DNA of 64,000 bases, taken from assembly GCF_003044185.1 (NCBI RefSeq), contig NZ_PYYB01000001.1, forward strand, positions 2,128,978 to 2,192,977, in the 5' to 3' direction. Position numbers and translations under genes: made by a program. Shown here piece after piece: positions 1 to 64,000 of this stretch; within the stretch, counting starts at the first letter, position 1, and each line of letters opens with the position of its first letter. The notes under the pieces are model-generated. The model was not told where the DNA came from and made no database searches. It was given only the letters and a program-made list of their open reading frames with translations. The stretch comes from Paraconexibacter algicola. GTDB lineage: Bacteria > Actinomycetota > Thermoleophilia > Solirubrobacterales > Solirubrobacteraceae.

Positions 1-1
1 C

Positions 2-1039
2 GCGGAGGGTGCGGAGCTGCCTGCCAGCGCCGTCCGTCCCAACCAGCAGTTGGCGGATGTCGTCTCGACGTTCGAGCCGAAGACCCGCGACGACGTCCGC
101 GGCCTCTTCCGCGACCTCTCGACCGCGGTCGACGACCGGTCGCAGGAGATCAGCACCGCGCTCGGACGCGCCCCCGGGGTCACGCGGGCCCTGGACCAGG
201 CGCTCCGCGAGATCGACGCCCAACGCGAGCAGCTCGACGAGGTCGTGGGTGGCACCGCCGACGTCCTGGACGCTCTCGGCTCCGACGCGGGAGCGGTACG
301 AAGCGCGGTCGTCAACGGCCGACGGTTCCTCGACGCGACCGCGGCCCGCTCCGAGGAGCTGTCCCGTCTGGTCCGCGTGATGCCCAGGTTCCTCGCCGCG
401 CTCGACCGGACCTCGGTGCGGATCAGCGCGGTGGCGCCCGATATCCGACGAGCGGCGACCGCCCTGCGTCGAGTAGCACGGGTCGCACCACCGGCGCTGC
501 TGGAGATCGACCGCACTGCTCCGATCGTGCAACGGCTGTTCGCGGGTCTCCCCGGGCTGAGCTCGTCGATCGTCGCCGGCACGCCGAGCCTGACGCGCCT
601 TCTACGGACGTCACCGACGCCGTTCGCGCAGATCTACGACATGAGCCGCGAGCTCATCCCGTTCCTGCAGCTCGCGGCGGCCGACCGACGTGAGATCACC
701 GGAGTCTTCGCCAACGTCGGCAGCGTGCTCAGCGGAAAGTCCCAGCTCGGCGATGGGCGCATCGTCAACTACGGATCAGGGTTGCCGGTGATCTGGAACG
801 AGATCGCAGCGGGCTGGGTCCGGCGCCTGCCGACGAACCGGCTCAATCCCTATCCGCGCCCCGGGGGCGCCGAGACGATCGCCACCGGCGGCCTCAAGGC
901 TTTCGACTGTCGTAACACGGACAACGTCCCGTACCTCGCCGCGACCGGGTCCGGGGCGCCTCCCTGCCTCGAGCAGGAACCCTGGACCTTCAACGGGACG
1001 ACGGCGCAGTACCCGCGGCTCCAGCTGGACCCGCCATGA
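2..1039 (+). CDS. MCE/MlaD-family lipid-uptake protein, C-terminal part
   Basis: The reading frame is open from the first bases of the window, so this is the 3' end of a longer gene; the internal TTG at 50 is not its start. About 345 residues are visible. The first third is rich in charged helical heptads typical of the helical region behind the MCE domain of actinobacterial Mce proteins, and the end is a Pro/Gly/Cys-rich tail (CRNTDN, APPCLEQEP). Mce proteins are secreted or membrane-anchored subunits of lipid or sterol importers. The MCE domain itself lies outside the window. The stop overlaps the next start (ATGA, 1036-1039), so the two genes are probably co-transcribed. Confidence 0.7.
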   Translation, partial: AEGAELPASAVRPNQQLADVVSTFEPKTRDDVRGLFRDLSTAVDDRSQEISTALGRAPGVTRALDQALREIDAQREQLDEVVGGTADVLDALGSDAGAVRSAVVNGRRFLDATAARSEELSRLVRVMPRFLAALDRTSVRISAVAPDIRRAATALRRVARVAPPALLEIDRTAPIVQRLFAGLPGLSSSIVAGTPSLTRLLRTSPTPFAQIYDMSRELIPFLQLAAADRREITGVFANVGSVLSGKSQLGDGRIVNYGSGLPVIWNEIAAGWVRRLPTNRLNPYPRPGGAETIATGGLKAFDCRNTDNVPYLAATGSGAPPCLEQEPWTFNGTTAQYPRLQLDPP

Positions 1040-2013
1040 CCCTCGACTCGACGCGTGATCCGCCGACCGTCGACGATCTCGACCGTGCCCTCGTCAGTCG
1101 GCTGCGGGAGGACGGGCGCGCGACGAACCGAGGTCTCGCGAGGTCGCTGGACGTGACCGAGCGCACCGTGGCAACGCGCCTGCGGCGACTCTCCGACGCC
1201 GGGCTGGTCCGGGTTGTGGCGGTGACCGACATGGAGGCGTTCGGGCTCACCGCCCTCGCGTTCGTGCTCATCCGCGTCGCCGGGCGACGCGCTGATGCCG
1301 TTGCCGAAGACCTCGTCGGGCTGGACGAGGCGATCGGTCTCGCGACGGTCACGGGGAGCGAGGATCTCGTGGCGATCGTCCTGTGCCCATCGCATGCACG
1401 GCTCGCCGACGTGCTTGCCGAGGGGATCGCGGTGATCGACGGTGTGACCTCGCTCCATTGCGAACTCGCGGCCAAGGTCCTGCGCTTCGACTCCCAGTAC
1501 GGGCGAATCACGCCGCAGCCGCGCTCCGGGAGCAGCCTGCTCCGCGCGGCCCGTTCGCCGCACGACGACCTCGACATCGAGATCGTCCTGGCGCTGCAGG
1601 CCGACAGCCGCGCGTCCAACCGGAGCATCGCTGCGAGTCTCGATGTCAGCGAGGCGACGGTGCGCGCCCGGGTCTCCCGACTGGTCGACAACGGCACGCT
1701 GCGCATCCAGGCGGTGTGCGACATCGAGAGCTTCGGCATCACCGCCTTCGGCTTCCTCGGGGTCCGCGCCGAACCTGGACAGGTGGAGCCGGTCGGACGG
1801 AGCCTGCTCAGGTTCGACGAGCTCGGACTGGTCGCCCGGTCCATCGGCCGCTACGACTTCATCGCGATCCTCGCGACCACGAGCCGTGAACGCGCCCTGC
1901 GGACCGTGCAGCGGGAGATCGCCGGGCTGGAGGCCGTCGCCACTGTGGACTTCCACGAGGGCTCGACGGCCGTCAAGCACGAGTTCACGTGGGCGAATTT
2001 CGGGACCGGTTGA
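1036..2013 (+). CDS. Tandem-duplicated Lrp/AsnC-family transcriptional regulator
   Basis: This 325-residue protein holds two complete Lrp/AsnC units end to end. Unit 1 has a winged HTH (LDRALVSRLREDGR, then SLDVTERTVATRLRRL) followed by a RAM-like alpha/beta ligand domain to about residue 150. Unit 2 repeats it from about residue 175 (LDIEIVLALQADSR, SLDVSEATVRARVSRL). Normal Lrp/AsnC proteins are about 150 residues and dimerise; this chain looks like a built-in dimer. It overlaps the Mce gene by 4 bp and its stop lies inside the promoter of the next gene, so it is a good candidate regulator of this cluster. The ligand is unknown. Confidence 0.8.
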   Translation: MTLDSTRDPPTVDDLDRALVSRLREDGRATNRGLARSLDVTERTVATRLRRLSDAGLVRVVAVTDMEAFGLTALAFVLIRVAGRRADAVAEDLVGLDEAIGLATVTGSEDLVAIVLCPSHARLADVLAEGIAVIDGVTSLHCELAAKVLRFDSQYGRITPQPRSGSSLLRAARSPHDDLDIEIVLALQADSRASNRSIAASLDVSEATVRARVSRLVDNGTLRIQAVCDIESFGITAFGFLGVRAEPGQVEPVGRSLLRFDELGLVARSIGRYDFIAILATTSRERALRTVQREIAGLEAVATVDFHEGSTAVKHEFTWANFGTG

Positions 2014-2038
2014 CAAAGTGACGAGGCTCTAGTCAGAT
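2010..2038 (+). promoter_or_regulatory. Promoter/operator of the AveC-like gene
   Basis: TTGACA at 2010-2015, a 17-bp spacer, then TCAGAT at 2033-2038. The ATG at 2046 is 7 nt beyond the hexamer and no Shine-Dalgarno sequence is visible, so the mRNA is probably leaderless. The first 13 bases (TTGACAAAGTGAC) and the GTCAGA block recur before the P450 gene at 3027-3055. The ends form an imperfect inverted repeat (TGAC near 2011, GTCA near 2032), which could be a repressor site. Confidence 0.6.
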
Positions 2039-2045
2039 TAGACCT

Positions 2046-3023
2046 ATGGCCACCGTCTCCGAACCGCCCGTCATGTCGTCTCCCGAGCTCGCCCGTGGTC
2101 GACGCTTCGGTCACATCCACGTCTGGGGTGCGATCGGCTTCGTGTCGGTCGCGTTCATCGTCGTCGTCATGGCGCAGTGGGTCGCGGACGGCCTCTTCAC
2201 GTACGGCACCGGGTCCGACGACTTCTCGACCGGCCGGCTCGTCGTCCTGCGGTTGGTCGAGTTCTCGCAGTTCCTGGCGCTGCTGGTGCTGCTCGCTTAC
2301 TTCGTCGTCCGGCCGCTGCTTGCGCGTCGACGCCTGCACTTCGACGGACTTCTGCTGCTGGCCGTCCTGCTGCTGAACTTCTGGGACCCGCTGGACAACT
2401 ACCTCAACTTCGCGTTCCAGTACAACGCGCACCTGATCCACGTGAACTCCTGGGGGCACTACTTCCCAGGCTGGGCCTCGGGGCCCGACGTCTGGGTCAT
2501 TCCGGTCTTCTTCATCCTCGGCGCCTACACCTGGGCGTTCTTCGGGGCGGCGCGCATGGGCTCCCGCGCGCTGGACTGGCTCACCGTCCGCTGGCCCGAG
2601 CGGGGCACGGCGACGAAGCTCCTGGTCGTATGGGCGCTCTGCGCGCTCCTCGTCGCGGTCTCCGAGCTCATCTACCTGCAGTCGTACTCGTTCGGCAACC
2701 TCGCGACCCCGGACGCACTGACCGTCTGGGCTGATCGCTTTTACGGCTGGCCGGTGTACAACCCGATCTTCTTCGCTCTGCCCTGGGTCGCACTGGCCTG
2801 GCTGCGGTGGGGGAGGGATGCCGACGGGCTGTCCTTCGTCGAGCGAGGCGCCTCGCCGTCGTTCGTCGAGGGCCGACCGCACCTGTGGGCGCTCTGTCGC
2901 TTCATGGCGATCTTCGCCTACGCGCAGGTCACCTACATGCTCCTGTACTTCCTCCCGTGGAATCTGCTGACGACCTTCGCCGAGGCGCCGCCGTCGACTC
3001 CGAGCTACCTCCCGCTGCCATGA
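2046..3023 (+). CDS. AveC-like (spirocyclase AveC family) membrane protein
   Basis: A 325-residue protein with about seven hydrophobic segments (roughly residues 25-50, 68-95, 101-125, 155-178, 200-228, 240-258 and 285-312). The polar stretch between segments 3 and 4 (DNYLNFAFQYNAHLIHV, then WGHYFPGW) resembles actinobacterial proteins annotated as AveC family, named after the avermectin spiroketal cyclase. Mycobacterial and other homologues mostly lack an assigned reaction. It sits immediately before a P450 gene with the same promoter pattern, so it probably acts on the same hydrophobic substrate. The family assignment is from motif memory; the reaction is unknown. Confidence 0.6.
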   Translation: MATVSEPPVMSSPELARGRRFGHIHVWGAIGFVSVAFIVVVMAQWVADGLFTYGTGSDDFSTGRLVVLRLVEFSQFLALLVLLAYFVVRPLLARRRLHFDGLLLLAVLLLNFWDPLDNYLNFAFQYNAHLIHVNSWGHYFPGWASGPDVWVIPVFFILGAYTWAFFGAARMGSRALDWLTVRWPERGTATKLLVVWALCALLVAVSELIYLQSYSFGNLATPDALTVWADRFYGWPVYNPIFFALPWVALAWLRWGRDADGLSFVERGASPSFVEGRPHLWALCRFMAIFAYAQVTYMLLYFLPWNLLTTFAEAPPSTPSYLPLP

Positions 3024-3026
3024 GCG

Positions 3027-3055
3027 TTGACAAAGTGACTAGACGCTTGTCAGAA
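3027..3055 (+). promoter_or_regulatory. Promoter/operator of the P450 gene
   Basis: TTGACA at 3027-3032, a 17-bp spacer and TCAGAA at 3050-3055; ATG at 3064 lies 8 nt further on. The sequence shares TTGACAAAGTGAC and GTCAGA with the site at 2010-2038. Here the flanks form a perfect 6-bp inverted repeat, TGACAA-N13-TTGTCA. The matching distance to the start codon in both genes argues for translation from the ATG at 3064, not the one at 3055 that lies inside the hexamer. Confidence 0.6.
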
Positions 3056-3063
3056 TGACGGAC

Positions 3064-4455
3064 ATGGCCTCCACTATTTCGCCCGACCAGGCCTCCTCGG
3101 CCGGCTCGTCGCTCTCCCGCCGCCCGGTCCCGGGTCCGCGAGGGATCCCTGGGCTGGGTGTCGTGCCGCAGATCGTGCGTGACCCGTACGGCTCGTTCGA
3201 GCGGATCGCTCGGGAGTACGGCGACGTCGCCCGCGTTCCGATCCCCGGGATGCCGTTCGTGCTCGTCAGCCACCCCGACCACGTCAAGCACATCACCAAC
3301 ACCCGTCACAAGGACTACCCCAAGCCGGAGCTCTTCCGCGACATCCTGTTCCGGGACGCGCCGCGGTTCCACGGCATGGCCAACGGTGACGAATGGAAGC
3401 GAGTGCGCCGCGTCCTGAACCCGAAGTTCACGTCCCGCGGTCTGGCGCCGCTCGAGGAGTTGATCGTCGCCGCGATCACCGAAAGCGTCGAGGACTGGGA
3501 CCGGTTCGCGCGCTCCGGCGAGTTCGTCGACATCCAGGAGCAGCTGGCGCTCGTGACGATGTCCGTGCTGCTGCGCTCGATGTTCACGCGCCCGGCCTCG
3601 CGGGCGGAGATCGAGCGGCTCGCCGAGAGCTACCTGCGGATCACGCACGGCATGGCGATCGCGATGCTCACCACACCACTGCCGAACCGGATCCCGCGAC
3701 CCTTCGAGCGCAGATACACGCGCGCGAAGGAAGACGTCTTCGCGTACATCGACGCGATGGTCGCGGAACGACGGCAGAACCCGGAGGTGGGGGAGGGCGA
3801 CCTGCTCGACATGGTGCTCGGCGCGGAGTTCGACGACGGCTCCAAGCTCTCGGACGAGCACGTACGCCGCGAGCTCCTCGGGTTGATCTTCGGCGGATAC
3901 GAGACGACCGCCGCCGTCATGTCGTGGGTCCTGGCCCGGCTGCCGCGTCACCCCGACGCGCTGGCCCGCGCCTACGATGAGGTCGACGCGCTAGGCGGCG
4001 TCCGACCGGGCCTCGACGACATGGACCGGCTCCCGTGGCTGCGCGCGTGCTTCGACGAGTGCCAGCGGCTGCAGGGCTTCTCGGTCAACGCCCGCGAGGC
4101 GACTGTCGACGACGAGATCGGCGGCTTCCACATCCCTGCCGGCACGACCGTCGCGTTCTCCGGGCAGCGGCTGCACCGCGACCCGCGCTGGTGGCGCGAC
4201 CCCGAGCAGTTCGACCCGTCTCGATTCCTCGACGACGACATCGACACCTACGCCTTTCTCCCGTTCGGCGTGGGGCCGCGCCGCTGCCTGGGCATGCGCA
4301 TGGCCTACATGGTCGGGCTCTGGACGCTGGCGACGGTCATGCAGCGCTACCGGTTCGAACATCCGCCGGGATGGGAGCCGCAGCCGCGCTTTCTGTTCTC
4401 CAGCCCGGTGAAGGGGGGAGTGCCCGTCCGACTCGTCCCTCGCACGGACCCTTGA
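3064..4455 (+). CDS. Cytochrome P450
   Basis: A 463-residue soluble P450. The I-helix oxygen-binding motif is GGYETTAA near residue 278, the K-helix ExxR is ECQR (E332), and the haem loop FGVGPRRCLG gives the thiolate cysteine at residue 408. An ATG at 3055 would add three residues, but it lies inside the proposed -10 element. The family hydroxylates small hydrophobic substrates using electrons from a ferredoxin; the ferredoxin at 9330 in the same cluster is a natural partner. The gene is followed after 2 bp by a flavin monooxygenase, implying successive oxidations. The substrate cannot be read from sequence. Confidence 0.95.
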   Translation: MASTISPDQASSAGSSLSRRPVPGPRGIPGLGVVPQIVRDPYGSFERIAREYGDVARVPIPGMPFVLVSHPDHVKHITNTRHKDYPKPELFRDILFRDAPRFHGMANGDEWKRVRRVLNPKFTSRGLAPLEELIVAAITESVEDWDRFARSGEFVDIQEQLALVTMSVLLRSMFTRPASRAEIERLAESYLRITHGMAIAMLTTPLPNRIPRPFERRYTRAKEDVFAYIDAMVAERRQNPEVGEGDLLDMVLGAEFDDGSKLSDEHVRRELLGLIFGGYETTAAVMSWVLARLPRHPDALARAYDEVDALGGVRPGLDDMDRLPWLRACFDECQRLQGFSVNAREATVDDEIGGFHIPAGTTVAFSGQRLHRDPRWWRDPEQFDPSRFLDDDIDTYAFLPFGVGPRRCLGMRMAYMVGLWTLATVMQRYRFEHPPGWEPQPRFLFSSPVKGGVPVRLVPRTDP

Positions 4456-4457
4456 AC

Positions 4458-5915
4458 ATGACGCCGTCCCCCAGGGTCGCCATCGTCGGTGCGGGTTTCG
4501 GTGGCCTGGCCGCCGCGATCGAACTCGAGCGTGCCGGTGTCGACTACACGGTCTTCGAGCGCGCCGACGAGGTCGGCGGGGTCTGGCAGGCCAACACCTA
4601 TCCCGGCGCCGCGTGCGACGTCCCTTCGGTCATCTACCAGTTCAGTCACGCGCTCAACGACAACTGGGGGCGACGCTTCGGAACCCAGGCGGAGATCCGG
4701 GACTACCTCCGGAACGTCTCTCTCGACACGGGTGTGCGCGGGCGGGTCCGGTTCGGGAGTGAGGTCACCACCGCCCGGTTCGACCAGGCGACGGGGACGT
4801 GGGTGCTCACGCTCGCGGATGGTGCCACCGAGTCGTGCGACGTCCTCGTCTGCGCGACCGGACAGCTGAGCCGGCCGAGCTTCCCTCCGGTACCCGGTCG
4901 CGACGTGTTCGCCGGGGAACAGTTCCACTCCGCGGAGTGGGATCACACGGTGGAACTCGCCGACCGCCGAGTCGTCGTGGTCGGCAGTGGGGCGAGCGCG
5001 GTGCAGATCGTGCCGGCGATCGCTGACGCCGCGCGCGAGATCACCGTCATCCAGCGCGATCCGAACTGGGTCGTGAACAAGATCGACTGGAGCCCGCCGC
5101 GAGCCGAGCGCATCCTCGCCTCCCGCGTCCCGGGTTTCCTCCGCGCCTACCGTGCGCTGATGTGGTGGTGGTTCGAGTCTCGTTACCCGGTCTTCGTCCC
5201 GCGTCGGATGAGCGCGATCCGGAAGGCGCTCGAGTGGCGGCAGCGCCGCTTCATCCGCCGCTCGGTCGGGGGAGACCGCGCACTGGCCGAGAAGCTCACC
5301 CCGGACTACGCGCTCGGCTGCAACCGCATCCTGCTCTCGCGCGAGTGGTACCCGACGCTCGCGCGAGAGGACGTGAAGGTCGTCGCTGCCGCGGTCGACG
5401 AGGTCACGCCGGACGGCCTGCTGGTCGGAGGCGAGCGTGTCGAGGCGGACGTCATCGTGTGGTGCACCGGGTTCACCCCGACGGAGTACCTCGCGCCCAT
5501 GCAGGTGGTCGGACGTGACGGACGTGAGATCCGTGAGCACTGGGCCGAAGGCCCGGAGGCCTACCTCGGCCTCAGCACCCCGGGCTTCCCGAACCTGTTC
5601 ATGTTGTACGGCCCGAACACCGGGAGCCTGACCAACACCATCGTCTCGCTCCTGGAGTACCAGGCGGGGTACATCCGGCAGGCCGTCGAGCACATCGCCG
5701 CGCACGGTGAGCCTCTCGAGGTTCGCGAGTCGGTCCACCGAGGGTTCAACGAGGAGCTCCAGCGGCGGCTCGGCCGCACCGTGTTCACGCTCGGCTGTCC
5801 TGGGTGGTACACGACCGCCGGTGGCAAGGTCACCACGGTGTGGACCGGGTCGCACCTGGAGTACCGAAGGCGTACCCGCCGGTTCGACGCTGATGCCTAC
5901 GAGCACGTCCACTGA
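4458..5915 (+). CDS. Flavin-containing (Baeyer-Villiger type) monooxygenase
   Basis: A 485-residue protein with an N-terminal FAD Rossmann motif (GAGFGG, residues 10-15), a second nucleotide-binding motif (VVGSGASA, near residue 175) and the fingerprint FAGEQFHSAEWD (residues 151-162), which fits the Baeyer-Villiger consensus FxGxxxHxxxW[P/D]. Such enzymes use NADPH and O2 to turn ketones into esters or lactones; some relatives N- or S-oxygenate. It starts 2 bp after the P450 stop. In a cluster with a P450 and SDRs it would be placed to cleave a ring or side-chain ketone made by hydroxylation and dehydrogenation; that sequence of steps is inference. Confidence 0.9.
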   Translation: MTPSPRVAIVGAGFGGLAAAIELERAGVDYTVFERADEVGGVWQANTYPGAACDVPSVIYQFSHALNDNWGRRFGTQAEIRDYLRNVSLDTGVRGRVRFGSEVTTARFDQATGTWVLTLADGATESCDVLVCATGQLSRPSFPPVPGRDVFAGEQFHSAEWDHTVELADRRVVVVGSGASAVQIVPAIADAAREITVIQRDPNWVVNKIDWSPPRAERILASRVPGFLRAYRALMWWWFESRYPVFVPRRMSAIRKALEWRQRRFIRRSVGGDRALAEKLTPDYALGCNRILLSREWYPTLAREDVKVVAAAVDEVTPDGLLVGGERVEADVIVWCTGFTPTEYLAPMQVVGRDGREIREHWAEGPEAYLGLSTPGFPNLFMLYGPNTGSLTNTIVSLLEYQAGYIRQAVEHIAAHGEPLEVRESVHRGFNEELQRRLGRTVFTLGCPGWYTTAGGKVTTVWTGSHLEYRRRTRRFDADAYEHVH

Positions 5916-7023
5916 CCGCCAAGGCCTGGGGCCTCGAGCCCAGGATCGTCCCGCGATCGCCCCTCTCCCCGGTCGCAGGACGCCGGGCACGGCCGTCGGC
6001 GTCACGCTCTCCGGCGACGTCGACGGCCAGTGCCGCCCGGTCGGTCGCAGCCCTGCGACCTTGCGAGCGATGATCGCCGTTGGCCAGGAGCACGCGATCA
6101 GCCAGGAGCCCTTGCTCGCCGGGACGACGCTCCGGCCGGAGCTGGCCTCCCGACTCTCGTTCGACGAGGAGCTCCACGTCATGCGCAACCTGGTGCTGCT
6201 CTGCGACGACGCACCCGGACTCGGGGTAGAAGTCGCGTGCCGGATCGGCTTCAGCAGCCTCGGGCCGCTAGCACTCACCTTGCTGGCCTGCGGGACGGCC
6301 CGCCAGGCGATCGGGTTGGCCCTCGACGTCCCGCCGCTCACACTCACCGCGACGCACGTCGGCGAGATCGCCGGCTCGAACGGCTCCGGATACGCGTTCG
6401 ACACCCGCGCGCTCCCAGAAGATGTCCGGGCCTTCGCGCTCGAACGAGATCTGGCCCTCTGCACCCGCCTCCTCCTGATCCTCACGCAGGACCCGGCCGC
6501 GCTCCGCCTCGAAGTCCCGCTCGAAGACCGGCGAATCACGGCGCTCGCCGACGCAGCGCTCGGCGTGCAGGTGACCGCGGGTTGCCAGGGCACCTTGCGG
6601 ATTCGCGCTTCGTCACTCGACGTGCCGCTACCGAGCGCCGACCCGCTGACGCTCCCGTCGCTTCTCGCCTCGACGTACGACCTCGCCCGCCACCAGGCGA
6701 CCCGTGTGTCCTGGGCCGATCGGGTGGAAGACCTCCTTGCCGCCAAGCTCCGTGACCCACCGGCGATGACCGAGATCGCACACCAACTCCACCTCGACGT
6801 CAGGACCCTTCGGCGAAGGCTCCGCGACGAGGGGACGTCGTACCGCGAGCTGCTGGACGGTCGCCGAGAAGCCCGCGCCAGAGAGCTGCTCGGCGCGGGC
6901 CGGAACGTCACCGCCGTCGCAGCAGAGCTTGGATTTCACGACGCAGCGACCTTCTCCCGTGCCTTCCGGAGGTGGTCCTCGCACCGGCCTGGGCAGCTCG
7001 TCGGCGTCGACCGAACCGACTGA
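5893..7023 (+). CDS. AraC-family regulator with N-terminal ligand domain
   Basis: The last ~85 residues are a standard double-HTH AraC domain (ITEIAHQLHLDVRTLRRRL, then ELGFHDAATFSRAFRRW). The N-terminal part fits the arabinose-binding-like domain of OruR/ArgR-type regulators, including LRAMIAVGQEHAIS and LLAGTTL. Because that domain begins before residue L6061, the internal ATG at 6070 would truncate it; the ATG at 5893, overlapping the monooxygenase end by 23 bp, is the only canonical upstream start, giving 376 residues with a variable head of about 50. It is the likely pathway-specific activator of the cluster. Confidence 0.8.
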   Translation: MPTSTSTDRQGLGPRAQDRPAIAPLPGRRTPGTAVGVTLSGDVDGQCRPVGRSPATLRAMIAVGQEHAISQEPLLAGTTLRPELASRLSFDEELHVMRNLVLLCDDAPGLGVEVACRIGFSSLGPLALTLLACGTARQAIGLALDVPPLTLTATHVGEIAGSNGSGYAFDTRALPEDVRAFALERDLALCTRLLLILTQDPAALRLEVPLEDRRITALADAALGVQVTAGCQGTLRIRASSLDVPLPSADPLTLPSLLASTYDLARHQATRVSWADRVEDLLAAKLRDPPAMTEIAHQLHLDVRTLRRRLRDEGTSYRELLDGRREARARELLGAGRNVTAVAAELGFHDAATFSRAFRRWSSHRPGQLVGVDRTD

Positions 7024-7094
7024 AGTCCGTTCCGGCCTACCACCGGGCCGAACGGGCCATCGACAGGAACCGGTCGCGAGTCGAGGATCGCGAC

Positions 7095-7955
7095 ATGAAC
7101 GATCCCACCGCTCCTCGTCGATCGACGCTCCGTCGTGAGGGAGACGATCGCCTCGCCCTCGTAACCGGGGCGTCCAGCGGCATCGGCGCGGCCTTCGCCG
7201 AGCTGCTCGCGACGCGCGGGTACGGCGTGATCCTCGTCGCCAGACGGGCCGACCGGCTCGAGGACCTCGCCGACCGGCTGCGGACGACGCAGAACGTCCA
7301 GGCGGAGGTGATCGTCGCGGACCTGGCCGTCGCGGATGCCCCCCGCGACATCGCGTCCGAGCTCGAACGTCGGGCGCTACGTCCCGACTTCCTCGTCAAC
7401 AACGCCGGGGCCAGCGTGCCCGGGCGGTTCGATCTCATCGACTGGGAGGAACATGCTCGCCGCCTGCAGCTGATGGGGCTGGCTCCGATGGAGCTGACGC
7501 ACCGGTTGCTCCCGGCGATGGTTCAGGCCGGCTGGGGGCGCATCGTCAACGTCAGCTCCATCAGCGCCCTGGTCCAAGGGGCGCCGACCGAGGTGCTGTA
7601 CACGAGCGCGAAGGCCATGCTGCGGAACTTCAGCGAGGGCCTCGACGCCGACATGCGACCGCTCGGAGTTCGGTGCACGGTGAGCATGCCCGGGTTCACC
7701 GACACCGAGCTCATCGACGGCTCTGGACTGCGGGCCCAGGTCGACGCTTCCCGGCTCATGCGCGCAGCGATGATGGCGCCCGAGCAGGTCGCCGAGGAGG
7801 CGTACGAGGCCGTCATGCGTGGACGGCAGTCCATCGTGCACGGCGCGCACCACAAGGCGTTCGCCGTGGCGCTCCTCCATTCGCCACCGACTCTCCGGAG
7901 AACGCTCGCGCATCGGGCGGTCCGCGCCAGCACGGGGGTGGCGGCCCATGCCTGA
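7095..7955 (+). CDS. Short-chain dehydrogenase/reductase
   Basis: A 286-residue classical SDR: cofactor motif TGASSGIG near residue 24, NNAG near residue 102, and a serine followed by YTSAK as catalytic Tyr and Lys (Ser near 150, Tyr near 163). The extended C-terminus of about 40 basic residues resembles the DltE-like subgroup. ATG at 7095 is used because upstream in-frame codons overlap the AraC gene. Its 3' end overlaps the next gene by 8 bp, so the two are translationally coupled. It probably interconverts a hydroxyl and a ketone on the cluster's substrate. Confidence 0.9.
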   Translation: MNDPTAPRRSTLRREGDDRLALVTGASSGIGAAFAELLATRGYGVILVARRADRLEDLADRLRTTQNVQAEVIVADLAVADAPRDIASELERRALRPDFLVNNAGASVPGRFDLIDWEEHARRLQLMGLAPMELTHRLLPAMVQAGWGRIVNVSSISALVQGAPTEVLYTSAKAMLRNFSEGLDADMRPLGVRCTVSMPGFTDTELIDGSGLRAQVDASRLMRAAMMAPEQVAEEAYEAVMRGRQSIVHGAHHKAFAVALLHSPPTLRRTLAHRAVRASTGVAAHA

Positions 7956-9291
7956 GACGACGACGGATGCCCCGCACGTCATCGTGGTCGGCGGCGGTAT
8001 CGCAGGGCTCTCGACGGCGGTCTGGTTGAGCGAGCGTGACGTCCGTGTGACGGTGCTGGAGTCCCGCGGCCGCGCCGGCGGCCGGACGATCGGAATCGAT
8101 CTGCCCAAGGCGAGCACGACGGTGGACAATGGGCAGCACGGCATGCTCCCGTGCTATACCCGTCTTCGGGAGTACCTCGAGGCGATTGGCTCGCTCGACC
8201 TGATGACGTGGCGGTCGACCTGGGTGCAGCGGGCCCCGGGTCTGGGTCCCGTGAGCATGACCCCGGTCGCACTGCTTCGCTCCGGAGCGATCAAGCTCCG
8301 CGAGCTCCCCTGGTTGGTAGTCGCCGGGGCGCGGTTCGCCACGGCACTCGTCCGCCTCCCTCGTCGCCTCGACGACGTGAGCGTCGACGAGTGGCTGCGT
8401 GCGATCCGCATGCCGCAGTCCGCACGGCGGATGTTCTTCGATCCGTTCGTGATCGCGCTGAACGACACGCCCGATCGGTACTCGACCTACTCCATGCTCG
8501 AGATCATCCGGTCGTTCATCGCCCGGTCGGTCCGTGACCCGCGGAAGCTCGGGCTTGGGTACTCGACGGTCGATCTCAGCTCGCTGTTCGTCACGCCGGC
8601 GGTCGAGCTGCTCGAACGTCGCGGGAGCACGATGCGGCTGCGCAGCGCGGTGGAGGTCGTGGAGCAGGTCGATGGTCGCTGCACCGGTGTTCGCCTCTCC
8701 GACGGAACCGTTCTCGCAGCGGACGCCGTCGTCCTGTCGGTCCCGCCGTGGGATCTCTGCAAGATCGTCGACGACAGCGACCTCGACCAGGGGTTCTTCG
8801 GGACCGCCAAGGAGATCGAGGCCGCGCCCATCGTGTCGACTTACGTATGGCTGGACGAGCCACTGGAGATGACGCATGACTTCGAGGGCATGATCGGGAC
8901 GACGGCCGAGTGGATCTTCGACCGCACGGCAATGCACGGTGAGCGGGACCCGATCGGGCACGGCTACAGCCTTGTCACCAGCGCCGCCTACCGACTGCAG
9001 CGCCTGGCGAACGCGGAGATCGTCGAAGAGGTGCTCGACTCGATCGCGCAGCAGTTCCCGGAGTTCGCAGATCGGACCGTCGTGCAGACCCACGTCGTGC
9101 GGCAGCCGCGCGCGACGTTCTCCCCCCGCCCCGGGTTCCAGCGGCGTCGACGTCCGCAGCGGACACCTGTCCCTCGGTTGATTCTCGCCGGTGACTGGAC
9201 CGAGACCGGCCTGGGCTCCCTTATGGAAGGCGCTGCCGAGAGCGGTCGGCGCGCGGCGCACGAGACGCTGACCCAGCTCGGGCGTGCGTAG
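7948..9291 (+). CDS. FAD-dependent amine-oxidase-fold enzyme (HpnE/phytoene desaturase-like)
   Basis: A 447-residue flavoprotein. The N-terminus has VVGGGIAGLSTA followed by the ESRGRAGGRT element (FAD beta-alpha-beta and the GG motif of the amine-oxidase superfamily); the C-terminus has the closing FAD motif LAGDWTETGLGSLMEGA. The DNGQHGMLPCY stretch resembles hydroxysqualene dehydroxylase (HpnE) and carotenoid desaturases. Such enzymes oxidise or dehydroxylate isoprenoid chains, which supports an isoprenoid-type substrate for the cluster. Its start overlaps the SDR by 8 bp. The exact reaction is not determined, and hopanoid partners (HpnC, HpnD) are absent here. Confidence 0.8.
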   Translation: MPETTTDAPHVIVVGGGIAGLSTAVWLSERDVRVTVLESRGRAGGRTIGIDLPKASTTVDNGQHGMLPCYTRLREYLEAIGSLDLMTWRSTWVQRAPGLGPVSMTPVALLRSGAIKLRELPWLVVAGARFATALVRLPRRLDDVSVDEWLRAIRMPQSARRMFFDPFVIALNDTPDRYSTYSMLEIIRSFIARSVRDPRKLGLGYSTVDLSSLFVTPAVELLERRGSTMRLRSAVEVVEQVDGRCTGVRLSDGTVLAADAVVLSVPPWDLCKIVDDSDLDQGFFGTAKEIEAAPIVSTYVWLDEPLEMTHDFEGMIGTTAEWIFDRTAMHGERDPIGHGYSLVTSAAYRLQRLANAEIVEEVLDSIAQQFPEFADRTVVQTHVVRQPRATFSPRPGFQRRRRPQRTPVPRLILAGDWTETGLGSLMEGAAESGRRAAHETLTQLGRA

Positions 9292-9329
9292 GCGAGCACT
9301 TCGGATCACCACCTGATCGGAGGTTGCAG

Positions 9330-9590
9330 ATGGCATACGTGATCGCTCAGCCGTGCATCGGAACGAAGGACAACTCCTGCGTGGAGGTCTGTCCGGTTGA
9401 CTGCATCCATCCGACGCCTGACGAGCCGGACTACGACAGGGTCGAGCAGCTCTACATCGACCCCGAGGAGTGCATCGACTGCGACGCATGCGTCGAGGCA
9501 TGCCCGGTCGACGCGTCGTTTGCCGAGGACCAGCTCCCGGGCGAGTGGGCGAAGTTCGTCGCCATCAATGCGGAGTACTTCGCAAGATAG
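9330..9590 (+). CDS. 7Fe-type ferredoxin
   Basis: An 86-residue ferredoxin with a first cluster motif (PCIG, then CVEVCPVDC) lacking one of four cysteines, as in [3Fe-4S] sites, and a second complete CxxCxxCxxxCP motif (CIDCDACVEACPVD). This is the actinobacterial 3Fe-4S/4Fe-4S type that commonly serves P450s. An AGG-rich ribosome-binding site (9319-9323) precedes ATG at 9330, so the TTG at 9324 is not needed. It ends the oxidation cluster and is the likely electron donor for the P450 at 3064. Confidence 0.9.
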   Translation: MAYVIAQPCIGTKDNSCVEVCPVDCIHPTPDEPDYDRVEQLYIDPEECIDCDACVEACPVDASFAEDQLPGEWAKFVAINAEYFAR

Positions 9591-9629
9591 GCGGTGACGG
9601 TCGCGGGTCCGACGGCATGTTCACTGCCG

Positions 9630-9713
9630 GACGCCGCGACCAGGATCCTGGATGAGATGCAGCGCAACCTTCTCAGCCACGGGCGGGTCACACCAGAGGC
9701 TGCTGGAGACTGG
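9630..9713 (+). pseudogene. Inverted internal fragment of a PIN-domain toxin
   Basis: Read on the plus strand, this stretch encodes ILDEMQRNLLSHGRVTPEAA, which matches the segment following the N-terminal strand and first helices in PIN-domain toxins of this type (typically W-S-x-x-I-L-x-E-x-x-R-N-L). The N-terminal part of the same toxin lies next to it on the minus strand (9708-9806). The simplest reading is a ~75-80 bp inversion inside the toxin gene. There is no start codon or continuation, so it is not a functional gene. Confidence 0.5.
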
Positions 9714-9806
9714 CACGAAGAAGTCGCGCGAGGCGAACCGCAGCAGGGTGTCCCGCAGCGAGGCGGGGTAGAGGACGTTGGCGTCGAGGACGACCGAGAA
9801 GGCCAC
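9708..9806 (-). pseudogene. Truncated PIN-domain toxin (N-terminal 33 residues)
   Basis: Starts MAFSVVLDANVLYPASLRD, the first strand and helix of a PIN ribonuclease with the first catalytic Asp (D9). Homology stops at about codon 33 (DFFVPV); the frame then runs through unrelated antisense codons to a stop at 9621. A full toxin is about 180 residues, so the other active-site acids are missing. The start lies 39 bp beyond the stop of the antitoxin gene, the usual order for this toxin-antitoxin type. It is a remnant. Confidence 0.7.
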
Positions 9807-9845
9807 GGGGTCAAGCTACCCGTGGCCCCGGCTACTCCCGGCGGG

Positions 9846-10307
9846 TTAGCGGTAGCCGCCTTCGAGGTCCTGGGAGAGCTGGGAGAGTTCGTCGAGCTGC
9901 TGCTCGCGAGCCTCCTGGCGGGCAGCGCGGTAGGCGAGGACGTCCTCGACCATGAGCCGCCGGTGGGTGCCAACCTTTTCGAACGCGATCTCGCCGCGGT
10001 CGAGCAGCTTGATCAGGTGCGGCCGGGACATGTGGAGCATCTCGGCGGCCTGCTGCGTGGTCAGCTGCTTGCCGGTCGGCATCAGCGTGATCGTCTGCCC
10101 GGCAGCCATGCCCCGGACCACGAACGCAAGCGCCTCGAACGCGGATGCTGGGAGCTCGACCTGCGAGCCGTCGGGCCCGATCAGGCACGGCCGGTAGCCG
10201 TCCTTGCCGAACGCGTCGTCGATCGTCTTGCGGATCTCGGCGAGCGCGTCGACCTCTTCTGGCGCTGGGCGGACGATCGCATCCAGCGCTTGCGTATCAG
10301 CGGACAT
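9846..10307 (-). CDS. Antitoxin with excisionase-type HTH domain
   Basis: A 153-residue protein. Residues ~75-130 are an excisionase/MerR-like winged HTH (LTTQQAAEMLHMSRPHLIKL, then GTHRRLMVEDVLAYR), a standard antitoxin layout paired with PIN toxins. The N-terminal half is an acidic dimerisation or toxin-binding region. ATG at 10307 is preceded by a strong GAGGAGGGA ribosome-binding site (10311-10319), so the longer frame to 10439 is not used. The partner toxin downstream is broken, making this an orphan antitoxin. It lies just outside the left tRNA-derived repeat. Confidence 0.8.
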   Translation of the reverse strand: MSADTQALDAIVRPAPEEVDALAEIRKTIDDAFGKDGYRPCLIGPDGSQVELPASAFEALAFVVRGMAAGQTITLMPTGKQLTTQQAAEMLHMSRPHLIKLLDRGEIAFEKVGTHRRLMVEDVLAYRAARQEAREQQLDELSQLSQDLEGGYR

Positions 10308-10310
10308 CAG

Positions 10311-10338
10311 TCCCTCCTCAGGGTCTAAACGCAATATA
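10311..10338 (-). promoter_or_regulatory. Promoter -10 and ribosome-binding site of the antitoxin gene
   Basis: On the minus strand a TATATT hexamer (10333-10338), unusually AT-rich for this region, precedes GAGGAGGGA (10311-10319) and the ATG at 10307. No clear -35 is visible. Confidence 0.45.
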
Positions 10339-10405
10339 CGAAACGCCGCTCCCGGGCGCACTACGCGACTCCGCGGCCCGCCGTCCGTGCGAAGGGCTCG
10401 GTCTA

Positions 10406-10606
10406 GCGGGGTCCGTGTGGGGTCCGAAACGCCGGTCACGGCGGGTACACTCAGGGCATGTTCCGACCGTCGAGCGTGGTGCTCGGCGGCGAACTTGCCC
10501 GCTCAGTCCGGACTTTCGCGGACAGGATCGGACTCAGCTCCGGACCGCGAGAACACCTGACCTGCTCGTAATGAAGGGGTCAGCGGTTCGAATCCGCTCG
10601 GCGGCT
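10406..10606 (+). repeat. Left copy of ~200-bp element-end repeat
   Basis: About 200 bp closely matching 15041-15243. Long identical blocks include GGGGTCCGAAACGCCGGTCA and GTCGAGCGTGGTGCTCGG, with a more variable middle and a perfectly conserved final 42 nt. It lies in a gene-free stretch between the antitoxin and the integrase. Because the repeat extends about 160 bp upstream of the tRNA fragment, it looks like a conserved end of a family of integrating elements (attachment arm), not simply duplicated target. Short open frames through it are artefacts. Confidence 0.8.
10565..10606 (+). other. Attachment core: 3' half of tRNA-Thr(CGT), left copy
   Basis: The 42 nt begin with the anticodon loop CTCGTAA, continue with the 3' anticodon strand TGAAG, variable loop GGGTC, T arm AGCGG-TTCGAAT-CCGCT and the 3' acceptor strand CGGCGGC plus T. 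A matching 5' acceptor GCCGCCG and D arm are absent upstream, so this is a displaced tRNA 3' end as left by a tyrosine integrase recombining in the anticodon loop. It is identical to 15202-15243. Confidence 0.8.
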
Positions 10607-10612
10607 CTGGCA

Positions 10613-10678
10613 AGTTCGCTGCAAACCACGAGATTTGCGAACTAGCCCCGATCCGGGACCGATGGTCGTGTCCCGGAT
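10613..10678. promoter_or_regulatory. Inverted repeats between attachment core and integrase
   Basis: Two dyads: AGTTCGC (10613-10619) with GCGAACT (10637-10643), and a perfect 9-bp ATCCGGGAC (10651-10659) with GTCCCGGAT (10670-10678). The second ends one base before the integrase ATG, so it could be an autoregulatory operator, an integrase arm site or a hairpin limiting translation. No experimental analogue is known to me. Confidence 0.45.
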
Positions 10679-11842
10679 ATGTCCCGAACCTCGCCGCCCG
10701 TCCGAATGGCTCGCCGCGCTGACGAGCCCCAGCTCCTGCCCGTCGTCGGTCCGCCGAGCGGCCACATCTTCTGCATCCAACGCCAGTCCGGACCCGTCTG
10801 GTTCGCGAAGTACCGCACCGGCACCGGCAAGCAGATCCAGAAGAAGATCGGGCCGGCGTGGACCCGGCGCGGGACACCGCCGACTGGGTACGTGAACCAG
10901 GCCGGCGCCCAGCGGTGGCTCGAGGCCACGCTTGAGCAGATCCGCGTCCGAACGCTGCCTCCCATGGCCGGGACACCCGCGCGGTTCGAGACCGCGGCGG
11001 CGGAGTGGCTGCGCCACATCGAGCACGACCGCCGCCGCAAGCCCACGACCGCTCGCGGCTACCGGATGGCGTTGGACACGCATCTGCTTCCGCGGTTCGG
11101 CGGGCTGCTGCTGACCGAGATCACGACCGAGGAGATCGAGCGGTGGGTCGCCAGCCTGGACCGCACCGCGGCGACGAGGGTGAAGCTCATCGTCTGCCTC
11201 AGCGGCATCTACCACCGCGCCCGCCGCGTCTGGGGCATCGCCTACGACCCCGTCGACGACGTCCAACGCCCACCGATCAAGCCGACCTACGACCTGCTCG
11301 TCTACTCCACCGACGAGACCCACCGGCTTGTCACCGCGGCCGCGAGCGAGCGCGATGCCGCGATCTATCTCACAGCGGCCTTCACCGGTCTGCGGATGGG
11401 TGAGCTGGTCGCGCTGGAGTGGCGCGACGTGGACTTCGATCGCTGCGTCGTGCGCGTCCGCGGCTCTTGGTCCGGCGTCGAACTCACTGTTCCGAAGTCC
11501 GGCAAGGTCCGCTCCGTCCCGCTCGCGCCACAGGTCTCCGCCGCACTCGCGCGCCTAGCTTCCGGCGAGCGGACCGGACTCGTCTTCCCCGGGCGCCAAG
11601 GTCACCTCGACCGCCGCGCGCTACGACGCCGATTCCACCTCGCCCAGGAAACGGCCGGGCTGCTGCGACTGCGGTTCCACGACCTACGCCACACGTTCGC
11701 GACCACGATGGTCGGTCACACCAGCATCGTCCGCGTCCAGGAATGGATGGGACACAGCGACCTCCACAGCACCCTGAGGTACCTGCACTACACGCCTCGT
11801 CCGGACGACGCCGAGTTGATCGCGCGCGCATTCCACAGTTGA
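10679..11842 (+). CDS. int: Tyrosine recombinase/integrase
   Basis: A 387-residue phage-type integrase. An N-terminal arm-binding-like region is followed by a SAM-like core-binding domain (~residues 105-175) and the catalytic domain. Catalytic residues visible: Arg239 (TGLRMGEL), HDLRH (His334, Arg337, with His338 next), His359 in MGHSD, and Tyr368 in STLRYLHY. It lies 72 bp inside the left tRNA-derived attachment core, the normal position, and would insert the element at tRNA-Thr(CGT). ATG at 10679 is used; 10706 is an alternative. Confidence 0.95.
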   Translation: MSRTSPPVRMARRADEPQLLPVVGPPSGHIFCIQRQSGPVWFAKYRTGTGKQIQKKIGPAWTRRGTPPTGYVNQAGAQRWLEATLEQIRVRTLPPMAGTPARFETAAAEWLRHIEHDRRRKPTTARGYRMALDTHLLPRFGGLLLTEITTEEIERWVASLDRTAATRVKLIVCLSGIYHRARRVWGIAYDPVDDVQRPPIKPTYDLLVYSTDETHRLVTAAASERDAAIYLTAAFTGLRMGELVALEWRDVDFDRCVVRVRGSWSGVELTVPKSGKVRSVPLAPQVSAALARLASGERTGLVFPGRQGHLDRRALRRRFHLAQETAGLLRLRFHDLRHTFATTMVGHTSIVRVQEWMGHSDLHSTLRYLHYTPRPDDAELIARAFHS

Positions 11843-11929
11843 TCCGAGCGTCCAGACCGCCTCGCGGCGGGCAGCTACGGGGTCGCCGCGCAGGAGGCGG
11901 CGTCCGCTCGGTCGAGGAGGATCTCGGCC

Positions 11930-12418
11930 GTGGCGCTTACGCCCAACCAGGTCGATGAGTTCCTCGCTGCTCCGAAAGCGGTAGCGGGCAGCCAAAGAGT
12001 CGGCTGGCGCCGGCGAAACGAGTCCATCCTGTTTGCGCGGTGCGGCGTCGAGTTTCGTGGCGCGACCGTCGGCGAGCTTGTGATGGTCGTGAGCCTCGTC
12101 GTCGCGCGCGACTGGAATTTCAAGCTCGTGCGTCGCGGCGAGGAAGTCTTGCGCTGGGACCTCACGGCGCCGCCGTCGCGCCACAGCAACCCTCCGGGCC
12201 GGCCGGCTCGGTTCCCAGGGAAGGTCAAGAGTCTCGAGCACGAGCACCAGTGGGTGGACGGGTTCGGCATGACCTGTGCAGTCCCGCTCGACCTCGAGGC
12301 GGCCGTCAAGAACGATCACCGTCAGTCGTTGGTCGCCTTCTGCGACCGTGCGAACATCACGTTCAACGCGATCTACCAGCAGCCCCCGCCGCCGGGTGAG
12401 CAACTCCAACTCGGATGA
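11930..12418 (+). CDS. Hypothetical island protein (DUF6978-like)
   Basis: A 162-residue soluble protein with no signal peptide or membrane segment. It starts MALTPNQVDEFLAAPKAV, a helix-forming head, followed by beta-rich sequence (GVEFRGATVGELVMVVSL, WNFKLVRRGEEVLRWDL) and ends in HQWVDGFGMTCAV plus an Asn-rich tail. The head resembles small proteins called DUF6978, but I cannot confirm the match. It overlaps the next gene by 4 bp (ATGA), so the two form a unit of unknown function carried by the integrase element. Confidence 0.6.
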   Translation: MALTPNQVDEFLAAPKAVAGSQRVGWRRRNESILFARCGVEFRGATVGELVMVVSLVVARDWNFKLVRRGEEVLRWDLTAPPSRHSNPPGRPARFPGKVKSLEHEHQWVDGFGMTCAVPLDLEAAVKNDHRQSLVAFCDRANITFNAIYQQPPPPGEQLQLG

Positions 12419-13185
12419 GTCCCACGAGGATCCAAGACAACAGCCTCCGCGATGACCTTCTCGCCGTTCTCGGTGATGGTCTTGAGGTTGTCGCGCGCGG
12501 CGATGGTCTGGCCGTGCTCACGCCGTGCGACTACCCGGACGGCGACGGGGTCGTAGTACAGATCGTGCCCGCCGAGAACGGGTACGTCCTGACCGACGGG
12601 GGCAACGGCGACGCACGGCTGATCGTCGGCGGACCGGGCGCCCGTGCCATGGGGCCGCTTGGCGCCGCTGTCGCTCGGCGGTTCGGTGCTACGTTCGACG
12701 GAGGCCGCGTCTTGGCTCGAGTCGACAGCGGCGGCGAGGTCGCAGAAGCGTGCTGGCGGGTCGCCCAGGCCTCCGTCGCGATCGCTGAAGCAGCGACGTA
12801 CCATCGGCCGCAGCGTCCCCGCGAGCAGGAACTCACGGACCTAGTGGCGACCTCAATGGAGATGAGGGATCTGACGGTCGAGCGCGAGCGGGAAATCGAA
12901 GGTGCGTCCGGGCATCGGCACAAGGCGGCGCTGTTCGTGCCTGAGCGCGACGCGGTCATCGAGCCGGTCGGTGGAGAGAAAGCCTGGAACGTCGCGAGCG
13001 CGGTCTACGTCGAATTCGGTGACCTGGCAGGGGTCAACGGGTACCAGCTCATCGCCGTGGTCGACGACCGTGCCGAGGCGCCGAACGAAGACGTCGAGCG
13101 TCTCCTGCGACAGGTCGGCGTCGTCGCGCGGTGGTCGCAGGCGGACCAGTGGCTCGACGGACTCGCCACGGCGCGCCTCGTCTAG
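12415..13185 (+). CDS. DUF1828-like island protein
   Basis: A 256-residue protein. The N-terminal ~90 residues (VVQIVPAENGYVLTDGGNGD, preceded by TPCDYPDGDGV) fit the DUF1828 pattern, a small domain seen in mobile elements and near restriction-like or toxin-like genes. The C-terminal half (residues ~130-256) resembles DUF1829, with KAALFVPERDAVIEPVGG and a final YQLIAVVDDR strand. The biochemical role of these domains is unknown. It is translationally coupled to the preceding gene and convergent with the PD-(D/E)XK-like gene. Confidence 0.6.
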   Translation: MSPTRIQDNSLRDDLLAVLGDGLEVVARGDGLAVLTPCDYPDGDGVVVQIVPAENGYVLTDGGNGDARLIVGGPGARAMGPLGAAVARRFGATFDGGRVLARVDSGGEVAEACWRVAQASVAIAEAATYHRPQRPREQELTDLVATSMEMRDLTVEREREIEGASGHRHKAALFVPERDAVIEPVGGEKAWNVASAVYVEFGDLAGVNGYQLIAVVDDRAEAPNEDVERLLRQVGVVARWSQADQWLDGLATARLV

Positions 13186-13265
13186 GTCACGCATGAGCAG
13201 GCGCGGTCCTCGGCGCTGCATGGCGATCCTGACCACGTGTTGCTGCGCCCGCCGTGTTCCAGTCA

Positions 13266-13296
13266 AGGCCCTGCCGTAGCCACCAGCAGGGGCCCT
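13266..13296. terminator. Hairpin between convergent island genes
   Basis: AAGGCCCTGC and GCAGGGGCCCTT form an imperfect stem (one or two bulges) around an ~11-nt loop, midway between the stops at 13185 (+) and 13348 (-). There is no T-tract; a bidirectional terminator is likely from position. Confidence 0.45.
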
Positions 13297-13347
13297 TGGC
13301 GCGATGCTCGTCGCGCCGGCGGCCCGTTCGGTGCCGCGCTCGATGGC

Positions 13348-14928
13348 TCACCAGTCCGGGTCTGGCTCGCCGCCCTGCGCGTCGAAGCCGTGGAACGCCA
13401 ACTCCGCGGTCCCAGTCGAGACATCGACCGGCCCGTAGAGGATCTCGACGACTTCGTTCGCCATAGCACGCACGGTATGGAGGCGAGAGGCCTCGGCGAC
13501 CTTCAGCTGCTGCGCGTGCTGCTGGTGGAAAGCGGCAACCGGCCGCGGTGCTTCGAGGTACATGCTGAAGGGTGTATGGGCGGGCACGAACGCCTTACCG
13601 ATGCTCTGCAGGAACCCATGAAGCTGGCGAGGGTTCCCGTCAAGTGCGGCGCTTCCGAGGCGAGCCCACGGCTCGGCCTCGACGTCGAACCATGCCGGAG
13701 TCTTGCCCGTGAGCCTCTCCGGCGCCGTGCGCAGATCGATCCCAGAGACGGCCGCGTAGGCCTCCTGCCGTGCGTGGTGCCACCACGACGCTTGCGGGTC
13801 CAGAGTCGCCGCCCAGGCCTCGATGAGATCCGTCGTCGTGAGCGTTACGGGAATCTCACCAGCCCGATGTGTGCGCTGAGGCGTCCCCTCGTCCCAAGAG
13901 ATCTGTTCGTCGTCGACAAGCCGGAGCTTGACGGCGCGGATCTCGCGTCCGTCGCGGCAGTCAGCGTGTGCGATCCGCTCCGTGAGGATGCGGGCCGGCG
14001 TTTCCAGCGGAGTGTTGTTGCCGTCGGCGAGGCACTTCTGCCACGCCGCCGGGAGCCGGCTCACGAGGTCGGCGAAGTCCCAGACGCCCGCAGTGCGGTA
14101 GAGCACCCCGGCGGGCGCGGTGTCAAAGGTCTCCTTGGGCGCCCACGCAACTAGGTAGGCGTGTCGGACAGTCTGGCCATGGCGCAGCATGCTCGCGAGC
14201 TTGAGCGCGTCCCACAGCTGCTGATCGATGTCGTCGACCTTCTGCTCGAATGCGTGCCCGTCGACAAGGACGTCGATCTCACGTTCCTCGGACTTCGGGT
14301 TCCGCCAACCCGGTAGGACCGCCATGCCCTCGCCGCATTCCGCGCGCACCCGCCGATGCAGGCCCGCCGACAGTGCGGAGTCCAGGCGTACCTCGAGCCG
14401 ACGGTCGTCGTGGCGCAGGCGATCAGCGCTGTACGCGACCGCGTCAGCGATCGCCGCGTTGTTCACCGACGCCAGACCCCGTGTGCGCCGATAGGACGAG
14501 CACCCGAACACGTCGCGCCCGTCGACCAATCGGCTGAGCGCCGCGCACACGCGGTGCAGCGCGGCGCCGGCGGGCGCGTCAGGGCCAAGACCTGGGAACG
14601 CGCCGTGGCCGCGCGAGCGCACACGACGATCAGGCCACTCGATCTCGAGAGACCACTCCGCTAGATCGGTTGCGAGGGCGGCGCCGGTGTACTGCTCCGA
14701 CCACGAGAACGCGCCCGTCATTTCGCACGCGCGTCGCAACCCTGCCCAGGCGGCCGCGGTCGGAGTCGAGAGTGCGCGGCGCGGTTCGAGCGCCGCGCGT
14801 TCGAACTTGACCACTGCACCCTTATTCGGCCACACCGGGAAGGAGAGTCGTTCCTCCGGTCCTACCCCGGTGCGGAACCACGCTTCCAGACGCACCGGCA
14901 CAACGACGGAGAGATCGGGCATAGCCAT
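13348..14928 (-). CDS. Large hypothetical protein with PD-(D/E)XK-like motif
   Basis: A 526-residue protein not assigned to a family. Residues 213-239 read EEREIDVLVDGHAFEQKV followed by DDIDQQLWD: an acidic D219-x8-E228-x-K230 arrangement inside predicted beta-strands, the pattern of PD-(D/E)XK nucleases. The flanks are mixed alpha/beta with many Trp and Arg residues and no membrane segments. ATG 14928 or 14922 could start it. It is alone on the minus strand beside the right attachment site. Its position in an integrase-borne island suggests a defence or nuclease role, but that is inference. Confidence 0.65.
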   Translation of the reverse strand: MAMPDLSVVVPVRLEAWFRTGVGPEERLSFPVWPNKGAVVKFERAALEPRRALSTPTAAAWAGLRRACEMTGAFSWSEQYTGAALATDLAEWSLEIEWPDRRVRSRGHGAFPGLGPDAPAGAALHRVCAALSRLVDGRDVFGCSSYRRTRGLASVNNAAIADAVAYSADRLRHDDRRLEVRLDSALSAGLHRRVRAECGEGMAVLPGWRNPKSEEREIDVLVDGHAFEQKVDDIDQQLWDALKLASMLRHGQTVRHAYLVAWAPKETFDTAPAGVLYRTAGVWDFADLVSRLPAAWQKCLADGNNTPLETPARILTERIAHADCRDGREIRAVKLRLVDDEQISWDEGTPQRTHRAGEIPVTLTTTDLIEAWAATLDPQASWWHHARQEAYAAVSGIDLRTAPERLTGKTPAWFDVEAEPWARLGSAALDGNPRQLHGFLQSIGKAFVPAHTPFSMYLEAPRPVAAFHQQHAQQLKVAEASRLHTVRAMANEVVEILYGPVDVSTGTAELAFHGFDAQGGEPDPDW

Positions 14929-14961
14929 GAGTCGACACTAACCCGCCCGGAATGACACGCA

Positions 14962-14983
14962 GGCGACGAGGCGACTCGTCGCC
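14962..14983. other. Perfect hairpin with GCGA tetraloop
   Basis: GGCGACGAG, loop GCGA (a GNRA tetraloop), CTCGTCGCC: a perfect 9-bp stem 33 bp upstream of the minus-strand gene at 14928 and 57 bp before the right repeat. It could be an integrase arm site, an mRNA leader structure or a terminator. The remainder of 14929-15271 holds only this hairpin and the right repeat. Confidence 0.45.
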
Positions 14984-15040
14984 GATCGATCCGACCGGTG
15001 GTTTCCACGGCCGTCGCGCGTCCATCGCGCTGTCCGGCCG

Positions 15041-15243
15041 GCGGGGCCCGCTTGGGGTCCGAAACGCCGGTCACGGCGAGTACACTCAGGTCATGTTCCG
15101 ACTGTCGAGCGTGGTGCTCGGCAACGGACTTGCCAGCTCGAAGCGGACTTCCGCGGACAGGACCGGACTCAAGTCCGGCCTGCCGAAGGTCCTGAACCTC
15201 CCTCGTAATGAAGGGGTCAGCGGTTCGAATCCGCTCGGCGGCT
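15041..15243 (+). repeat. Right copy of ~200-bp element-end repeat
   Basis: Second copy of the repeat at 10406-10606, with the same block order and the same terminal 42-nt tRNA 3' half. Downstream the sequence passes directly to an HtrA-type chromosomal gene, so this copy marks the right boundary of the integrated DNA. Confidence 0.8.
15202..15243 (+). other. Attachment core: 3' half of tRNA-Thr(CGT), right copy
   Basis: Identical over all 42 nt to 10565-10606: CTCGTAA anticodon loop through the T arm and the CGGCGGC-T 3' end. No 5' tRNA half precedes it. It is the far-right boundary left by the earliest integration at this site. Confidence 0.8.
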
Positions 15244-15271
15244 TGCGTGGCGCTCGGCCGCGGCGCGAGAC

Positions 15272-16291
15272 CTACCGGCGCCCCAGGCGTACGGTCACGG
15301 TCCGCTCGCGACCGTCCCGCAGGACCTGGACGGGGACGCGCTGCCCGGGGCGGCGCGCAGCGACGGCGCTCGCCACGGCGCCCTCGACCGTGGTCGGTCG
15401 GTCGCCGATGCGGGCGATCACGTCACCGTCCCGGAGCCCGGCGCGATCGGCGGGGCCGCCGGCGGTCACCGACGCGATGCGCGCACCGCGGTCGGTCACG
15501 GAGCCGACGGACACGCCGAGCACCGCCTGGTCGGCACGACCGTCCTCGATCAGCTGCGGGACCACGCGCCGCATCGTGACCGCGGACACGGCGAAGCTCA
15601 CGCCGGCAGCCCGTCCCTGCGAGTTGACGCCGACGACCCGTCCGCGCTCGTCGACCAGGGGGCCGCCCGAGTTCCCGGGGTTGATGGCGGCGTCGGTCTG
15701 CACGGCGTCCGGGATGGAGAACCCGGTGAGTCCCCGGATCTCCCGTCCGACCGCGGAGACGATGCCCGCCGCGGCGCTGCTCTGCAGGCGGTACGGGGTC
15801 CCGACGGCGAGCACCGGGTCGCCGACGCGGACGGAGCCCGCGGGCGCGAGCTCGAGCGGGGCGTCGGCGCCCAGCCGACGCGGGTCGACGCGCAGCACGG
15901 CGAGGTCGGTCGCGCGGTCGACGCCGACGATCTCGGCCGTGACGCGCCGGGCGGTGCGACCGAAGCGGACCGTGACCGACCGGGCGTCGTCGACGACGTG
16001 GGCGTTGGTCACCATGTGGCCCCGCGCGTCGACGACGAAGCCGGCGCCGATCGCGTCGCGGCGCCCGTTGCCGAACGGCGGATCGTCCGGGCCCCGGCGC
16101 GCGTCGACGCGCGCCACGACGCCGTCGACGCGCTCGTACAGCTCGCGGAAGCTCGGCAGCTCGCCCCTGGTCGTCCCGACCGCCGGGGCCGGGATGTCGG
16201 CCCGGGCGGACGGCTCCGCGTCGCGCCCGAGCGCGATGATCGCGAGGACCAGGGCCGCGACACCGGGTGATGCGACCAGCAGCAGCTTCAT
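15272..16291 (-). CDS. HtrA/DegP-like serine protease with PDZ domain
   Basis: A 339-residue protein beginning MKLLLVASPGVAALVLAII, an N-terminal signal or anchor segment. The trypsin-like domain carries all three catalytic motifs: His in TNAHVV, Asp in ATDLAVLRV and Ser in NPGNSGGPL. A single PDZ domain follows (~residues 245-335, GGPADRAGLRDGDVIARIGD). It probably cleaves or chaperones misfolded proteins outside the membrane. ATG at 16291 places the hydrophobic segment at the N-terminus; a GTG at 16306 is possible. It is the first chromosomal gene right of the island. Confidence 0.9.
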   Translation of the reverse strand: MKLLLVASPGVAALVLAIIALGRDAEPSARADIPAPAVGTTRGELPSFRELYERVDGVVARVDARRGPDDPPFGNGRRDAIGAGFVVDARGHMVTNAHVVDDARSVTVRFGRTARRVTAEIVGVDRATDLAVLRVDPRRLGADAPLELAPAGSVRVGDPVLAVGTPYRLQSSAAAGIVSAVGREIRGLTGFSIPDAVQTDAAINPGNSGGPLVDERGRVVGVNSQGRAAGVSFAVSAVTMRRVVPQLIEDGRADQAVLGVSVGSVTDRGARIASVTAGGPADRAGLRDGDVIARIGDRPTTVEGAVASAVAARRPGQRVPVQVLRDGRERTVTVRLGRR

Positions 16292-16392
16292 GGCCCCAGC
16301 GTGCACACGGACCCGTCACGCCCGCGAAAGCGTCGCCGGCCCTGCCGACCGCGCCCTTGTCGCCCGCCCGTCCGGTGCAGTAGAAGAGCGCC

Positions 16393-16740
16393 ATGGCGAT
16401 GCTCGAGCTCACGCAGGACGATCCCGACTGGCTCGGCGCGCTGTCGGTCGCGCTGACGCGCCCGCCCGGCGTGCCGGAGCGCCGCGCCGGCGAGGACCCG
16501 TGGGCCCCGGACACGACCGGTCGGCCGCGGCGGATCGCCGACGACCTCGCCTGGTTCCGGGTCGCGCTCGACGACCCCGCCGCCGCAGGCCTGGCGCCGC
16601 TGCCCGCGTCGGCCGCCGTCAGCGCCTGGGAGGCCGCGGACGACGACGTCACCGCGAAGCTCGCGCGCCTGCGTGACCGCGGCGTCCTCGGCGCCGCCGG
16701 GTTCCTGCTGCACGACGACGGGCCGACCCCGCTGGTCTGA
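16393..16740 (+). CDS. Hypothetical protein
   Basis: A 115-residue soluble, acidic protein of no recognised family (MAMLELTQDDPDWLGALS at its start, Asp/Ala-rich helices after). It is divergent from the HtrA gene, with about 100 bp between, and convergent with the EAL-domain gene. A second ATG two codons in could also start it. High third-position GC supports coding. Confidence 0.6.
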   Translation: MAMLELTQDDPDWLGALSVALTRPPGVPERRAGEDPWAPDTTGRPRRIADDLAWFRVALDDPAAAGLAPLPASAAVSAWEAADDDVTAKLARLRDRGVLGAAGFLLHDDGPTPLV

Positions 16741-16756
16741 CGCTCCGCGCGGCGCC

Positions 16757-18388
16757 CTACGCGGCGCGGACCGCGTCCGCGGTCCGTGGCGCCACGGCGC
16801 CCGCGAGCTCCGCGGGGCACGGCCGGCCGAAGAGCCAGCCCTGCCCGGCGGTGATGCCGATGTCGCGCACGGCGTCGAGCTCCGCGGTGGTCTCGATGCC
16901 CTCGGCGACGATCTCGCAGCCGCTGTCGTGCGCGAACTGCGTCAGGCCCGCGACGAGCGAGCGCCGCAGCGGGTCCGCGTCGATCCCGTGCACGAGCCCG
17001 CGGTCGAGCTTCACGAAGTCCGGTCGCAGCTCGATCACGTGCCGCAGGCTGGCGAAGCCGCCACCGGCGTCGTCCACGGCGACCCGGACCCCCGGCAGCG
17101 CGTCCAGCTGCGTGCGCACCGCGGTGTAGTCGGTGATCCGCTCGTGCTCGGTGATCTCCAGCACGATCGCGCGGCGGGCCGAGCGCAGCAGCGAGCGCAC
17201 GAGCCCCGGCTCCTGCACGAGCGCGGCGGAGACGTTGACGCTCACGAACGCGCCCCGCGGCAGCAGGGTCGTCGCCCACAGGGCGCGTTCGAGCGTCGCC
17301 AGTTCGAGATCGGGTCCGAGGCCGACGCGCGACGCCGCGGCGAAGCGCAGGTCCGGTCGCGTGCCGTCGTCGAAGCGCGTCAGCGCCTCGAACCCGATCG
17401 CATGCCCGGTGGGCAGCTCGACGATCGGCTGGAACACGGGACGGAACGCCCCGTGCTCGATGATCGCCCGAATCTCGTGCCGCTCCGCGCGCAGCCGCGC
17501 ACGGTGCTCCAGGCACGTGCTCAGCGCGGACGCCGCGTGCCCGGCGACCTCGGTCGCCAGCGCGATCGTCCGCGCGCGCTGCGCGTCGTCGGCGGGCGGC
17601 TGCGCCGTCCCGCAGACGAACCAGCCGGTCGGTGCGCCGCGGTGCGCCGGGAGCGGCACCGCGACGCTCTGCCCGTCCGCCGCGCCGAACAGCTCCGCAA
17701 GGGGGCGCTGCGGATCACCGGGCTCCTCCGACCAGACCTCGCGCTCCGGCAGCGTCGGGGCGACGCCGCGCGCGAGACCGCGGTGCAGCGCACCCGCGGT
17801 CGCGAGGACCTCCAGCTCGTCGCGGTCCCCGAACGTCAGGACCGTCGCCGCCGCGAACCCGCGCGCCGCGCACGCGAACGCGCACAGCTCGGCGGCCATC
17901 GTCGCGGGGCTGCCGCCCGCCGTGGACCCGGCGAGCGCCAGCGACGCGTCCGCGCGCTCCTGCAGGTCGCGCCGCAGCAGCTCGCTGCGGCCGGCGGCCG
18001 CACGCAGCTGCGCGCGGATCCGGGCCAGCAGCTCCGGGCCCGCCACCGGCTTGACGAGGTAGTCGTCGGCGCCCGCCTCGAGGCCGGCGACGCGCTCGGT
18101 CGTCTCGCCGTGCCCGGACACCATGAGGACCGGGACCGTGCGCGTGGCGTCCCGCTCGCGCAGGGCGCGGGCGACCGCGATCCCGTCCAGGCCCGGGAGG
18201 CCCACGTCCAGCAGCACCGCGTCGGGGCGCCGCTGCGCGACGAGCTCGATCGCCTCCGTGCCGTCCGCGGCCTGCACCGCGTCCAGCCCGCCGTGCTCGA
18301 GCACGGCGACGCTGTGCAGGCGCTCGACCGGGTCGTCGTCCACGACCACGACCAGCGGGCGCGAGCGGATCGGTGGCGCGGTGCTCAT
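16757..18388 (-). CDS. Response regulator with EAL c-di-GMP phosphodiesterase domain
   Basis: A 543-residue protein. Residues 10-130 are a receiver domain (VVVVDDDPVE; phospho-Asp in VLLDVGLPG; Lys in YLVKPV). A GAF-like region spans ~155-290. Residues ~300-535 are an EAL domain with FEALTR, NVS, EITEHE, DDAGGGFASL, KLDRGL, EGIETTAEL and GQGWLFGRP; most catalytic residues of active phosphodiesterases are kept, although DDFG reads DDAG. It would hydrolyse c-di-GMP in response to phosphorylation. ATG 18388 overlaps the Hpt stop by 4 bp, so the two are one operon. Confidence 0.9.
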   Translation of the reverse strand: MSTAPPIRSRPLVVVVDDDPVERLHSVAVLEHGGLDAVQAADGTEAIELVAQRRPDAVLLDVGLPGLDGIAVARALRERDATRTVPVLMVSGHGETTERVAGLEAGADDYLVKPVAGPELLARIRAQLRAAAGRSELLRRDLQERADASLALAGSTAGGSPATMAAELCAFACAARGFAAATVLTFGDRDELEVLATAGALHRGLARGVAPTLPEREVWSEEPGDPQRPLAELFGAADGQSVAVPLPAHRGAPTGWFVCGTAQPPADDAQRARTIALATEVAGHAASALSTCLEHRARLRAERHEIRAIIEHGAFRPVFQPIVELPTGHAIGFEALTRFDDGTRPDLRFAAASRVGLGPDLELATLERALWATTLLPRGAFVSVNVSAALVQEPGLVRSLLRSARRAIVLEITEHERITDYTAVRTQLDALPGVRVAVDDAGGGFASLRHVIELRPDFVKLDRGLVHGIDADPLRRSLVAGLTQFAHDSGCEIVAEGIETTAELDAVRDIGITAGQGWLFGRPCPAELAGAVAPRTADAVRAA

Positions 18389-18753
18389 CGCAGCGACTCC
18401 AGGAGCCGCGCGAACGCGCGGGCCTCGACGGCGAACCGGTCGACGTCCTCCTCGACCGTCCGGGGGAGACCGTCGAGGCCCGCGAGCTCGATCGCGGCGG
18501 CCCGCGCCCGCAGGTCGTGCGCGCCCAGCAGTGCGCACGTGCCCTTCAGGCGGTGGGCCGCCGCGGCGAGCTGCCCGCCGTCGCCGTGGCGGGCACCCAG
18601 TCGGAGATCCTCGAGCAGGGACTCAAGCTGATCGACCCACAGGCCGACCATCATGCGCAGTGGGCCGTCCCCGCCCATCTCGCCCCGCAGCTTGTCGATC
18701 GCGGTCTGCACCGTGTCCGGCAGCTGGGCGAGCGGTGTCTCCGAAAGTGCCAT
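18385..18753 (-). CDS. Hpt (histidine phosphotransfer) domain protein
   Basis: A 122-residue four-helix protein; the phospho-accepting histidine lies in AAHRLKGTCALLGA. It probably passes phosphate between the hybrid kinase at 20265 and a receiver such as that of the EAL protein, with which it overlaps by 4 bp. ATG at 18753 follows a TAGCAT-like -10 at a short distance; the longer frame to 18792 would run into the operator repeats. Confidence 0.8.
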   Translation of the reverse strand: MALSETPLAQLPDTVQTAIDKLRGEMGGDGPLRMMVGLWVDQLESLLEDLRLGARHGDGGQLAAAAHRLKGTCALLGAHDLRARAAAIELAGLDGLPRTVEEDVDRFAVEARAFARLLESLR

Positions 18754-18788
18754 GTCAGCGATGCTAGGTCCGCTCCTCCCAGGTTCCG

Positions 18789-18815
18789 TCAAGCCCGATT
18801 CAAGATCGACTCACG
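18789..18815 (-). promoter_or_regulatory. 11-bp-phased direct repeats (response-regulator operator)
   Basis: TCAAG at 18789-18793 and 18800-18804 and TCACG at 18811-18815, exactly 11 bp apart; on the minus strand they read CTTGA. The same triple repeat, in the other orientation, lies at 19592-19618. An 11-bp period of direct repeats is the usual binding geometry of OmpR/PhoB regulators. The site is in the divergent gap between the Hpt/EAL operon and the regulator gene, 17 bp before its GTG. Confidence 0.7.
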
Positions 18816-18831
18816 ATCACGGGAGCGCGTC

Positions 18832-19596
18832 GTGAGCGCCGCCCGGATCCTCATCGTTGACGACGCGCCCGAGTACGTGGCGATGATCGCCCACGCCCTC
18901 GAGGCCGACGGCTACGCGGTCGCCACCGCGCCGAGCGGGGAGGACGCGCTGACCGTCGCGCGCGAGCAGCGCCCCGACCTCGTGGTCCTCGACCTCGGCC
19001 TCCCGGGGATCGACGGGATCGAGACCTGCCGGCGGCTGCGCGCGTTCAGCGACGCGTACGTCCTCATGCTCACCGGGCGCGGTGACGAGACCGACCGCGT
19101 CGCGGGCCTGACCGTCGGGGCCGACGACTACGTGGTCAAGCCGTTCTACCCGCGCGAGCTGCGCGTCCGCGTGCAGGCGCTGCTGCGCCGCCCGCGGCTC
19201 GTCGCGGTCCCCGACCCGCCCGCGGACGCGGACGCGGAGCGACCGTCCGCCGCCACGGACGTCCCGGCCTCGCCGTCGGTGCGCCGCTTCGGCGCCCTGA
19301 CGATCGACGTCGGCCGCCGCGAGGTGTCCGTCGCCGGCCGGCCCGTCGAGCTGTCGCGCACCGAGTTCGACCTGCTCGACGTGCTCAGCGACCACCCCGA
19401 CCAGGCGCTCTCGCGCAGCCAGCTGATGGACGCCGTCTGGGGCGCTGACTGGTTCGGGGACGACCACGTCATCGACGTCCACCTCTCGAACCTGCGCCGC
19501 AAGCTCGGGGAGCCCCGCCGCGGCCAGGAGGGCCCGCGCTACATCGTCAACGTGCGCGGGTTCGGCTACCGGATGGAACGGCGCCTCGCGTCTTGA
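18832..19596 (+). CDS. OmpR/PhoB-family response regulator
   Basis: A 254-residue two-domain regulator: receiver domain 1-120 (ILIVDDAPEY, phospho-Asp in VVLDLGLPG, Lys in VVKPFYP), an Asp/Ala/Pro linker, and a C-terminal winged HTH (~160-250; ELSRTEFDLLDVL, HLSNLRRKLGE, RGFGYRM). GTG at 18832 gives the exact receiver start. Direct repeats with 11-bp spacing flank the gene on both sides and are probably its own targets. The hybrid kinase at 20265 and Hpt at 18385 are the likely phosphorelay partners. Confidence 0.9.
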   Translation: MSAARILIVDDAPEYVAMIAHALEADGYAVATAPSGEDALTVAREQRPDLVVLDLGLPGIDGIETCRRLRAFSDAYVLMLTGRGDETDRVAGLTVGADDYVVKPFYPRELRVRVQALLRRPRLVAVPDPPADADAERPSAATDVPASPSVRRFGALTIDVGRREVSVAGRPVELSRTEFDLLDVLSDHPDQALSRSQLMDAVWGADWFGDDHVIDVHLSNLRRKLGEPRRGQEGPRYIVNVRGFGYRMERRLAS

Positions 19597-19618
19597 CGGC
19601 ATCTTGAGTCGGGCTTGA
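19592..19618 (+). promoter_or_regulatory. Triple CTTGA direct repeat, 11-bp period
   Basis: CTTGA at 19592-19596, 19603-19607 and 19614-19618. The first copy overlaps the last codons of the regulator gene, and the array lies 34 bp before the lipoprotein start at 19653. The sequence ATCTTGARTCGGGCTTGAC is shared, inverted, with 18789-18815. It predicts that the regulator controls both its own promoter and the lipoprotein/kinase operon. Confidence 0.7.
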
Positions 19619-19652
19619 CCGACCTCAGACGGCACGGCGGGACGCTTGTCGC

Positions 19653-20255
19653 ATGGTCCCCCGTTCCGCGTTCCCCGCCGTCCTGGCCTCCTCGCTGCTG
19701 CTCCTGACCCTGCCCGGGTGCGGTGCCGAGCCGCGCGCCCGCGCCGCCGCCCCGGCCGCCGACCACACCGTCGTCACCGCCGGCACGCTGCGTCCCGGCC
19801 AGGCGATCCCCGCGCCGACCGGCACGGTCGTCCTGACGCTGCGCGGCGCGATCACCCGGCACAACGGCCCCGACGGCACGCTGCGCTTCGACATGCGCAC
19901 GCTCGAGCGGATCGGGCTCGCGGAGTGGACCGGCTCGGACGCGGTCGCGACCGGCCGCACGCGCGTGCGCTTCCGCGGCGTGCTGCTGCGTCGCCTGCTG
20001 CAGGTCGCGGGCGCCCGTCCGGGCGCCCGGACGCTCCGCGCCGCGGCGCTCAACGACTACAAGGTCACGATCCCGGTCGCGGACGCCACGCGGCTCCCGG
20101 TCCTGCTGGCGACGACCGCCGACGGACGGCGCATGTCGGTCGCGCGCTACGGCCCGACGCGCGTCGTGTACCCGTTCGGGAAGGTCCCGGGCCTGCAGCC
20201 GACCGTGTACGACCCCCGCTCGATCTGGCAGGTCGCCTCGATCGAGGTGCGGTGA
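19653..20255 (+). CDS. Lipoprotein with molybdopterin-oxidoreductase-like domain
   Basis: A 200-residue exported lipoprotein: a basic start, hydrophobic segment and lipobox LPGC (Cys23). The mature part resembles the small SUOX/YedY-fold domain (ALNDYKVTIPVAD, YPFGKVPGL and a final SIWQVASIEV strand), but the conserved molybdenum-ligating cysteine of true oxidoreductases is not apparent. It may bind a ligand or cofactor as a sensor for the membrane kinase encoded 10 bp downstream. The CTTGA repeats upstream tie it to the regulator at 18832. Confidence 0.75.
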   Translation: MVPRSAFPAVLASSLLLLTLPGCGAEPRARAAAPAADHTVVTAGTLRPGQAIPAPTGTVVLTLRGAITRHNGPDGTLRFDMRTLERIGLAEWTGSDAVATGRTRVRFRGVLLRRLLQVAGARPGARTLRAAALNDYKVTIPVADATRLPVLLATTADGRRMSVARYGPTRVVYPFGKVPGLQPTVYDPRSIWQVASIEVR

Positions 20256-20264
20256 GGCGCCCGC

Positions 20265-22790
20265 GTGCCCTCGACCCGTGAGGTGCCGCGTCCCGGGGCG
20301 CGCGCGTGGCGCCGGGGCCTGCTGGCGTGGGGCGTCGTCGTGCTCACCGCGGCGGCGCTCGGGCTGCTCGGGCACGCGCTGTTCGGGCAGACGTCGCGAC
20401 TGCGCGCGAACGTCGCGGTGACCCGGTCGCTCGTCGATGCGAACGTCCGCACCCTCGGGCAGGCGCAGCGCGAGATCCTGCGACTGCAGCTGCAGCTGGG
20501 CCGCCGGCCGCTGGACCGGGAGGCGGCGGAGCTGCACGCCGCGTTCGTCGACCAGCGCATGCAGGAGATCTCGCTCGACGCGTCCGCCGCGCTCGGCGGC
20601 CGGGCGCTGCTGCGCCGCGCGCGCGTCCTGGCGGGCGAGTGGTCGTTCGCGGTGCGGCCCGCGGTCACGCGCGCGCTGCGCACCGGCCGTCCGTCCGCCC
20701 GGCTGCGCGCGACGCTGCGCCGCCTGGAGCTCGCGATCAACGACCTCGCGTCGACCGCGGAGATCCACCGGCGCACCCGCGCGCACGACACCTACGTCGG
20801 GGCCGAGCGGCTGCAGGCCGGCGCCCGGCGCACGATGGCCGCGATCGGGGTCGCCTGCGTGCTGTTCCTCGTCCTCGCCTGCCTGACGCTGTGGTTCGTG
20901 CGCCGCCACGACCGCGAGCTCGACCGCTACTCCGACCGGCTCGCGGGCCTCGACTCGCAGCTGCGCAAGCTCTCCCTCGTCGCCGCGAACACGCGAAACC
21001 TCGTCGTCATCACCGACGCCGACGGCCGCGTCGAATGGGTCAACGAGGCGTTCGAGCGGACGACCGGGCACCCGCTCGCCGCCATCGCCGGCCGCCGGCC
21101 GGGCGACGTGCTGCACGGCCCGCAGACCGACCCGCAGGTCGTCGCGACGATGCGCGAGCGGCTGCGGGCCGGGCAGGGGTTCGACGTCGAGATCGTCAAC
21201 TACACCGCGGCCGGCGAGCCCTACTGGGTGGCGATCGAGGTCCGGCCGGTCCGCGACGCGCACGGCACGATTCAGAACTTCCTCGCGGTCCAGACCGACA
21301 TCACCGGACGCCGACGGGCCGAGCGCGAGCTGCGCGACGCGAAGGACGCGGCGGAGGAGTCGGCGCGCGTCAAGGCGCGGTTCCTGGCGAACATGTCCCA
21401 CGAGATCCGCACACCGCTCAACGCGGTCATCGGGCTGACGGGCCTGCTCGACCAGACCGAGCTGACCGTCGAGCAGCGCGAGTACACGCAGACCGCGCGC
21501 AACAGCGGCGAGCTGCTGCTGGCGATCGTCAACGACATCCTCACGTTCTCGGCGCTGGAGGACGGCGCGGTCGAGCTCGAGCAGCGGCCGTTCGCGGTCG
21601 CCGAGCTCGTGTCGGGGACCGTCGAGCTGCTCGGCCCGGAGGCGCGCCGCCGGGGCCTGGAGCTGCGCACGACCGTCGCGCCCGAGGTCCCCGCCCGCGT
21701 GGTCGGCGACCCCACCCGCATCCGCCAGATCCTCGTGAACCTGCTGGCCAACGGCCTGAAGTTCACGCCGTCCGGCGAGGTGCATCTCGCCGTCGGCTGC
21801 GTCCCGGCAGAGGCGGGGCGGCCGTGCCGGGTGCGCCTGACGGTCACCGACACCGGGGTCGGGATCCCGGCGGATCGGCTGGACCGGCTCTTCCGCCCGT
21901 TCAGCCAGGTCGACGCGTCCACCACGCGCCGCTTCGGCGGCACCGGGCTCGGGCTCGCGATCTGCCGGCACCTCACCGACCTGATGGGCGGGGAGATCGG
22001 CGTGCGGTCGGTCCCGGACGAGGGCTCATCGTTCTGGGTCGAGCTGCCGCTGCGCGCCGCGGCCGCCGCCGCGGACCCCGACGCGGACCCGGCCCCGCCG
22101 CGGTCGGCGCAGGCGACGCCGCCGCTCGACGTGCTCGTGGTCGAGGACGACCTCGTCAACCAGATGGTCGCGCGCGAGGTGCTGCGCACCCTCGGCTACG
22201 CCGCAGAGGTGGTCGCGAACGGCCGCGAGGCCGTCGACGCCCTGCGCGACCGGTCGTTCGACGTCGTCTTCATGGACGCGAACATGCCGGTGATGGACGG
22301 GGAGACCGCCACGCGGGCGATCCGCGCGGAGCTGCCCGCGGACCGTCAGCCGTGGATCGTCGCCATGACCGCCAACGCGCTCGCGCAGGACCGCCAGCGG
22401 TACCTCGACGCGGGCATGGACGCGTACCTCGCCAAGCCGTTCTCCGCCGACGGCCTCGCGAGCGAGCTCCGACGTGCCGCGGACGCCCGACGGCCCACGG
22501 TCGACGGAGACGACGGCGCTGCCCGTGCGCGGTTCGCGGCCCGCGGGGCGCTCGTGCGCCGCACGCTCGGCGCGTCCGCGTACGTGGACCACCGGGCGCG
22601 GGCGGTGCAGCTCGCGCACGACCTCGCGCAGGACGCGACAGCGACCGCGCTCCCCGAGCTGCAGGGCATCGCCGGCCAGCTCGGGACCGCCTCGGACACG
22701 ATGAGCGCGCACGAGCTCGAGGCGCTCGTCGCGCAGCTCGACACCGTGCTGTCGCGGCTGCACGCCGGGACCGGAGATCCGTCTCCGTAG
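20265..22790 (+). CDS. Hybrid sensor histidine kinase (PAS, kinase, receiver)
   Basis: An 841-residue membrane kinase. TM1 at ~17-39, an extracytoplasmic helical sensor of ~145 residues, TM2 at ~187-207, a PAS domain ~230-345 with PAC, HisKA with phospho-His379 ([10 protein letters not shown]), HATPase ([24 protein letters not shown]), a receiver with phospho-Asp671 (VVFMDANMP), and a C-terminal helical tail of ~100 residues that may be a degenerate Hpt. The layout needs an Hpt protein such as that at 18385 for phosphorelay. GTG at 20265 begins 10 bp after the lipoprotein stop. Confidence 0.9.
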
Positions 22791-22905
22791 TTTCCCGCAG
22801 CGGTCTCCGCACTTGCCCGCAGACCTGCGCCGCGGACCTTCAGCCGGCCGCCCGGTCGGCCGACCCACCGAGCACCGTTCCTCCGACCCCCGGCGGCCCC
22901 ACCAC

Positions 22906-24021
22906 ATGTACGCACCCATGGCCACGTCCACCGTCAACGTCGGCGATCGCACCTGGCAGGCGATCGTCGACTACACCGGTCTCACGACCGGCCACCTCGA
23001 AGCGCTCGCGCGCGCCCGCCCGCACCTCGAGGATCTCGGGGCCGACATCGCCGAGGAGTTCTACCGCCACGTCCTGGCGCAGCCGGGCCTCGCCGCGCTG
23101 ATCCACCGGCACTCGACCGTGGAGCGGCTGCGCGAGACGCTCGTCGGCTACGTCGGCACCCTGTGGTCGGGCCGCTACGACCGCGACGTGGTGGCGCACC
23201 GCGTGCGGATCGGCAAGGTCCACGACCGCATCCAGCTGCCGCTCGGCGCGTACCTCGGCGCGTTCGTGCAGATCGACCAGGTCGTCACCCGCCGCCTGGT
23301 CGAGGTCTACGGCACCGAGCCGGAGGCGCTGCTGGAGGCGATCGCCGGCTGGCGGACGCTCACCCAGACCGACATGGCGATCGTCGCCCAGGCATTCATC
23401 GACGCGCGGGACGAGCGCCTCACCACGCTGCTGGAGACGCTCAGCGCCGCGAGCCAGCAGGTGGCCGCCCAGACGACGGAGACCGGCGAGTCGGTCACCG
23501 CGTGCGTGCAGGCGGCGGAGTCCGGCACGGCGAGCATCGGCGAGGCGTGGTCGGCCGTCGAGCACATGAACGAGGCGATCGTCGAGGTCGGCGAGCAGGC
23601 CGCGCGCCTGGCCGAGCAGCTCAAGCGGATCGACGGGATCGTCGCGACGATCGGCTCGATCTCCGACCAGACGAAGCTGCTGTCGCTCAACGCGCGCATC
23701 GAGGCCGCCCGCGCCGGCGACCACGGTCGCGGCTTCGCCGTCGTCGCCGAGGAGGTCGGGGCGCTGGCCGAGCGCACCGCGCAGAGCCTCGTGGTGATCA
23801 GCGAGCACAACGCCGCCTCGGCGGACGTCATCGCCGGGGTGACGACCGCGATCGACTCGGCGACGGCGGACGTCGGCGCGGTGCGCGCCGCGACCAACGG
23901 CGCCCACGCGAGCTTCGAGACGACGCGCGAGCAGGTCATCGAGGTGTCGCGCATGATCGGCGAGATCGCCGCCGGCATGCACAGCATCGTCGACCAGTCG
24001 ACGTTCAGCGCGGAGGGCTGA
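22906..24021 (+). CDS. Globin-coupled methyl-accepting transducer (HemAT-like)
   Basis: A 371-residue soluble protein without membrane segments. Residues ~10-180 are a globin-coupled sensor domain; the probable proximal haem His is His106 in [15 protein letters not shown]. Residues ~190-371 form the MCP signalling coil with the hairpin-tip pattern ([34 protein letters not shown]). Such proteins sense O2 for taxis or signalling. No che genes are in the window, so the output is unknown. ATG 22918 is an alternative start. Confidence 0.85.
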
Positions 24022-24075
24022 GCCCGGCGCCGCGCCGCGTCCCCGGACGCAGCGCGACCGCCGCCGGCGAGCCGG

Positions 24076-24384
24076 TCAGCCCAGCGGGACGGGCACCCCG
24101 TCCTGCGCCTCGTACTTCGTCAGCTGCGGCGGGCCGCTCAGCCAGCCCGCCAGCTGCTGCAGCGCGCCGGTCAGGTGCGGGGTCTGCATGTGGGCGCCGA
24201 ACGCGGCCTCGTCGACGTACTGCTCGACCATGAGGAACTCGTTCGGGGTCTCGGCCGACTCGTAGAGGCGGTAGTCGAGCACGCCCTCCTCGGCGTTGCT
24301 GGCCTCGACGAGGCCCGGGACGACGGCGAGGAACTCGTCGCGCTTCTCGGGCTGGATGGGGATCTTCGCGGTGACGATGAGCAT
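24076..24384 (-). CDS. Antibiotic-biosynthesis-monooxygenase (ABM) domain protein
   Basis: A 102-residue ABM/YgiN-like ferredoxin-fold protein (MLIVTAKIPIQPEKRDEF; EEGVLDYRLYES; EFLMVEQYVDEAAFGAHM). The family includes quinol monooxygenases and haem-degrading enzymes but many members are uncharacterised. It stands alone, convergent with the transducer gene. Confidence 0.85.
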   Translation of the reverse strand: MLIVTAKIPIQPEKRDEFLAVVPGLVEASNAEEGVLDYRLYESAETPNEFLMVEQYVDEAAFGAHMQTPHLTGALQQLAGWLSGPPQLTKYEAQDGVPVPLG

Positions 24385-24476
24385 GGTCGGCCGACCCTAT
24401 CCGCGGCCGGACGCCGCGCCCTTGTCGCGGGGCCACGGACGCGGGTCGAGCACTCGGTCCGGTGCCCCTGTCGTCG

Positions 24477-25112
24477 TCAGGCGGCGACCGCTGCGCCCGT
24501 GGCGACCGACCGGACGGCGAACGTGGCCGCGCGGCCGTCGAACGCGTCGCGGTGGCGCAGCATCGCGTGCTTGCCGCCGGGCACGACCTCGAACCGCACG
24601 TCGGCGGTCCGGGACAGGCGCCGGGCGAGCTCCTCGGCGCGGACCGGGCTGGCGACGCGGTCCCGGTCGCCGTGGACGATCAGCACCTGCTTGCCGCGGA
24701 TGCCCGGCTCGACGTCCTCCGGGTAGACCCACGGGGCGAGCGCCGCGACCGACCGCACCGCCGGATGACCGGCGGCCAGCAGCGCGGCGCGACCGCCGAG
24801 CGAGTGGCCGACCAGCGACACCGGCAGCTCGCCGAGCCGCTCCTGCAGCCGTTCGAGCGCCCAGTGGGCGTCGTCGACCGGCGAGTGCTCCCCGTCCCAG
24901 CCACGGAAGCGGTTCAGCAGCCGCACGACGGCGACGTCGTCCCCGCCCTCCCGGGCGATCCGCCGGGCGATGGGCACCATCCGCAGCACCGAGAGCTGCG
25001 ACGGGCTGACCCGGGCGCCGGCGCCGCGGCTCGCACCCCCGTGCAGGACGAGCACTGCGCCGCGCGGGTGTTCGGGGACGTGGACGTCGATGAGCGTGGG
25101 GTCGAGGGGCAT
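24477..25112 (-). CDS. Alpha/beta-hydrolase (dienelactone hydrolase-like)
   Basis: A 211-residue alpha/beta hydrolase: oxyanion strand VLVLHGGAS, nucleophile elbow GHSLGG, acid in HGDRDRV and the final His in GGKHAML. ATG at 25112 (MPLDPTLIDVHV) starts at the first strand; the longer frame to 25187 would cross the ferredoxin start. The substrate is unknown. It is divergent from the ferredoxin gene. Confidence 0.85.
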   Translation of the reverse strand: MPLDPTLIDVHVPEHPRGAVLVLHGGASRGAGARVSPSQLSVLRMVPIARRIAREGGDDVAVVRLLNRFRGWDGEHSPVDDAHWALERLQERLGELPVSLVGHSLGGRAALLAAGHPAVRSVAALAPWVYPEDVEPGIRGKQVLIVHGDRDRVASPVRAEELARRLSRTADVRFEVVPGGKHAMLRHRDAFDGRAATFAVRSVATGAAVAA

Positions 25113-25185
25113 CGGAATCGATACGGGCCCGGAGCCCCGTCGGACGACCGCGGCGGGCGGGCATCTGGGACGATCCGGGCACGCC

Positions 25186-25455
25186 ATGACCTACGTGATC
25201 ATCCAGAACTGCTGCAACGACGCCGTGTGCGTCGAGGTGTGCCCGGTGGACTGCATCCACCCGCGCCCGGACGACCCGGCGTTCGCGGAGGCCGAGCAGC
25301 TGTACATCGACCCCGCCACCTGCGTGGACTGCGAGCTGTGCGTGGAGGCGTGCCCCGTCGACGCGATCTACCCGGACCACCTGCTCCCCACGGAGCACGC
25401 GCGGTTCCTGGAGATCAACGCGGGCTACTTCGAGCTGCCGATGGTGCAGTCGTGA
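25186..25455 (+). CDS. 7Fe-type ferredoxin
   Basis: An 89-residue ferredoxin with CVEVCPVDC and CVDCELCVEACPVD motifs, closely similar to the one at 9330 (shared YVI start, DCIHP, EQLYIDP and INAxYF). Its stop overlaps the GTG of a ferredoxin-NADP reductase by 3 bp, so the two form a ready-made NADPH-to-ferredoxin electron chain. That chain could also serve the island P450. Confidence 0.9.
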   Translation: MTYVIIQNCCNDAVCVEVCPVDCIHPRPDDPAFAEAEQLYIDPATCVDCELCVEACPVDAIYPDHLLPTEHARFLEINAGYFELPMVQS

Positions 25456-26819
25456 GCGCGCTGCGGGTCGCCATCGTCGGCGCCGGCCCGGCCGGCGCCT
25501 ACGCCGCCGAGCACCTGCTGCGGGCGGGCAACGAGATCGAGATCGAGCTGATCGACCGGCTCCCCACCCCGTGGGGCCTCGTGCGCGCGGGCGTCTCGCC
25601 CGACCACCAGGACACGAAGGCCGTCACCCGGAACTTCGAGGAGATCGTCGCCTCGCCGCAGATCACGCTGCGCCTCGGCGTCGAGGTCGGCCGGGACGTC
25701 TCCCACGAGGAGCTGCTGGCCCACCACCACGCCGTGCTCTACACGGTCGGCGCGCCCGGCGGGCGGCGCCTGGGCGTCGAGGGGGAGGACCTCCCCGGCT
25801 CGTTCACCGCCACGGACTTCGTCGGCTGGTACAACGGCCACCCCGACCACCAGGACCTGCCGGTCGACCTCGGGACCGAGCGCGCGGTGATCGTCGGCAA
25901 CGGCAACGTCGCGTTCGACGTGGCCCGCATGCTCACCCTCCCCGCCGACGTGCTCGCGGCGACCGACATCAGCGACACCGCGCTCGCCGCCCTGCGCGAG
26001 AGCCGCGTGCGCGAGGTCGTCGTGCTCGCCCGCCGCGGCCCCGCGCAGGCCGCCTTCACGAGCCCGGAGCTGCTGGCCCTGATGGCGCTCCCCGGGGTCG
26101 ACGTCACCGTCGAGCCCGCGTCGGCGCTGGACGAGGAGGTCGCCACGCCGCGTGCGGGCGACGCGCGCGGCTACGGCCGCAGCGTCTCGCTCGGCCTGCT
26201 GCGCGAGCTCGCCGCCCGCGAGCCGTCGGGCGCCGAGCGCCGGATCGTGCTGCGGTTCCTCGGCTCGCCGGTCGCCCTCCACGGGGAGGACCGCGTCACC
26301 GCGATCACGATCGGACGCAACGAGCTGGAGACCGGCATGGACGGTCGCACCGTCGTCCGGCCGACCGGTGACGAGGAGCAGCTCGAGGCCGGCCTCGTGC
26401 TCAAGGCCATCGGCTACCACGGCCGGGCCGTGCCGGGCGTCCCGTTCGACGAGGCCGCCGGGGTCATCCCCAACGACGGCGGCCGCGTCACCGAGACCGA
26501 CGGCGCGCAGGTCCCGGGCGTCTACGTGTCCGGCTGGATCAAGCGCGGACCGTCCGGCGTCATCGGCACGAACAAGCACTGCGCCGGGGACACCGTCGAG
26601 GCGCTGCTCGCCGACCACGCCGCGGGACACCTCGCCGCGCCCACGGGTGACGGGGCGGCGTTCGCCGCGCTGCTGGGCGAACGCGTCGCCACGGTCGTCG
26701 ACCTCGACGGCTGGCAGGCGCTCGACGCGCACGAGCGCGCCGGCGGCGCCGCGCAGGGCCGGCCGCGCGTGAAGGTCACCGACGTCGAGCAGATGCTCGC
26801 GGTCGTCTCGGGCGGCTGA
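25452..26819 (+). CDS. fprA: FprA-like ferredoxin-NADP reductase
   Basis: A 455-residue reductase of the adrenodoxin-reductase type: FAD motif VGAGPAGAYAA at the start, DRLPTPWGLVRAGVSPDHQ, NADP motif VGNGNVAFDVARML, and the C-terminal GWIKRGPSGVIGTNK stretch typical of mycobacterial FprA. It transfers electrons from NADPH to the 7Fe ferredoxin encoded immediately upstream (overlap 25452-25455). Confidence 0.95.
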   Translation: MSALRVAIVGAGPAGAYAAEHLLRAGNEIEIELIDRLPTPWGLVRAGVSPDHQDTKAVTRNFEEIVASPQITLRLGVEVGRDVSHEELLAHHHAVLYTVGAPGGRRLGVEGEDLPGSFTATDFVGWYNGHPDHQDLPVDLGTERAVIVGNGNVAFDVARMLTLPADVLAATDISDTALAALRESRVREVVVLARRGPAQAAFTSPELLALMALPGVDVTVEPASALDEEVATPRAGDARGYGRSVSLGLLRELAAREPSGAERRIVLRFLGSPVALHGEDRVTAITIGRNELETGMDGRTVVRPTGDEEQLEAGLVLKAIGYHGRAVPGVPFDEAAGVIPNDGGRVTETDGAQVPGVYVSGWIKRGPSGVIGTNKHCAGDTVEALLADHAAGHLAAPTGDGAAFAALLGERVATVVDLDGWQALDAHERAGGAAQGRPRVKVTDVEQMLAVVSGG

Positions 26820-26843
26820 CCGGCCGTCCGTCGGCCCGGCGCC

Positions 26844-27287
26844 TCAGGCGTCGGGCAGCAGGTCCGGCTCGCCGGCGGGCAGCACGAGCTCGCCGGCCTC
26901 GTCGAGCTCGAGCTCGACCCACACGAGCGTGCGGCCGTGACCCTCGACGCCCCAGCGGCGCGCCAGCTTCGACACGAAGTGCATGCCCCAGCCGGAGCCG
27001 CGGTGCTGGTTGGGCGTGCGCGGCCGCACGACGAAGCCCCCGCCCGCGTCCTCGACCTCCAGGCGCAGGGTCTGCTCGTCGCGCACCAGGCGGACCTTGA
27101 CCTCGGGCGCGTCCGGCGTCGTGCGGCCGTGACGGATCGCGTTGGTGACGAGCTCGGACAGCAGCAGGCGCAGCGCGAAGGTGTCCCGGGGCCCGAGCGG
27201 CGGGCGCACCTCGTCCGCGATCTCGCGGGCCTCGGCGATCGAATCGGCGGTGGGCGCGTACGCCCTCTCCACGGTCCAGGGAGTCAT
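26844..27287 (-). CDS. RsbW-like ATP-binding anti-sigma/serine kinase
   Basis: A 147-residue HATPase_c_2 protein: N box LLLSELVTNAIRHGR, G1 box VEDAGGGF and G2-like RGSGWGMHFV. Such proteins bind a sigma factor or phosphorylate a STAS partner. ATG at 27287; the gene diverges from a STAS gene whose start is 24 bp away, consistent with a kinase-antagonist pair. Confidence 0.85.
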   Translation of the reverse strand: MTPWTVERAYAPTADSIAEAREIADEVRPPLGPRDTFALRLLLSELVTNAIRHGRTTPDAPEVKVRLVRDEQTLRLEVEDAGGGFVVRPRTPNQHRGSGWGMHFVSKLARRWGVEGHGRTLVWVELELDEAGELVLPAGEPDLLPDA

Positions 27288-27298
27288 CTCTCGGGACG

Positions 27299-27304
27299 TA
27301 TAGT
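27299..27304 (+). promoter_or_regulatory. -10-like TATAGT in the RsbW/STAS divergent gap
   Basis: TATAGT is 7 nt before the GTG at 27312, suggesting a leaderless transcript. No -35 is obvious. The whole gap between the divergent genes is only 24 bp. Confidence 0.4.
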
Positions 27305-27311
27305 TCCACGT

Positions 27312-27623
27312 GTGGAGGCGCAGAAACTCAGCATCGAGCAGAAAGACGATTCCCGGCGCACCCGGGTCACCGTCCGCGGCACCCTCGACCTCGCGGGCGT
27401 CGGGGCGCTGGACGACCATCTCGACGGCGTCACCGCGCCCGAGGTCGTGCTCGATCTGCTGGGCGTCCCCTTCATGGACAGCTCCGGTCTCGCGCTCCTG
27501 CTGGACCGCACCGCCGAGTTCCGGGGACAGGGCCGCACGCTGACGCTGGCCCCGAGCGCGGCGGTGCGCGCGGTCCTCGACCTCGCGCAGGTCGACGGCG
27601 AGCTGGACCTGGTCGATGGCTGA
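27312..27623 (+). CDS. STAS anti-anti-sigma factor
   Basis: A 103-residue STAS domain with the phosphorylatable serine in MDSSGLALLL. Dephosphorylated forms sequester RsbW-type kinases and free the sigma factor. It overlaps the LOV-PP2C phosphatase gene by 8 bp, so antagonist and phosphatase are made together. GTG at 27312 is the start in frame before KLSIEQKDD. Confidence 0.85.
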   Translation: MEAQKLSIEQKDDSRRTRVTVRGTLDLAGVGALDDHLDGVTAPEVVLDLLGVPFMDSSGLALLLDRTAEFRGQGRTLTLAPSAAVRAVLDLAQVDGELDLVDG

Positions 27624-29460
27624 GCGCGACGCGATCGTCCTCGACGCCGATCCCGACCGTCGCGGGGCGGTCACGGCCGAGCTGCAGCGTCACGGGCACG
27701 CCGTGCGCGAGGTCGACGACCTCGCCACGCTGCTGCCCGCGACCGTCGGGACGCCGCTGTTCGTCGTCGGGGTCGATGACGACGCCGGGGTCGAGGCGGT
27801 CCGCACGATCCGCATGACGCCGGGCGGGGAGGAGGCGGTCATCGTCGCCGTCCAGCGCGCCGCCGACGGGTACCTGTCGGCGCTGCTGCGCGCCGGGGCC
27901 TCCGACGTCTGGGTCCTCCCGGACCGCGAGTCGACGATCCCGCAGGTCGAGGTCCGGCTCGTGCTCGCCGAGCACTACGCCCGCCTGCAGGTCGAGCACG
28001 CGCGCGTCGGCGGTGAGCTCAACGTCCTCAAGCGCGCGCTGGACCTCAGCGGCACCGGCTTCGTGCTCACCGACCCGCGGCTGCCGGACAACCCGATCGT
28101 CTACGCCAACCGCAGCTTCGCCGAGGTGACCGGCTACCCGCTCGAGGAGACCCTCGGGCGCAACTGCCGCTTCCTGCAGGGCGAGTACCGGGACCAGCCC
28201 GCGGTCGCGGAGATCACCGAGGCGATCCGCGAGCAGCGCAGCGTGTCCGTGACGCTGCGCAACGTGCGGCGCTCCGGTGAGGAGTTCCTCAACGAGGTCC
28301 ACATCGCTCCCGTGCGCGACGACGACGGCACGATCTCCCGCTTCGTCGGCGTGCAGATCGACGTCACCGAGCAGCAGAACACCGGGGCGCGCCTCGCGCT
28401 GGAGCAGGAGGCACGGCGGCGCGCGGAGCGCGAGCGTCGCCGCATCGCGATCGTGGCCGCGGGCACCGCGTCGATGGACCGGGCCGAGAGCCGCGAGGCG
28501 GTCCTGCGCGCGCTGCGCGGCGCCGTCGGCGACCTGCTCGGGCCGGCGTCGGTCGTCGACCTCGCCGACGGGGAGATCGAGCAGGATGACCGCACCTGGG
28601 TCATCCACGACGCCGATCATCCGACGAGCAGCCTCGTCCTCGACACGACCCCCGACGACGTCGACGACCGCTCGGCCGTCGACCTGCTCGTCGAGCGCAC
28701 CGACGAGGCGCTGACCCGCGTCGGCCGACGGCTCGCCGAGCGCGGCCTGATCCGCGCGATGCGCGAGAGCCTCGAGCCGCTGCGCCCCGTCGCGATCGAG
28801 GGGCTCGACGTCGACGCGCAGGTCGAGCCGGCAGGGCCGGGCCTCGCGGTCGGCGGCGACTTCGTCGACAACGTCGTGTTCTCCGACGGCACGTCCGGGG
28901 TCGTGCTCGGCGACGTGACGGGCAAGGGGCCGCGCGCCGCCGCGCTCACCGGTCTCGTGCGGCACACCGTGCGGGCCTGCGCGCGCCTCAGCGCGTCGCC
29001 GTCGCAGGCGCTGGAGCTCGTGAACCTCATGCTGCTGGACGTGCCCGACCGGCGCCGGTACTCGGCGCTGACGCTCGGCCAGGTCCTCGGCCCCGCCGAC
29101 GGCGCCGGCCTGCGGGTGCGGTTCGCGCTCGCGGGCAGCCCGCCGCCGGTCGTGCTCCGCGACGGCGGCGACGCCCGGGTCGAGGGTGCGCCCGGCACGC
29201 TGCTCGGCGCGACCGACACGCCGACGTTCACCGACTCCGAGGTCACGCTCGGCCCCGGCGAGGTCGTGGCGTTCTTCTCCGACGGCGTCTCCGAGCCGCT
29301 GGGCGGTGGCGTGCAGGCCAGCGAGCGGCTCGCGGAGCTGCTGCGCGGCGTGCCGACCGGGGCGGTCGATGTCACGGCCGCGATCCTGCGCCACGGCAAC
29401 GCGCTCGAGGGCCCCGTGACCGACGACCGGGCCGTGATCGCGCTCGGCCCCGGTCGGTAG
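27616..29460 (+). CDS. LOV-domain PP2C (SpoIIE/RsbU-type) phosphatase, predicted blue-light sensor
   Basis: A 614-residue protein. Residues 5-125 resemble a receiver domain but lack the usual Asp/Lys motifs. Residues ~138-255 are a LOV/PAS domain with the photoactive motif GRNCRFLQ (Cys184), which forms the flavin adduct in blue-light receptors. A linker and coiled coil (255-290) follow, then the PP2C domain from ~390 with VGGDFVDN, LGDVTGKG and FFSDGVSEP metal-binding motifs. It would dephosphorylate the STAS protein encoded just upstream, linking blue light to sigma-factor release. Confidence 0.9.
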   Translation: MAERDAIVLDADPDRRGAVTAELQRHGHAVREVDDLATLLPATVGTPLFVVGVDDDAGVEAVRTIRMTPGGEEAVIVAVQRAADGYLSALLRAGASDVWVLPDRESTIPQVEVRLVLAEHYARLQVEHARVGGELNVLKRALDLSGTGFVLTDPRLPDNPIVYANRSFAEVTGYPLEETLGRNCRFLQGEYRDQPAVAEITEAIREQRSVSVTLRNVRRSGEEFLNEVHIAPVRDDDGTISRFVGVQIDVTEQQNTGARLALEQEARRRAERERRRIAIVAAGTASMDRAESREAVLRALRGAVGDLLGPASVVDLADGEIEQDDRTWVIHDADHPTSSLVLDTTPDDVDDRSAVDLLVERTDEALTRVGRRLAERGLIRAMRESLEPLRPVAIEGLDVDAQVEPAGPGLAVGGDFVDNVVFSDGTSGVVLGDVTGKGPRAAALTGLVRHTVRACARLSASPSQALELVNLMLLDVPDRRRYSALTLGQVLGPADGAGLRVRFALAGSPPPVVLRDGGDARVEGAPGTLLGATDTPTFTDSEVTLGPGEVVAFFSDGVSEPLGGGVQASERLAELLRGVPTGAVDVTAAILRHGNALEGPVTDDRAVIALGPGR

Positions 29461-29541
29461 ACGGCTCGCGCGCCACGTCCGCGGCGGGAACGCGGTCAGT
29501 CTGCCCGGCCGCGATGTCCGTCGGATAACGTCGGGTGTCAG

Positions 29542-29904
29542 ATGCACGTGCGTGCCGAAGCCCTGCGCCCCGACCGGGTGCTCGTCAGCGCCTCCGGGCC
29601 ACTCGACCTCGCCACGGCGCCGCGCCTCGCGGACGTCCTGCGGGCCGAGTCGCCGGGACGCAACGTCATCGTCGACCTCAGCGACGCGACGTTCATCGAC
29701 TCCACCGGTCTCGCGGTGCTGCTGAACGCGTCCCGCCGCGCGGTCGCGCGCAGCACCTACCTCGTCGTCGTCTGCCCGCAGGGACCGGTGCTGCGCATGT
29801 TCGAGCTGGCGCTCCTGCTCGAGACGCTGCGGGTCGTGGACTCCGTCGCCGCGGCGCTCGACGCGCTCGACGCCGCCGAGAACGGCCCGTACCGCCCGGT
29901 CTGA
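29542..29904 (+). CDS. STAS anti-anti-sigma factor
   Basis: A 120-residue STAS protein; phospho-serine site IDSTGLAVLL near residue 55. It lies between two PP2C phosphatase genes and is likely the substrate of one or both. ATG at 29542. Confidence 0.85.
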   Translation: MHVRAEALRPDRVLVSASGPLDLATAPRLADVLRAESPGRNVIVDLSDATFIDSTGLAVLLNASRRAVARSTYLVVVCPQGPVLRMFELALLLETLRVVDSVAAALDALDAAENGPYRPV

Positions 29905-29946
29905 GTCACCGCCCGTCCCGCCGGGGCGGTGTGACAGAGTTGGCGC

Positions 29947-31119
29947 GTGTCCGAGGTCCGGGAACCGGCAGTCGACGGCGCGCTCGCCATCCTGCTGGTG
30001 GAGGACGACGAGGGCGACGCGCTCATCGTGCAGGAGGAGCTCGAGCTCGCCGGCAGCCGTCACGCGGTCACGCACGTCCGCACGCTCGCCGACGCGCAGG
30101 CGCACCTCACCGCCGCGCGACCGGACTGCGTCCTGCTCGATCTCGGGCTGCCGGACTCCCGCGGCTTCGACGGGCTCGCGGCGCTCCAGCGGCTGACGGA
30201 CGCCGCGTTCGTCGTGCTCACCGGCCTGGCCGACGCCGACCAGGGCATCACCGCGCTGTCGCACGGCGCCCAGGACTACCTCGTGAAGGGAGCGGTCGAC
30301 GGCCCGCTGCTGCTGCGCGCCGTCCGCTACGCCGTCGAGCGCCGCGCCGCGGAGCGCTCCACCACCGCGCTGCGCGAGGCGGAGATCGCCGCGCTGGAGA
30401 ACGCGCGCCTGGAGCGGGGGCTGCTGCCCACGCCGCTCGTGCGCGACCCGGCGGTCCGCGTGCACACCGCATCCCGTCCCGGGCGGCGCAGCGGCGTGCT
30501 CGGCGGGGACTTCTACGACGCGGTCGAGACCGACGACGGCCGCCTGCTGCTGCTCATCGGCGACGTCTGCGGGCACTCCGCCGACGAGGCGGCGCTCGGG
30601 GCCAGCCTGCGGATCGCGTGGCGCGCGCTCGTGCTCAGCGGCGTCCCGACCGAGGAGACCTTCACCGTGCTCGACCGGGTCCTGGCGTGCGAGCGGCACG
30701 ACCCGACGATCTTCGCCACCGCGCTGATGCTCGCCGTCGAGCCCGACCATCGCACCGCCCGCGCGTGGGTGGCCGGCCATCCCCGCCCGCTGCTGCTGGG
30801 GCCGGGAGCCGCCGAGCAGCTCGCCGCCCGCGCGCAGCCCCCGCTGGGCACGGGCTTCGTCACCCGCTGGGACGCCAGCGCGCTGACCCTCCCGGCGTCG
30901 TGGTCGCTGCTGCTGTTCACCGACGGGCTCTACGAGGGCTTCGACGACCCGCACGGGAGCGGGGAGCGGCGGCTCGGCGAGACCGGCCTGGCGCGCCTCG
31001 TCGACGCGCAGCCGCCGCGGGACCGCGACGACCTGCTCGGGCTCGTCGCCGCGGTGGAGGAGCGCAACGGCGGACCGCTGACCGACGACGTCGCCGCGCT
31101 CCTGGTGTCGGTCGGCTGA
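29947..31119 (+). CDS. Response regulator with PP2C phosphatase output
   Basis: A 390-residue RsbU/RssB-type regulator: receiver domain ~14-130 (ILLVEDDEGDALIV, phospho-Asp in VLLDLGLPDS, Lys in YLVKGA), a helical linker, and a PP2C domain (LGGDFYDAVE, IGDVCGHS, LFTDGLYEG, DDVAALLV). Phosphorylation by the kinase at 31119, whose ATG overlaps this stop (TGATG), probably switches the phosphatase on a STAS partner. Confidence 0.9.
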   Translation: MSEVREPAVDGALAILLVEDDEGDALIVQEELELAGSRHAVTHVRTLADAQAHLTAARPDCVLLDLGLPDSRGFDGLAALQRLTDAAFVVLTGLADADQGITALSHGAQDYLVKGAVDGPLLLRAVRYAVERRAAERSTTALREAEIAALENARLERGLLPTPLVRDPAVRVHTASRPGRRSGVLGGDFYDAVETDDGRLLLLIGDVCGHSADEAALGASLRIAWRALVLSGVPTEETFTVLDRVLACERHDPTIFATALMLAVEPDHRTARAWVAGHPRPLLLGPGAAEQLAARAQPPLGTGFVTRWDASALTLPASWSLLLFTDGLYEGFDDPHGSGERRLGETGLARLVDAQPPRDRDDLLGLVAAVEERNGGPLTDDVAALLVSVG

Positions 31120-32657
31120 TGCGGCGCGGCACCCTGACCACCGGGCGCGCGTTCGCGATCGCCGCGACGCTCCTGGCCACGGTCGCGGTGCTGTTCCTCG
31201 TCGTCGGGGCGCTCGCCCTGAACGGCCTGCAGGACGCGCGCGTGCAGCTCGTCGACCGCGTCGATCCCGCCCGGGTCGCGGGCGGCGATCTCACCGTGGC
31301 GCTGCTGGACGAGGAGACCGGGGTGCGGGGCTACGTGCTGACCGCGCGCGAGTCGTTCCTCGAGCCGTTCCGTCGCGGCGAGCGCGCCGAGCGGGACGCC
31401 CAGCAGCGGCTGTCCGGGCGCATCCGCCAGATCGGGGATCCGGCGGCCGCCGCTGCGCTGCGCCGCGTGCTCGCCGCCGCGGACCGCTGGCGCGAGACCT
31501 ACGCGCGACCGGCGATCGCGGCCGCCCGGCGCGGCGACGCGGGCAGCCGTGAGGTCACCACGGTCACCGAGGGCAAGGCGCGGTTCGACCGCGTCCGCGC
31601 CGCGCTGCGCGGCCTGCAGTCCGAGCTGCAGCGCGTGCGCACGGCCGCCCGCACGGACCTGCGCGACAACGCCGGGACGGTCAACGGCGTCGTCTACGGC
31701 TTCGGGATCCTGCTGCTGCTGAGCCTCGTCACCACGGCGGTCGGGCTGCGCCGCGGGCTCACCGCGCCGCTCGGGCGGCTCGGCCGCCAGGTGCGCATCG
31801 TCGCCGACGGCGACTTCGCCGCGCCGGTCACGGTCGCGGGCCTCGCGGACATCCGCCGGCTCGGCCAGGACGTCGACTCGATGCGCGAGCGCATCGTGCT
31901 GGAGGTCGACCGCGTGCGCGCCGCCAACGAGGAGCTGCAGGAGCAGCAGCACGCCCTGGAGCGGTCCAACGCCGAGCTCGAGCAGTTCGCCTACGTCGCC
32001 TCGCACGACCTCCAGGAGCCGCTGCGCAAGATCGCGAGCTTCGGGCAGCTGCTGCAGCGCCGCTACGGCGGGCAGCTCGACGAGCGCGCCGACCAGTACC
32101 TCGAGTTCCAGGTCGACGGGGCGCGGCGCATGCAGACGCTCATCAACGACCTGCTCGCGTTCTCGCGCGTCGGGCGCCTCACCGACGCGCGCGAGGCCGT
32201 CGACCTGACCGCCGTCGTCGCGCAGGTGCAGCTCGCGCTCGCCGCCGCCGTCGAGGAGTCCGGGGCGCGGATCGAGGTCGGCGACCTGCCCGTGGTCCAG
32301 GGCGAGCCCGGCCTGCTGACCCTGCTGCTGCAGAACCTCGTCGCCAACGGCATCAAGTTCCGTCGCCCCGACGTGCCGCCCCGCATCGTCCTCTCCGCCC
32401 GTGTCGCGGACGGCATGCACGAGATCACCTGTGCGGACAACGGCATCGGCATCGAGGAGGAGTACGCCGAGCGGATCTTCGTGATCTTCCAGCGCCTGCA
32501 CACCCGCGAGGCCTACGAGGGGACCGGCATCGGCCTCTCGCTGTGCCGCAAGATCGTCGAGCACCACGGCGGTCGCATCTGGCTGGACACCACCGCGCCG
32601 GGACCGGGGACCACCCTGCGCTTCACCCTCCCCATCGACCAGGAGCCCACACCATGA
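31119..32657 (+). CDS. CHASE3-domain sensor histidine kinase
   Basis: A 512-residue kinase with TM1 at ~10-33, a CHASE3 extracytoplasmic domain ([19 protein letters not shown]), TM2 at ~190-212, HAMP, a coiled coil, HisKA of the phytochrome-like type ([17 protein letters not shown]) and HATPase ([23 protein letters not shown]). It overlaps the response regulator genes on both sides (1 bp and 4 bp), forming a kinase/two-regulator operon. Confidence 0.9.
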
Positions 32658-33106
32658 CCGCCGAGCCGATCGACATCATCGACATCCTCCTCGTCGAGGA
32701 CGATCCCGGGGACGTCCTCATGATCCGGGAGGCGTTCGAGGAGAACAAGGTCCGCAACCGGCTCTCGGTCGTCGCCGACGGCGTCGACGCGATCGCGTTC
32801 CTGCGCCGCGAGGGCGCGTTCGCCGACGCGCCCCGCCCGGACCTGATCCTGCTCGACCTCAACCTGCCGCGGCGCGGCGGCCGCGAGGTGCTCGAGGACA
32901 TCAAGTCCGACCCGACGCTGCGGTCGATCCCCGTGGTCGTGCTGACCACCAGCAGCGCCGAGGAGGACATCCTGCGCTCCTACGACCTGCACGCCAACGC
33001 CTACGTGACGAAGCCCGTCGACTTCGAGCGGTTCATCGAGGTCGTCCGGCAGATCGACGACTTCTTCGTCACCGTGGTGCGCCTGCCGCCGGGCGGCGCG
33101 GCCTGA
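32654..33106 (+). CDS. Single-domain response regulator (Rcp1-like)
   Basis: A 150-residue receiver-only protein ([18 protein letters not shown]; phospho-Asp in [12 protein letters not shown]; Lys in VTKPVD) of the family paired with phytochrome-like kinases. ATGA overlap with the kinase gene. It ends in a GCCTGATCAGGC palindrome (33101-33112) shared with the stop of the convergent ABC gene. Confidence 0.9.
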
Positions 33107-34666
33107 TCAGGCTTCCTCCTCCTGGGCGCGCCACTGCAGCAGGAAGCCGGCGGCCATCAGGAGGATGATCAGGAAGCACAGCAGCGCGGCGGCGCTCGCG
33201 CCGGCCTCGACGCGGAAGAACGTGCGGCCGAAGCCCAGCGCCTCGACCGCGCCCGGGGTCGAGCTGATGCGGCCGTCCAGGTCGATGGTCGAGCCGAGCC
33301 CGGCGTACGCCCAGCGCGCGTAGACCGCCTGGGCGAGGCCGTTCGCGAGCCCGGGCATCCGCTCCAGCGGGATCACTGCACCCGCGAACACGAGCTGCGG
33401 GATGAGGACGAGGGGCACGACGCCGGCGGCCTGGTCGACCGACCGGGCGAGGGTGGACACCACGAGGCCGAGCCCGACGCTCACCCAGGTGGTCAGGACG
33501 AGCAGGCCGACCAGCACGAGGATGTCGCCCGCGTCGACGTCGAGGCGGTGCACGATCAGGAGGACCGCGACCATCAGCAGGGTCTGCACGGCGGTCAGCG
33601 CGAACAGGACCGTCGCCTTCGCGAGCACGTACGCGTCCGAGCGCAGCCCGACGTCGAACTCGCGCTCGATGATCCCGCGCTCCTTGACGATCTCCCGGCA
33701 GGAGGACGTGATCCCCAGCCAGATCGCGCCGGTCATGAGCAGGAACACGACCATGACCGCGTTCGCGGGCTCGCCGCCGGGCCGGTCGAACGCCCCGCCG
33801 TGGAAGAGCAGGGTGAGCAGCAGGCCGATGATCGGCGCCTGCAGCAGCAGGATCCGCAGCGTGCGGGTGTCGCGGACGAGCGTGCGGCGGTAGCGCGCGA
33901 CGAGCACCGCGTACTCGAGCCAGAAGCCCCGCCGGGCGACGCCGCTGCGCGGCGGGTCCAGCTGCGCGGGCACGTCCGGGGCCTCGTCCTGCCCGCCTGC
34001 GGCGCGGCGCAGCGCGTCCACCGCGGTGTCGGCGCTGCGCGTGATCGACAGCGACCCGCGGTCCATGACCGCGACCTGGTCGCAGAGGTCGAGGCTCGCG
34101 GTGGCGTGCGTGGAGACGACGACCGCGCGGCCCTGGTCGGCGAGGTGGCGGAGCATCAGCATCAGCCGCCGCTCCAGGACGGGGTCCAGGCCGCTCGTCG
34201 GCTCGTCGAGGAGCAGCACGCGCGGATGGCCCACGAGCTCCATCCCGCAGGCGGCGCGTCGCCGCTCACCGCCGCTGAGGTCCCCGACGCGCGTGTCGGC
34301 CTGCTCGACCATGTCGAGCTCGCGCAGCACGAGCCGCACGCGCTTCTCGACGTCGGCGTTCTCGTCCAGGCGCAGGCGCGCCGCGTAGCGCAGCGCCTCC
34401 GCGACCGTGAGCCGCCGGTGGACGGTCTCGCGCTGGGGCACGTAGCCGAGATCGGCGGTGCGGCGGACGGCCTCGTCGCCGTCCAGCGACACCGATCCGG
34501 CCGTCGGCTCGACGATCCCGGCGAGGATCTTCAGCAGCGTCGTCTTGCCGGAGCCGCTCGGCCCGACCAGGCCGGTCAGGGTGCCGGGGACGACCGCGAG
34601 CCCCGCCGGGCCGAGGATCCGGCGACCGTCGGGGAGGACCATCTCGACGGCTTCCGCGCGCAGCAC
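33107..34666 (-). CDS. ABCG-type ABC transporter, fused ATPase and permease
   Basis: A 519-residue half-transporter. ATPase first: Walker A GPSGSGKTT, Q-loop YVPQRE, signature LSGGERRR, Walker B VLLLDEPTSGLD. Six membrane segments (ABC-2 type) follow from ~270, including LVSTLARSVDQAAGVVPLVL. Actinobacterial relatives often carry FHA domains at the N-terminus; none is present here. The export substrate is unknown. GTG at 34666 fits the domain start; ATG 34711 would add a basic tail. Its stop abuts the response regulator's stop. Confidence 0.85.
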   Translation of the reverse strand: MLRAEAVEMVLPDGRRILGPAGLAVVPGTLTGLVGPSGSGKTTLLKILAGIVEPTAGSVSLDGDEAVRRTADLGYVPQRETVHRRLTVAEALRYAARLRLDENADVEKRVRLVLRELDMVEQADTRVGDLSGGERRRAACGMELVGHPRVLLLDEPTSGLDPVLERRLMLMLRHLADQGRAVVVSTHATASLDLCDQVAVMDRGSLSITRSADTAVDALRRAAGGQDEAPDVPAQLDPPRSGVARRGFWLEYAVLVARYRRTLVRDTRTLRILLLQAPIIGLLLTLLFHGGAFDRPGGEPANAVMVVFLLMTGAIWLGITSSCREIVKERGIIEREFDVGLRSDAYVLAKATVLFALTAVQTLLMVAVLLIVHRLDVDAGDILVLVGLLVLTTWVSVGLGLVVSTLARSVDQAAGVVPLVLIPQLVFAGAVIPLERMPGLANGLAQAVYARWAYAGLGSTIDLDGRISSTPGAVEALGFGRTFFRVEAGASAAALLCFLIILLMAAGFLLQWRAQEEEA

Positions 34667-34753
34667 GCGGGCGAGCCTATCGGCGGCGCCGCCCCGGACG
34701 CGGCACGCCACGCCGCCGCGCCGCGAGCGGCCGATCCGTGGGCGCTCGGCCGC

Positions 34754-34990
34754 TCAGCGCGCGAGTCGCCGCTCGTGCTCGCGCCGCGCACGGAGCTGCT
34801 CGGCGCGCGCCAGCACGTCCGGTCGCGCGCGCCCGGCGCGCTCGCGCTCCTCGATCCGCGCGAGGTCCCGGGCGTCGAGCGCCTCGAGACGCGGCAGGAT
34901 CTGGCACGCGTGCAGGTCGTCGTAGCCGGGGATCGGCACGGGGATGGCCGCCGCGGCGGCCGCGCGGGCGGCGTCGGGCTGGGGATCCAT
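34754..34990 (-). CDS. Small conserved protein (PGYDDL family)
   Basis: A 78-residue charged helical protein with IPGYDDLHACQILPRLEAL followed by an Arg/Glu-rich helix, resembling short actinobacterial proteins that read PGYDxLxAxxIVxRLxxL. Function unknown. A stress-type promoter (GTGT-N13-GGGTAC) ends exactly 9 nt before the ATG. Confidence 0.6.
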   Translation of the reverse strand: MDPQPDAARAAAAAAIPVPIPGYDDLHACQILPRLEALDARDLARIEERERAGRARPDVLARAEQLRARREHERRLAR

Positions 34991-34999
34991 GTGCTGCGC

Positions 35000-35022
35000 G
35001 TACCCGGTCGGGCGCGTGACAC
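35000..35022 (-). promoter_or_regulatory. SigB/F-type promoter of the 34990 gene
   Basis: On the minus strand GTGT, 13-bp spacer, GGGTAC (35000-35005), then 9 nt and ATG. It matches the GGGTAG-N9-ATG pattern seen at several other genes in this region. Confidence 0.5.
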
Positions 35023-35038
35023 ACCTCACCCCACCCGG

Positions 35039-35063
35039 GTTTGCCGCCCGCCGCCCCGGCGAT
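35039..35063 (+). promoter_or_regulatory. Possible SigB/F-type promoter of the Holin-X gene
   Basis: GTTT (35039-35042), 15-bp spacer, GGCGAT (35058-35063), then 9 nt and ATG 35073. Spacing matches the other sites, although the second hexamer is a weaker match. Confidence 0.4.
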
Positions 35064-35072
35064 ACGGGGGCC

Positions 35073-35477
35073 ATGCCGTCCGACACCGCCGATCCCGCCC
35101 CGTCCGCCGCGGAGCTCGTCCGCCAGCTCTCGCAGGAGACCTCGACGCTCGTGCGACAGGAGCTGCGGCTCGCCCAGCTCGAGCTGCAGGAGAAGGGACG
35201 GCGCGCCGGGATCGGCGCCGGCCTCGTCGGTGGCGCGTCCGGCGTCGCGCTGTTCGCGCTCGGCGCGCTCGTCGCCGCGGCCATCCTGGGGCTGGCCACC
35301 GTGGTCGAGCCGTGGCTGGCGGCGCTCGCGGTCGCCGGTGCGCTGCTGCTCGCCGCCGCCGGCCTCGCGCTCGCCGGCCGCCGGCAGGTGGCGCGCGCAG
35401 TGCCCCCGGCGCCCGAGCGGGCCGTGCAGAGCGCCCGGACCGACGTCCACACCCTCAAGGAGGCCGCGCAGCGATGA
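35073..35477 (+). CDS. Actinobacterial Holin-X family protein
   Basis: A 134-residue protein: a helix with QLSQETSTLVRQELRLAQLE followed by two membrane segments (~50-75 and 82-105). Holin-X is a name only; members are widespread chromosomal membrane proteins, not phage lysis genes. It overlaps a DUF3618 gene by 4 bp, the same pairing as at 59738-60732. Confidence 0.85.
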   Translation: MPSDTADPAPSAAELVRQLSQETSTLVRQELRLAQLELQEKGRRAGIGAGLVGGASGVALFALGALVAAAILGLATVVEPWLAALAVAGALLLAAAGLALAGRRQVARAVPPAPERAVQSARTDVHTLKEAAQR

Positions 35478-35752
35478 GCACCCCGGACCCCACGCCCTCC
35501 CCGGCCCGGACCGTGGAGGAGGCGCGCGAGCAGATCGAGGAGACCCGCGAGGAGCTCGCGGAGACCGTCGAGCAGCTCGCCGCGAAGGCCGACGTGAAGG
35601 CGCGGGCGGCCGACAAGCTCCAGAACGTGCGCGAGGCGACGCCCGATCCGGGTGGCCTTCGCCGGCGCATCGCGGGCGACCCAGCGAGGGCGGGCATCGT
35701 CGCCGCCGTCGCGGCAGGGGTCGTCGTCGGCGTCCGTCGCAGGCGGCGATGA
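35474..35752 (+). CDS. DUF3618 protein
   Basis: A 92-residue protein with the DUF3618 signature EEAREQIEETREELAETVEQ, then LAAKADVKARAADKL and a C-terminal membrane anchor (GIVAAVAAGVVVGV). Function unknown; linked with Holin-X proteins. ATGA overlaps join it to both neighbours. Confidence 0.85.
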   Translation: MSTPDPTPSPARTVEEAREQIEETREELAETVEQLAAKADVKARAADKLQNVREATPDPGGLRRRIAGDPARAGIVAAVAAGVVVGVRRRRR

Positions 35753-36177
35753 GCCTCCCGCACCGTCCGGCCGGCGCCTCCGACGACGCCGTCGAGGCTG
35801 CCGGCCGGATGACGGAGGCGCTCGAGACGCTCGAGCGCGCCCGCGGGCACCTGTACGCCTTCCACCAGCTCACCGGGTCCTCCGACCTCGCGCTGGACGA
35901 CGTGGTCGAGCTGCTGCGCGCCGACGGCCGCGACGCGCTCGCCGACGACCTCGAGCGCGAGCTCGTCGGGCACAACGTCCTCGCGGGCCGCTGGACCTTC
36001 CAGCTCGTCGAGGAGTTCGACGACGGCCACTACGCGCTCTTCCGCGAGCACGAGCGCCGCGTGCGGGACGAGCTCACCGGCGGCGTCCGCCACGTCCACG
36101 AGGCGGAGATGAAGGAGCGCCGCCGGACACCGGGCCGCCCCGGCCACGAGGCCACGCCCGACGAGGCGGGCGGCTGA
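35749..36177 (+). CDS. Hypothetical soluble protein
   Basis: A 142-residue acidic helical protein (EALETLERARGHLYAFHQLT; VGHNVLAGRWTFQLVEEFDD). The pattern recurs in actinobacteria as a short uncharacterised family. It ends the Holin-X/DUF3618 operon through a 4-bp overlap. Confidence 0.65.
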   Translation: MSLPHRPAGASDDAVEAAGRMTEALETLERARGHLYAFHQLTGSSDLALDDVVELLRADGRDALADDLERELVGHNVLAGRWTFQLVEEFDDGHYALFREHERRVRDELTGGVRHVHEAEMKERRRTPGRPGHEATPDEAGG

Positions 36178-36178
36178 G

Positions 36179-36865
36179 GTGGGCCGCCGGGCCGGGGTCG
36201 CCCTGGACGTCGACGGCACGCTCGTGGACAGCGTGCACCACCACGCCGTCTGCTGGCAGCGCGCGTTAGCGCAGCTCGGGCACGACGTATCCGCCGCGCG
36301 TGCCCACCGGCACGTCGGCATGGGCGGCGACCAGCTGGTCGAGGCGCTCATCGGCGCCGAGGGCGAGGCCCGTGACGGTGACGCCCTGCGCGCCTCGCAC
36401 GACGCGCTCTTCGCGATCGACCTGCCGACCGTCCGGCCGCTGCCCGGCGCGCGGGACCTGCTGGTCGCACTCGCCCGCGAGGGTGCCCCGGTCGTCCTGG
36501 CGAGCTCTGCGTCCGAGGACGAGGTGCGCCACTACCTCGACCTCCTCGACGCCGACGATCTCGTCGCGGGATGGACGACGGCAGACGACGTGGACGCCAC
36601 GAAGCCTGACGGCGCGCTGCTGCAGGTGGCGTGGCGTACGCTCGGCACCGAGGCGGCCGTGATGATCGGGGACAGTCCGTGGGACGTGCTCGCCGCGCAG
36701 GACGCGGGGATGCCCGCGATCGGCGTCGACGCGGCGGGGTTCGGATGCGCGAGCCTGCGCGAGGCGGGCGCGGCGCTCGTGGTCGACGGCCTGCCGGACC
36801 TGCTCGACCGCGTGCACGACGAGCCGTTCGTGCAGTGGCGCGACGGGGCGCGCTCAGCCGTCTGA
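36179..36865 (+). CDS. HAD-superfamily phosphatase
   Basis: A 228-residue HAD hydrolase: motif I DVDGTLVDS, motif II VLASSASE, motif III Lys in DATKPDG and motif IV MIGDSPWD. The cap insertion fits phosphoglycolate phosphatase or beta-phosphoglucomutase types. GTG start 2 bp after the preceding stop, so part of the same operon. The substrate is unknown. Confidence 0.85.
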   Translation: MGRRAGVALDVDGTLVDSVHHHAVCWQRALAQLGHDVSAARAHRHVGMGGDQLVEALIGAEGEARDGDALRASHDALFAIDLPTVRPLPGARDLLVALAREGAPVVLASSASEDEVRHYLDLLDADDLVAGWTTADDVDATKPDGALLQVAWRTLGTEAAVMIGDSPWDVLAAQDAGMPAIGVDAAGFGCASLREAGAALVVDGLPDLLDRVHDEPFVQWRDGARSAV

Positions 36866-37312
36866 GGCGGCGAGCGCGTCGGCCGCCGCCTGTCGCGCCT
36901 TTTTCCAGCTGCCCGCCGACGCGAGCACGGACCCGAGCGCCGGGAGCTCCGCGTCGGCGGCGCTGAGCCGCTCGTAGTCGAGCATCCGCAGGCGCGCGAC
37001 GGGGACCTCGACGCGAGCCGCGACGGTGCGCAGCGCCTCGGCGACCACGAGCGGGTCGGCGGCCTCCGCGTCCTCGCGCCGCGCCGCGTTGGCGAGGACC
37101 CCGGCCGCACTGCCGGAGCTCACCGTCGCGGGGTCGACGTCGGTGCGGGCACGGCCCGCGGCGATCCCCAGCCGGCAGTGCGGGCAGCGCATCCGCTGGG
37201 CCGGGAACGGGCCGTCGGCGTCGTCGCCGATCGGCAGCAGGCAGTGTGGGCAGTGCGCGGTGGCCACGACCGCGGGTGTGCCCGGCGCGACGCCCGGCAA
37301 ACATGGATTCAC
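36854..37312 (-). CDS. Zinc-ribbon protein paired with TetR-PP2C
   Basis: A 152-residue protein with two CPHC pairs (AHCPHCLLPIGDD, RMRCPHCRLGI), a likely zinc ribbon, followed by a helical domain rich in Ala. The GTG at 37312 overlaps the stop of the phosphatase gene (GTGA), so they are made together; it may be a partner or DNA-contacting adaptor. It overlaps the HAD gene end by 12 bp. Confidence 0.65.
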   Translation of the reverse strand: MNPCLPGVAPGTPAVVATAHCPHCLLPIGDDADGPFPAQRMRCPHCRLGIAAGRARTDVDPATVSSGSAAGVLANAARREDAEAADPLVVAEALRTVAARVEVPVARLRMLDYERLSAADAELPALGSVLASAGSWKKARQAAADALAASDG

Positions 37313-38685
37313 GGGGTGCCCTTCGCGGGGGCGAGCACGACGATCATCGCGTCGTCGTCGAGGTCCTCGCCGCCGGCGTCGCGGATCGCGCCCTGGATGA
37401 GGCTGAGCGTACGCGCCGGGCTCGCGCCGCGGGAGCGTCGCGCGAGCTCGCGCAGGGCCGCGGCCGAGAGCGGCGCGCCGTCGAGCCCGCTGACGCCGTC
37501 GGACAGCAGCAGGATGCGCTCGTCCGGCCGGACGACCCGGTGCGAGGTCGGGATCGTCTCGGGCAGCGGGTCGGTGGCCAGCTGCGGCAGCGCGTGGTCG
37601 CGCAGGGTGGTCAGCCGGCCCTCCGCGTCGGCGAGCACGGGGTGCAGGTCGCCGGCGGCGACCCAGAACAGCGTCGAGGTGGTGGCGTGCCAGCGGGCGA
37701 CGAACGCCGAGCAGCGGACCTCGTCGCCGCCGATGCTGCGGATCGCCGCGTCCATGTGCTGGATCGCGTCCCGCGGCGTGGAGCCGACGGTCCGCGCCGC
37801 GCGCAGCGCGCCGAGCGCGACGGCGCTCGTCGCCGCCGCCCGCGCCCCCGAGCCGAGCGTGTCGACCGCGGCGATCCACGCCCCGTCCTGGTTCTCGGCG
37901 TGGTCGAACCAGTTGCCGCCGTTCTCGTAGGCGGGCAGGACGTCCCCGGCGAGGCGCAGCCCCGACAGCCGCGCGAGCCGCGGCGGCAGGCACAGCTGCT
38001 GCGTCTCGGCGGCGGCGGTGGTCTCCTTGCGGCGCCGGGACGCGGCGATCACGTCGCTGAACGGCTCGCTCATCGCCAGCGCGATCCCGGCGTGCCGGGC
38101 CATCTCCTGCAGCAGGCCGGCGTCCTGCGCGTCGAGCGCGAGCAGCGCGCCGGTGGCGCGGCCGCGCACGACCATGGGGGCGATCGTGACCGACGGCAGC
38201 GTCGCGGAGACCGCCTCGTGCAGCGCTTCGATGCCCTCGGCCGGGATCTCGGGGCCGGCGGCGAGCCGGACCACCATCTCCTCCGGGAACTCCAGCGAGC
38301 CCGCGGCCCGCAGCAGCCGCGTCCCGCCGATGTCGACCAGGTACAGGGCGACCGCGCGCGCCCGGCTGTAGCGCTGCGCCTCGCCGACGATCTGCTCGGG
38401 CAGCTGGGGCGGGGCGACCCGGTCCAGCAGGGCGGGGATGTCCAGCGGGGCGGGGGAGGGGGCGTCCGCGGCGGGCCGGCGGACCTGCGACGCGCGGGTC
38501 TCCTCCGCCTCGGTGACGAGCGCGGCGATCGTCGGGTAGTGCCGGTACACCGTCGCGCGTGCGACGCCCGCGCGCCACGCGACCGCCCCGGCGGTCGGCG
38601 TCTCGCCGTCGTCCAGGAGGGAGATCGTGGCGTCGAGGATCGCGGAGCGGTTGCGCACGACGTCGCGGCGGTCGGAAGCCGTCAT
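37309..38685 (-). CDS. TetR-type HTH fused to GAF and PP2C phosphatase domains
   Basis: A 458-residue protein of unusual layout. Residues ~10-60 match the TetR_N helix-turn-helix (RSAILDATISLLDD, TAGAVAWRAGVARATVYRHY). Residues ~95-215 look like a GAF sensor. Residues ~240-458 are a SpoIIE/PP2C phosphatase with NGGNWFDHAE (Asn in place of the usual first Asp of GGDWFD), AVDTLGSGA and LLSDGVSGLD. ATG 38685 follows GAGGAGC. It is divergent from a STAS gene, its probable substrate. It could couple promoter binding directly to partner switching. Confidence 0.8.
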   Translation of the reverse strand: MTASDRRDVVRNRSAILDATISLLDDGETPTAGAVAWRAGVARATVYRHYPTIAALVTEAEETRASQVRRPAADAPSPAPLDIPALLDRVAPPQLPEQIVGEAQRYSRARAVALYLVDIGGTRLLRAAGSLEFPEEMVVRLAAGPEIPAEGIEALHEAVSATLPSVTIAPMVVRGRATGALLALDAQDAGLLQEMARHAGIALAMSEPFSDVIAASRRRKETTAAAETQQLCLPPRLARLSGLRLAGDVLPAYENGGNWFDHAENQDGAWIAAVDTLGSGARAAATSAVALGALRAARTVGSTPRDAIQHMDAAIRSIGGDEVRCSAFVARWHATTSTLFWVAAGDLHPVLADAEGRLTTLRDHALPQLATDPLPETIPTSHRVVRPDERILLLSDGVSGLDGAPLSAAALRELARRSRGASPARTLSLIQGAIRDAGGEDLDDDAMIVVLAPAKGTP

Positions 38686-38787
38686 GACGCTCCTCATGCC
38701 ACGCACCTGGCGCCTGAAACCTGGACCTGTCACATTTCGGATCGCACGGCGTCTCAGTTCGCACGACCGCGGGCGAGGTGCGCTTGC

Positions 38788-39153
38788 ATGGAACGTGTCG
38801 TGGGTCCTCAGGTCTGGTTTTCCGTCACCGCCGCCGCGCCCCGGGAGGGTGAGGTCGAGCTGCGCCTGGCCGGCGACCTCGACCTCGCGACGACGACCAG
38901 GCTCCGCGCCGCGGTCGACGAGGCGATCGGCGACGGGGGACGCGGGACGGCGCTGGTGCTCGAGCTCTCCGAGCTGCGGTTCGTGGACTCCACGGGCATC
39001 CGCGTGATCCTCGACCTCCGCACCGAGCGGCTCGCCGACGGCGGCCGGCTGATCCTCCGCGCGCCGACCCCGGCGGTCCTGCGCGTGCTCGAGCTGATGG
39101 CGCTCGACACGGTGCTCGAGATCGAGCGCGGCAGCACCCCGGCGACGGACTGA
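38788..39153 (+). CDS. STAS anti-anti-sigma factor
   Basis: A 121-residue STAS protein (VELRLAGDLDLATTTRLRAA; phospho-serine in VDSTGIRVIL). It is transcribed away from the TetR-GAF-PP2C gene with a 102-bp gap that may hold the binding site of that protein. Likely antagonist of an RsbW-type kinase in the window (44129 or 26844). Confidence 0.85.
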   Translation: MERVVGPQVWFSVTAAAPREGEVELRLAGDLDLATTTRLRAAVDEAIGDGGRGTALVLELSELRFVDSTGIRVILDLRTERLADGGRLILRAPTPAVLRVLELMALDTVLEIERGSTPATD

Positions 39154-39172
39154 CGCTCGCACGCCCGGGTAG
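39148..39172 (+). promoter_or_regulatory. SigB/F-type promoter of the Rieske oxidoreductase gene
   Basis: GACT, 15-bp spacer, GGGTAG (39167-39172), then exactly 9 nt and ATG 39182. No ribosome-binding site, so the mRNA is probably leaderless. The -35-like element is weak. Confidence 0.55.
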
Positions 39173-39181
39173 CCGCCCGGC

Positions 39182-40741
39182 ATGACCACGACCACCTCCG
39201 GGCCGCACGGGTCCCCCTGGCTCGCCGCCCTCGACCCGATCCCGCCCCGACCGGCGCTCGTCGCGCCCCTGCGCGTCGACGTCGCCGTCGTCGGCGCCGG
39301 GATCGTCGGCCTGACGACCGCCCTGCTCCTCGCCCGCGAGGGCGTCCGGGTCGCCGTGCTCGAGGCCGACCGCGTCGGCGGCGGCGTCAGCGGCGCCAGC
39401 ACCGCGAAGGTGACGTCCGCCCACGGGCTCGCCTACGACGAGCTGGAACGCCGGCACGGCAGCGACGCGGCCCGCACCTACGCGCAGGCGCAGGAGGGCG
39501 CGCTCGGGTGGATGCGTGACCACGTGCGCGACCGCGCCATCGCCTGCGACTGGCGCGCCCGCGACGCGTACACCTTCACCGAGGACCCGGACTGGCGCGA
39601 GGACCTCGAGCGCGAGGCCGACGCCGCCCGACGCGCCGGCCTGCCGGTCGCCGACGCGGCCGAGGTCCCGGAGCCGTTCCGGGCCGTCGCCGGGCTGCGC
39701 GTCCTGCACCAGGCCGAGTTCCACCCCACCCGATACCTGCTCGCGCTCGCCGCGGAGGTCGAGGAGCTCGGGGGCGCCGTCCACGAGCGCTCCCGTGCGA
39801 CGGGGGTCAAGGAGGCCGACCCGTGCGTCGTGACCCTCGCGACCGGCGCCGAGGTCACCTGCGGCCAGGTGGTCGTCGCGACGCACGCGCCGTTCCTGGA
39901 CCGGGGCGGGTACTTCGCGCGGCTCGCCGCCGAGCGCTCGTACGCCGTCGCGCTCGCCGCCCCGTCCGGCAGCCTGCCCGACGGCATGTTCTACGCGACC
40001 GGGGACCGGACCCGCTCGGTCCGGGTGATCCCCGGCGACCGCGAGGACCTCCTCGTCGTCGGCGGCGCCGGCCACAAGTCCGGCCAGCGTCGCGCCGACG
40101 ACGCCCCGTTCGAGGAGCTCGCCGCCTGGGGTCGCGAGCGCTTCCGCGTCGGAGCGGTCCGCCACCGCTGGTCCGCCCAGGACCTGCACTCCGTCGACGG
40201 GCTCCCCTACGTCGGCCACTACTGGGCCGCGTCGCGCAGGCTGTGGGTCGCGACGGGCCTGCGCAAGTGGGGGTACACGAACGGGACCGCCGCGGCCATG
40301 GTCCTCGCCCAGCGCATCCACGGTCGCACCCACCCGTGGGCGGGCCTGTTCGACGCCGACCGACTACGTCCCATCGCCGCCGGGCCGCGGTTCGTGCGCG
40401 AGAACGCGAACGTCGCGCGGCGCATGATCGGCGACCCGCTGCGCACGCGGCTGCGCGCCCCGGCCGTGGAGGACCTCGAGCCCGGCCAGGGGCGGATCGT
40501 GCGTCGCGAGGGCCGCAAGGTCGCCGCGTACCTCGACGAGGACGGCAGCACGCTGCACCTCTGCTCCGCCACCTGCACGCACCTGGGCTGCGAGCTGCGG
40601 TTCAACGACAGCGAGCGGTCCTGGGACTGCCCCTGCCACGGCTCGCGCTTCGACACGCGTGGCGCGGTGCTCGAGGGCCCGGCGGTCGACCCGCTGGAGC
40701 ACGCCGAGCACGCGCGCGACGTGCCGGCGAGGCGGGCCTAG
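39182..40741 (+). CDS. FAD-dependent oxidoreductase with C-terminal Rieske domain
   Basis: A 519-residue fusion. Residues 30-400 are a DAO-type FAD domain (VVGAGIVGLTTALLL, GGGVSGASTAKVT). Residues ~425-515 are a Rieske [2Fe-2S] domain with CTHLGC and CPCHGSRF cluster motifs. The combination occurs in actinobacteria and bacilli as a gly/sarcosine-oxidase-like protein of unknown substrate. Its stop overlaps the convergent reductase gene by 4 bp. Confidence 0.9.
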   Translation: MTTTTSGPHGSPWLAALDPIPPRPALVAPLRVDVAVVGAGIVGLTTALLLAREGVRVAVLEADRVGGGVSGASTAKVTSAHGLAYDELERRHGSDAARTYAQAQEGALGWMRDHVRDRAIACDWRARDAYTFTEDPDWREDLEREADAARRAGLPVADAAEVPEPFRAVAGLRVLHQAEFHPTRYLLALAAEVEELGGAVHERSRATGVKEADPCVVTLATGAEVTCGQVVVATHAPFLDRGGYFARLAAERSYAVALAAPSGSLPDGMFYATGDRTRSVRVIPGDREDLLVVGGAGHKSGQRRADDAPFEELAAWGRERFRVGAVRHRWSAQDLHSVDGLPYVGHYWAASRRLWVATGLRKWGYTNGTAAAMVLAQRIHGRTHPWAGLFDADRLRPIAAGPRFVRENANVARRMIGDPLRTRLRAPAVEDLEPGQGRIVRREGRKVAAYLDEDGSTLHLCSATCTHLGCELRFNDSERSWDCPCHGSRFDTRGAVLEGPAVDPLEHAEHARDVPARRA

Positions 40742-41349
40742 GCGTTCGGCGGCTTCGGGATCGGTGCGGCGCTCAGGGCTCGCGCCGCGTGGGCCAGCAC
40801 GTGGGCCATCGCGTCCCCCGTGCTGTGCGTCCACTCCCGGTCCCCCGTCGTGCGGTACTCCTCCTCGCCGGGGCCGGGCCCCTTGTTCCAGTACGTCCAG
40901 GCCTGGCCCGGAACGGTCAGGCCCAGGTCGATCGCCGCTCCGGCGATCTCCGCGATGCAGTGGTGCGCCCCGTCCTCGTTGCCCACGACCACGACGCCCG
41001 CCACCCGGTTGAAGAGCACCGGCACTCCGTCCTCATCGGTCTCCGCGATCATCGCGTCCATCCGCTCGAGGGCCCGCTTCACGACGCTCGACGGCTGCCC
41101 GAGCCAGGTCGGGGTGCCGAAGACGACGATGTCCGCGGCGAGGATGTGCTCGCGAACCCCCGGCCAGTGGTCCCCGTCGGAGACCGCCTCCGACACCACG
41201 CCCGGATCGATCCGCCGGTCGACGAGACGGATGTGCTCGCACGTCACGTCATGCTCGGCGAGTCGGTCCGCGACGTAGCGACAGAGCTCCTCGGTGCTCG
41301 ACGGCTCGGGAGAAGGCTTGAGGGTCGCGTTCAGGAAGATCGCTCGCAT
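40738..41349 (-). CDS. Flavodoxin-like NAD(P)H-dependent FMN reductase
   Basis: A 203-residue flavodoxin-fold protein: phosphate-loop region LNATLKPSPEPSSTEEL and FGTPTWLGQPSSVVKRALERM. It probably reduces flavins or quinones. It shares a palindromic promoter with the divergent dehydrogenase gene; GGGTAG lies 9 nt before its ATG. Confidence 0.85.
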   Translation of the reverse strand: MRAIFLNATLKPSPEPSSTEELCRYVADRLAEHDVTCEHIRLVDRRIDPGVVSEAVSDGDHWPGVREHILAADIVVFGTPTWLGQPSSVVKRALERMDAMIAETDEDGVPVLFNRVAGVVVVGNEDGAHHCIAEIAGAAIDLGLTVPGQAWTYWNKGPGPGEEEYRTTGDREWTHSTGDAMAHVLAHAARALSAAPIPKPPNA

Positions 41350-41358
41350 GCCCGCCGA

Positions 41359-41370
41359 CTACCCGGGTAG
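41359..41370. promoter_or_regulatory. Palindromic CTACCCGGGTAG serving two divergent genes
   Basis: A perfect 12-bp palindrome. Each half is a GGGTAG -10-like hexamer, one facing the reductase ATG (41349) and one the dehydrogenase ATG (41380), each with exactly 9 intervening nt. Symmetry extends to GCAT/ATGC at both starts. The two promoters overlap completely, so their use may be mutually exclusive. Confidence 0.6.
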
Positions 41371-41379
41371 CCGCCGCCG

Positions 41380-42564
41380 ATGCGAGCACTCACATGGCAC
41401 GACCGGCGCGACGTCCGAGTGGACACCGTCCCGGACCCCACAATCGAGCACCCCACCGACGCGATCATCGAGGTCACCTCCAGCGGCCTCTGCGGCTCCG
41501 ACCTCCATCTGTACGAGGTCCTCGGGCCGTTCCTGCAACCCGGCGACATCCTCGGTCACGAGCCGATGGGCATCGTGCGGGAGGTCGGCTCGGAGGTCAC
41601 CCACATCGCCCCCGGCGACCGCGTCGTCGTCCCGTTCAACATCTCCTGCGGGCACTGCCTCATGTGCGACGACGGGCTTCAGACCCAGTGCGAGACCACC
41701 CAGAACCACGACCAGGGGACCGGCGCCGACCTGTTCGGCTACACGAAGCTCTACGGGCAGGTGGCGGGCGGCCAGGCCGAGTTCCTGCGCGTACCGCAGG
41801 CCCACTACGGTCCCGTGAAGGTGCCCGACGGTCCGCCGGACGACCGCTTCCTGTTCCTCTCCGACGTCCTGCCGACCGCTTGGCAGGCCGTCGAGTACGC
41901 CGACGTGCCGGACGGCGGCACCGTCGCGGTCATCGGGCTCGGACCGATCGGAGAGATGGCCACCCGCATCGCGCAGCACCGCGGGTACGACGTGCTGGGC
42001 CTCGACCTCGTCGAGGACCGCCTGCGCCGGTCCGCCGGGCACGGCGTCCGCACGATCGACATCAGCGAGCACGACGGCGACCTCGCCGACGCCGTCCGGG
42101 AGGTCACGGGGGGCCGCGGCCCGGACTCGGTCGTCGACGCGGTCGGGATGGAGGCCCACGGCTCGCCCGTCGGCAAGGCGGCGCACACGCTCGCAGGACT
42201 CCTGCCCGACAGGATCGCCGAGAAGGTCATGGAGACCGCGGGCACGGACCGCACCGCCGCCCTGCATGCCGCGATCGACATCGTGCGTCGCGGCGGCACG
42301 GTCTCGCTCTCCGGGGTCTACGGCGGGATGGCGACGCCGATCCCGCTCCTCCAGGCCTTCGACAAGCAGCTGACCCTCCGGATGGGCCAGGCCAACGTGA
42401 AGCGATGGATGGACGACCTGCTGCCGCTCGTCTGCGACGACGCCGACCCGCTCGGGACGGAGTCGTTCGCCACCCATCGCGTCCCGCTCGAGGAGGCGCC
42501 TGCCGCCTACGAGACCTTCCAGAAGAAGGAGGACGGGGCGTTCAAGATCGTGTTCGCCCCGTGA
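41380..42564 (+). CDS. Zinc alcohol dehydrogenase, formaldehyde-dehydrogenase type
   Basis: A 394-residue medium-chain dehydrogenase: catalytic zinc region GLCGSDLHLYE and GHEPMG, structural zinc loop with Cys residues (SCGHCLMCDDG), and NAD motif VIGLGPIGEMA. The long insertion before the C-terminus resembles glutathione-independent formaldehyde dehydrogenases. Probably detoxifies aldehydes under stress. It overlaps the convergent DUF892 gene by 23 bp. Confidence 0.9.
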   Translation: MRALTWHDRRDVRVDTVPDPTIEHPTDAIIEVTSSGLCGSDLHLYEVLGPFLQPGDILGHEPMGIVREVGSEVTHIAPGDRVVVPFNISCGHCLMCDDGLQTQCETTQNHDQGTGADLFGYTKLYGQVAGGQAEFLRVPQAHYGPVKVPDGPPDDRFLFLSDVLPTAWQAVEYADVPDGGTVAVIGLGPIGEMATRIAQHRGYDVLGLDLVEDRLRRSAGHGVRTIDISEHDGDLADAVREVTGGRGPDSVVDAVGMEAHGSPVGKAAHTLAGLLPDRIAEKVMETAGTDRTAALHAAIDIVRRGGTVSLSGVYGGMATPIPLLQAFDKQLTLRMGQANVKRWMDDLLPLVCDDADPLGTESFATHRVPLEEAPAAYETFQKKEDGAFKIVFAP

Positions 42565-43144
42565 CGGCGCGCCGCTCGGCGGCCGGGACCTCGGCCCGGG
42601 TCACGGCCGTGACGAGCGGACCGATCTGCCGCTGCAGCAGCCGCTGCATCTTCTCCTCCTCGCGCCGGTGCGACCGCGCGAGCTTCGCGGTGTCGCGGTC
42701 GCCGAGCTTCTCGGCGACCGCCTCGATCACGTCGTAGTGGGCGATCTCCTCGGCCTCGTTCCAGAGCGCGTCGCGGACGAGGCGGAGATCGTTGTCCATC
42801 GGGCTCGTGCCGCGCAGCGCCTGGACCGGGCCCTTGGCGGCCGCGGCCGCCCGGTTGGCCGCCGACGTCGCGACCGACGCGACCTCCGACAGGACGTCCG
42901 GGCCGGGCAGGTCGGGGCCGGCGCTCGCCTCCGCGCCGAGCTGCTTCATTCGCTTCTTCAGCGCCCGCGACTGTCCGCGCGTGACCTTCAGGTGCTCCTG
43001 CAGGCCCTCCTTGAGCTGCTTGCGGTCGGCGACGCGGATCTGCGCCGCGAGCGCGGTCTCGAGCTGCTGCTCCTTGCCGAACGCCTCGTCGAGGTACTTC
43101 GCGATCAGCGCGTCGCGGGCGGGGGTGGGGTCGGACTTCGCCAT
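42542..43144 (-). CDS. Ferritin-like DUF892/YciF-type protein
   Basis: A 200-residue helical-bundle protein (AKYLDEAFGKEQQLETALA; LWNEAEEIAHYDVIEAVAEKLGD; LARSHRREEEKM) with spaced Glu/His residues as in diiron YciF-like proteins. Such proteins are stress-induced in many bacteria. ATG 43144 has a GAGCGAC-like leader; the frame upstream to 43264 is not needed. Confidence 0.75.
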   Translation of the reverse strand: MAKSDPTPARDALIAKYLDEAFGKEQQLETALAAQIRVADRKQLKEGLQEHLKVTRGQSRALKKRMKQLGAEASAGPDLPGPDVLSEVASVATSAANRAAAAAKGPVQALRGTSPMDNDLRLVRDALWNEAEEIAHYDVIEAVAEKLGDRDTAKLARSHRREEEKMQRLLQRQIGPLVTAVTRAEVPAAERRAVTGRTRS

Positions 43145-43224
43145 CTGGGGTCGCTCCTCGTTGTCGGTCGGGCGGGATGCCCGCCGCTCCCGCGTACCCG
43201 TGCGTCCCGGAGGGAACCGCCGTC

Positions 43225-43249
43225 GTTTCGGCCGATCCCGTGTGGGTAG
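43225..43249 (+). promoter_or_regulatory. SigB/F-type promoter of the CBS gene
   Basis: GTTT (43225-43228), 15-bp spacer, GGGTAG (43244-43249). This is the clearest match in the window to the SigB-family consensus (GTTT ... GGGTA). The transcript has a 5' leader with a GAGGAGG ribosome-binding site at 43281-43287. Confidence 0.7.
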
Positions 43250-43293
43250 CCGCCGGGTCCGCACGATCCATCAACTCCACGAGGAGGCCCACC

Positions 43294-43713
43294 ATGGCAA
43301 CGATCGCCCGCGACGTGATGACGTCCGACTGGACGTCGGTCACCACCGAGGACACCGCGCAGATCGCGGCCCGGACCCTGACGTCGGAAGGCGTCGGCGC
43401 CCTGCCGATCTGCAGCACGGACGGCAGGCTCGTCGGCGTCGTCACCGACCGCGACATCGTCACCCGTCTGGTCGCCGAGGGGCGCGACCCGGCGCAGTGC
43501 TCCCTCGGGGAGTTCGTCTCCGACGAGGTCGTGACGATCGGCGCCGACGACGGCATCGAGGAGGCGATCCGCACGATGATCGACCACGGGGTCCGCCGTC
43601 TTCCGGTCATCGACGGCACGGAGCTGGTCGGCATGGTCGCCCAGGCGGACCTCGCCCGCGAGGTCGACGCCAATAGCGCGGGCGAGCTGCTCGCCGGCCT
43701 TTCGCGCGACTGA
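43294..43713 (+). CDS. Tandem CBS-domain protein
   Basis: A 139-residue protein with two CBS motifs (VMTSDWTSVTTEDTAQIAAR, GVVTDRDIVTRL; then IDHGVRRLPVIDG). Stand-alone CBS pairs bind adenine nucleotides and act in stress or dormancy responses. Strong promoter and ribosome-binding site upstream. Confidence 0.9.
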   Translation: MATIARDVMTSDWTSVTTEDTAQIAARTLTSEGVGALPICSTDGRLVGVVTDRDIVTRLVAEGRDPAQCSLGEFVSDEVVTIGADDGIEEAIRTMIDHGVRRLPVIDGTELVGMVAQADLAREVDANSAGELLAGLSRD

Positions 43714-43730
43714 CCCCGCGCGCTCGACGT

Positions 43731-43755
43731 CCGCCGGGCCCGGCCGGTCCGGCGG
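43731..43755. terminator. Hairpin between convergent genes
   Basis: CCGCCGG (43731-43737) pairs with CCGGCGG (43749-43755) across an 11-nt loop, in the 44-bp gap between the stops of the CBS gene and the minus-strand gene at 43758. No T-tract. Confidence 0.45.
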
Positions 43756-43757
43756 CG

Positions 43758-44132
43758 TCAGACGACCCGCAGGTGCAGGCGCTGCCGGCCGTCGCGGCCG
43801 GTGCGCACCTCGGTCGCCGCGAGACCGGCGAGCACGCGACCGTCGCCGGCGTCGAGGTCGAGCAGCCGGTGCGGCACGCCTGCGTCGAACGGCCCCGCGA
43901 GCAGCTCGATGCCCCCGTCGACGATCCGCACCGCCAGCTCCAGCGACCCGCCGGGCAGGACCGCCTCGCAGTGTCGGCCCAGCGCCTCGCCGACGAGCAC
44001 GGCCTCCTCGACGCGATCGATGCCCAGCGTCGTGTGCGCGGCGAGCGCCCGCACGAACCGCGGCACGAGCGCGTCCGCGAGCGGGCCGCACGCGACCTGC
44101 AGGCGCGCGCGGGAGATGGTCGGGTCGGTCAC
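43758..44132 (-). CDS. RsbW-like degenerate protein or hypothetical
   Basis: A 124-residue protein translated from a GTG that overlaps the RsbW-type gene (GTGA). The helix RVEEAVLVGEALGRHCEAVL and following strands LELAVRIVDGGIELL recall the HATPase_c_2 fold, but the N-box Asn and G boxes are missing, so it cannot bind ATP normally. It may be an inactive partner of the upstream kinase. Assignment is tentative. Confidence 0.55.
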   Translation of the reverse strand: MTDPTISRARLQVACGPLADALVPRFVRALAAHTTLGIDRVEEAVLVGEALGRHCEAVLPGGSLELAVRIVDGGIELLAGPFDAGVPHRLLDLDAGDGRVLAGLAATEVRTGRDGRQRLHLRVV

Positions 44133-44527
44133 GCGGGCCGCCGCGGGAAGCGCATGCGGACCTCGTGCGCCCCGTCCGGGGCGACGCCGATGTGCAGGTC
44201 GTCGGTGAGCGCGCCCATCAGCGGGAGCCCGACGCCGAGGCCGGGGGAGTCGGTCCGCGGGACGATCCCGGTGCCGTGATCGCGGACCGCGATCGTCGGA
44301 TGCCCGTCGTCGACGCCGCCATGGACCTCGAGCAGGCCGGGCTCGCGGTCGCGGTAGGCGTGGATGACGACGTTCGTGCACGCCTCGATCGTCGCGATCT
44401 GGATGTCGTCCAGCTGCTCGCGCGTGACGTCCCAGCGACCCTCCAGACCTTCGAGCAGATGCCGCACGCAGGTGATCGCGTCGGCGTGTGCCGGGAGCGT
44501 CAGCTCGAAGGCGGTGCGGGACTCCAC
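44129..44527 (-). CDS. RsbW-type anti-sigma factor/serine kinase
   Basis: A 132-residue HATPase with N box IEACTNVVIHAY, G1 VRDHGTGI and G2 GLGVGLPLM. It is divergent from the sigma factor gene at 44640 (112-bp gap), the natural regulator-target arrangement. GTG at 44527. Confidence 0.85.
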   Translation of the reverse strand: MESRTAFELTLPAHADAITCVRHLLEGLEGRWDVTREQLDDIQIATIEACTNVVIHAYRDREPGLLEVHGGVDDGHPTIAVRDHGTGIVPRTDSPGLGVGLPLMGALTDDLHIGVAPDGAHEVRMRFPRRPA

Positions 44528-44577
44528 GGAATGCAGTGTGCCCGGTGTCGGCGAAACGAGGCATCCGACCCGCCGGG

Positions 44578-44600
44578 GTTTCGCCCGGACGTCCGGGTGG
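44578..44600 (+). promoter_or_regulatory. SigB/F-type promoter of the sigma factor gene
   Basis: GTTT (44578-44581), 13-bp spacer, GGGTGG (44595-44600), about 39 nt before the GTG at 44640. It suggests that the sigma factor autoregulates, as known for SigB and SigF. Confidence 0.55.
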
Positions 44601-44639
44601 AATAGCGCCAGAAGGCCACCGAACCCTTGGAGCGACGAC

Positions 44640-45428
44640 GTGCACGAGACCAGCGCAGCACCCCGCGGACACGGCCGGGCCCGTGAGCAGGACCTCCTGC
44701 GTCGCTACCACGAGCACGGGGACTTCGCTGCCCGTGACGCGGTCGTGGAGCGCACGATGCCGCTCGTCCACCACGTCGCCCGGCGCTACCAGAACCGGGG
44801 CGAGCAGTACGACGACCTCGTCCAGGCGGGCGCCGTCGGCCTCGTCAAGGCGGTCGACCGCTTCGACCCGTCGCGCGGCATCTCCTTCACCTCCTTCGCG
44901 GTGCCGAACATCGCCGGCGAGATCCGCCGGCACTTCCGCGACAAGGGCAACACGGTCCGGCTCCCGCGCGACATCCAGGAGCGCGCCGCCGCCCTGCACA
45001 AGGCCGGTCAGGAGCTCGAGGGCACGCTGCAGCGCCCTCCGACGACCGCCGAGCTCGCGGAGGCCGCCGGCATGACGATGGACCAGGTGCTCGACACGCT
45101 CGTCGCGCAGCAGCGCCAGGACGTGCAGAGCCTCGACCGCGAGATCGGGGAGGACGCCAGCGGCCACGACCGTCACGGCGAGACCGAGTCCGGCTACGCG
45201 CGCGTCGAGGACCTCGAGGCGCTCCGTGGCGGCATGCGCGCCCTGCAGGAGCGCGAGCGGCGCATCGTGCACCTGCGCTTCTACGACGGCCTCACCCAGT
45301 CGGAGATCGCCGAGCGGATCGGCATCAGCCAGATGCACGTCTCGCGCCTGCTACGCCAGGCGCTGCAGGACATGCGCCGCGCGATGGCCGAGCCCCAGGC
45401 GCCGGAGCGACTGCTGCGCGAGGCGTGA
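44640..45428 (+). CDS. SigB/SigF-family RNA polymerase sigma factor
   Basis: A 262-residue sigma factor with region 2 (PLVHHVARRYQNRGEQYDDL, GLVKAVDRFDPSRGI, SFAVPNIAGEIRRHFRD), region 3 (LHKAGQELEGTLQRPPTTAE) and region 4 HTH (LTQSEIAERIGISQMHVSRL). Three paralogues of this group are in the window (also 57321 and 58224). The GTG at 44640 follows a leader with a SigB/F-type promoter. Confidence 0.95.
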   Translation: MHETSAAPRGHGRAREQDLLRRYHEHGDFAARDAVVERTMPLVHHVARRYQNRGEQYDDLVQAGAVGLVKAVDRFDPSRGISFTSFAVPNIAGEIRRHFRDKGNTVRLPRDIQERAAALHKAGQELEGTLQRPPTTAELAEAAGMTMDQVLDTLVAQQRQDVQSLDREIGEDASGHDRHGETESGYARVEDLEALRGGMRALQERERRIVHLRFYDGLTQSEIAERIGISQMHVSRLLRQALQDMRRAMAEPQAPERLLREA

Positions 45429-45451
45429 TTGCGTCATCCGTCGGCGGGTAG
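45427..45451 (+). promoter_or_regulatory. SigB/F-type promoter of the DUF1360 gene
   Basis: GATT, 15-bp spacer, GGGTAG (45446-45451), exactly 9 nt, ATG 45461. It starts inside the stop region of the sigma factor gene. Confidence 0.55.
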
Positions 45452-45460
45452 CCGCCGCGG

Positions 45461-45937
45461 ATGGCCCAGCACGAGCCCTTCCCCGATCCCGCCTCCGCTC
45501 CGCCGCTGCGGGGCTATGCGTTCCTGACCGCCACCTTCGCCGGGCTCGCGGTCGTCGGGGGGGCGCTCGCCGGGCGCGCGGGTCCCTCCGTCGAGCTGCA
45601 GGCGCGTGACGTCGCGCTGCTGGGGGCAGCGACCTTCAAGATCAGCCGCCTCGTGACGCGCGAGCACGTCACGACGGTCATGCGTCGCCCGTTCACCCGG
45701 CACGCCGGACCCGACGGCGACCCGACGGAGGTTCCGCGCCGTGACGGGCCCGTCCGGCAGGCGCTGGGCGAGCTGCTGCTGTGCCCCTACTGCCTGGATC
45801 ACTGGGTCGCGGCCGGCTTCGTCATCGGTCTGCACCGGGCGCCGGACACGACCCGCGCGGTGGCCGCCGTCTACGCGGTCACCGCGGTCGGTGACGCCGC
45901 GCAGCTCGCGTGGCGGGCCGCGCAGGCCCGGGCGTGA
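45461..45937 (+). CDS. DUF1360 membrane protein
   Basis: A 158-residue protein with a hydrophobic segment at ~20-42, TFKISRLVTREHVTTVMRRP and the characteristic CPYCLDHWVAA motif followed by a membrane helix. DUF1360 proteins are of unknown function and frequently stress-linked. Promoter with N9 spacing. Confidence 0.85.
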   Translation: MAQHEPFPDPASAPPLRGYAFLTATFAGLAVVGGALAGRAGPSVELQARDVALLGAATFKISRLVTREHVTTVMRRPFTRHAGPDGDPTEVPRRDGPVRQALGELLLCPYCLDHWVAAGFVIGLHRAPDTTRAVAAVYAVTAVGDAAQLAWRAAQARA

Positions 45938-45943
45938 GGTCGC

Positions 45944-48007
45944 TCACCGGTCGAGCGCGAACGCGAGGACCGCGACGTCGTCCGGCAGCTGACCGCCGGC
46001 CGCCCGGTCGCGGGCATGCCGCTCGATCGCGCCGGCCACCCCGAACGGCCCGCCCGCCGCGGCGGGCGCCACGGCAGCGGCGAGCTCGGCCGCCTCGACG
46101 GCATCGTGCGGGTCCGCCTCGGAGACGCCGTCGGTGTACAGGGCCAGGACGTCACCACGCTCCAGCGAGAGCTCCACCGGCGTCAGCCGCACGGCGTCGA
46201 GGACGCCGAGCAGCTGCCCGTCCGCCGGGACCGCGTCGCCGCGACCGTCGGCGCGGACGAGCACGGGAGCGGGGTGACCCGCACAGGCGACCTCCGCGCG
46301 CGCCCGTCCGTCCTTCACCGGGTGCACGCGCACGGCGCACGCGGTGACGAAGCGGCCGTCGGTCCGCTCACGGTGCAGCACGCCGTTCAGCGCGCGAAGC
46401 GCGTCCGCCGGGGCGGGCGCCCCGGGCGCGAGTGCACGCAGCGTATGGCGGGCCTGTGCGGTGACGACGGCGGCGGCGGCGCCCTTGCCGCACACGTCCC
46501 CCACCACGAACAGCCATTCGTCGTCGGGGAGCGGCATGACGTCATAGAAGTCCCCGCCGACGCTGGCCCCGCCGCCGGCCGGCGCGTACCGGGCGCAGAG
46601 CGACATGCCGGGGACGCGGGGAAGCTCCGCGGGCAGCAGCCCACCCTGGAGGGTCGCGGCGGTGGCCGCCTGCTGCGCGTAGAGGTCGGCGGCGAGGCAG
46701 GCGGCCGCGAGCCGTTCCGCGACATCCTGCAGCAGGCGCGCGTCCTCGTCGTCCGGCGCGCCCGAGCTGGTCCACCACGCGCCCGTGACCTCCACCGTCA
46801 CGCGCGTGCCGCTTCGGGCGCGATGGACGCGACGGATCGGAACGGCGCCTCCGAGCGACGGCTCCGGCGCCCCGGTCTCGTGCTCCAGGGCACCGAGCGT
46901 CGGCGCCTGGACGGTGACCCTGACGCGGTCGGCGATCCACGGCACGAGGGCCTCCGCGGTGCCGGTCACCGCGCGGCGCGGATCGCGGACGTCCTGCAGC
47001 AGCTGCGAGACGTCCTGGACGATCTGGCGGCGGTTGACGTCCGCCTGCAGCGACCGCTGCGCGTGCTGCTGCAGCGCCACCGTGGTCTCCGCCCGGGCGA
47101 GCGCGCGCCCGCTCGCGCCGTACCGCCGCGCCGCCTGCAGCGCGAACGCGGCACGCCGTCCGAGCTCGGTGGCCGTCGCGACGTCGTCGCGGTCGAACGG
47201 TCGCGCCGGCCGCGCGCTGACGAGCGTGAGCGTCCCGAGGGTCTCGCCACGCGCGCGCACCGGGACGACCAGCGCGGACCGCGGCTCCAGCGCGTGGAGG
47301 AGCTCGCGGGCCTGGGGTGCCTCGACCGGTGCGTCCGGCAACGACGTGCGCAGGAGTGGACGCCCGCGAGCGTGCACCTCGTCGATCTCGACCGCGGAGA
47401 GCGGCGCACCGGGGAAGGACCGCACGAGCTCCCGCAGCAGCCGGGTCCGGCCCGGGATCCGATGGGCGGCGTGAACGCAGCGGAGGTTCCCGTCGGCGCC
47501 GGGAATCGCGACCACGCACCAGTCCGCGAGCCGCTCGACGGCGATTCGACCGACGGCTGCGAGCGTGGCCGCCTCGTCCAGCTCGTCGTCGAGCAGCTCG
47601 CCGATCGCGGCCAGCAGCGACAGCTGACGGACCAGGCGTCGCCGTCCGCGAGCGTCCGCGAGCGCCTCGGTCACGTCGGCGACGCCGATCAGATGGCCGA
47701 CGGTGGTCCCTGTGGCGTCGGGCAGCGGCAGGGCCGAGATCCGCAGGTCCCGGCGTCGACCGTCGGGATCGGTGCCCGCCGCCTGCAGCGGCTCCGCCTC
47801 GGGCAGCAGGTTCGTCGTACCGGGAGGGACGTCCGGCAGCACCTCGTCCAGCGGACGTCCGATGACCGAGTGCGCGGGAAGACCGGTGAGCGCGACGAGC
47901 TCGGCATTGGCACGAATGACGTTCCCGTCGAGATCGACGTGGGCCAGTCCCGTCTGCGCGAGCGCGAACGCGGCGGCGAGCAGGGTGCTCCCGGTCGGAG
48001 CGCTCAT
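45944..48007 (-). CDS. PAS-GAF-PP2C phosphatase
   Basis: A 687-residue protein: PAS ~10-115 (GLAHVDLDGNVIRANAELVAL), GAF ~140-290 (WCVVAIPGAD; ALVVPVRARGETLGTLTLVS), coiled coil, and PP2C ~465-687 (VGGDFYDVMP, VGDVCGKGAA, LYTDGVSEAD, DDVAVLAFAL). It senses an unknown internal signal and probably dephosphorylates the STAS protein at 48390. It overlaps the NTF2-like gene by 4 bp. Confidence 0.9.
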   Translation of the reverse strand: MSAPTGSTLLAAAFALAQTGLAHVDLDGNVIRANAELVALTGLPAHSVIGRPLDEVLPDVPPGTTNLLPEAEPLQAAGTDPDGRRRDLRISALPLPDATGTTVGHLIGVADVTEALADARGRRRLVRQLSLLAAIGELLDDELDEAATLAAVGRIAVERLADWCVVAIPGADGNLRCVHAAHRIPGRTRLLRELVRSFPGAPLSAVEIDEVHARGRPLLRTSLPDAPVEAPQARELLHALEPRSALVVPVRARGETLGTLTLVSARPARPFDRDDVATATELGRRAAFALQAARRYGASGRALARAETTVALQQHAQRSLQADVNRRQIVQDVSQLLQDVRDPRRAVTGTAEALVPWIADRVRVTVQAPTLGALEHETGAPEPSLGGAVPIRRVHRARSGTRVTVEVTGAWWTSSGAPDDEDARLLQDVAERLAAACLAADLYAQQAATAATLQGGLLPAELPRVPGMSLCARYAPAGGGASVGGDFYDVMPLPDDEWLFVVGDVCGKGAAAAVVTAQARHTLRALAPGAPAPADALRALNGVLHRERTDGRFVTACAVRVHPVKDGRARAEVACAGHPAPVLVRADGRGDAVPADGQLLGVLDAVRLTPVELSLERGDVLALYTDGVSEADPHDAVEAAELAAAVAPAAAGGPFGVAGAIERHARDRAAGGQLPDDVAVLAFALDR

Positions 48008-48387
48008 CGCGGACGTCCCTCGAGGGCGGCGAGCGCGTCGCGGTAGGTCGGATAGCCGGTCGCACGCCGCAGTCGCTCGCCCTCGAACTCGTAGACCCAG
48101 GTCGGCTGGAACGCCTGGTGCGCCTCGGGAGCGTGCAGGTGGACGGCCCCGCGGGCGACGATCGCCTCGCCGTGGACCTCGAGCTCGTACAGCCTGTGCG
48201 TCTGCGCGGACCCGGCCGCCGCCTGGGCGGCGAAGTAGTCGCGGATCTCCGCTCCGACGAACTGCTGTCCACCACCTCCCAGTGGCGTCCAGACGACGTC
48301 GTCGGGCGTCGCGCTGATGACCGCGTCGATGCCGTCCTCCTCGAGCAGCCGGAACAGCTCCCGGACGACGGCGGCCCGCCGGGCCAC
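48004..48387 (-). CDS. NTF2-like (SnoaL) protein
   Basis: A 127-residue alpha+beta barrel protein (VRELFRLLEEDGIDAVISA; GAEIRDYFAAQAAAG; YELEVHGEAIVARGAVHLH). The fold holds small hydrophobic ligands or acts as enzyme. It lies between the STAS and PP2C genes in one operon (2-bp gap and 4-bp overlap) and may be an extra sensory component. GTG start. Confidence 0.8.
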   Translation of the reverse strand: MARRAAVVRELFRLLEEDGIDAVISATPDDVVWTPLGGGGQQFVGAEIRDYFAAQAAAGSAQTHRLYELEVHGEAIVARGAVHLHAPEAHQAFQPTWVYEFEGERLRRATGYPTYRDALAALEGRPR

Positions 48388-48389
48388 GG

Positions 48390-48752
48390 TCAGCCGTCCG
48401 CGAGTCGCTCGGCCGCCGCGACGTCCGCGCGGACGGGAAGCTCGTCGTCGAGCCCGAGCATCGCGAGGACCCGCAGGATCCCGGGTGCCTCCGCCGCCAC
48501 GACCGTCCGGCCGCCCCGGGCCCGCGTCGCCTGAGCGACGCGCAGGAGGACGGACACGCCGGTCGAGTCGAGGAACCGTGCGCCGGTCAGGTCGACGACG
48601 ACGGACGGAGTCGACGCCGCCAACGCCTCGTCCACGGCGCCATCGGCGGCCGCGACGCAGGACAGGTCGAGATCGCGATCGAATCGGATGGTGGCGCGTC
48701 GGCGTCCGACGGTGACGTCGAACGTGTGCGCGCCCGTGTCGCGCTGGCCCAT
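48390..48752 (-). CDS. STAS anti-anti-sigma factor
   Basis: A 120-residue STAS protein with phospho-serine site LDSTGVSVLLRV. First gene of the STAS/NTF2/PP2C operon. ATG 48752 follows a TATGCT -10-like sequence at a short distance. Confidence 0.85.
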   Translation of the reverse strand: MGQRDTGAHTFDVTVGRRRATIRFDRDLDLSCVAAADGAVDEALAASTPSVVVDLTGARFLDSTGVSVLLRVAQATRARGGRTVVAAEAPGILRVLAMLGLDDELPVRADVAAAERLADG

Positions 48753-48809
48753 GCTCCCAGCATAGCCCGTGGTCGCGGTCCTGCGCACTCGAGCGGCGGC
48801 GCCCGTCGC

Positions 48810-48834
48810 GTTTGCCGATGCCGGAGGTGGACAG
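48810..48834 (+). promoter_or_regulatory. Possible SigB/F-type promoter of the SDR gene
   Basis: GTTT (48810-48813), 15-bp spacer, GGACAG (48829-48834), then 11 nt to ATG 48846. The -10 is a variant of GGGTAG. Confidence 0.4.
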
Positions 48835-48845
48835 CCGGTGCGGTC

Positions 48846-49661
48846 ATGGCCACCACCCCCACCCGTCCTCTCGCGCTCGTCACCGGCGCCTCCTCCGGCA
48901 TCGGCCGCGAGCTCGCGCTCCTGCTCGCCGCCGAGGGCTACGACCTCGTCATCACCGCCGAGGACGACGCGCTCGACGACGCCCGCGCCGAGGTCGAGGC
49001 CGCCGGGGCCGGGACCGTCGAGGCACCCCGACTGGACCTCACCCGCGACGAGGACGTCGACCTGCTCGTGCGGCATGTGCGGGAGACGGGGCGCGGCCTG
49101 GACATCGCCGCCCTCAACGCGGGCGCGGGCGCCGGAGGCGCGTTCGCCACCGGCACGGACCTCGCCGACGAGCTGCGCATCGTCGATCTGAACGTCCGCT
49201 CGACCGTCCACCTCGCCAAGCACGTCACCCGGGACATGGTCCGGCGCGACCACGGGCGGATCCTCTTCACCTCGTCGATCGCCGCGACGATGCCCGGCAG
49301 CTACCAGGCCGTCTACAACGCCTCGAAGTCGTTCGTCCAGTCCTTCGCGCTCGCCCTGCGCGACGAGCTCCGCGAAACCGCGGTCACCGTCACCGCGCTG
49401 ATGCCCGGGCCCACGGACACCGAGTTCTTCGCCCGGGCCGACATGCTCGACACGCAGGTCGGGGCGGGGGAGAAGGCGGACGCCGCCACCGTCGCCGCCG
49501 ACGGCTACGCCGCGCTCATGGACGGGGACGAGCGGGTCGTCTCCGGGGATCTCTCCACCAGGGCGCAGGCACTCGCGTCCCGTGTCCTCCCGGACCGCGT
49601 CAAGGCCGCCATGCACCGTCGGCAGGCCGAGCCCGGCTCGGCCGACCGGGACGAGCGGTGA
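48846..49661 (+). CDS. Short-chain dehydrogenase/reductase
   Basis: A 271-residue SDR: TGASSGIG near residue 14, ALNAGAGAGG, catalytic YNASK after TSSIAA. The C-terminal ~60 residues (ADMLDTQVGAGEKAD, GDLSTRAQALA) fit the DltE-like group. It overlaps the glycosyltransferase gene by 4 bp. Confidence 0.9.
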   Translation: MATTPTRPLALVTGASSGIGRELALLLAAEGYDLVITAEDDALDDARAEVEAAGAGTVEAPRLDLTRDEDVDLLVRHVRETGRGLDIAALNAGAGAGGAFATGTDLADELRIVDLNVRSTVHLAKHVTRDMVRRDHGRILFTSSIAATMPGSYQAVYNASKSFVQSFALALRDELRETAVTVTALMPGPTDTEFFARADMLDTQVGAGEKADAATVAADGYAALMDGDERVVSGDLSTRAQALASRVLPDRVKAAMHRRQAEPGSADRDER

Positions 49662-50782
49662 CGACGTCGCCGCAGCGCCCGGTGCCCCTGCGCGTCGCCT
49701 CGGTCCCGGCCACCCACGTGTACGTGCGGCACCTCGACGCCCCGGACGAGCCGCCGCTCGTGCGACGCCTGCCCGAGCGGGCGACCGGCCCCGGTCCCGT
49801 CCCGTGGTACCCGCCGCAGATGCTCCTGCCGCAATGGGTCCGCGAACACCGGGCGGCCTTCGACGTCTTCCACGTCCACTTCGGCTTCGACGGCCGCAGT
49901 CCCGCCGAGCTGGCCGAGCTCGGGCGGACGCTCGCCGAGCTCGCCGTCCCGCTCGTGCTGACCGTGCACGACCTGCGCAACCCGCACCACGACGACCGGG
50001 CGCTGCACGACGCCCAGCTCGATGCGCTCGTCCGGGCCGCGGCCGCGATCGTGACGCTGACCCCCGGGGCGGCCGCCGAGCTCCGGCGCCGCTGGGGCCG
50101 GACCGCCCTCGTGCTGCCGCACCCGCACGTGGTGCCGCTGGACCGACCCCGACGCGCCCGGCGGCCCGGCGCGGGACGCGTCGTGGGCCTCCACGCCAAG
50201 AGCGTCCGGCCGAACATGGCCGTCCTGCGCGTGGCGACCGCGGCCGCGGCGACGATCGCTCGCGTGCCCGGCGTGCGTCTGCGGATCGACCTGCACGACG
50301 AGGTCGTCGAGCCCGGCACCGCCGCGTTCCGGCCGGACGTCACCGAGGGGCTGCGCGCCTTGCGCGACACCTACGACTGCGTCGACCTCGTGGAGCACCC
50401 GTACTTCGACGACGAGGAGCTGTGGGACTATCTCGAGCGGCTCGACGTCTCGCTGCTCCCGTACGCGTGGGGCACGCACAGCGGCTGGCTCGAGGCGTGC
50501 GCGGACCTGGGCACCGCGGTCGTCGCCCCCTCGTGCGGGTACTACGCGCAGCAACGACCGTGCGCGGTCTACGGCCACGACGACGACGGCCTCGACGTCG
50601 CATCGCTCGACGATGCGCTGCGGCGGGCGATCGCCGACGGCCCGCCGAGACCGGCGGACCGCGTGGCGCGTGCCCGCCAGCGCCGAGCCCTCGCCCGCGC
50701 GCACCACGAGCTGTACCACGCCGTGCTCGGTGGCACGCTCGGGGCCGCACCGGCGCGCGTCGCGGCGGCGCCCGCCGGGTAG
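49658..50782 (+). CDS. GT4-like glycosyltransferase
   Basis: A 374-residue GT-B-type protein: first Rossmann half with FDVFHVHFGFDGRSPAEL and VLTVHDLRNPHHDD, second half with VGLHAKSVRPNMAVLR and the acidic EACADLGTAVVAPS in place of the classical E-x7-E motif. It shows activity-like features but no identified donor or acceptor. GTG start overlaps the SDR stop. Confidence 0.75.
   Translation: MTTSPQRPVPLRVASVPATHVYVRHLDAPDEPPLVRRLPERATGPGPVPWYPPQMLLPQWVREHRAAFDVFHVHFGFDGRSPAELAELGRTLAELAVPLVLTVHDLRNPHHDDRALHDAQLDALVRAAAAIVTLTPGAAAELRRRWGRTALVLPHPHVVPLDRPRRARRPGAGRVVGLHAKSVRPNMAVLRVATAAAATIARVPGVRLRIDLHDEVVEPGTAAFRPDVTEGLRALRDTYDCVDLVEHPYFDDEELWDYLERLDVSLLPYAWGTHSGWLEACADLGTAVVAPSCGYYAQQRPCAVYGHDDDGLDVASLDDALRRAIADGPPRPADRVARARQRRALARAHHELYHAVLGGTLGAAPARVAAAPAG
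50777..50782 (+). promoter_or_regulatory. SigB/F-type -10 of tspO
   Basis: GGGTAG, then exactly 9 nt, ATG 50792. A possible -35 GTCG sits 14 bp upstream. No ribosome-binding site; a leaderless transcript is expected. The hexamer overlaps the end of the glycosyltransferase gene. Confidence 0.5.
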
Positions 50783-50791
50783 ACCCGACCC

Positions 50792-51298
50792 ATGTCGACC
50801 GCTCCCGTGACCGCGCCCCTGCGTGCCCGGCCCGCCGGACCGACCGTCGTCGTCGGGTGGGCCCTTGCGCTCGTCGCCGTGTCCCTCGCCGGCGGGCTCG
50901 CCTCCGACACCGGATCGTCCTGGTACGAGGGGCTGGACCTGCCACCGTTCCAGCCGCCGGGTCCCGTCTTCGGGATCGTGTGGACGGTCCTCTACGTGCT
51001 GATCGCCGTCGCCGGGATCACCGCGACCCGCGCGACCGCGGGCACCGCGGCGTTCCGGCCCGTGCACCTGCTGTTCGCGGTGAACCTCGTGCTGAACGTC
51101 GCCTGGAGCTGGATCTTCTTCCAGGGCCACGCGCCGGTCCTCGCGGGCATCGAGGTGGTCGTGCTGCTGGCGACGACCGTCACGCTCGCCGTGCGTCTGC
51201 GCGGGCCGGCCCCGCGCTCAGCAGTGCTGCTCGTGCCCTACGCCCTCTGGGTGTCGTTCGCGACCGTCCTGACGTGGACGATCGCGCTCACGAACTGA
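50792..51298 (+). CDS. tspO: TspO/MBR-family membrane protein
   Basis: A 168-residue protein with five membrane segments and the family motifs SSWYEGLDLPPFQPP, VFGIVWTVLYVLIAVAG and NLVLNVAWSWIFF. TspO binds porphyrins and cholesterol-like ligands and is stress-regulated in several bacteria. It overlaps the convergent gene by 11 bp. Confidence 0.95.
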   Translation: MSTAPVTAPLRARPAGPTVVVGWALALVAVSLAGGLASDTGSSWYEGLDLPPFQPPGPVFGIVWTVLYVLIAVAGITATRATAGTAAFRPVHLLFAVNLVLNVAWSWIFFQGHAPVLAGIEVVVLLATTVTLAVRLRGPAPRSAVLLVPYALWVSFATVLTWTIALTN

Positions 51299-51794
51299 CG
51301 CCGCCGCCCGCGCGCCGCCGGCAGATCTCCGATGCCGCCGGGTCGGCGGCGCGGATGCGTTGCAGGTTCAGCCCGCCACGCGCGAAGGCGGCCAGCACCG
51401 CGGCCGGGACGGCGTCGTGCGGGACGGCGCGGGGGGCCCACTCGGTCGGCCGCACGTGATGGATCCCGCATCGGTCCGCGGCCGGAGCCGTGACGTAGCG
51501 CCACGAGCCCGTGATGCGCCCCACGCGAAACGCCCCGTCGCCCTCTCGCGTCCACACGAGATCTCCGAGGGGGAGCGCCGCGAACCGCGCGAGGCGCCGC
51601 GCGACGCGGGCGCCGTCGGTCGCGGTGAGCGCGAGCACCGCCTCGGGCAGGGTCGACGGCGGCGGCACGAGCCGGCCGCCGATCCCCACCAGCCCGTGCC
51701 GCAGACCGAACGCCGCCCCGACCCCGGAGGGCACCTCCGGTCGGTCGCGGCCCCGCATCGGCGCGCGGTGCACGCCAGGCGTCAGCGCACCCAT
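51288..51794 (-). CDS. Hypothetical protein, PUA/EVE-like
   Basis: A 168-residue protein with LPLGDLVWTREGDGAFRVGR, ITGSWRYVT and HHVRPTEWAPR, a beta-rich pattern seen in small uncharacterised actinobacterial proteins and reminiscent of PUA/EVE nucleic-acid-binding folds. It overlaps the oxidoreductase stop by 13 bp. The fold call is tentative. Confidence 0.5.
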   Translation of the reverse strand: MGALTPGVHRAPMRGRDRPEVPSGVGAAFGLRHGLVGIGGRLVPPPSTLPEAVLALTATDGARVARRLARFAALPLGDLVWTREGDGAFRVGRITGSWRYVTAPAADRCGIHHVRPTEWAPRAVPHDAVPAAVLAAFARGGLNLQRIRAADPAASEICRRRAGGGVSS

Positions 51795-53308
51795 GGTCCA
51801 CTCCGCAGAGCCGAGCGGGCCGCGGCATCGCCCGGTACGCCGTGGACCGCTCCGCCGGGGAAGGTCGCTGCGCTGCCGAGGACCAACCCGCGGACCGGGG
51901 TGCGGTACGGGTCGAGCGCGGGCAGCGGGCGGAACACCAGCTGCGACAGGCGATAGCTGCCGCCGCCGACGTCGCCGCCGACGAGGTTCGCGTCGCGCTC
52001 CTCGAGCTCCCGTGGTCCCAGGACGTGCCGGGCGAGCACGCGGTCGCCGAACCCGGGGGCGAACCGCTCGACCATCGCCTCGATCCGGGCGACGTGCTGC
52101 TCCAGCGTGCCAGGGGCCAGGAGCGCCTGCGTCGGTGCGTGCGTATAGGCCCAGGCGGTGTGGTGGCCCTCGGGCGCGCGGGTCGGGTCCGCCAGCGACT
52201 GCTGGCCCAGGAGCAGGAACGGGCGCGCGGGCATCTCGTGGGCTGCGCGCTCGACCGCGTCGAGGAAGGTCTCCTCGTCCCCGGCCACGTGCACGGTGCC
52301 CGCCTCGCGCGCGCCCGGCGCGCTCCACGGGATCGGGCCGTCGAGCGCCCAGTCCACCTTCACCGTCCCGGCGCCGTAGCGGTAGGCCCGCAACCGGCCC
52401 CCGTACCAACGCCCCAGATCGGCGTCGACGAGGCGCAGCAGCGCGTGCGGCATCACCGTCGCGACGACGCTCGACGCGCGCACGTGGCCCAGACCCCGGG
52501 CGGTCACGCCCGTGACCCGGCCGTGCGCGACCGTGATGCGCTGGACCTCGGCACCGCAGCGGATCTCCCCGCCCAGCGATCGCAGGACGCCCGCGAGCGC
52601 GTCCGACAGGGCTCCCGCCCCGCCACGGGGGCTCGGCCATCCCGAGGCGTGGCCGAGCAGGTAGAGGTAGAAGGCGGCGATGGCGCTGCCGCGGCCCTGT
52701 GGCGGCGTGTCACCGTGCATCGCGCCGCCGTAGAGCCACGCGCGGGATCCCGCCCCTTCGAACAGCCGGTGCCCCAGTCCGACCGCCGATTCGGGCAGCT
52801 GCCGGGCGAACGCCGCGAGCCGCGCCGGGCCGGCCTGGTGCAGCAGCCGCAGCGGGCCGCCGACGGGTGGGAACCCGGAGAGCATGGTGCGCCGAACGCC
52901 GTCGATCGCGTCGAGGTACGGGGCGGCGAAGGTCGCCCAGCGCTCGCCGTCCCCGGGATGGACGGCGTCCAGCGACGCGGCGGTCCGCGCGACGTCGCGA
53001 TACTGGGCGACGGCGGAGCCGTCGGGCAACGGATGGGCGACGCACGCCGCCGGATGCACCCAGTGCAGGCCGTGGGCGGCGAGCGGCAGGCGGGCGAACA
53101 CCGGGGAGGCGGCCGCCGCCGGGTAGACCGACGAGAACGTGTCGTGCCGGAACCCGGGCAGGGTCAGCTCCTGGGTGCGGACCGCCCCACCGGGCTGGTC
53201 GGCGGCCTCCAGGACGGTGACCGGGCGGCCGGCCTGCGCGAGGCGGATCGCGGCGGCGAGACCGTTGGGACCGCTGCCGACGACGACGCACCGCTCGGTG
53301 CCCGTCAC
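51782..53308 (-). CDS. PYROXD2/phytoene-dehydrogenase-like FAD oxidoreductase
   Basis: A 508-residue FAD enzyme: VVGSGPNGLAAAIRLAQAG and LEAADQPGGAVRTQEL at the N-terminus and GLVLGSAATFPGGAVHGVPG closing the FAD site. It resembles carotenoid-desaturase-like proteins of unknown substrate. Co-transcribed with an SRPBCC protein (3-bp gap). Confidence 0.9.
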   Translation of the reverse strand: MTGTERCVVVGSGPNGLAAAIRLAQAGRPVTVLEAADQPGGAVRTQELTLPGFRHDTFSSVYPAAAASPVFARLPLAAHGLHWVHPAACVAHPLPDGSAVAQYRDVARTAASLDAVHPGDGERWATFAAPYLDAIDGVRRTMLSGFPPVGGPLRLLHQAGPARLAAFARQLPESAVGLGHRLFEGAGSRAWLYGGAMHGDTPPQGRGSAIAAFYLYLLGHASGWPSPRGGAGALSDALAGVLRSLGGEIRCGAEVQRITVAHGRVTGVTARGLGHVRASSVVATVMPHALLRLVDADLGRWYGGRLRAYRYGAGTVKVDWALDGPIPWSAPGAREAGTVHVAGDEETFLDAVERAAHEMPARPFLLLGQQSLADPTRAPEGHHTAWAYTHAPTQALLAPGTLEQHVARIEAMVERFAPGFGDRVLARHVLGPRELEERDANLVGGDVGGGSYRLSQLVFRPLPALDPYRTPVRGLVLGSAATFPGGAVHGVPGDAAARSALRSGPWVR

Positions 53309-53311
53309 GGG

Positions 53312-53767
53312 TCAGGCCGCGGGCGTGCCGGAGCGGGACTGCGTCTCGACGATGCGCTTGAGGCGACGCAGCGCCTCGACGTTGCGTCCGCGCAGCAGCA
53401 GGTCGGCGAGCGGGTTGAAGACCAGGCGGCTCACCGCGTCCCCCGGCCCCTCGTCCATCACGATCCGGGTACCCCGGGGGGTCGGCTCCAGCCGCAGCTG
53501 CACACGCGCCGTGCCCAGCGGTCTGGTTCGCGCCTGCAGCACGATCCGCCGGCCGGGGTCCAGCTCGAGCACCTCGGTGTTGTCGTCCAGTGTCAGGGGT
53601 CCGATGCCGACGGTGTGGTGCAGGCGCGTGCCGACGGCGGGAAAGCCGGGGTCCTCGCCGCGGTACGCCTTCGCGCCGACCACCCACTCCGGGTAGAGGC
53701 GCGCCGTGCTGAGGACGCGGAACGTCTCCGCGACGGTGGCGTCGACGACGGTCTCGTTCGTGGCCAC
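53312..53767 (-). CDS. SRPBCC (START-like) ligand-binding protein
   Basis: A 151-residue START/Bet v1-like protein (ETVVDATVAETFRVLSTARL; YPEWVVGAKAYRGED; LEPTPRGTRIVMDEG). It likely binds a hydrophobic molecule for the oxidoreductase next to it. Confidence 0.85.
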   Translation of the reverse strand: MATNETVVDATVAETFRVLSTARLYPEWVVGAKAYRGEDPGFPAVGTRLHHTVGIGPLTLDDNTEVLELDPGRRIVLQARTRPLGTARVQLRLEPTPRGTRIVMDEGPGDAVSRLVFNPLADLLLRGRNVEALRRLKRIVETQSRSGTPAA

Positions 53768-53770
53768 GGG

Positions 53771-53863
53771 CTACCGCCCAACGAGCATGCGGCGGACGTC
53801 GTCCCAGCGCACGTGGGACGGACCGGCGATGCCGAGCGCGGTCAGGTACACGATGCGGTTCAT
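53771..53863 (-). CDS. 30-residue small protein with its own stress promoter
   Basis: An ORF of 30 codons: MNRIVYLTALGIAG, then PSHVRWDDVRRMLVGR. A hydrophobic head followed by a basic/acidic tail. It begins exactly 9 nt after a GTTT-N15-GGGCAC promoter, the same geometry as other genes in the region, and lies 3 bp before the SRPBCC gene of the same operon. Both the promoter and the position support a real gene. Confidence 0.55.
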   Translation of the reverse strand: MNRIVYLTALGIAGPSHVRWDDVRRMLVGR

Positions 53864-53872
53864 GGCGGCCGG

Positions 53873-53897
53873 GTGCCCGGTGTCCGACGCAGCAAAC
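53873..53897 (-). promoter_or_regulatory. SigB/F-type promoter of the small protein/SRPBCC operon
   Basis: On the minus strand GTTT (53894-53897), 15-bp spacer, GGGCAC (53873-53878), exactly 9 nt, ATG 53863. It is one of the fullest matches to the shared pattern. Confidence 0.6.
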
Positions 53898-53983
53898 GCG
53901 ACGGACGGCGACGCCGGGCCGTCCCGGACGCCTGCGCGCCCGGTTCGCGTTCGGGACCGGACGGGCCGGATATCCGGGCCGCC

Positions 53984-55051
53984 GTGCATCGGCCGCTCTC
54001 CGTCGGGATCATCGCCTCCGCGCGTCACGCGCTGCGGGAGCCCTTCGCGGGCGGGCTGGAGGCCCATACGGCGCAGCTGGCCCGCGGGTTGCGCGATCGC
54101 GGGCATCGCGTGGTGGTGTTCGCGTCCGCCGACAGCGATCCGCGGCTCGGGGTCGAGCCCGTCTGCGCGCGCGCGACGCGCCTGGACCTGTCCGAGGCCG
54201 CGCGTCGGGACCCGAGCATGCTCGCCGACGGGTTCATGGGGGAGCACCATGCCTATCTGCATCTCATGTTGCGGTTGCGTGAGCGTGAGGACCTCGACGT
54301 CGTGCACAACAACGCGCTGCACTACCTGCCGGTGGCGATGGCGAGCACGCTGTCCTGCGCGTTCGTGACGACGCTGCACACGCCGCCCACGCCGTGGCTC
54401 GAGAGCGCCCACGCGGCCGCTCGGGAGCACGGAGCGTACGTCAGCGTCTCGCAGGCCAATGCGGCGGCCTGGCAGGCGACCGTGCCCGACTGCGCCGTCA
54501 TCCCCAACGCGGTCGACACCGAGACGTGGCGACCGCGGCCGGGCCCGGTGCTCGACCGGGCGGTGTGGATGGGTCGCATCGTGCCCGAGAAGGCCCCGCA
54601 TCTCGCGCTCCGCGCGGCGCACCTGGCCGGGCTGCCGCTCGACATCGCCGGACCCGTCCACGACCGCGAGTACCACGAGACGTGCGTGGCGCCGCTGCTG
54701 CGCCCCGTCGATCGTCTGCTCGGGCATCGCACGAGCGCCGAGCTCGCGAAGCTCGTGGCCGCGCGTGCCGTCTGCCTGGTGACGCCCGCCTGGGACGAGC
54801 CGTTCGGGCTCGTCGTCGCGGAGGCACTCGCGTGCGGGACCCCGGTCGCGGCGTTCGCCCGAGGCGCGTTGCCGGAGCTGCTGGACGCACGAACCGGCGC
54901 CCTCGCCACCCCAGGCGACCCGGCGGCGCTCGCGGACGCGATCGCCCGCGCCCGACGGTGTGATCGCGCGCACTGCGCGCGAGAGGCGGCTCGGCGGTGG
55001 ACGGTGGACGCGATGGTCCGCCGCTACGAGGACTGCTACCGCGGCCTGTGA
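53984..55051 (+). CDS. GT4-family glycosyltransferase
   Basis: A 355-residue GT-B glycosyltransferase: FAGGLEAHTAQLARGLRDRG (acceptor domain), VHNNALHYLPVAMAS, WMGRIVPEKAPHLALRAAHL and the donor-site EPFGLVVAEALACGTPV (E-x7-E). GTG at 53984 with a TATCCG -10-like element close upstream. It overlaps the next gene by 4 bp. Confidence 0.9.
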   Translation: MHRPLSVGIIASARHALREPFAGGLEAHTAQLARGLRDRGHRVVVFASADSDPRLGVEPVCARATRLDLSEAARRDPSMLADGFMGEHHAYLHLMLRLREREDLDVVHNNALHYLPVAMASTLSCAFVTTLHTPPTPWLESAHAAAREHGAYVSVSQANAAAWQATVPDCAVIPNAVDTETWRPRPGPVLDRAVWMGRIVPEKAPHLALRAAHLAGLPLDIAGPVHDREYHETCVAPLLRPVDRLLGHRTSAELAKLVAARAVCLVTPAWDEPFGLVVAEALACGTPVAAFARGALPELLDARTGALATPGDPAALADAIARARRCDRAHCAREAARRWTVDAMVRRYEDCYRGL

Positions 55052-56865
55052 TCGCCTACTACGCCCATCACCACGGCAGCGGGCACCTCCGGCGCGCGAC
55101 CGCACTCGCCCGTGCCCTCGACGAGCCGGTCGCGCTCCTGAGCTCGAGCCGCCCGCCGCGCGGGCATCCGTTCGCGGAGGTCCTCACGCTGCCGCTGGAC
55201 GACGGTGGCCTGGGGTCGAGTGCCGTCCTGCCCGGGCTCGCCCACCACGCTCCGCTCGACAGCCCGGGACTCGCCGGGCGGATGGCGCAGATCGCGACCT
55301 TCCTGGCAGGGCACGTCCCCGCGACGCTGGTCGTCGACGTGTCCGTGGAGGTCGCGCTCCTCGGGCGACTGCTGGGAGCCCGGGTCCTCGTGGTGCGCCA
55401 GCACGGTGACCGCGACGACGAGGCGCACCGTCACGCCTACCGTGCGGCCGCGCGGCTGCTCGCCCCGTGGCCCCGTTGGCTGGACGAGGGGCAGCCCGAC
55501 CCGTGGGCGTCGCACACCACCTGGACGGGCGGGTTCAGCCTGCTGGCGCCCGGCGCGCGGGCGGCGGCGCCCGGGGACGGCACGGTGGTGCTGCTCGGCG
55601 GCCGGGGCGGCGGGGACGCGATCGCCAGCGCCGCGCGGGGCGTGGCACGCGAGGAGCCCGGGCGCCCGATGGTCGTGCTCGGGCCCGCCGGCGGGGTCCT
55701 GCCCGAGGGGGTCGAGCACCGACCCTGGGAGGACGACCCCGGCCCCGTGCTCCGCCGCGCCGACGTGATCGTCGTGGCCGCGGGACACAACGCGGTCATG
55801 GACGCGGCCGCGACCGGCCGGCCCCTCGTGGTGGTCGCGGACGACCGTCCGTACGGCGAGCAACGGGACAAGGCGCGACGGCTGCACGCGACGGGGGCCG
55901 CCCTGCACGTCCCCGATCCGGCGGTGGCCGACTGGTCCGGGGTGCTGCGCGACGCGGTCGCCCGCGGCCCGGGCCGCGCGCCCGAGCTGCTCGACCCGGA
56001 GGGCGCCGTCCCGTTCGCCCGCGCGGTGGTGGCACACCGCCCCGCGCGGCGGGTTCCGGCCGCGTCCGGCCGCGACCCGGTGGTCGTGTGCACGCTCGTG
56101 CACGGACGCCTCGAGCATCTCGCCGCCCAGCACGAATCGCTGCGCCGGCACGCTCCGGAGGCCCGCCACGTGGTCGCGTGGATGGGCGGACCCGACCCGC
56201 GTCCGGCGGCGCCGGACGCCGAGGTCGTCGAGGTCCCCGGCACGCGGGAGGGGGAGCCGCTGCCGCTGGCGGCGGCGCGCAACGCAGCGCTCGCCGCCGC
56301 TCCGCCGACCGGCGTGGCGCTGCTGCTCGACGTCGACTGCACGGTCCGCCCGGGCACCGTCGCGGTTCTCGCGGCGGCGGTCCGACGCACGGACGGCGTC
56401 GTGCTGCCGCGCGTCCTCTACGAGCCGCCCGATCGTGGGGCACCTCGCGAGCACCCGGCTCGCAGTGCCCCCGCGGTCGGGGACGGGTCGCCGATCCCCT
56501 GCTCGGACTGGGGGCTGGCCTGGACCGTGGCCCTGGGCGTGCCCCTGACGGTCGTGCGTGAGGTCGGCGGGTTCGACGAGCGGTACCGCGGCTACGGAGC
56601 GGAGGACACGGACTTCGCGTGGCGCTGCCGCGCAGTGGGCGTGCCGTTGCACTGGGCGCCTGCCGCGGACGTCGTCCACCGTCACCACGAGGGCGGCGGC
56701 GTCCCGTACGACCGGGCCGCTGCCGTCGTCGCCAACGCCGTCCGCTTCCAGCGGACGTGGGGTCACTGGCCGATGGTGCCGTGGCTGCGGGCGTTCGCGG
56801 CAGCGGGACTGCTGCCGGCGTCGCTCGCCGCCGCGGTGACCGGCGAGAAAGACGAGGGTCAGTAG
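55048..56865 (+). CDS. Two-domain glycosyltransferase (MurG-like plus GT2)
   Basis: A 605-residue fusion. Residues 1-~335 resemble a MurG/UGT-type GT-B enzyme (YYAHHHGSGHLRRATALARA; VVAAGHNAVMDAAATGRPLV). Residues ~345-600 are a GT2 GT-A domain (VVVCTLVHGRLEHL, LLLDVDCTVRPG with a DxD-like DVD, FDERYRGYGAEDTDFAWRC). Two different sugar-transfer folds in one chain suggest sequential addition of sugars. Coupled to the GT4 gene by a 4-bp overlap. Confidence 0.85.
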   Translation: MIAYYAHHHGSGHLRRATALARALDEPVALLSSSRPPRGHPFAEVLTLPLDDGGLGSSAVLPGLAHHAPLDSPGLAGRMAQIATFLAGHVPATLVVDVSVEVALLGRLLGARVLVVRQHGDRDDEAHRHAYRAAARLLAPWPRWLDEGQPDPWASHTTWTGGFSLLAPGARAAAPGDGTVVLLGGRGGGDAIASAARGVAREEPGRPMVVLGPAGGVLPEGVEHRPWEDDPGPVLRRADVIVVAAGHNAVMDAAATGRPLVVVADDRPYGEQRDKARRLHATGAALHVPDPAVADWSGVLRDAVARGPGRAPELLDPEGAVPFARAVVAHRPARRVPAASGRDPVVVCTLVHGRLEHLAAQHESLRRHAPEARHVVAWMGGPDPRPAAPDAEVVEVPGTREGEPLPLAAARNAALAAAPPTGVALLLDVDCTVRPGTVAVLAAAVRRTDGVVLPRVLYEPPDRGAPREHPARSAPAVGDGSPIPCSDWGLAWTVALGVPLTVVREVGGFDERYRGYGAEDTDFAWRCRAVGVPLHWAPAADVVHRHHEGGGVPYDRAAAVVANAVRFQRTWGHWPMVPWLRAFAAAGLLPASLAAAVTGEKDEGQ

Positions 56866-57104
56866 CTGGCCGGCGGGTCGCTCGCCGGGAACGACTGCTC
56901 GAGCGTCTCGTCGCGCCGGGCATCGTCGCCGGACGTGCCCGGCTGCGGCGCGGGCCGCGGACCCCGCGCGGGGGCGGGGGACGGGGCGGGCGGCGGTCCG
57001 GCAGGGCTCGGTCGTTCGTCGCGGAGACCGCGCCGCCGCTGCGCGAGCGCGGCGGCCGCCCCTCCGCACAGCGCGAGCAGCAGGACAGATCGGGGAAGGC
57101 TCAT
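56859..57104 (-). CDS. Small secreted or anchored protein with SFPASDPP motif
   Basis: An 81-residue protein: hydrophobic N-terminus (SVLLLALCGGAAAALA), Pro-rich middle and a C-terminal ETLEQSFPASDPPASY motif common to short actinobacterial and proteobacterial proteins of unknown role. A GTTT-N15-GGACAC promoter ends 9 nt before the ATG. Confidence 0.7.
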   Translation of the reverse strand: MSLPRSVLLLALCGGAAAALAQRRRGLRDERPSPAGPPPAPSPAPARGPRPAPQPGTSGDDARRDETLEQSFPASDPPASY

Positions 57105-57113
57105 CCGTTCCGG

Positions 57114-57138
57114 GTGTCCGAGCGCGCCGCAGGCAAAC
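57114..57138 (-). promoter_or_regulatory. SigB/F-type promoter of the 57104 gene
   Basis: Minus strand GTTT (57135-57138), 15-bp spacer, GGACAC (57114-57119), exactly 9 nt, ATG 57104. Confidence 0.55.
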
Positions 57139-57320
57139 CGCCGGGTGCCCTGCCGGCGGATGCCCGGGGAGGCGGGACGCGGCCCGAGCGCACGGACGTG
57201 GGATAGCCAGGCAGTCGGACCCTCCCGCGGTGTCGTCGAGGGTTCCGTGACGGATGCATCCGATGGGTCTGCGCGAGCGGCGACGACGGTCCATCGCGGG
57301 AAGCGGCAGACGGTGAGTCC

Positions 57321-58076
57321 TCAGCCGGCGTCGGCGTCGAGCGTCGCGCGCATGTCCGCGATCGCCCGTCGCAGCAGCCGCGAGACGTGCATCTGCGAGA
57401 TCCCGACGCGCTGCGCGATCTCGGACTGCGTGAGTCCGTCCTCGAAGCGCAGCCGCACGATCTGACGCTCGCGCTCCCGCAGCCCGGCGAGGCCGGTCCG
57501 GGCGAGGGCCCGGTCCTCGGCCACCTCGTAGCCGTGGTCGACGGTCCCGATCGTGTCGACCCGGGCGACGGCGTCGGCGTCCTCGGTCACCGCGGCGTCG
57601 AGCGAGGCGACGCGGACCTCGTGCACGGCGGCCTGGACCTCGAGCACGACGGCGGCGGGGAGCCCGCTGGCCTGTGCGAGCTCGGCGATGGTGGGGCGCC
57701 GTCCGTGCGCGGTGGCGAGCGCATCCGCGTGGCGGCGCAGCTCGTCCGCGTGCTCCTGCACGTCGCGCGGGAGCCGCAGGGCGTGGCTGTGGTCGCGGAA
57801 CCATCGGCGGATCTCCCCGGCGATGTTCGGGACCGCGAAGCTCGAGAACGCCAGTCCCCGGTCCGGGTCGAAGCGGTCGACGGCCTTCACGAGGCCGACG
57901 GCACCGACCTGCACGAGCTCCTCGTGGTCGACCCCGCGGTTCGCGTAGCGGGCGGCGACCGTGTGCACGAGCGGCATGGCGCCTTCGATCACGGTGTCGC
58001 GGGCACGGAAGTCCCCGGTGTCGCAGTAGCGGCGCAGGAGCAGCAGCTCCTGGCGCCGGGTGGTGGCGGTGTCCAT
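57321..58076 (-). CDS. SigB/SigF-family sigma factor
   Basis: A 251-residue sigma factor: region 2 (PLVHTVAARYANRGVDHEEL, GLVKAVDRFDPDRGLAF), region 3 and region 4 HTH (LTQSEIAQRVGISQMHVSRL). Start at MDTATTRRQE, identical in its first seven residues (MDTATTR) to the neighbour at 58224, so the pair is a tandem duplication. Confidence 0.95.
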   Translation of the reverse strand: MDTATTRRQELLLLRRYCDTGDFRARDTVIEGAMPLVHTVAARYANRGVDHEELVQVGAVGLVKAVDRFDPDRGLAFSSFAVPNIAGEIRRWFRDHSHALRLPRDVQEHADELRRHADALATAHGRRPTIAELAQASGLPAAVVLEVQAAVHEVRVASLDAAVTEDADAVARVDTIGTVDHGYEVAEDRALARTGLAGLRERERQIVRLRFEDGLTQSEIAQRVGISQMHVSRLLRRAIADMRATLDADAG

Positions 58077-58223
58077 GTCGTTCCCCTCGATGCGTGGGTG
58101 TCCCGAGTGCGACCCGGTCGGCCGCGGCTGGGTTCGGGTGACGCCCTTCGAGGCTCCCACACCGCCCGGGAGGTCCCCGGACGGTGTCCCGTTTCGGTCT
58201 TGACACCCCCGGTTGGGGAGCGT

Positions 58224-58985
58224 TCACGCGCCCAGCGCCGGGTTCTCGATGACCTCGCGGATGTCGTCGAGCGCCTGGCGGAGCAGCCGCGACACGTGCA
58301 TCTGCGACATGCCCACGCGTTCGGCGATCTCCGTCTGCGTGAGCCCCTCGTCGAAGCGCAGCGCGACGATGCGTCGCTCACGGTTTCGGAGCGTGTCGAG
58401 CCCGTCGGCGGCGACCGCGCGCGCCTCGACCTGCTCGTAGCCCTCCTCGATCGTGCCGAGGCGGTCCAACCGCGACTGCGCGTCCTCGTCCTCGCGGACG
58501 GGCTCGTCGAGATACGCGGCGTGGCTGCGATGCACCGCGGCCTGCACGTCGAGGACCTCGCGCAGCGTCATGCCCGCCGCCAGCGCCACCTCGTCCGTCG
58601 ACGGCTGGCGCTGCAGACGCGAGACGAGGCGGTCGGTCGTGGTCCGCAGCATGTCCGCCTTCTCCTGCACGTCCCGCGGCGCGCGCAGCACCTGTCCGTG
58701 GTCGCGGAAGTGGCGGCGGATCTCGCCGGCGATGTTCGGGATCGCGAAGCTCGCGAACGCGTGCTGGCGACGGTGGTCGAAGCGGTCGACGGCCTTCACG
58801 AGGCCGATCGACCCGACCTGCACGAGCTCGTCGTAGTCCAGGCCGCGGTCGACGTAGCGGCGGGCGACGAAGTGGACGAGCGACATGGTGCGCTCGATCA
58901 CCTCGTCACGGGCGGCGAAGTCGCCGTGCTCGGCGTAGCGACGCAGGAGCTCGAGCTCGATGCGTCGGGTGGTGGCGGTGTCCAT
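58224..58985 (-). CDS. SigB/SigF-family sigma factor
   Basis: A 253-residue sigma factor with region 2 (SLVHFVARRYVDRGLDYDEL, GLVKAVDRFDHRRQHAFASF), region 3 and region 4 (LTQTEIAERVGMSQMHVSRL). Both tandem paralogues lack an adjacent RsbW; the window's RsbW genes are distant. Upstream on the minus strand a GTTT at 59067-59070 may be part of a promoter. Confidence 0.95.
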   Translation of the reverse strand: MDTATTRRIELELLRRYAEHGDFAARDEVIERTMSLVHFVARRYVDRGLDYDELVQVGSIGLVKAVDRFDHRRQHAFASFAIPNIAGEIRRHFRDHGQVLRAPRDVQEKADMLRTTTDRLVSRLQRQPSTDEVALAAGMTLREVLDVQAAVHRSHAAYLDEPVREDEDAQSRLDRLGTIEEGYEQVEARAVAADGLDTLRNRERRIVALRFDEGLTQTEIAERVGMSQMHVSRLLRQALDDIREVIENPALGA

Positions 58986-59147
58986 GGGAGGACTCCCAAC
59001 GTGGTGATGTGCCGGCGTCGCAGCGGCGACGTCGTCCCCTTGGCCTCGCCGGAACCGTTGGCGCGCAAACCCTCGAACCGTCGTGATTGGGCCTCGAGCG
59101 TCACGGGCACCCGCCGCAGCTCCGTTCCCACCGAGGAGGTCCATGCC

Positions 59148-59741
59148 GTGTCACCCCCATCCACCGACTCCCCTGCGGAGCACCTGCAGGACGAGCTCCG
59201 CGCCGGCGCCGACGCCGCCCAGGAGACCGCGGCCCACGTCGGTCAGCAGGCGCGTGAGCGGGCCCGCAGCGAGATCGACGATCGCACCACCCACGCCGCC
59301 GGCCGTCTGCGCGAGGGTGCGCAGGACGCCCGCGCGGTCGCCGAGCACCTCCGCGGCGAGGGGCGGGACGCCCCCGCCCGGTTCGTGGAGCACGCCGCCG
59401 AACGTGTCGACGGCGCCGGTCGCTATCTCACCGAGGCCGACGCGGACCGTCTCATCCGCGACGCCGAGGCCTACGCACGGCGCAACCCCGCAGCCGTCGT
59501 CGTCGGTGGACTCGCGCTCGGGTTCGCCGCGTCCCGACTGCTGAGCGCCTCCAGCGGTGGCCGGCGCTCGACCTCCGCGGATCAGGAGTCCCCGGGCACC
59601 GGGAGCGACCGACCGCGGGCGCTCCCCCCGTCGAACGCCGCGGTCGATGGCGCGCCGGGAGCGGGGTTCCCGACCGGGGCGCCCGCGGCGCCGGGGCCAT
59701 CCACACCGGCGTACGCCGCCCCGCCGGCCGACGCACCATGA
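59148..59741 (+). CDS. Amphipathic-helix stress protein (YqjD/ElaB-like region)
   Basis: A 197-residue protein; residues 5-100 are Ala/Glu/Arg amphipathic helix (TAAHVGQQARERARSEIDDR), then NPAAVVVGGLALGFAASRLL as a C-terminal anchor, then a Pro/Ala tail. It resembles inner-membrane-anchored YqjD/ElaB proteins. GTG at 59148 has a GAGGAGG ribosome-binding site (59133-59139). Overlaps the Holin-X gene by 4 bp. Confidence 0.7.
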   Translation: MSPPSTDSPAEHLQDELRAGADAAQETAAHVGQQARERARSEIDDRTTHAAGRLREGAQDARAVAEHLRGEGRDAPARFVEHAAERVDGAGRYLTEADADRLIRDAEAYARRNPAAVVVGGLALGFAASRLLSASSGGRRSTSADQESPGTGSDRPRALPPSNAAVDGAPGAGFPTGAPAAPGPSTPAYAAPPADAP

Positions 59742-60160
59742 CGGATTCAGGATCCGCTCCGCAACCGCGGGAACGTCCCGTCGGGGAGCTGCTCACCGAG
59801 CTCTCGCGCGAGACGAGCCTGCTCGTCCGCCAGGAGCTCGCACTCGCGCGCGCCGAGCTGCAGCAGAAGAGCCGTGCCGCCGGCGTCGGGGCCGGCCTCC
59901 TCGGTGGTGCAGGCGCGACGGCCCTGGTCGCGCTCGTGGCGCTGATGGTCACCGTCGTCGCCGCGCTCGACACCGCCATGCCGACATGGCTGGCCGGACT
60001 CATCACCACGGGCCTCTTCGCGGCGATCGCCGCGGTCGAGGCCGCCGTCGGCCGCGCGCGCCTGCGCGCCGCCACCCCGCTCGTCCCTCAACAAGCACCC
60101 GAGAGCATGAAGGAGGACATGGAATGGGCCACGAAGCAGGCACGATCCGCCAGGACATAG
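59738..60160 (+). CDS. Actinobacterial Holin-X family protein
   Basis: A 140-residue membrane protein (LLTELSRETSLLVRQELALA, then two hydrophobic segments). Paralogue of 35073. It sits in a three-gene cassette with the helical protein upstream and a DUF3618 gene whose start overlaps it by 37 bp. Confidence 0.85.
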   Translation: MTDSGSAPQPRERPVGELLTELSRETSLLVRQELALARAELQQKSRAAGVGAGLLGGAGATALVALVALMVTVVAALDTAMPTWLAGLITTGLFAAIAAVEAAVGRARLRAATPLVPQQAPESMKEDMEWATKQARSART

Positions 60161-60732
60161 AGGAGACCCGCGAGCGACTCGGGGAGACCGTCGACGCGCT
60201 CGCCTACAAGACCGATGTCGGGGCTCGCGCCCGCGACAAGGTGAGCGACGGCGTCGACCGGGTGAAGAACCGGCTGGGCGTCGCGCAGGACGCGGTCCCC
60301 GGGGCGGCGGACGTCCGGCAGCAGGGCCGGCGGGTCTCCGCCGTCGCCCAGGAGAACCCGCTCGGCTTCGCGGTCGGGGCCATCGCGGTCGGCTTCGTCG
60401 CCGGGCTGCTGATCCCCAACACGAAGGCCGAGGACCGGCACCTCGCCCCCGTCAAGGAGGCGGTGGGGGAGCAGGCGCACGAGGCCGCGGAGACCGTAGC
60501 CGAGCACGGCCGCGACACCGTGCAGGAAGCAGCGGACGCGGCGCGCGGCGCCGCCGGCGACATGGCCCAGACGGTGCGTGACCACGCCCGGGAAGCCGGG
60601 GACGAGCTCGGGGTCACCGACACCGGATCCGCCGTGGGCGACGCGGCGCACGAAGGACCGCAGTCCGATGCGGATGCGGGCGCCGACGGTCCCGAACCCG
60701 ACCGCCCCGGCCCGGGGTCGTCACCCGGCTGA
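60124..60732 (+). CDS. DUF3618 protein with extended acidic tail
   Basis: A 202-residue protein: DIEETRERLGETVDALAYKT signature, a membrane segment (FAVGAIAVGFVAGLLI), then Ala/Glu-rich coiled helix and a Gly/Asp/Pro tail. Longer than its paralogue at 35474 (92 residues). Confidence 0.85.
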   Translation: MGHEAGTIRQDIEETRERLGETVDALAYKTDVGARARDKVSDGVDRVKNRLGVAQDAVPGAADVRQQGRRVSAVAQENPLGFAVGAIAVGFVAGLLIPNTKAEDRHLAPVKEAVGEQAHEAAETVAEHGRDTVQEAADAARGAAGDMAQTVRDHAREAGDELGVTDTGSAVGDAAHEGPQSDADAGADGPEPDRPGPGSSPG

Positions 60733-60754
60733 GGGCTGGGTCGACGTGGCCGGT

Positions 60755-60788
60755 CGATGACCCGCCCGACATCTCGGGCGGGTCATCG
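60755..60788. terminator. Perfect 15-bp hairpin between convergent genes
   Basis: CGATGACCCGCCCGA (60755-60769), loop CATC, TCGGGCGGGTCATCG (60774-60788). Perfect stem in the 72-bp gap between stops at 60732 (+) and 60805 (-). A bidirectional terminator is very likely. Confidence 0.75.
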
Positions 60789-60804
60789 AGCCGTCGTCGT
60801 GCGG

Positions 60805-61020
60805 TCAGCCCCGACCGGCGGTGGCCGGGTCGTCATCCGGCTCGGGCCCGTCGGGCTTCCCCTCCTCCTCCTCGTCCTGATCGGGCGACGAGGGACGCTC
60901 CGGCCGGTCGGCGATGCCCGGAAGCTCCTCCTCGTCCGGGCTCAGGGCCGGCTCCTCGGAGCCCGGGCCCCGGACCAGCTCGACGTCGGCGGGAACGGTG
61001 AAGCGATGATCGGTCTCCAT
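60805..61020 (-). CDS. Small acidic hypothetical protein
   Basis: A 71-residue protein, METDHRFTVPADVELVRG then an Asp/Glu/Pro-rich tail (DQDEEEEGKPDGPEPDDDP). No domain. It has GGGCAC exactly 9 nt before its ATG, the shared stress-promoter geometry. Confidence 0.55.
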   Translation of the reverse strand: METDHRFTVPADVELVRGPGSEEPALSPDEEELPGIADRPERPSSPDQDEEEEGKPDGPEPDDDPATAGRG

Positions 61021-61029
61021 GCCACCCGG

Positions 61030-61035
61030 GTGCCC
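61030..61035 (-). promoter_or_regulatory. SigB/F-type -10 of the 61020 gene
   Basis: Minus strand GGGCAC, then 9 nt and ATG 61020; a weak GTGG lies 14 bp upstream. Confidence 0.4.
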
Positions 61036-61073
61036 GGGGCCCGCGGGCGCCACGCGTGCGCAGGGGGTGCTCT

Positions 61074-61220
61074 TCAGTGCAGCCGCGGGGGCGGCGGCGC
61101 GGGAGCCGTCGGGGCGGGAGGTGGCGGCGCGGGCTCGCGCTCGCGGGCGAGCCTCGCGGCGGTCGCGCGCACGATCTCCAGGAACCGTCGGGATGTGGAC
61201 GGGGGTTCGGGGGACGGCAC
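61074..61220 (-). CDS. Candidate 48-residue small protein
   Basis: GTG at 61220 preceded by AGGAGG (61226-61231) at 5-nt spacing. The product has a short helix (RRFLEIVRATAARLARERE) and a Pro/Ala-rich tail ending PPPRLH. No homology known. The good ribosome-binding site is the main support. Confidence 0.4.
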   Translation of the reverse strand: MPSPEPPSTSRRFLEIVRATAARLAREREPAPPPPAPTAPAPPPPRLH

Positions 61221-61259
61221 GACGACCTCCTGGTCGCGTCGGGAACGGGTGCCGTCCGC

Positions 61260-62339
61260 CTACCGGGAGTCCGGAGCGGCCAAACCGTCCCGCGCGGGAT
61301 GTCCCGGGACGGGACACTCGGACCGCGGACTGCGCAGCACGCCGACCAGGCGCGCCGCACGGACGCCGACCACGCCCAGGTTGCGTGCGAGGACCCACGG
61401 CGTGGCGGGCGCGGGGGCCAGGCGGCGTCCGAGCTGCACCCAGGCGAGGAGGCTGTCGCGCGCAGGGATGTCGCCGCTGACCCGCGCCGACCGGTCGCGC
61501 ACGCCCCAGAGCGATCCGGGGACGGGCGCGGACTCGGTGCCGCTGCGGTACCAGCGGTCGATGCCGAGCAGCACGCGCTCGCCGACCGCGGGCGCCAGGC
61601 GGTGCAGGAGCTCCACGGCGCGCGTCTCCCCGCCCAGGACGATCTCGCGGCGCGGCCGGATCGCGCACGCGACGAGCGCCTTGGCGACGACGTCGGCGCG
61701 GTAGGCGTCGGGCGGGACGCGCGGTGTGCGCCCGGTCGCGCTGGAAGCCTGCGCGAACAGCGGGGTGTCGATGGGGCCGGGGTGGACCATCGCGATCCGC
61801 ACCCCGCTCCCCTGCGAGCGCTCTTCGATCGCCACGCTGGTCAGGAACCCGCGCAGCGCGTGCTTGGCCGCGGCGTAGGAGGACCAGGACGGCAGCGGCA
61901 GGCGGGACATGAGCGAGCCGGTGGCCACGATCGTCCCGTGACGTTCCCGCAGGTGCGGAAGTGCCTCGCGGACCACGTCCACGGCCCCGGTGAAGGTGAC
62001 CGCGACGGTGCGGTCGAAGTCGTCGGGGTGCACCTCGCGGAGGTGCCCGAAGACCGCCGCCCCGGCGTTCGAGACGAGGACGTCGAGTCCGCCGAGGTGC
62101 GCGACCGCGTCGCGCACGGCACGGCGCGCCTGGTCGCGATCCCCGAGGTCCGCCTCGATGACGAGCGCGTCGATCCCCCGCTCGGCGACCATGGCGCGCA
62201 GGGCGTCCGCGCGCCGGGCGACGAGCGCGAGCCGCGCGCCTTCGGCAGCGAGGAGCGGCACTGCCGCGCGCCCGACGCCCGAGCTCGCACCGGTCAGCAG
62301 GACGCGTCGGTCGGCGAGCGCTCCGGCGCGCGGGATCAC
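61260..62339 (-). CDS. Short-chain dehydrogenase/reductase
   Basis: A 359-residue SDR with a long C-terminal extension: LLTGASSGVGRAA, VSNAGAAVFGH, catalytic S-YAAAKHALRG. The ~110-residue C-terminal part (GIDRWYRSGTESAPVPGSLW) matches the extended SDRs found in actinobacteria. GTG overlaps the metal-binding gene upstream by 4 bp. Confidence 0.9.
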   Translation of the reverse strand: MIPRAGALADRRVLLTGASSGVGRAAVPLLAAEGARLALVARRADALRAMVAERGIDALVIEADLGDRDQARRAVRDAVAHLGGLDVLVSNAGAAVFGHLREVHPDDFDRTVAVTFTGAVDVVREALPHLRERHGTIVATGSLMSRLPLPSWSSYAAAKHALRGFLTSVAIEERSQGSGVRIAMVHPGPIDTPLFAQASSATGRTPRVPPDAYRADVVAKALVACAIRPRREIVLGGETRAVELLHRLAPAVGERVLLGIDRWYRSGTESAPVPGSLWGVRDRSARVSGDIPARDSLLAWVQLGRRLAPAPATPWVLARNLGVVGVRAARLVGVLRSPRSECPVPGHPARDGLAAPDSR

Positions 62340-62602
62340 GACGCCGGCGCGCGGTCGCGCAGCGTGCCGTCGCCGGCCGCCGCGGAGCAGTGCGCGCAGC
62401 AGTAGATCGACGCGCCGGCCTGGACGCCGTGGCCAACGATGCGGCAGCCGCAGCGCTCGCAGGTGGGCGCGAGCGCGTGGATGGCGCACTCGAAGCTGTC
62501 GAACGTCCGGCGCCGCCCTTCGTGCTCGATCACGAGCGGCCGGTCGTAGTGGTTGCCGCAGGTCTCGCAGGTCGTCGGGGTGGGGGTGGGGGTGGTGGAC
62601 AT
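62336..62602 (-). CDS. Small cysteine-rich zinc-binding protein
   Basis: An 88-residue protein with CETCGNHYDRPL, FECAIHALAPTCERCGCRIV and YCCAHC, i.e. three Cys clusters typical of small metallothionein-like or treble-clef proteins. Promoter GGGTAG lies 9 nt before its ATG. First gene of an operon with the SDR. Confidence 0.75.
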   Translation of the reverse strand: MSTTPTPTPTTCETCGNHYDRPLVIEHEGRRRTFDSFECAIHALAPTCERCGCRIVGHGVQAGASIYCCAHCSAAAGDGTLRDRAPAS

Positions 62603-62611
62603 CCCCCACCG

Positions 62612-62636
62612 CTACCCGGGTGGACCGACCCGACTC
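62612..62636 (-). promoter_or_regulatory. SigB/F-type promoter of the zinc-protein/SDR operon
   Basis: Minus strand GAGT, 15-bp spacer, GGGTAG (62612-62617), exactly 9 nt, ATG 62602. Confidence 0.55.
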
Positions 62637-62895
62637 AGTGGTTGCGCAACGCCTCGATGAGCTCGTCCTTGCGCATGTCCGAGCGGCCCTCGATGCCGAG
62701 CTCGGCGGCCCGCTCGCGCAGCTGCTCGACGGTCCGGTCCTCGTAGTCCTCGGCCGCCCCGCCCTTGTGGCTGACGTCGGTGCCCGTCGCCTTCGCGTTC
62801 GCGATGCGGGCGGCCTTCTCCTTGCTGGCGCCATCCTCGCGCAGCGCCTCGTACAGCTCGTCGTCCTTGACGCTGGGTCCGTGGTCCTTGGCCAT
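62635..62895 (-). CDS. Small protein with Rho N-terminal-like (SAP-type) domain
   Basis: An 86-residue protein: DELYEALREDGASKEKAARI, then TVEQLRERAAELGIEG with SDMRKDELIEALR, the Rho-termination-factor N-domain pattern of DUF7218-like proteins. Strong leader with a GAGGAGC ribosome-binding site and GGGTAG 38 nt upstream (62934-62939). Confidence 0.8.
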   Translation of the reverse strand: MAKDHGPSVKDDELYEALREDGASKEKAARIANAKATGTDVSHKGGAAEDYEDRTVEQLRERAAELGIEGRSDMRKDELIEALRNH

Positions 62896-62968
62896 GGGGG
62901 CTCCTCGGTCGTGGGGTCGCGGTCGGCGGTCGGCTACCCGGGCCGGACGCCGGCGACGCGCGGACGGG

Positions 62969-62992
62969 GTTGTGCGCGGCGGTCCTGGGCAC
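62969..62992 (+). promoter_or_regulatory. SigB/F-type promoter of the GCS2 ligase gene
   Basis: GTTG (62969-62972), 14-bp spacer, GGGCAC (62987-62992), then 10 nt to ATG 63003. Weaker than the other sites. Confidence 0.4.
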
Positions 62993-63002
62993 CCGCCGCG
63001 CC

Positions 63003-64000
63003 ATGGCGCTTGCGAGAGGAACGGGTGAGGAGATGATCGCCACGACGAGCCCGACGTCCCGACTGACCGACGCGTTCGACCGGCACGAGCGCGCGCTCAC
63101 GGTCGGTGTCGAGGAGGAGCTGCTGCTGCTGGACCCGTCGACCCACGACCTCGCCCCGCACGCCGCCGCGCTCGTCCGAGCGGCCGCCGACGTGGCGGTG
63201 CGGACCGAGCTGCCGGCGGCGCAGGTCGAGCTGGTCGGGCCGGTGTGCGCGGACGCCGCCGCCGTGCAGCGCGCGCTGCTGGACGCCCGCCGCCGGCTGC
63301 GGGAGGTCGCCGCTGGACGCGTGCGGCTCGCCGGTGCGGGCACGCACCCGACGGCGCCGGCGGAGGGGCCGATCAGTCCCGGCGACCGGTTCGCGCGCAT
63401 CTCCCGCGAGTACCAGTGGGCCGCCCGGCGCGGTCTCGCGTGGGGCCTGCACGTGCACGTCGCCGTCCCGGGCGCGGCCCGGGCGCTCGCGGTGCACGAC
63501 GCGCTGCGCGAGTGGCTGCCGTTGCTCGCCGCCATGGCGGGCAACGCCCCGTTCCACGAGGGCCGTGACACCGGGCTGCACTCGGTGCGGCCGAAGCTCG
63601 CGGAGGGCTTTCCGCGGCAGGGCGTCCCGCCGGCGTGGGGCTCCTGGGAGGCCTACGCGGCGTTCCTGCGCTTCACCGGCGGGCCGGACGCCGATCCGCA
63701 CGAGACCGCGCGCGAGCTGTGGTGGGAGGTCCGCCTGCATCCCGTGCACGGCACGCTCGAGGTCCGCGTCTGCGACCAGCCGGCCACCGCGGCCGAGGCG
63801 GCGTCGCTGACGGCGGTCGTGCAGGCGCTGTGCGGCACGCTCGCGGCCCGCCACGACGCCGGCGAGCTCCCGCCGCCCGCTGCCCGCGAGCGGATCGAGG
63901 AGAACCGGTGGCGGGCGCTGCGTCACGGCCTCGACGCGGTGCTGCTGCCGTTCTCGGGTCGCGAAGGTGCGGGGGAGCGCTGCGCGCGCGAGCTCGCCGC
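63003..64000 (+). CDS. ybdK: GCS2/YbdK-type carboxylate-amine ligase, 5' part
   Basis: Open to the window end (at least 332 residues). GCS2-family motifs: TVGVEEELLLLDP, RTELPAAQVELVGP, LHVHVAVPG, GNAPFHEGRDTGLHS and RVCDQPAT. These ligases make gamma-glutamyl-cysteine-like dipeptides in redox defence. ATG 63003 fits the leaderless promoter pattern; ATG 63033 is an alternative. The gene is cut by the window edge. Confidence 0.85.
   Translation, partial: MALARGTGEEMIATTSPTSRLTDAFDRHERALTVGVEEELLLLDPSTHDLAPHAAALVRAAADVAVRTELPAAQVELVGPVCADAAAVQRALLDARRRLREVAAGRVRLAGAGTHPTAPAEGPISPGDRFARISREYQWAARRGLAWGLHVHVAVPGAARALAVHDALREWLPLLAAMAGNAPFHEGRDTGLHSVRPKLAEGFPRQGVPPAWGSWEAYAAFLRFTGGPDADPHETARELWWEVRLHPVHGTLEVRVCDQPATAAEAASLTAVVQALCGTLAARHDAGELPPPAARERIEENRWRALRHGLDAVLLPFSGREGAGERCARELA

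What the first reader, a model, noticed from the sequence alone, without database searches (positions are those of the whole stretch)
37309..39153. TetR helix-turn-helix fused to GAF and PP2C phosphatase, divergent from a STAS gene
A DNA-binding TetR_N domain on the same chain as a SpoIIE-type phosphatase is unusual. It faces a STAS gene across 102 bp and is coupled to a zinc-ribbon protein. It may bind that gap and regulate its own antagonist, uniting transcriptional and partner-switching control.
Basis: partly seen in the sequence, partly recalled or inferred. Interest (0 to 1): 0.7.

Follow-up and report, generated by a model that had tools for sequence, protein, structure and literature searches.

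The report
DNA-binding stress phosphatase, diverged copy
This gene really does join a TetR-type DNA-binding head to a stress-signalling protein phosphatase, and it belongs to a family found in one class of soil bacteria whose other members share a palindromic DNA site upstream, but this particular copy has lost key residues and that site, so it may no longer work the same way.

Summary
In detail: window 37309-38685 (-) encodes TetR_N + GAF-like + SpoIIE/RsbU-type PPM phosphatase on one chain, divergent from a STAS gene (38788-39153) and overlapping a small Cys-rich ORF by 4 nt. It is not a one-off: full-length homologues (about 40% identical) are common in Solirubrobacterales and rare elsewhere in Thermoleophilia; none was found outside that class among 396 genomes drawn across the phylum. 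All 34 aligned members match TetR_N. Relatives are mostly divergent from stress or envelope genes (30 of 39 classed loci, versus 35% of control genes), and their upstream regions share a palindrome found de novo, GRGACA-N3-TGTCYC, that transfers between independent clades. DNA binding near their own promoters is therefore well supported for the family. For this copy it is not: it has GGN for the phosphatase motif GGD (N262), Ile for a conserved HTH Arg (I57), the longest branch of the tree (nine times the median), and no palindrome in its gap. A divergent STAS gene occurs at only one other relative examined; the Cys-rich ORF at none. No paper describing the architecture was found in the library searched. 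No biochemistry was possible; the mechanism is inferred.

The parts
37309..38685 (-). TetR_N-GAF-SpoIIE gene (alternative start ATG at 38697)
   Evidence: ORF and AGGAG before ATG 38685; Pfam; AlphaFold2 mean pLDDT 91
38473..38679 (-). TetR-type HTH (residues 7-75; recognition segment ARATVYRHY; I57 where all relatives aligned have R)
38056..38412 (-). GAF-like sensor domain, about residues 96-214
   Evidence: weak Pfam hits; GAF-like strand/helix order in model
37312..37968 (-). SpoIIE/RsbU-type PPM phosphatase domain, residues 244-462
   Evidence: fold match to RsbU domain of Rv1364c Z 24.5, rmsd 2.5 over 219 residues; SpoIIE Z 22.4
37912..37914 (-). AAC codon, N262, in place of the Asp of the GGD/SGD motif
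   Evidence: Asp in all 29 relatives and in all seven other SpoIIE domains of the genome that cover the motif
38686..38787 (.). 102-bp divergent gap; lacks the family palindrome; only a half-site CTGAGACG at 38750-38757 (-)
38788..39153 (+). STAS (RsbV-like) anti-sigma-factor antagonist with DSTG motif
36854..37312 (-). small Cys-rich ORF with two CxxC pairs, overlapping the phosphatase stop by 4 nt; not found at relatives

Best explanation
The gene is a member of a family, so far seen only in Thermoleophilia, in which a TetR-type HTH, a GAF-like sensor and a PPM phosphatase sit on one chain. Inferred mechanism for a typical member: a dimer binds the palindrome GRGACA-N3-TGTCYC between its own gene and a divergent stress gene and controls that promoter pair; a GAF signal changes the dimer, altering DNA binding and, through the helical linker before the phosphatase (coupling shown for RsbU), switching on dephosphorylation of a phospho-STAS protein so that a sigma factor is released. 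Local promoter control and global sigma control would share one sensor. The window copy is a diverged member: its fold is predicted intact, but N262, I57 and the missing palindrome suggest that catalysis, and DNA binding at its own gap, are weakened or changed. Shown by computation: architecture, distribution, conservation, divergent layout, shared palindrome, divergence of this copy. Inferred: DNA binding, dimer, signal, substrate, coupling.
For: Architecture in dozens of genomes; 34 of 34 aligned members match TetR_N and SpoIIE. Active-site motifs kept in relatives. HTH positions R47, T49, R52 invariant and Y51, H53, F54, R57 at 90% or more. Divergent upstream neighbour in 30 of 39 classed loci versus 94 of 268 control genes, p 8e-7. 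Neighbours include PRC-barrel/DUF2382, holin-X, mechanosensitive-channel, BrkB and DUF892 genes. Palindrome: log-likelihood gain 105.6 versus at most 46.0 in 10 shuffles; trained on one clade it marks 11 of 23 upstream regions of other clades versus 9 of 168 controls (p 5.5e-7), reverse split 8 of 15 versus 6 of 114 (p 9e-6). Fold matches for both domains. Window copy: end branch 1.58 versus median 0.17. Linker coupling in RsbU and related phosphatases: PMC12143880.
Against: No experiment. Only about half of the upstream regions pass the clade-independent palindrome test, and of 12 perfect palindromes in 20 genomes only one lies at a family gene. Few members are near STAS or anti-sigma genes, so the substrate is a guess from the phosphatase family. 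Control regions share genomes but are not all intergenic, and loci are related, so p-values are approximate. N262 may still allow activity, since the other acidic residues are present, and it could be a base-call error (single base, no close relative to check).
Confidence: 0.55

Rival explanations
1. The HTH serves only autoregulation: it sets the dose of an otherwise ordinary GAF-PPM phosphatase, and DNA binding and catalysis are not coupled.
For: The palindrome lies upstream of the gene itself; TetR regulators commonly autoregulate from divergent gaps (general knowledge); forms matching only the GAF-SpoIIE part exist in some of the same genomes.
Against: Autoregulation alone would not need divergent stress genes to recur, and some motif hits lie in front of other genes nearby (L045, L058).
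Confidence: 0.25
2. The phosphatase domain is the input and the HTH the output: like the pseudo-phosphatase domain of E. coli RssB it would act by binding partners, here a STAS protein, and that binding gates a TetR-type regulator. The window copy with N262 would be such a pseudophosphatase reading its divergent STAS neighbour.
For: N262 is found only in the window copy; structural neighbours include RssB; the STAS gene is adjacent; the other TetR-bearing relative with a divergent STAS gene (L044, same genome as L095) is also on a long branch.
Against: The other active-site acidic residues are kept in this copy (D279, D400, D448, D449); I57 would weaken, if anything, the DNA-binding output; relatives keep the catalytic residues.
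Confidence: 0.12
3. The HTH is a leftover or a dimerisation part without a DNA-binding role, and the window gene is a decaying copy.
For: Fast branch and substitutions at conserved sites in the window copy; no palindrome in its gap.
Against: For the family, signature positions of the TetR HTH are the best kept of the segment and a palindrome is shared across clades. For the window copy, the reading frame is intact and the predicted fold confident.
Confidence: 0.1

Closest known systems
RsbU/RsbP/SpoIIE-type PPM phosphatases of partner-switching systems (for example the RsbU domain of M. tuberculosis Rv1364c)
   Same: PPM/SpoIIE domain after a sensor domain and helix; fold match Z 24.5; the genome has STAS, anti-sigma-type HATPase and other SpoIIE genes, several of them in this window
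   Different: N-terminal TetR-type HTH; usually not beside STAS or anti-sigma genes; the window copy lacks the GGD Asp
TetR family regulators (LfrR, KstR)
   Same: Same HTH fold and signature residues, divergent gene layout, palindromic site upstream of relatives
   Different: The TetR ligand-binding/dimer domain is absent and GAF plus phosphatase follow the HTH
RssB (P. aeruginosa and E. coli)
   Same: Regulatory domain joined by a helical linker to a SpoIIE-like domain that can act as an adaptor; close structural match
   Different: RssB has a receiver domain and no DNA-binding head

Membership tests
TetR family (DNA-binding domain) | TetR_N HTH sequence and fold | tested here: met
   34 of 34 members match TetR_N; PDB sequence and fold hits to TetR proteins. 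The window copy alone is just below the Pfam cut-off.
TetR family (full regulator) | TetR C-terminal helical ligand/dimer domain after the HTH | tested here: not met
   Only a short linker (about residues 73-95) separates the HTH from the GAF-like domain. Longer relatives have unassigned sequence there.
TetR family (full regulator) | Specific binding to a palindromic operator | not testable with these tools
   Palindrome shared by relatives but absent from the window gap; binding itself needs an experiment.
SpoIIE/RsbU PPM phosphatases | PPM fold with SpoIIE-type sequence | tested here: met
   Pfam E 2e-23; Z 24.5 to the Rv1364c RsbU domain, 22.4 to SpoIIE
SpoIIE/RsbU PPM phosphatases | Complete set of acidic active-site residues | tested here: not met
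   Window copy has N262 in the GGD motif; D279, D400, D448 and D449 are kept. Relatives keep the GGD Asp, so the family meets this and the window copy does not.
Partner-switching module | Gene linkage to STAS and anti-sigma kinase | tested here: inconclusive
   STAS is divergent here, and two clusters with HATPase and STAS lie within about 12 kb; among relatives linkage is rare.
GAF domain | GAF sequence and fold | tested here: inconclusive
   Below cut-off here; 6 of 34 members match; model topology consistent

The most novel reading that the evidence does not exclude
One chain unites promoter control and sigma-factor release: a GAF-sensing, palindrome-bound TetR-PPM dimer that both controls a local stress promoter and dephosphorylates an anti-sigma antagonist, so that phosphatase activity or location depends on DNA.
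Probability: 0.3. Interest if true: 0.8.

Novelty: new variant of a known kind. Interest (0 to 1): 0.55.

Why it matters
Stress signalling by partner switching and one-component TetR regulation are normally separate. A conserved family that joins them on one chain, with a predicted DNA site, gives a simple system in which to ask whether a protein phosphatase can be controlled by DNA or can act at a promoter. It also marks a lineage-restricted architecture in the little-studied soil Thermoleophilia. The window copy adds a caution: whoever chose this gene for the experiment would be testing the most diverged member of the set.

Tried and rejected
Close-relative scan of genome contigs with the single protein found nothing; the alignment was needed. 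Conserved STAS partner: rejected as a family trait. Conserved Cys-rich partner: no homologue at the other loci. The palindrome as a unique genome-wide marker: rejected, most perfect copies lie elsewhere, and in the own genome near-matches are not above the reversed control (9 versus 7). Sigma-70 promoter or terminator in the gap: none by consensus. Literature searches for a TetR-PPM fusion found none (open-licence papers only). A search for the SpoIIE mutant D610A gave no paper, so the likely effect of the GGD change rests on conservation, not on a cited mutant. Rows of the VIA-align search covered mainly the phosphatase part, so the HTH was folded and searched alone. Plasmid records hold only one partial relative without the HTH part. 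An early alignment read some loci on the wrong strand and was replaced.

Full report
What is there. The minus-strand gene 37309-38685 (or from ATG 38697) encodes a 458- or 462-residue protein with an HTH of TetR type, a GAF-like domain and a SpoIIE/RsbU-type PPM phosphatase domain. Its TetR_N score is slightly below the Pfam cut-off on its own, but the assignment is secure from relatives and structure: 34 of 34 aligned family members match TetR_N, phmmer finds TetR structures, and AlphaFold2 models of the whole chain (mean pLDDT 91) and of the HTH alone (88) give helices in TetR order, with TetR regulators filling the listed PDB fold matches of the HTH model (modest E-values, as expected for 78 residues). 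The phosphatase domain aligns to the RsbU domain of Rv1364c at Z 24.5 and to SpoIIE at 22.4. The GAF call is the weakest of the three.

Distribution. Profile and protein searches find full-length copies across families of the window's order and in a few other genomes of its class; named genera include Solirubrobacter, Patulibacter, Conexibacter and Paraconexibacter. In a draw of 396 genomes over the phylum, matches outside the window's own family covered only the GAF-phosphatase part. Contig length and coordinates tie G114, of the window's own genus, to Paraconexibacter antarcticus. Some Thermoleophilaceae and related proteins of 687-730 residues read TetR_N, roughly 100 unassigned residues, PAS, GAF-like, SpoIIE; this looks like a fusion with a whole TetR protein, but no TetR C-terminal family was matched.

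Is the DNA-binding head in use? Three observations say so for the family. The HTH signature positions are its best-kept residues. The upstream neighbour is divergent in 30 of 39 classed loci, against 94 of 268 control genes. A palindrome GRGACA-N3-TGTCYC was found de novo in the upstream regions; trained on one protein clade it marks upstream regions of the other clades well above control genes from the same loci, and the reverse training finds the same spacing. It is not universal, and perfect copies occur elsewhere. Neighbours of representative loci include PRC-barrel/DUF2382, holin-X, mechanosensitive-channel, BrkB, DUF892 and MpsC genes, many of them stress- or envelope-related by general knowledge.

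The window copy. It is the outlier of its family. The GGD Asp, present in all 29 relatives and (as GGD or SGD) in all seven other SpoIIE domains of its genome that cover the motif, is Asn; an HTH arginine kept in all relatives aligned is Ile; its tree branch is 1.58 against a median of 0.17; its gap has one half-site at best, and the own genome shows no excess of the palindrome.

The STAS and zinc-ribbon neighbours. STAS 38788 is a good RsbV-like protein with a DSTG motif. Such a protein would be substrate, not antagonist. Among 39 other loci a STAS gene is divergent at one TetR-bearing relative (L044) and downstream at P. antarcticus (L053, with a second SpoIIE gene and an HATPase gene). The Cys-rich ORF overlapping the stop was found at none of them. 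The window holds two further partner-switching clusters, so phospho-STAS substrates are probably available in the cell.

Mechanism. Coupling of sensor to PPM domain through a helical linker is reported for RsbU and proposed as general (PMC12143880); PPM phosphatases act on STAS proteins with docking specificity (PMC11418112). Adding a DNA-bound HTH suggests that one sensor governs a local promoter and a sigma switch. That joint function is inference; autoregulation alone is the main rival, and for the window copy a pseudophosphatase reading its STAS neighbour cannot be excluded.

Verdict. A real, lineage-restricted domain architecture with a predicted operator, apparently undescribed in the open literature searched; the gene flagged is a diverged member of it.

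Noticed in passing
window 26844-31119: Partner-switching cluster: HATPase (-), STAS, PAS-SpoIIE, STAS, receiver-SpoIIE.
   Followed up: partly
window 44129-48900: Second cluster on the minus strand: HATPase, PAS-GAF-SpoIIE, SnoaL-like ORF, STAS; the window holds 4 of the genome's 9 SpoIIE matches.
   Followed up: partly
L109, L119, L125, L126, L129: Longer relatives with TetR_N, unassigned sequence, PAS, GAF-like and SpoIIE parts, 687-730 residues.
   Followed up: partly
L132 upstream of 6001: Same GAF-phosphatase core preceded by a GGDEF-like sequence in an open frame; seen by eye, no family search.
   Followed up: no
L045 about 2988 and L058 about 1395 bp after the start of the family gene: Further palindrome hits in front of other genes nearby, one between divergent genes; possible local regulon.
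   Followed up: no
L053 (Paraconexibacter antarcticus): Family gene followed on the same strand by STAS, a second SpoIIE gene and an HATPase gene.
   Followed up: partly
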